NCBI GenBank assembly: GCA_019313025.1
Contig: JAFDCA010000005.1
Coordinates: 1 to 8,143, forward strand
Length of the DNA stretch: 8,143 nt
Reading direction: 5' to 3'
Source: Deltaproteobacteria bacterium
GTDB taxonomy: Bacteria; Desulfobacterota; Desulfobacteria; Desulfobacterales; UBA11574
The position numbers and the translations under genes are program-made. Positions 1-8,143 of the stretch are shown here, in pieces; within the stretch, counting starts at the first letter, position 1, and each line of letters opens with the position of its first letter. Under the pieces are notes generated by a model. That model was not told where the DNA came from and searched no databases. It saw nothing but the letters and a program-made list of their open reading frames with translations.

Positions 1-390
1 AGATGCCTTAAAGAAAACGGAATATTTGTTCTGCAAACCATCGGCAGTAACTATTCTAACAAAAAAGTTGATCCATGGATCAACCGATATATTTTTCCTA
101 ATTCTGTCTTGCCTTCAGCAAAACAAATTATTGACGCCATTGAAAATTTATTCGTCCTTGAAGACTGGCACAATTTCGGGTCGGATTATGACAAAACACT
201 GATGCACTGGTTTCAAAATTTTCACAACAACTGGAATGATATTAAAGACAAATATGGTGAGCGTTTCTACCGAATGTGGAAATTTTATCTTTTGGCCTTG
301 GCCGGAACCTTTCGTGCGAGATATAACCAGTTATGGCAAATTGTTCTCTCCCCAAAAGGAATTCCCAACGGATATTGTGCACCGCGCTAA
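1..390 (+). CDS. cfa: Cyclopropane-fatty-acyl-phospholipid synthase, C-terminal part (5' end outside window)
   Basis: Cfa transfers a methylene group from S-adenosylmethionine onto the cis double bond of unsaturated acyl chains in membrane phospholipids, protecting membranes under stress. The reading frame is open from base 1 and gives 129 residues, matching roughly the last third of the ~380-residue family. Recalled E. coli Cfa aligns almost end to end: TIGS, VDPWINRYIFPN, LPS, EDWHNFG, DYDKTLM.W, ERF.RM and FRAR..QLWQ are all present. The tyrosine equivalent to E. coli Y317 (in DYDKT) is conserved. By this alignment the histidine equivalent to H266 is glutamine (VLQTIGS) and C354 is leucine (LLALAG); the cysteine is known to be dispensable, whereas the histidine helps bind bicarbonate. 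The SAM-binding motifs lie upstream, outside the window. The stop at 388-390 faces the end of the minus-strand helicase gene 23 bases away; no convincing terminator hairpin is visible between them. Family assignment is very secure. Confidence 0.95.
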   Translation, partial: RCLKENGIFVLQTIGSNYSNKKVDPWINRYIFPNSVLPSAKQIIDAIENLFVLEDWHNFGSDYDKTLMHWFQNFHNNWNDIKDKYGERFYRMWKFYLLALAGTFRARYNQLWQIVLSPKGIPNGYCAPR

Positions 391-413
391 CCTGAACACT
401 TGTTACCCAAAAT

Positions 414-3400
414 TCAGAATAATTTGAGCTGCAACGGGCCTGTGCGGGGTTTTTTCCCTTGAATGGGGGCATCGTGTATTCGCAATTTTTTTTCAATTTG
501 TTGGACAAAGGACGATAGCGTTCGTTTCTTGGTTTTTCCGAATCTTTTTCTTTTTTTTGCAAAAGTAAGATAGAGCCTTTCCTTTGCCCGCGTCATGGCA
601 ACATAAAAAAGCCGTCTTTCCTCTTCGATATCAGACACAACGCCACCCGATGGTTGAAACGGCAACAGTCCGTTTTCGCATCCGACAACAAAAACTATCG
701 GAAATTCAAGCCCTTTGGCTGTATGTATGGTCATTAATGCAACACTTTCCGATTGGTGGTTGTATATGTCTGTGTCTGTTTGTAGTGCAGCTATCGCCAT
801 ATCGTTTGTGGTGTAAGAACCAACAGTTTTAAACATATCGATAATATGTTTAAAGGTGTCGTCTGTTTTTCGGCTCCAATCGCTGAATGTCGATACTTTG
901 GTGTTTTCCAATAAAAACAAAAGCTTTTGTTCTACGGACAATTGTTTTGTCTTTTTTCTTATTTCGAAAATTTTATGTAAGACATCTCCAAGTTTTATTT
1001 GGTTTACTTTCCCCATTTTACTGATGGGAAACCTGCGTGCATTCATCAGCGCTGATTTTAGTGAAAAACCGTTATGATAACCCCAGTTTTTAAATATTTG
1101 AATACCCTTACGACCAATGGTTGGCGTTATTATTTTTACACTTCTATCAAAGTCTGCATAACCACCCGTTCCTTCGACGACTTTTAATAATGAAATCAAC
1201 TCGCTGATATATTTAGTGTTGAACACGTTTTCTCTACTTACGATTTGATATGGTATTCCTGCTTGGCTGAAAACCTCTGACAAAACCCTGTTTTGTTCTG
1301 AAGTGCGGTACAACACGGCAAAATCTGAAAAACTTTTGTTTCTTGCATCGTGCTCACCGTCCACCATGCCAAAATCAATGGAATGAAAACCGATTCCTCC
1401 AATTAGCTTTTCTATGGTTTTTCCGATAGCCACAGCCTCTGCTTTTTCAGAATCGGTTTCGAAAACACAAATTGTTTTTGGACCATCAATTTCTGAATAA
1501 ATACGTTCTTGCAATGTATCTTTATCTTGAGATTTAATCACCTGATACGATCCATCGAGAATGGTCTGGGTGGATCTGTAATTTTGTGTTAGTTTTATAA
1601 TTTGGGCATCCGGATAGTCTTTGATGAATCTTTTGAAATATTGAACACTTGATCCTCTAAATCCGTAAATCGACTGGTTTGGATCGCCAACCACACAAAT
1701 ATTTTTTTCAACACCTGGCGGGGCAAGGGATTTGATAATTCTGTATTGACCATGATTTAAATCTTGATATTCATCCACAAAAATATATTTAAAAAGCGTC
1801 CGATAAGAAACCGCAACCTGATTTTCTGTTTCAAGTATTCGAACGGTTTTAAAAATAAGATCTTCATAATCGTAAAACTTTTGTATTTCCAATAAGTTTT
1901 GATACGATTGATATACAATTTGAAAAATATCATTGTTTTTAGACGGTATGATACCCGACCATTTTTCGGAGTCAAGTATGTTTTGTTTGGCGGATATTAT
2001 CCTTTCTAACAATATCCTTGGTTTTGTCTGTACCTGAATACCCATCTCTTCAACACGGTTGATAGCATCTAAAAGCAATAACTCCCGGTCTTTTTCATCA
2101 ATAATCGCATAAGATTTTTTTTCAAAATTATTTAAAATATGAAAGCAAAGACTGTGAAAAGTTCCTATAAAAGGCTCCATTTTCGATCTACCTAAGATGG
2201 TTTCAAGTCGCTGGCGCATTTCCTGAGACGCTTTATTCGTAAAGGTCACCGAAAGGATATTCTGTGCCGAAACCTTCTTTTTTCGTATAAGATATGCGAT
2301 TTTTTGAGTGAGGGTGTGTGTTTTTCCGGTTCCAGGGCCGGCAATAATGATAAGTGCACCCCCATCATGTTCCACAGCCTGTTGTTGTTCTCTGTTTAAT
2401 TCGATGTTTTTAAATTTATTTTCGACAGATTTTTCCGGTTTATCTTTGATATTCATATTAGAAGGTATAAGGGGTTTAATCTGTTGGTTTCTTTTCCTTC
2501 TTTTCTTTGATGGTGAATCGGTAGAATGTATAATAAAAAGAGGTTTTTGTCCTTTAAGTTTATTTCGTTCATCTTTGCTAAAAATTTTTATTGTACCAAA
2601 TTCTCCATCATATCCGGGTACAAGAGAGATTTTATTTTGGCGCACCCTTGTGATGGCTTCACCCAACAAGGGAAGTCCTGAAGTGTCTATAATATCTTTT
2701 TTTAACATCGTTAAGATGTCAAATTCAGGTCCAAGTTTTTCGAGTAAATTTCTGTAATTTTCCATCACTTTTTTTGAATTAGGACCTACTTTTAGAACTT
2801 CGGATAAGATCTCCACAAGGGGAATGATATGGTAATAAGGATGATATTTGATGGGTTTAGTGCCTTCCGATCGATCTGCAAGTTCTTCCACCCGGTATAA
2901 AACACCCAACGTCATCGGTTTTCCACAATTTGGGCAGATTCCGTCTTGTTCCCTTGTTTTGTTGGGCCATGAACGAACATCACAATTTCTATGTCCATCA
3001 AGGTGATATTTCCCTTCTTCTGGAAAAAACTCTAATGTGCCTAAAAATTTCTCTGGATCACCACTTTCAATAGCAGACTTTATGGCTGAAAACGACATGT
3101 CGGTATTAAAAAGATTGGCCTCCCTTCCCAATTTTAATGGCGAATGGGCATCAGAATTTGATACCAACGTAAGGCCGTCCAGTGCGGATACTCGCCAGTT
3201 CATCGCCGGGTCTGATGACAGGCCTGTCTCAACGGCGAATATAAACGGTGTTAGATCCTCAAAACATTCCTCTATAGAATCGAAACCTGATTTTGAACCA
3301 AATAGTGAAAACCATGGTGTCCAAATGTGTGCCGGGATAAAAAACGACTCATCAGATGTTTCAAGAAGTATTTCTAAAAGGTCCTTGGCATCAAGGCCCA

Positions 3401-3818
3401 GTATGGGTCTTCCATCGGATATTATATTTCCAATTTTATCTAATTTAGAATTAAAGTCTTCAACCTGATTTAAATCGGATAGAAACACGAGATTATGGTT
3501 TTTTCGGGTTTTATTATCTTTTTTATATATATTGCTTATTTCCGAAACCAACATAAAACGCACTTCTCCGCGGCATGATTTTGGAACTTTTTTGTCGCAT
3601 AATTTTGAAATGTCACCTTTTAACCTAAACAATCCGGGTTCCGCTGGTCTTAGTTTTTCTTTAATTTCAGCAAACCATCCCGGATGAGTAAAATCACCGG
3701 TTCCTACAACCGATACCCCTTTAAGTTGAGCTGAAATATAAATATTTTCCAAATCCAGATTTTTTGCCGTTGCTCTGGAAAAACGGGAATGAACATGAAA
3801 ATCAGCGATAAATTTCAT
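414..3818 (-). CDS. EndoQ-like PHP nuclease fused to UvrD/PcrA-type SF1 helicase, with C-terminal clamp-binding motif
   Basis: A 1,134-residue predicted DNA-repair fusion. Residues 1-415 resemble endonuclease Q, which nicks DNA 5' of deaminated bases and abasic sites. Candidate PHP metal ligands are H8, H10, D42, E93, H108, H164, D223 and H225. A zinc-finger-like set (H276, C279, C295, C298) follows, then the EndoQ-style ending PGYDGEFGTIKIF. Residues about 416-470 are a basic linker (KKRRKR at 438-443). Residues about 471-1110 hold a complete SF1A helicase: Walker A GPGTGKT (494-500), TFTNKAS, VDEYQDLN (681-688), GDPNQSIYGFRG, QNYRST, IHTAKGLEFP (1031-1040) and FYVAMTRAKERL (1071-1082). The protein ends in QLKLF, a fit to the clamp-binding consensus. 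The start ATG at 3818 begins directly with the PHP motif DFHVHS and follows a purine-rich AAAGAAAGAG. It is divergent from dnaN. Domain identities are strong; the combined activity is inferred. It should be cytoplasmic; no signal peptide or membrane segment was seen. Confidence 0.93.
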   Translation of the reverse strand: MKFIADFHVHSRFSRATAKNLDLENIYISAQLKGVSVVGTGDFTHPGWFAEIKEKLRPAEPGLFRLKGDISKLCDKKVPKSCRGEVRFMLVSEISNIYKKDNKTRKNHNLVFLSDLNQVEDFNSKLDKIGNIISDGRPILGLDAKDLLEILLETSDESFFIPAHIWTPWFSLFGSKSGFDSIEECFEDLTPFIFAVETGLSSDPAMNWRVSALDGLTLVSNSDAHSPLKLGREANLFNTDMSFSAIKSAIESGDPEKFLGTLEFFPEEGKYHLDGHRNCDVRSWPNKTREQDGICPNCGKPMTLGVLYRVEELADRSEGTKPIKYHPYYHIIPLVEILSEVLKVGPNSKKVMENYRNLLEKLGPEFDILTMLKKDIIDTSGLPLLGEAITRVRQNKISLVPGYDGEFGTIKIFSKDERNKLKGQKPLFIIHSTDSPSKKRRKRNQQIKPLIPSNMNIKDKPEKSVENKFKNIELNREQQQAVEHDGGALIIIAGPGTGKTHTLTQKIAYLIRKKKVSAQNILSVTFTNKASQEMRQRLETILGRSKMEPFIGTFHSLCFHILNNFEKKSYAIIDEKDRELLLLDAINRVEEMGIQVQTKPRILLERIISAKQNILDSEKWSGIIPSKNNDIFQIVYQSYQNLLEIQKFYDYEDLIFKTVRILETENQVAVSYRTLFKYIFVDEYQDLNHGQYRIIKSLAPPGVEKNICVVGDPNQSIYGFRGSSVQYFKRFIKDYPDAQIIKLTQNYRSTQTILDGSYQVIKSQDKDTLQERIYSEIDGPKTICVFETDSEKAEAVAIGKTIEKLIGGIGFHSIDFGMVDGEHDARNKSFSDFAVLYRTSEQNRVLSEVFSQAGIPYQIVSRENVFNTKYISELISLLKVVEGTGGYADFDRSVKIITPTIGRKGIQIFKNWGYHNGFSLKSALMNARRFPISKMGKVNQIKLGDVLHKIFEIRKKTKQLSVEQKLLFLLENTKVSTFSDWSRKTDDTFKHIIDMFKTVGSYTTNDMAIAALQTDTDIYNHQSESVALMTIHTAKGLEFPIVFVVGCENGLLPFQPSGGVVSDIEEERRLFYVAMTRAKERLYLTFAKKRKRFGKTKKRTLSSFVQQIEKKLRIHDAPIQGKKPRTGPLQLKLF
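417..431 (-). other. Predicted beta-clamp-binding peptide QLKLF at the C-terminus of the nuclease-helicase
   Basis: The last five codons before the stop encode Q1130-L-K-L-F1134, which fits the bacterial sliding-clamp-binding pentapeptide consensus QL(S/D)LF, with lysine at the variable third position. It follows a flexible, basic, proline- and glycine-containing tail (GKKPRTGPL), and such motifs typically sit at exposed ends of clamp clients. The divergent neighbour dnaN encodes a clamp with the usual peptide-pocket residues. Binding is inferred from the motif alone. Confidence 0.6.
489..2411 (-). other. UvrD/PcrA/Rep-like SF1A helicase region of the fusion protein (residues about 470-1110)
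   Basis: All canonical motifs of 3'-to-5' UvrD-family helicases occur in order: LNREQQQAV (Q motif), GPGTGKT (I), TFTNKAS (Ia), IGTFHSLC (Ib), VDEYQDLN (II), VVGDPNQSIYGFRG (III), TQNYRST (IV), LMTIHTAKGLEFPIVFVVG (V) and ERRLFYVAMTRAKERL (VI, with the arginine finger near R1077). The GTFHSLC and IHTAKGLEFP forms are typical of UvrD/PcrA rather than of RecB or AddA, and no RecB-type nuclease motif follows. The motor therefore appears catalytically intact. Its nuclease is at the N-terminus, not the C-terminus. Confidence 0.9.
2574..3818 (-). other. EndoQ-like PHP plus zinc-finger nuclease region of the fusion protein (residues 1-415)
   Basis: This part of the fusion is a full-length EndoQ-like unit rather than a degenerate remnant. 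It has HxH at residues 8-10, TGDFTHP at 40-46, the VSEIS glutamate at 93, NHNLVFLSD with H108, PAHIWTPW with H164, and SNSDAHSP with D223/H225. The metal finger reads H276-x2-C279 then C295-x2-C298, with histidine where archaeal relatives (as recalled) have cysteine. It is followed by LGVLYRVEELADR. EndoQ was characterised in Thermococcales and a Bacillus species as a nuclease acting at uracil, hypoxanthine, xanthine and abasic sites. The substrate here is inferred from family membership. Confidence 0.85.
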
Positions 3819-3876
3819 AACTCTTTCTTTACGATTCGTTTATTGATAAATACAAGGTAAAAACACTTGTAACATT

Positions 3877-3905
3877 CTTATAAACGGTATATATACTTAT
3901 ATCAA
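3877..3905 (-). promoter_or_regulatory. Sigma-70-like promoter of the nuclease-helicase gene
   Basis: Read on the minus strand, TTGATA (3905-3900, 5 of 6 to the -35 consensus) is followed by an exactly 17-base spacer and TATAAG (3882-3877, 5 of 6 to the -10 consensus). Transcription would begin near 3870, leaving an untranslated leader of about 50 bases before the ATG at 3818. The 10-base palindrome GTATATATAC lies wholly inside the spacer, so a protein bound there would block the polymerase. The AT-richness of the region raises the risk of a chance match. Confidence 0.55.
3887..3896. repeat. Palindrome GTATATATAC inside the helicase promoter spacer
   Basis: A perfect 10-base inverted repeat sits between the predicted -35 and -10 elements of the minus-strand promoter. 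Its core TATATATA is shared with a second palindrome whose centre is 32 bases away, about three helical turns. It may be one half of a paired operator, or only a consequence of alternating AT sequence. Confidence 0.35.
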
Positions 3906-3917
3906 ATAAAAATAAGC

Positions 3918-3929
3918 ACTATATATAGT
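3918..3929. repeat. Palindrome ACTATATATAGT upstream of the helicase promoter
   Basis: A perfect 12-base inverted repeat lies just upstream, in the minus-strand sense, of the -35 element of the nuclease-helicase promoter. It shares the TATATATA core with the palindrome at 3887-3896, on the same face of the helix if DNA is about 10.5 bases per turn. An operator role is inferred; nothing shows which regulator would bind. Confidence 0.35.
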
Positions 3930-4126
3930 ATTTTTAAAAGTTTTACATCGCTTTTAAACACATATTATAACAATCCTTTTTTATATTGATATTTTTCCAA
4001 TAAATAACTACTTATTAACAGCAAATTTTGTGTGTTTTATAATCGATAAATTTTATTTTATTTTAAACTTTTTTCTAACAATTTAAATACACTTTTCTTT
4101 TGTTATTTAAGTAAATTATAAAATTA

Positions 4127-4156
4127 TTGGCGTTATGAACAATCCTTCAATATTAT
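4127..4156 (+). promoter_or_regulatory. Candidate promoter of the dnaN-gyrB operon
   Basis: TTGGCG (4127-4132, 4 of 6 to the -35 consensus) and TATTAT (4151-4156, 5 of 6 to the -10 consensus) are separated by 18 bases. Transcription would start near 4163, about 27 bases before the dnaN ATG. The DnaA-box-like TTATGAACA directly follows the -35 element within the spacer, so DnaA could repress here if the box is real. Other -10-like AT strings nearby make this choice tentative. Confidence 0.4.
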
Positions 4157-4177
4157 TATATATCTATATAAATAAAT

Positions 4178-4183
4178 AAGGAA
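4178..4183 (+). promoter_or_regulatory. Ribosome binding site of dnaN
   Basis: AAGGAA lies 6 bases before the ATG at 4190 and fixes the dnaN start. It is the only strong Shine-Dalgarno-like sequence in the otherwise very AT-rich leader. Confidence 0.75.
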
Positions 4184-4189
4184 TAGATT

Positions 4190-5308
4190 ATGAAGTTTAA
4201 AATTCAAAAAGGCGATATTCTCGACACACTGTCCAAAGTACAAGGTATAACCGGGCGAAAAAGCAACTTGGCCATTACAACAAACATTCTAATAAAGACA
4301 ACGGATAAAGGAATCATGCTGGTTGTAACGGACCTTGAAACAGGTTTCGAAGGCGTATATCCGGCAAGTGTAGAAAAACAAGGGGTTTTAACGATAAATT
4401 CAAGAAAGTTTTACGAAATCGTCAGAGAGTTTCCTAGTGAAGAAATACAAGTTAGTGAATCTGATAACTATTGGATAAAAATAGGAAATAATAATGTTGA
4501 GTACAATATGGTAGGGTTAAATCCCAGCGATTTTCCAGAAACGCCAATAATAGAAGATGTCAACTTTTTTACCATCGATTCTGAAATTCTTAGAAAAATG
4601 ATTGAAAAAACAGTCATTATATCCGGGACTCCTGATGAAAAAAGGACTCATATCACTGGAATATATTTTGAAATTATTCATAAAGAGAATAAAAATGTTG
4701 TGAGAATGGTTTCAACTGATGGAAACCGACTTTCAAAAGCAGATTGTATTTATGAAAAAGACATACAACTGCCCCAGGATCCCGGTATAATTATTCCCAA
4801 AAAGGGAATGAATGAAGTTATAAAGTTTTTAGATACTTCAGGAACCGTTCAGATTGGTGTTAAAAATAATAATTTTATTATCAAAAAGGATTATGAGACC
4901 GTCATTATAAGACTTCTTGAAGGAGATTTTCCAGAATATGGTGATATCATACAAAGAGGGCCTTCTCACGCAATCCTTTTAGACAGAAAAAAGTTTTTGA
5001 TGATGCTTAAAAGAATGTCTATTTTATCTTCTGAGGACTACAAAGGCGTCATTTTTAATTTTAAAAAAGACAATATGTCTATTACCACAACAAATCCTGA
5101 TTTGGGTGAATCAAAAGAAGATATGGCTATTGACTATAAAGGCGATCCCATTGAAGTTGCCTTTAATCCGAGATACATCATAGAGATATTAGGCGTAATT
5201 GATACTCAAAATGTTGTTGTTAATATACTTGATAAAGAAAAGCCGTGTTTAATTGAAGGGGAAAACGATGATACATATTTAAGTGTCATCATGCCGATGA
5301 GAATATGA
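4190..5308 (+). CDS. dnaN: DNA polymerase III beta subunit (sliding clamp)
   Basis: DnaN forms a ring-shaped dimer that encircles DNA and tethers DNA polymerase III and repair proteins to the template. The 372-residue length is standard for three clamp folds of about 120 residues each. Recognisable features are MKF.I at the start, the [10 protein letters not shown] segment (residues 175-184, equivalent to TDGHRL in E. coli), [10 protein letters not shown] (241-250), AFNPRYI (324-330) and the C-terminal VIMPMRI, equivalent to E. coli VVMPMRL. Together these supply the usual hydrophobic pocket that binds client peptides such as QLxLF: T176, G178, R180, L181, V366, M368 and M370. The start is supported by AAGGAA six bases upstream. 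Its stop overlaps the gyrB start (ATGA, 5305-5308), so the two are probably translationally coupled. No dnaA lies immediately upstream and no recF separates it from gyrB, unlike the classic dnaA-dnaN-recF-gyrB order. Confidence 0.98.
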
Positions 5309-7740
5309 AAACAGAAGAAAATGTATATAGCGCTGATCAAATAAAAGTTCTTGAAGGACTTGAAGCGGTCAGAAAAAGACCGGCGATGTATATCGGGAAT
5401 ATTGGTATTGAAGGACTTCACCATCTGGTCTACGAAGTCGTGGATAACAGTATTGATGAAGCGATGGCGGGTTATTGTGATTTGATAAAGGTGATTATTC
5501 ACACGGATAACAGTGTCAGTGTTGAAGATAACGGAAGGGGAATACCTGTAGGTATCCAAAAATCAGAGAATGTGCCCGCTGTTGAAGTTGTTATGACAAA
5601 ACTTCATTCAGGCGGTAAATTCGATAATTACTCATATAAAGTCTCTGGTGGACTTCACGGAGTGGGTGTTTCAGTGGTAAATGCGCTTTCAAAATTCATG
5701 GAAGTCGAGGTTTATTCCGACAATAAAATTTACTATCAGTCTTATGAAAAAGGTAAAAAGACCAGGGAACTGAGTGTTATTGGTAAAACAAAAAAAAGAG
5801 GAACAAAAATACATTTTGTTCCTGATACCGAAATTTTAGAAACGGACAACTTTAATTATGACATTCTCATTCGAAGATTAAGAGAACTTGCTTTTCTGAA
5901 TAAAGGAATCCGATTAACCATAGAAGATGAGCGCTCCGATAAAAAAGGTGAGTTTTGTTATAAGGGCGGTATCGTATCGTTTGTTAAATATTTAAATAAA
6001 ATAAACACACCGCTTCACAAACCGATATTTATGGAGGGTATAAAAAACGACGTTCAAATAGAAGCTGCTATTCAATATAATGATACGTTCAAAGAAAAAA
6101 TATTTTCTTTTGCTAATAATATCAACACTATTGAAGGGGGGTTTCATCTTATCGGCTTTAAGGCGGCATTAACACGTGCCATTAATCAATATTTAACCAA
6201 TGAGAACATTCCAAAAAATCTAAAAGCCAAAATCAGTGGAGACGATATTCGGGAAGGTCTAACAGCAGTGATCAGCGTTCGAATAAAATCTCCACAGTTT
6301 GAAGGTCAAACAAAAACAAAATTAGGAAACAGTGAAGTAAAAGGTCTTGTAGAATCTTTGGTCAACGAAAAGCTCAGTATATTTTTAGAGGAAAATCCGT
6401 CCATAGCCAGAAAAATCATTGCTAAAGCTGTGGATGCCTCTCGGGCCAGAGACGCGGCCAAACGCGCCAGAGACCTTGCCAGAAAACAGGGGGCTCTTGT
6501 TGATTCAACACTCCCGGGTAAACTTGCCGAATGTCAGGTTTCGGAACCCGCAGAAAGAGAACTCTTTATTGTTGAAGGCGACTCCGCAGGAGGCAGCGCA
6601 AAACAGGGGCGTGATAGAAAATTTCAAGCCATTTTGCCGTTAAAAGGAAAAATATTAAATGTTGAGAAATCTCGATTTGATAAAATTCTACGAAGTGAAG
6701 AGATTAAAAATATAATTACCGCACTTGGAACAGGTGTCGGCCAGGAAGAATATGATATCGAGAAAATAAGGTATCATAAAACCATTATCATGACGGATGC
6801 TGATGTTGACGGGTCTCACATAAGGACACTGCTTTTAACTTTTTTTTACAGGCATATGCCTGAGATGATAGATAATGGCTACCTATACATTGCACAACCG
6901 CCGTTATTTAGGGTTGGGAAAGGAAAGAATGCAATTTATCTGAAAAATGAAAGAGAACTCAATGATTATGTTTTAAAAAGGACTTGTAATAAAAAAAATG
7001 TTAAATTTGGAGAAAGCGAAGAGATATTGTCTGACCACAATCTTTATGTTTTTATGGCAAATTTATCTGAATATTTTTCCATCATATCGAGATTCAAAGA
7101 CAAAGGAATTATTTCGGATCTAATTGAGACTCTCTTTAGAGAAGGGGCTGAAAATAAAGATTTTCTACAAGATGAACAGAAAATGTCACATCTTAAAAAC
7201 AGACTAAATAAAAACGATTATCATGTCAGCGAAATCATATGGAACAACGAAAGAGATATTTATGAAATGACCGTTACACCGGCTTTTAACAAACAAAAAG
7301 AACTCAAAGGTGTCGATTTATCTAAAAAGATTAAACCCTTAAATATTAGTAGAAACCTTATTTATTCAAACGATTTTCAAAAGAGCCTGATACTAAGTAA
7401 ACAGATATTAAAAAACGACACCCCACCATTTTTTATTTTCAATAAAGAAGATGATAAAGATGCGCTGCGGATAGACGATAAAGAGCAATTGCTTTCTTAC
7501 TTTATTAATGAAGGAAAAAAGGGGCTTGGCATTCAACGTTATAAAGGTCTTGGTGAGATGAATCCAGACCAATTGTGGGAAACGACTATGAATCCGGACA
7601 AAAGGACATTGTTACAAGTAAAAGTTGAAGACGCTGTTGAAACCGATGAAATTTTTACTGTTCTCATGGGAGAGCAGGTAGAACCTCGGAGGGATTTTAT
7701 CAGCAACAATGCCCTTGAGGTCAGCATGTTGGACATATAA
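5305..7740 (+). CDS. gyrB: DNA gyrase subunit B
   Basis: GyrB is the ATPase subunit of gyrase and, with GyrA, introduces negative supercoils. At 811 residues it is the long form (E. coli 804), with the extra domain between the TOPRIM region and the C-terminal tail (roughly residues 550-735). Visible motifs are the GHKL ATPase segments [10 protein letters not shown] (E44, N48), EDNGRGIP (D75) and [15 protein letters not shown] (115-129); the transducer QTKTKLG (K337); [22 protein letters not shown] (E424) and TDADVDGSH (D498, D500); and [21 protein letters not shown] (744-764). D426 and K447, the quinolone-related positions, are the usual residues. The position equivalent to E. coli R136, which contacts aminocoumarins, is S138. 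Its ATG overlaps the dnaN stop by four bases with only a weak Shine-Dalgarno, suggesting translational coupling. ParE is less likely given the insertion, the C-terminal motif and the dnaN linkage. Confidence 0.98.
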
Positions 7741-7770
7741 TGGTTTTTGATTTTAGGAACATGAATTAAA

Positions 7771-8136
7771 ATGTATATTCATAAGATACAAGCCAGGGAT
7801 TTGCCGGATCTTTGGTTTCAGGCTGTTCATGACATACTCGACCATGGCAGGAAGTTTATTATAGATCGCGGAAGTTATGAAGGACAAACACGGCTTGAAT
7901 ATGATTTTTTTACCGGACACATAAAATATCCGGGTACCCAACCGCTTTTGCCCGATATACCGCCATCCTGTGGCATACCTAACCCGGTGGAGGAAGCGTA
8001 TATATATGGGGGGGAAGGCTATGATAGATCGTATATCGAATATATTATGACCGGACAAAAAGAACCGGGTGAATCGTATACATATGGAGAAAGATTGACC
8101 CGGGCGCCAATCTCAGAGGAAAAGTTTCAGAGGTAA
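7771..8136 (+). CDS. thyA: Archaeal-type thymidylate synthase (ThyA family), N-terminal part ending at an early stop
   Basis: Thymidylate synthase methylates dUMP to dTMP using methylene-tetrahydrofolate. The 121 residues resemble the start of the divergent, archaeal-like ThyA branch: a helical N-terminus (ARDLPDLWFQAVHDILDHG), an RLEYDFFTGHIKYPG segment, a PLLPDIP.S.GIPNPVEEAY segment, and YTYGERL (103-109), the counterpart of the conserved YG.R in TS. Family members usually exceed 200 residues, and the catalytic cysteine lies well after this point. Here TAA at 8134-8136 stops the frame seven bases before the window edge, so the gene is truncated, frameshifted or mis-sequenced; which cannot be decided here. 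TAGGAA at 7754-7759 lies about 11 bases before the ATG, a long but usable spacing. It follows gyrB after 30 bases with no terminator visible, so is probably co-transcribed. The family call is moderately confident, from recalled motifs. Confidence 0.65.
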   Translation: MYIHKIQARDLPDLWFQAVHDILDHGRKFIIDRGSYEGQTRLEYDFFTGHIKYPGTQPLLPDIPPSCGIPNPVEEAYIYGGEGYDRSYIEYIMTGQKEPGESYTYGERLTRAPISEEKFQR

Positions 8137-8143
8137 AAAAAAG

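Follow-up and report, generated by a model that had tools for sequence, protein, structure and literature searches.

A predicted single-chain fusion of an EndoQ-type nuclease and a UvrD/PcrA-type helicase with putative clamp-binding motifs

What might a bacterium do with a lesion nuclease and a DNA motor joined on one polypeptide? The question is raised by a gene at positions 414..3818 (minus strand) of the window, the 8,143-nucleotide stretch of contig JAFDCA010000005.1 (Deltaproteobacteria bacterium, assembly GCA_019313025.1) analysed here. The gene is an open reading frame of 1134 residues with an ATG start and no internal stops. The first-pass annotation had given exactly this span, as a single chain but with no strand; frame 1 of the plus strand contains stops throughout 414-3818. 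Homologues of the same architecture exist, and we found no published study of an EndoQ-helicase fusion protein in the literature. Our analysis supports the earlier view that, by sequence, the chain joins an EndoQ-type nuclease to a UvrD/PcrA-type helicase and that both halves are complete.

The nuclease half (residues 1–413; 2580..3818, minus strand) has the overall fold of endonuclease Q. PfuEndoQ matches residues 5–412 (E 1.5e-51) with an identity of only 32–34%, and for residues 1–415 none of the remaining PHP families in the libraries searched scored as high as EndoQ, so the better match to a non-EndoQ family that had been named beforehand as grounds for rejection did not appear. The eight metal ligands picked out at first pass (H8, H10, D42, E93, H108, H164, D223 and H225) align in order with PfuEndoQ H8, H10, D42, E76, H84, H139, D193 and H195, and all are invariant in 94/94 aligned relatives (40 long fusions, 10 short fusions and 44 stand-alone EndoQ proteins). 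The residues which exclude normal bases in the Pfu enzyme (H139, G169 and S171; review PMC8307549) correspond to H164, G199 and S201 of the fusion and are likewise invariant across all 94. Alignment also confirms the zinc-finger-like motif noticed earlier (residues 276–298; 2925..2993, minus strand), with H276, C279, C295 and C298 at the positions of Pfu C249, C252, C268 and C271; the first ligand, Cys in Pfu, is His in the fusion and in 94/94 relatives. The TIGR00375 model matches the nuclease half of the fusions, but the window protein falls short of the curated cut-off (169.8 vs 326.6 bits). This cut-off was reached in none of 395 genomes of the phylum, stand-alone forms included, and in two of three control genomes with a match, and is therefore narrower than the EndoQ family as meant here. 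From the conserved residues we infer that the EndoQ half has nicking activity.

The helicase half occupies residues 473–1112 (483..2402, minus strand). The profile check against PcrA proposed at first pass returned a match over residues 473–1110 (E 4.7e-94), and the E values for the two halves together reject chance resemblance. SF1A motifs I, Ia, II, III, IV, V and VI are all found in the order previously claimed. Walker A (AGPGTGKT, residues 493–500; 2319..2342, minus strand) is invariant in 61/61 rows of a hand-picked alignment comprising the window protein, 29 of 120 protein matches, 31 of the 40 long locus fusions and no short fusions. Motif II (DEYQDLN, residues 682–688; 1755..1775, minus strand) was placed from alignments, and nine key residues of the motor are the same in 50/50 fusions. 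The equivalog cut-offs for pcrA (458.6 of 911.2 bits), uvrD (348.9 of 1144.45) and rep (375.9 of 951.45) were all missed; judged on its primary structure, this half is a member of the superfamily and not PcrA, UvrD or Rep itself. SF1A helicases move 3' to 5', and ATP-driven unwinding with this polarity may be expected of the fusion from its family.

Two clamp-binding-like motifs in this chain, and a class of shorter fusions in other records, are additions to the first-pass annotation. The motif QLKLF closes the chain (residues 1130–1134; 417..431, minus strand) and was identified from its conservation and from the published definition with which it agrees (Q-aliphatic-x-[L/M]-[F/L], at a chain end or in a disordered region; PMC11139829). 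Within the 61-row alignment, Q1130 is conserved in 61, L1131 in 48, L1133 in 57 and F1134 in 60 rows. A recognisable tail motif is absent from 2/40 long fusions (L014 and L015), 1/10 short fusions and, in another sample, 3/29 closed tails, and only its loose form is present in 10/40 long fusions; the tail count omits six matches of at most 1050 aa among the best 120 of 7997 scored. The internal motif QKPLF (residues 424–428; 2535..2549, minus strand) falls, in the alignment, where the chains of stand-alone bacterial EndoQ proteins end, and satisfies only the loose form of the definition, with K in place of the aliphatic residue at position 2; a motif of this type is absent from 9/10 short fusions. 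It starts a disordered linker (residues 424–471; 2406..2549, minus strand) with pLDDT < 50 in the alignment-based model that was used as the predicted structure, a single-sequence fold (pLDDT 31.6) having been discarded. The divergent neighbour and proposed partner of the gene is dnaN, encoding the beta clamp (4190..5308, plus strand; TIGR00663, E 5.5e-80), and dnaN lies 0.3–3.7 kb upstream of the fusion in 15 of the 48 loci examined, all 15 being Desulfobacterota-like records. The fusion probably clips onto the replication ring, DnaN, and would do so via QLKLF and perhaps also QKPLF.

The suspicion that related fusions already sit in databases proved correct, with many homologues of the same architecture. 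The companion guess, that such proteins would be labelled simply as UvrD helicases, held in part: among the matches listed no name says EndoQ, but the labels are not UvrD alone, several reading 'TIGR00375 family'. The best of these matches are also listed under Pfam PF27218, a family that the Pfam search here did not return. EndoQ matches occur in 81 of 118 sampled genomes of the phylum; in this bacterial phylum at least, genes of the EndoQ type are common, whereas EndoQ has been described as confined to a few bacterial groups (PMC4357722, PMC6202378). In none of these 81 genomes is a fusion accompanied by another full-length EndoQ. Trees of the nuclease and helicase halves recover the same four main groups, which indicates that the halves have long been kept together. 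Some relatives (L038, L039, L051, L061 and L135) show no intact helicase in the stretches of DNA available for them, which suggests that the motor is not always needed. Locus-derived frames were dropped if open at the 3' end (12), duplicated (15) or broken at the N-terminus (1), and L013 (broken frame), L038 and L039 (helicase not intact) were further omitted from the counts.

We consider it reasonably likely that the fusion is a lesion-specific nickase which is tethered to the clamp and brings its own motor for unwinding. The EndoQ domain would flip out a uracil, hypoxanthine or abasic nucleotide and nick 5' of the lesion to leave a 3'-OH and a 5'-phosphate, so placing the lesion at the 5' terminus of the strand downstream. 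The SF1A helicase could then load at the nick and travel along the intact strand in the 3'-to-5' direction, displacing the lesion-bearing 5' end, while a polymerase sharing the clamp would extend the 3'-OH and a flap nuclease and ligase would complete repair. QLKLF, perhaps with QKPLF, would keep the fusion on the DnaN ring. It is plausible that the motor works at a nick cut by its own protein. A more ambitious and distinctly tentative version holds that one-protein, replication-coupled incision and unwinding is widespread in bacteria: the motifs flanking the motor might let a single molecule straddle the dimeric DnaN ring, with the nuclease cutting 5' of a deaminated base or abasic site, the motor peeling off the strand that bears the lesion and the ring-sharing polymerase filling in. 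If true, this would be a long-patch variety of nucleotide incision repair, equipped with a helicase of its own. In the portions of the EndoQ literature on which we drew, the steps after incision are proposed, not established; the natural fusion names an SF1A helicase as a candidate partner of EndoQ, and the conserved clamp motifs name the platform for the post-incision step.

The route first envisaged, excision with no need for a glycosylase or for UvrABC, is not borne out by the repair genes of 17 fusion-bearing relatives (genomes picked for spread, most of them drafts). A UDG-family match was found in 17/17, UvrC in 16/17 and MutL in 16/17, so nothing suggests that the glycosylase and UvrABC routes have been replaced, and retention of these three genes counts against the clamp-tethered nickase and motor that we favour, as do the fusions with no recognisable tail motif or only a loose one, the imperfect internal motif and the relatives without an intact helicase. 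Separate UvrD/PcrA/Rep-type helicases are present in 15/17 of the same genomes, which implies that the fused one has its own niche. Together with the long, disordered linker and the proximity of dnaN in 15 of the 48 loci, this is consistent with two separate jobs on one clamp, in which the helicase, as an accessory motor of replication comparable to Rep or PcrA, clears obstacles and EndoQ does no more than patrol for deaminated bases, the nick not being unwound by the same molecule. We regard this as rather unlikely, since the four groups shared by both trees place the halves long together and the lack of a second full-length EndoQ beside the fusion suggests one joint role.

The order of events might instead be reversed, with the motor unwinding or remodelling DNA, or stripping bound protein, for EndoQ scanning, or feeding deaminated single strands to the nuclease. 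EndoQ is described as acting on both single-stranded and duplex DNA (PMC8307549), but the purified enzyme cuts duplex DNA without a helper (PMC4357722) and cleaves single-stranded abasic DNA more weakly (PMC6202378), and we judge this order improbable. Highly improbable, in our view, is a Gabija-like anti-phage nuclease-helicase directed against uracil-containing foreign DNA. The PADLOC GajB helicase models do match the fusion (best E 3.7e-98), although GajB is a UvrD-family helicase and the match reflects shared helicase homology. A possible antiviral role has been raised for Bacillus EndoQ (PMC8307549), whereas the window holds no adjacent GajA TOPRIM-ATPase partner (the neighbours are part of cfa, dnaN, gyrB and a thymidylate synthase-like ORF), the fusion stays near dnaN in many Desulfobacterota-like loci, and none of 145 matching phage records covers 80% of it. 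The low identity to PfuEndoQ and the missed TIGR00375 cut-off could also mean that the PHP half has come to act on something else, as a general phosphoesterase or exonuclease, and lost lesion recognition, which we think very improbable.

Gabija likewise pairs a nuclease (GajA) with a UvrD-family helicase (GajB), but as two proteins, with another nuclease fold and a role in defence. RecBCD, AddAB and AdnAB resemble the fusion in the covalent joining of an SF1A motor to a nuclease, theirs being a RecB-family enzyme that acts at DNA ends and is not lesion-specific. E. coli Lhr also carries a helicase and a uracil-acting enzyme on one chain, but its helicase belongs to another superfamily and it acts as a glycosylase in place of 5' incision. 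Lhr is described as combining a repair helicase with uracil-DNA glycosylase activity (PMC10953399), and E. coli RecBCD has been reported as a clamp binder (PMC13254535). Against UvrD, PcrA and Rep, the fusion helicases form one clade (SH-aLRT 100) in a 68-row tree that includes 17 separate helicases (L098, L110, L111 and L113, four further ones that were long, incomplete or differently built, were omitted from the helicase alignment and trees); they mostly have AGPGTGKT and GDPxQ in place of AGAGSGKT and GDDxQ, and differ in their terminal clamp-binding motif. With endonuclease Q itself (PfuEndoQ, TkoEndoQ, MacEndoQ and Bacillus pumilus EndoQ) the fusion has in common its fold, metal ligands, zinc-finger position, base-excluding residues and the possession of a clamp or PCNA motif at the C-terminus. 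As far as the available accounts describe them, those enzymes are without a helicase and their clamp motif comes directly after the nuclease, whereas in the fusion the counterpart of that motif lies inside the chain and another is placed after the helicase.

The fusion gene is a minus-strand ORF at window positions 414–3818 that begins with ATG, ends in a stop codon and specifies 1134 residues. Residues 5–412 match PfuEndoQ (E = 1.5e-51), an archaeal nuclease that introduces nicks on the 5' side of deaminated bases. Residues 5–410 also match TIGR00375 in an NCBIfam search, below its cut-off, and a Pfam search of the window protein gave no match above cut-off for the nuclease half. The helicase half matches PcrA at residues 473–1110 (E = 4.7e-94) and carries the Pfam domains PF00580 and PF13361. 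On sequence comparison the active sites are complete and the lesion-pocket residues are present, and the first-pass annotation of an EndoQ-type nuclease and a UvrD-type helicase in one chain stands. The helicase half is intact: it keeps the motif consensus, and none of nine key residues (K499, T500, D682, E683, Q715, R748, G1036, T1076 and R1077) varies in the 40 long or the 10 short fusions.

Clamp-binding motifs are the main addition to that earlier description. The bacterial motif, Q-aliphatic-x-[L/M]-[F/L], is C-terminal in several partners (PMC11139829), and the window protein ends in QLKLF. Counted in the final 15 residues, the strict motif is found in 113/114 close fusions and 9/10 short ones; of the 40 diverse long fusions 28 have it, and 38 have a loose form. 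Stand-alone EndoQ proteins carry it in 14/44 (strict) or 40/44 (loose) cases, and free-standing helicases of these genomes and of E. coli in 0/21 or 1/21, against an interior background per 15-residue window of 0.001–0.008 (strict) or 0.01–0.04 (loose). In a 61-row alignment Q1130 is conserved in 61 rows, L1133 in 57 and F1134 in 60, and the most frequent residue in columns 1113–1129 never exceeds 46 rows. A 118-genome sample yielded 30 further fusions, 29 of them with a closed 3' end; these tails comprise 22 strict motifs, 4 loose ones and 3 without a motif. The tails of homologous loci L014 and L015, QQEITF or QQEIVF, fall outside the motif as defined, possibly reflecting a changed partner or a degenerate motif.

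Stand-alone EndoQ C-termini are segments such as IFSEEEKKEVSGQKSLF, and the same segment occurs in long fusions (window residues 412–428, IFSKDERNKLKGQKPLF), followed by a linker. Here Q424, L427 and F428 are conserved in 56, 58 and 60 of the 61 rows. Of the 114 close fusions 1 has no anchor for this site; the pattern Q..[LM][FLI] is present there in 111 of the other 113, in 33/40 long fusions and in 1/10 short fusions, which mostly have the terminal tether only; the background is 0.039 per 24-residue window. Position 2 of the internal motif is Lys and only the loose definition applies, so its function is less sure. The conserved clamp-type motifs fall in segments predicted to be disordered. 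It seems that the helicase was joined behind an EndoQ already bearing a clamp tether, and that the new end was tethered too.

Among 7997 scored protein matches, the best 120 all contain a UvrD helicase Pfam domain and 114 of them exceed 1050 aa. The matches listed are named UvrD-helicase, PcrA, DNA helicase II, 'TIGR00375 family' or hypothetical, and none is named EndoQ. Record titles of 47 loci counted as fusions (a few ending at contig edges, and including L038 and L039, both without an intact helicase) are spread over 12 phylum labels: Thermodesulfobacteriota (14), Cloacimonadota (10), 'Myxococcota' (9; doubtful, because these titles read 'Deltaproteobacteria'), Aminicenantes and Spirochaetota (2 each), and Calditrichota, Armatimonadota, Elusimicrobiota, Omnitrophota, Bacteroidota, Acidobacteriota and KSB3 (1 each), with 3 unlabelled. 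Phyla with one record are represented by draft genomes and may reflect binning errors.

Within the phylum of the genome carrying homologous locus L006, EndoQ matches were found in 81 of 118 sampled genomes and in 255/395 of a bigger draw. In 33 of the 81 the match lies within a frame of at least 870 aa, and inspection of each placed a helicase in the same frame in all 33 (in one, L154, the initial 125 residues lie in a different frame). A further 43 have frames of 385–671 aa, some truncated at contig ends, and 5 have fragments or weak matches. None of the 81 combines a fusion with a second full-length EndoQ, although genomes G037 and G119 have an additional weak partial match, and in 17/17 fusion genomes examined the fusion is the single EndoQ. 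Fusion and stand-alone EndoQ therefore look like alternatives for one role.

The proposal that this excision route needs neither a glycosylase nor UvrABC is unsupported, since UDG-family genes are present in 17/17 fusion genomes and UvrC in 16/17. MutL is present in 16/17, and a separate UvrD-like helicase frame of 627–798 aa in 15/17; genome G003 has pieces only and G004 has none among the matches listed. One UDG-family match (G009:C1:7221-7628) lies within a 798-aa open frame, possibly another fusion.

In the window, dnaN-gyrB and a thymidylate synthase-like ORF are transcribed divergently from the fusion gene. The 371-base gap between fusion and dnaN (3819–4189; 18.6% G+C) contains no perfect DnaA box. 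The dnaN gene lies 0.3–3.7 kb upstream of the fusion in 15/48 loci, all Desulfobacterota-like records, including L038 and L039 (no intact helicase) and L045 (cut). It was not found in the 6 kb examined near L014–L016, nor in records from other phyla, among which several include little upstream sequence. The conserved ORF 3' of gyrB (7771–8136, cut by the window end) has a full-length relative at locus L002 (1026–1817, minus strand) with a partial PF00303 match (E = 4.2e-11), and is probably a divergent thymidylate synthase-related enzyme. Positions 1–390 belong to a gene for cyclopropane fatty acyl phospholipid synthase (NF008686, E = 1.9e-61), of which they encode the C-terminal part; this gene is convergent with the fusion.

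EndoQ cuts 5' of the lesion, leaving a 3'-OH and a 5'-phosphate, and polymerase strand displacement with flap cutting has been proposed to follow (PMC4357722). A fused motor tracking 3' to 5' along the intact strand would displace the lesion-bearing 5' end, with the clamp supplying polymerase during displacement. A motor that started from the 3' end of the nicked strand would instead travel away from the lesion, which makes strand choice the key test. A one-protein excision route is a reasonable hypothesis from these sequences, and is now sharper because of the clamp motifs. A C-terminal motif lets TkoEndoQ bind PCNA at 55 nM, and PCNA stimulates the enzyme; the authors of that work also pointed out clamp-type motifs in bacterial EndoQ (PMC4858679). 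Pyrococcus abyssi Pab0431 (COG1379), which we infer to be the protein later read as EndoQ, was linked to PCNA in 2013 (PMC3820547). The EndoQ–helicase fusion is undescribed in the open-access titles and abstract openings listed; subscription journals may differ.

In an EndoQ tree (95 rows, quick search), 51 fused and 3 stand-alone rows fall on one side of a branch with support 99. Mapping the three labels onto this tree takes 3 changes, which fits a single fusion event, or a small number of them, plus some losses. Four groups have identical fused members in the EndoQ and helicase trees: 19 Desulfobacterota-type rows including the window, 17 Cloacimonadota-type rows, the 10 short fusions (a single group in both) and L034-L143-L144. 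Their joining order differs between the trees. The short fusions (L125–L132, L140 and L142; about 980 aa) retain the motor residues in 10/10 cases. Over the compared stretch their helicase measures 474–531 residues, where the window has 648 and the other long fusions have 558–659; from the alignments, the absent segment appears to fall around the 2B-type insert.

The three stand-alone rows grouped with fusions (L051, L061 and L135) lack a recognisable clamp motif at the terminus, and the DNA examined at these loci contains no relative of the fused helicase; they could be motor losses or unfused outgroups. At L038 (7334–7774) only two pieces of the helicase survive, in a different frame and without the middle portion, and at L039 no helicase follows the nuclease within the 2.1 kb examined downstream. 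Motor loss may occur in Desulfobacterales.

A UvrD-like helicase at L098 (genome G013, 985-aa frame) has an additional C-terminal part with a Cys-rich end, perhaps, at a guess, a RecB-type nuclease domain. A helicase tree built by quick search from 68 rows separates all 51 fused helicases, window included, from 17 separate UvrD/PcrA/Rep-type helicases, including E. coli UvrD and Rep, with SH-aLRT 100; a free-standing helicase nearer to the fused set may exist beyond these 17. The helicase half of the window protein scores far under the UvrD/PcrA/Rep equivalog cut-offs and is not UvrD, PcrA or Rep itself. Whereas separate UvrD/PcrA/Rep-type helicases mostly carry AGAGSGKT and GDDxQ, the fused ones mostly carry AGPGTGKT and GDPxQ.
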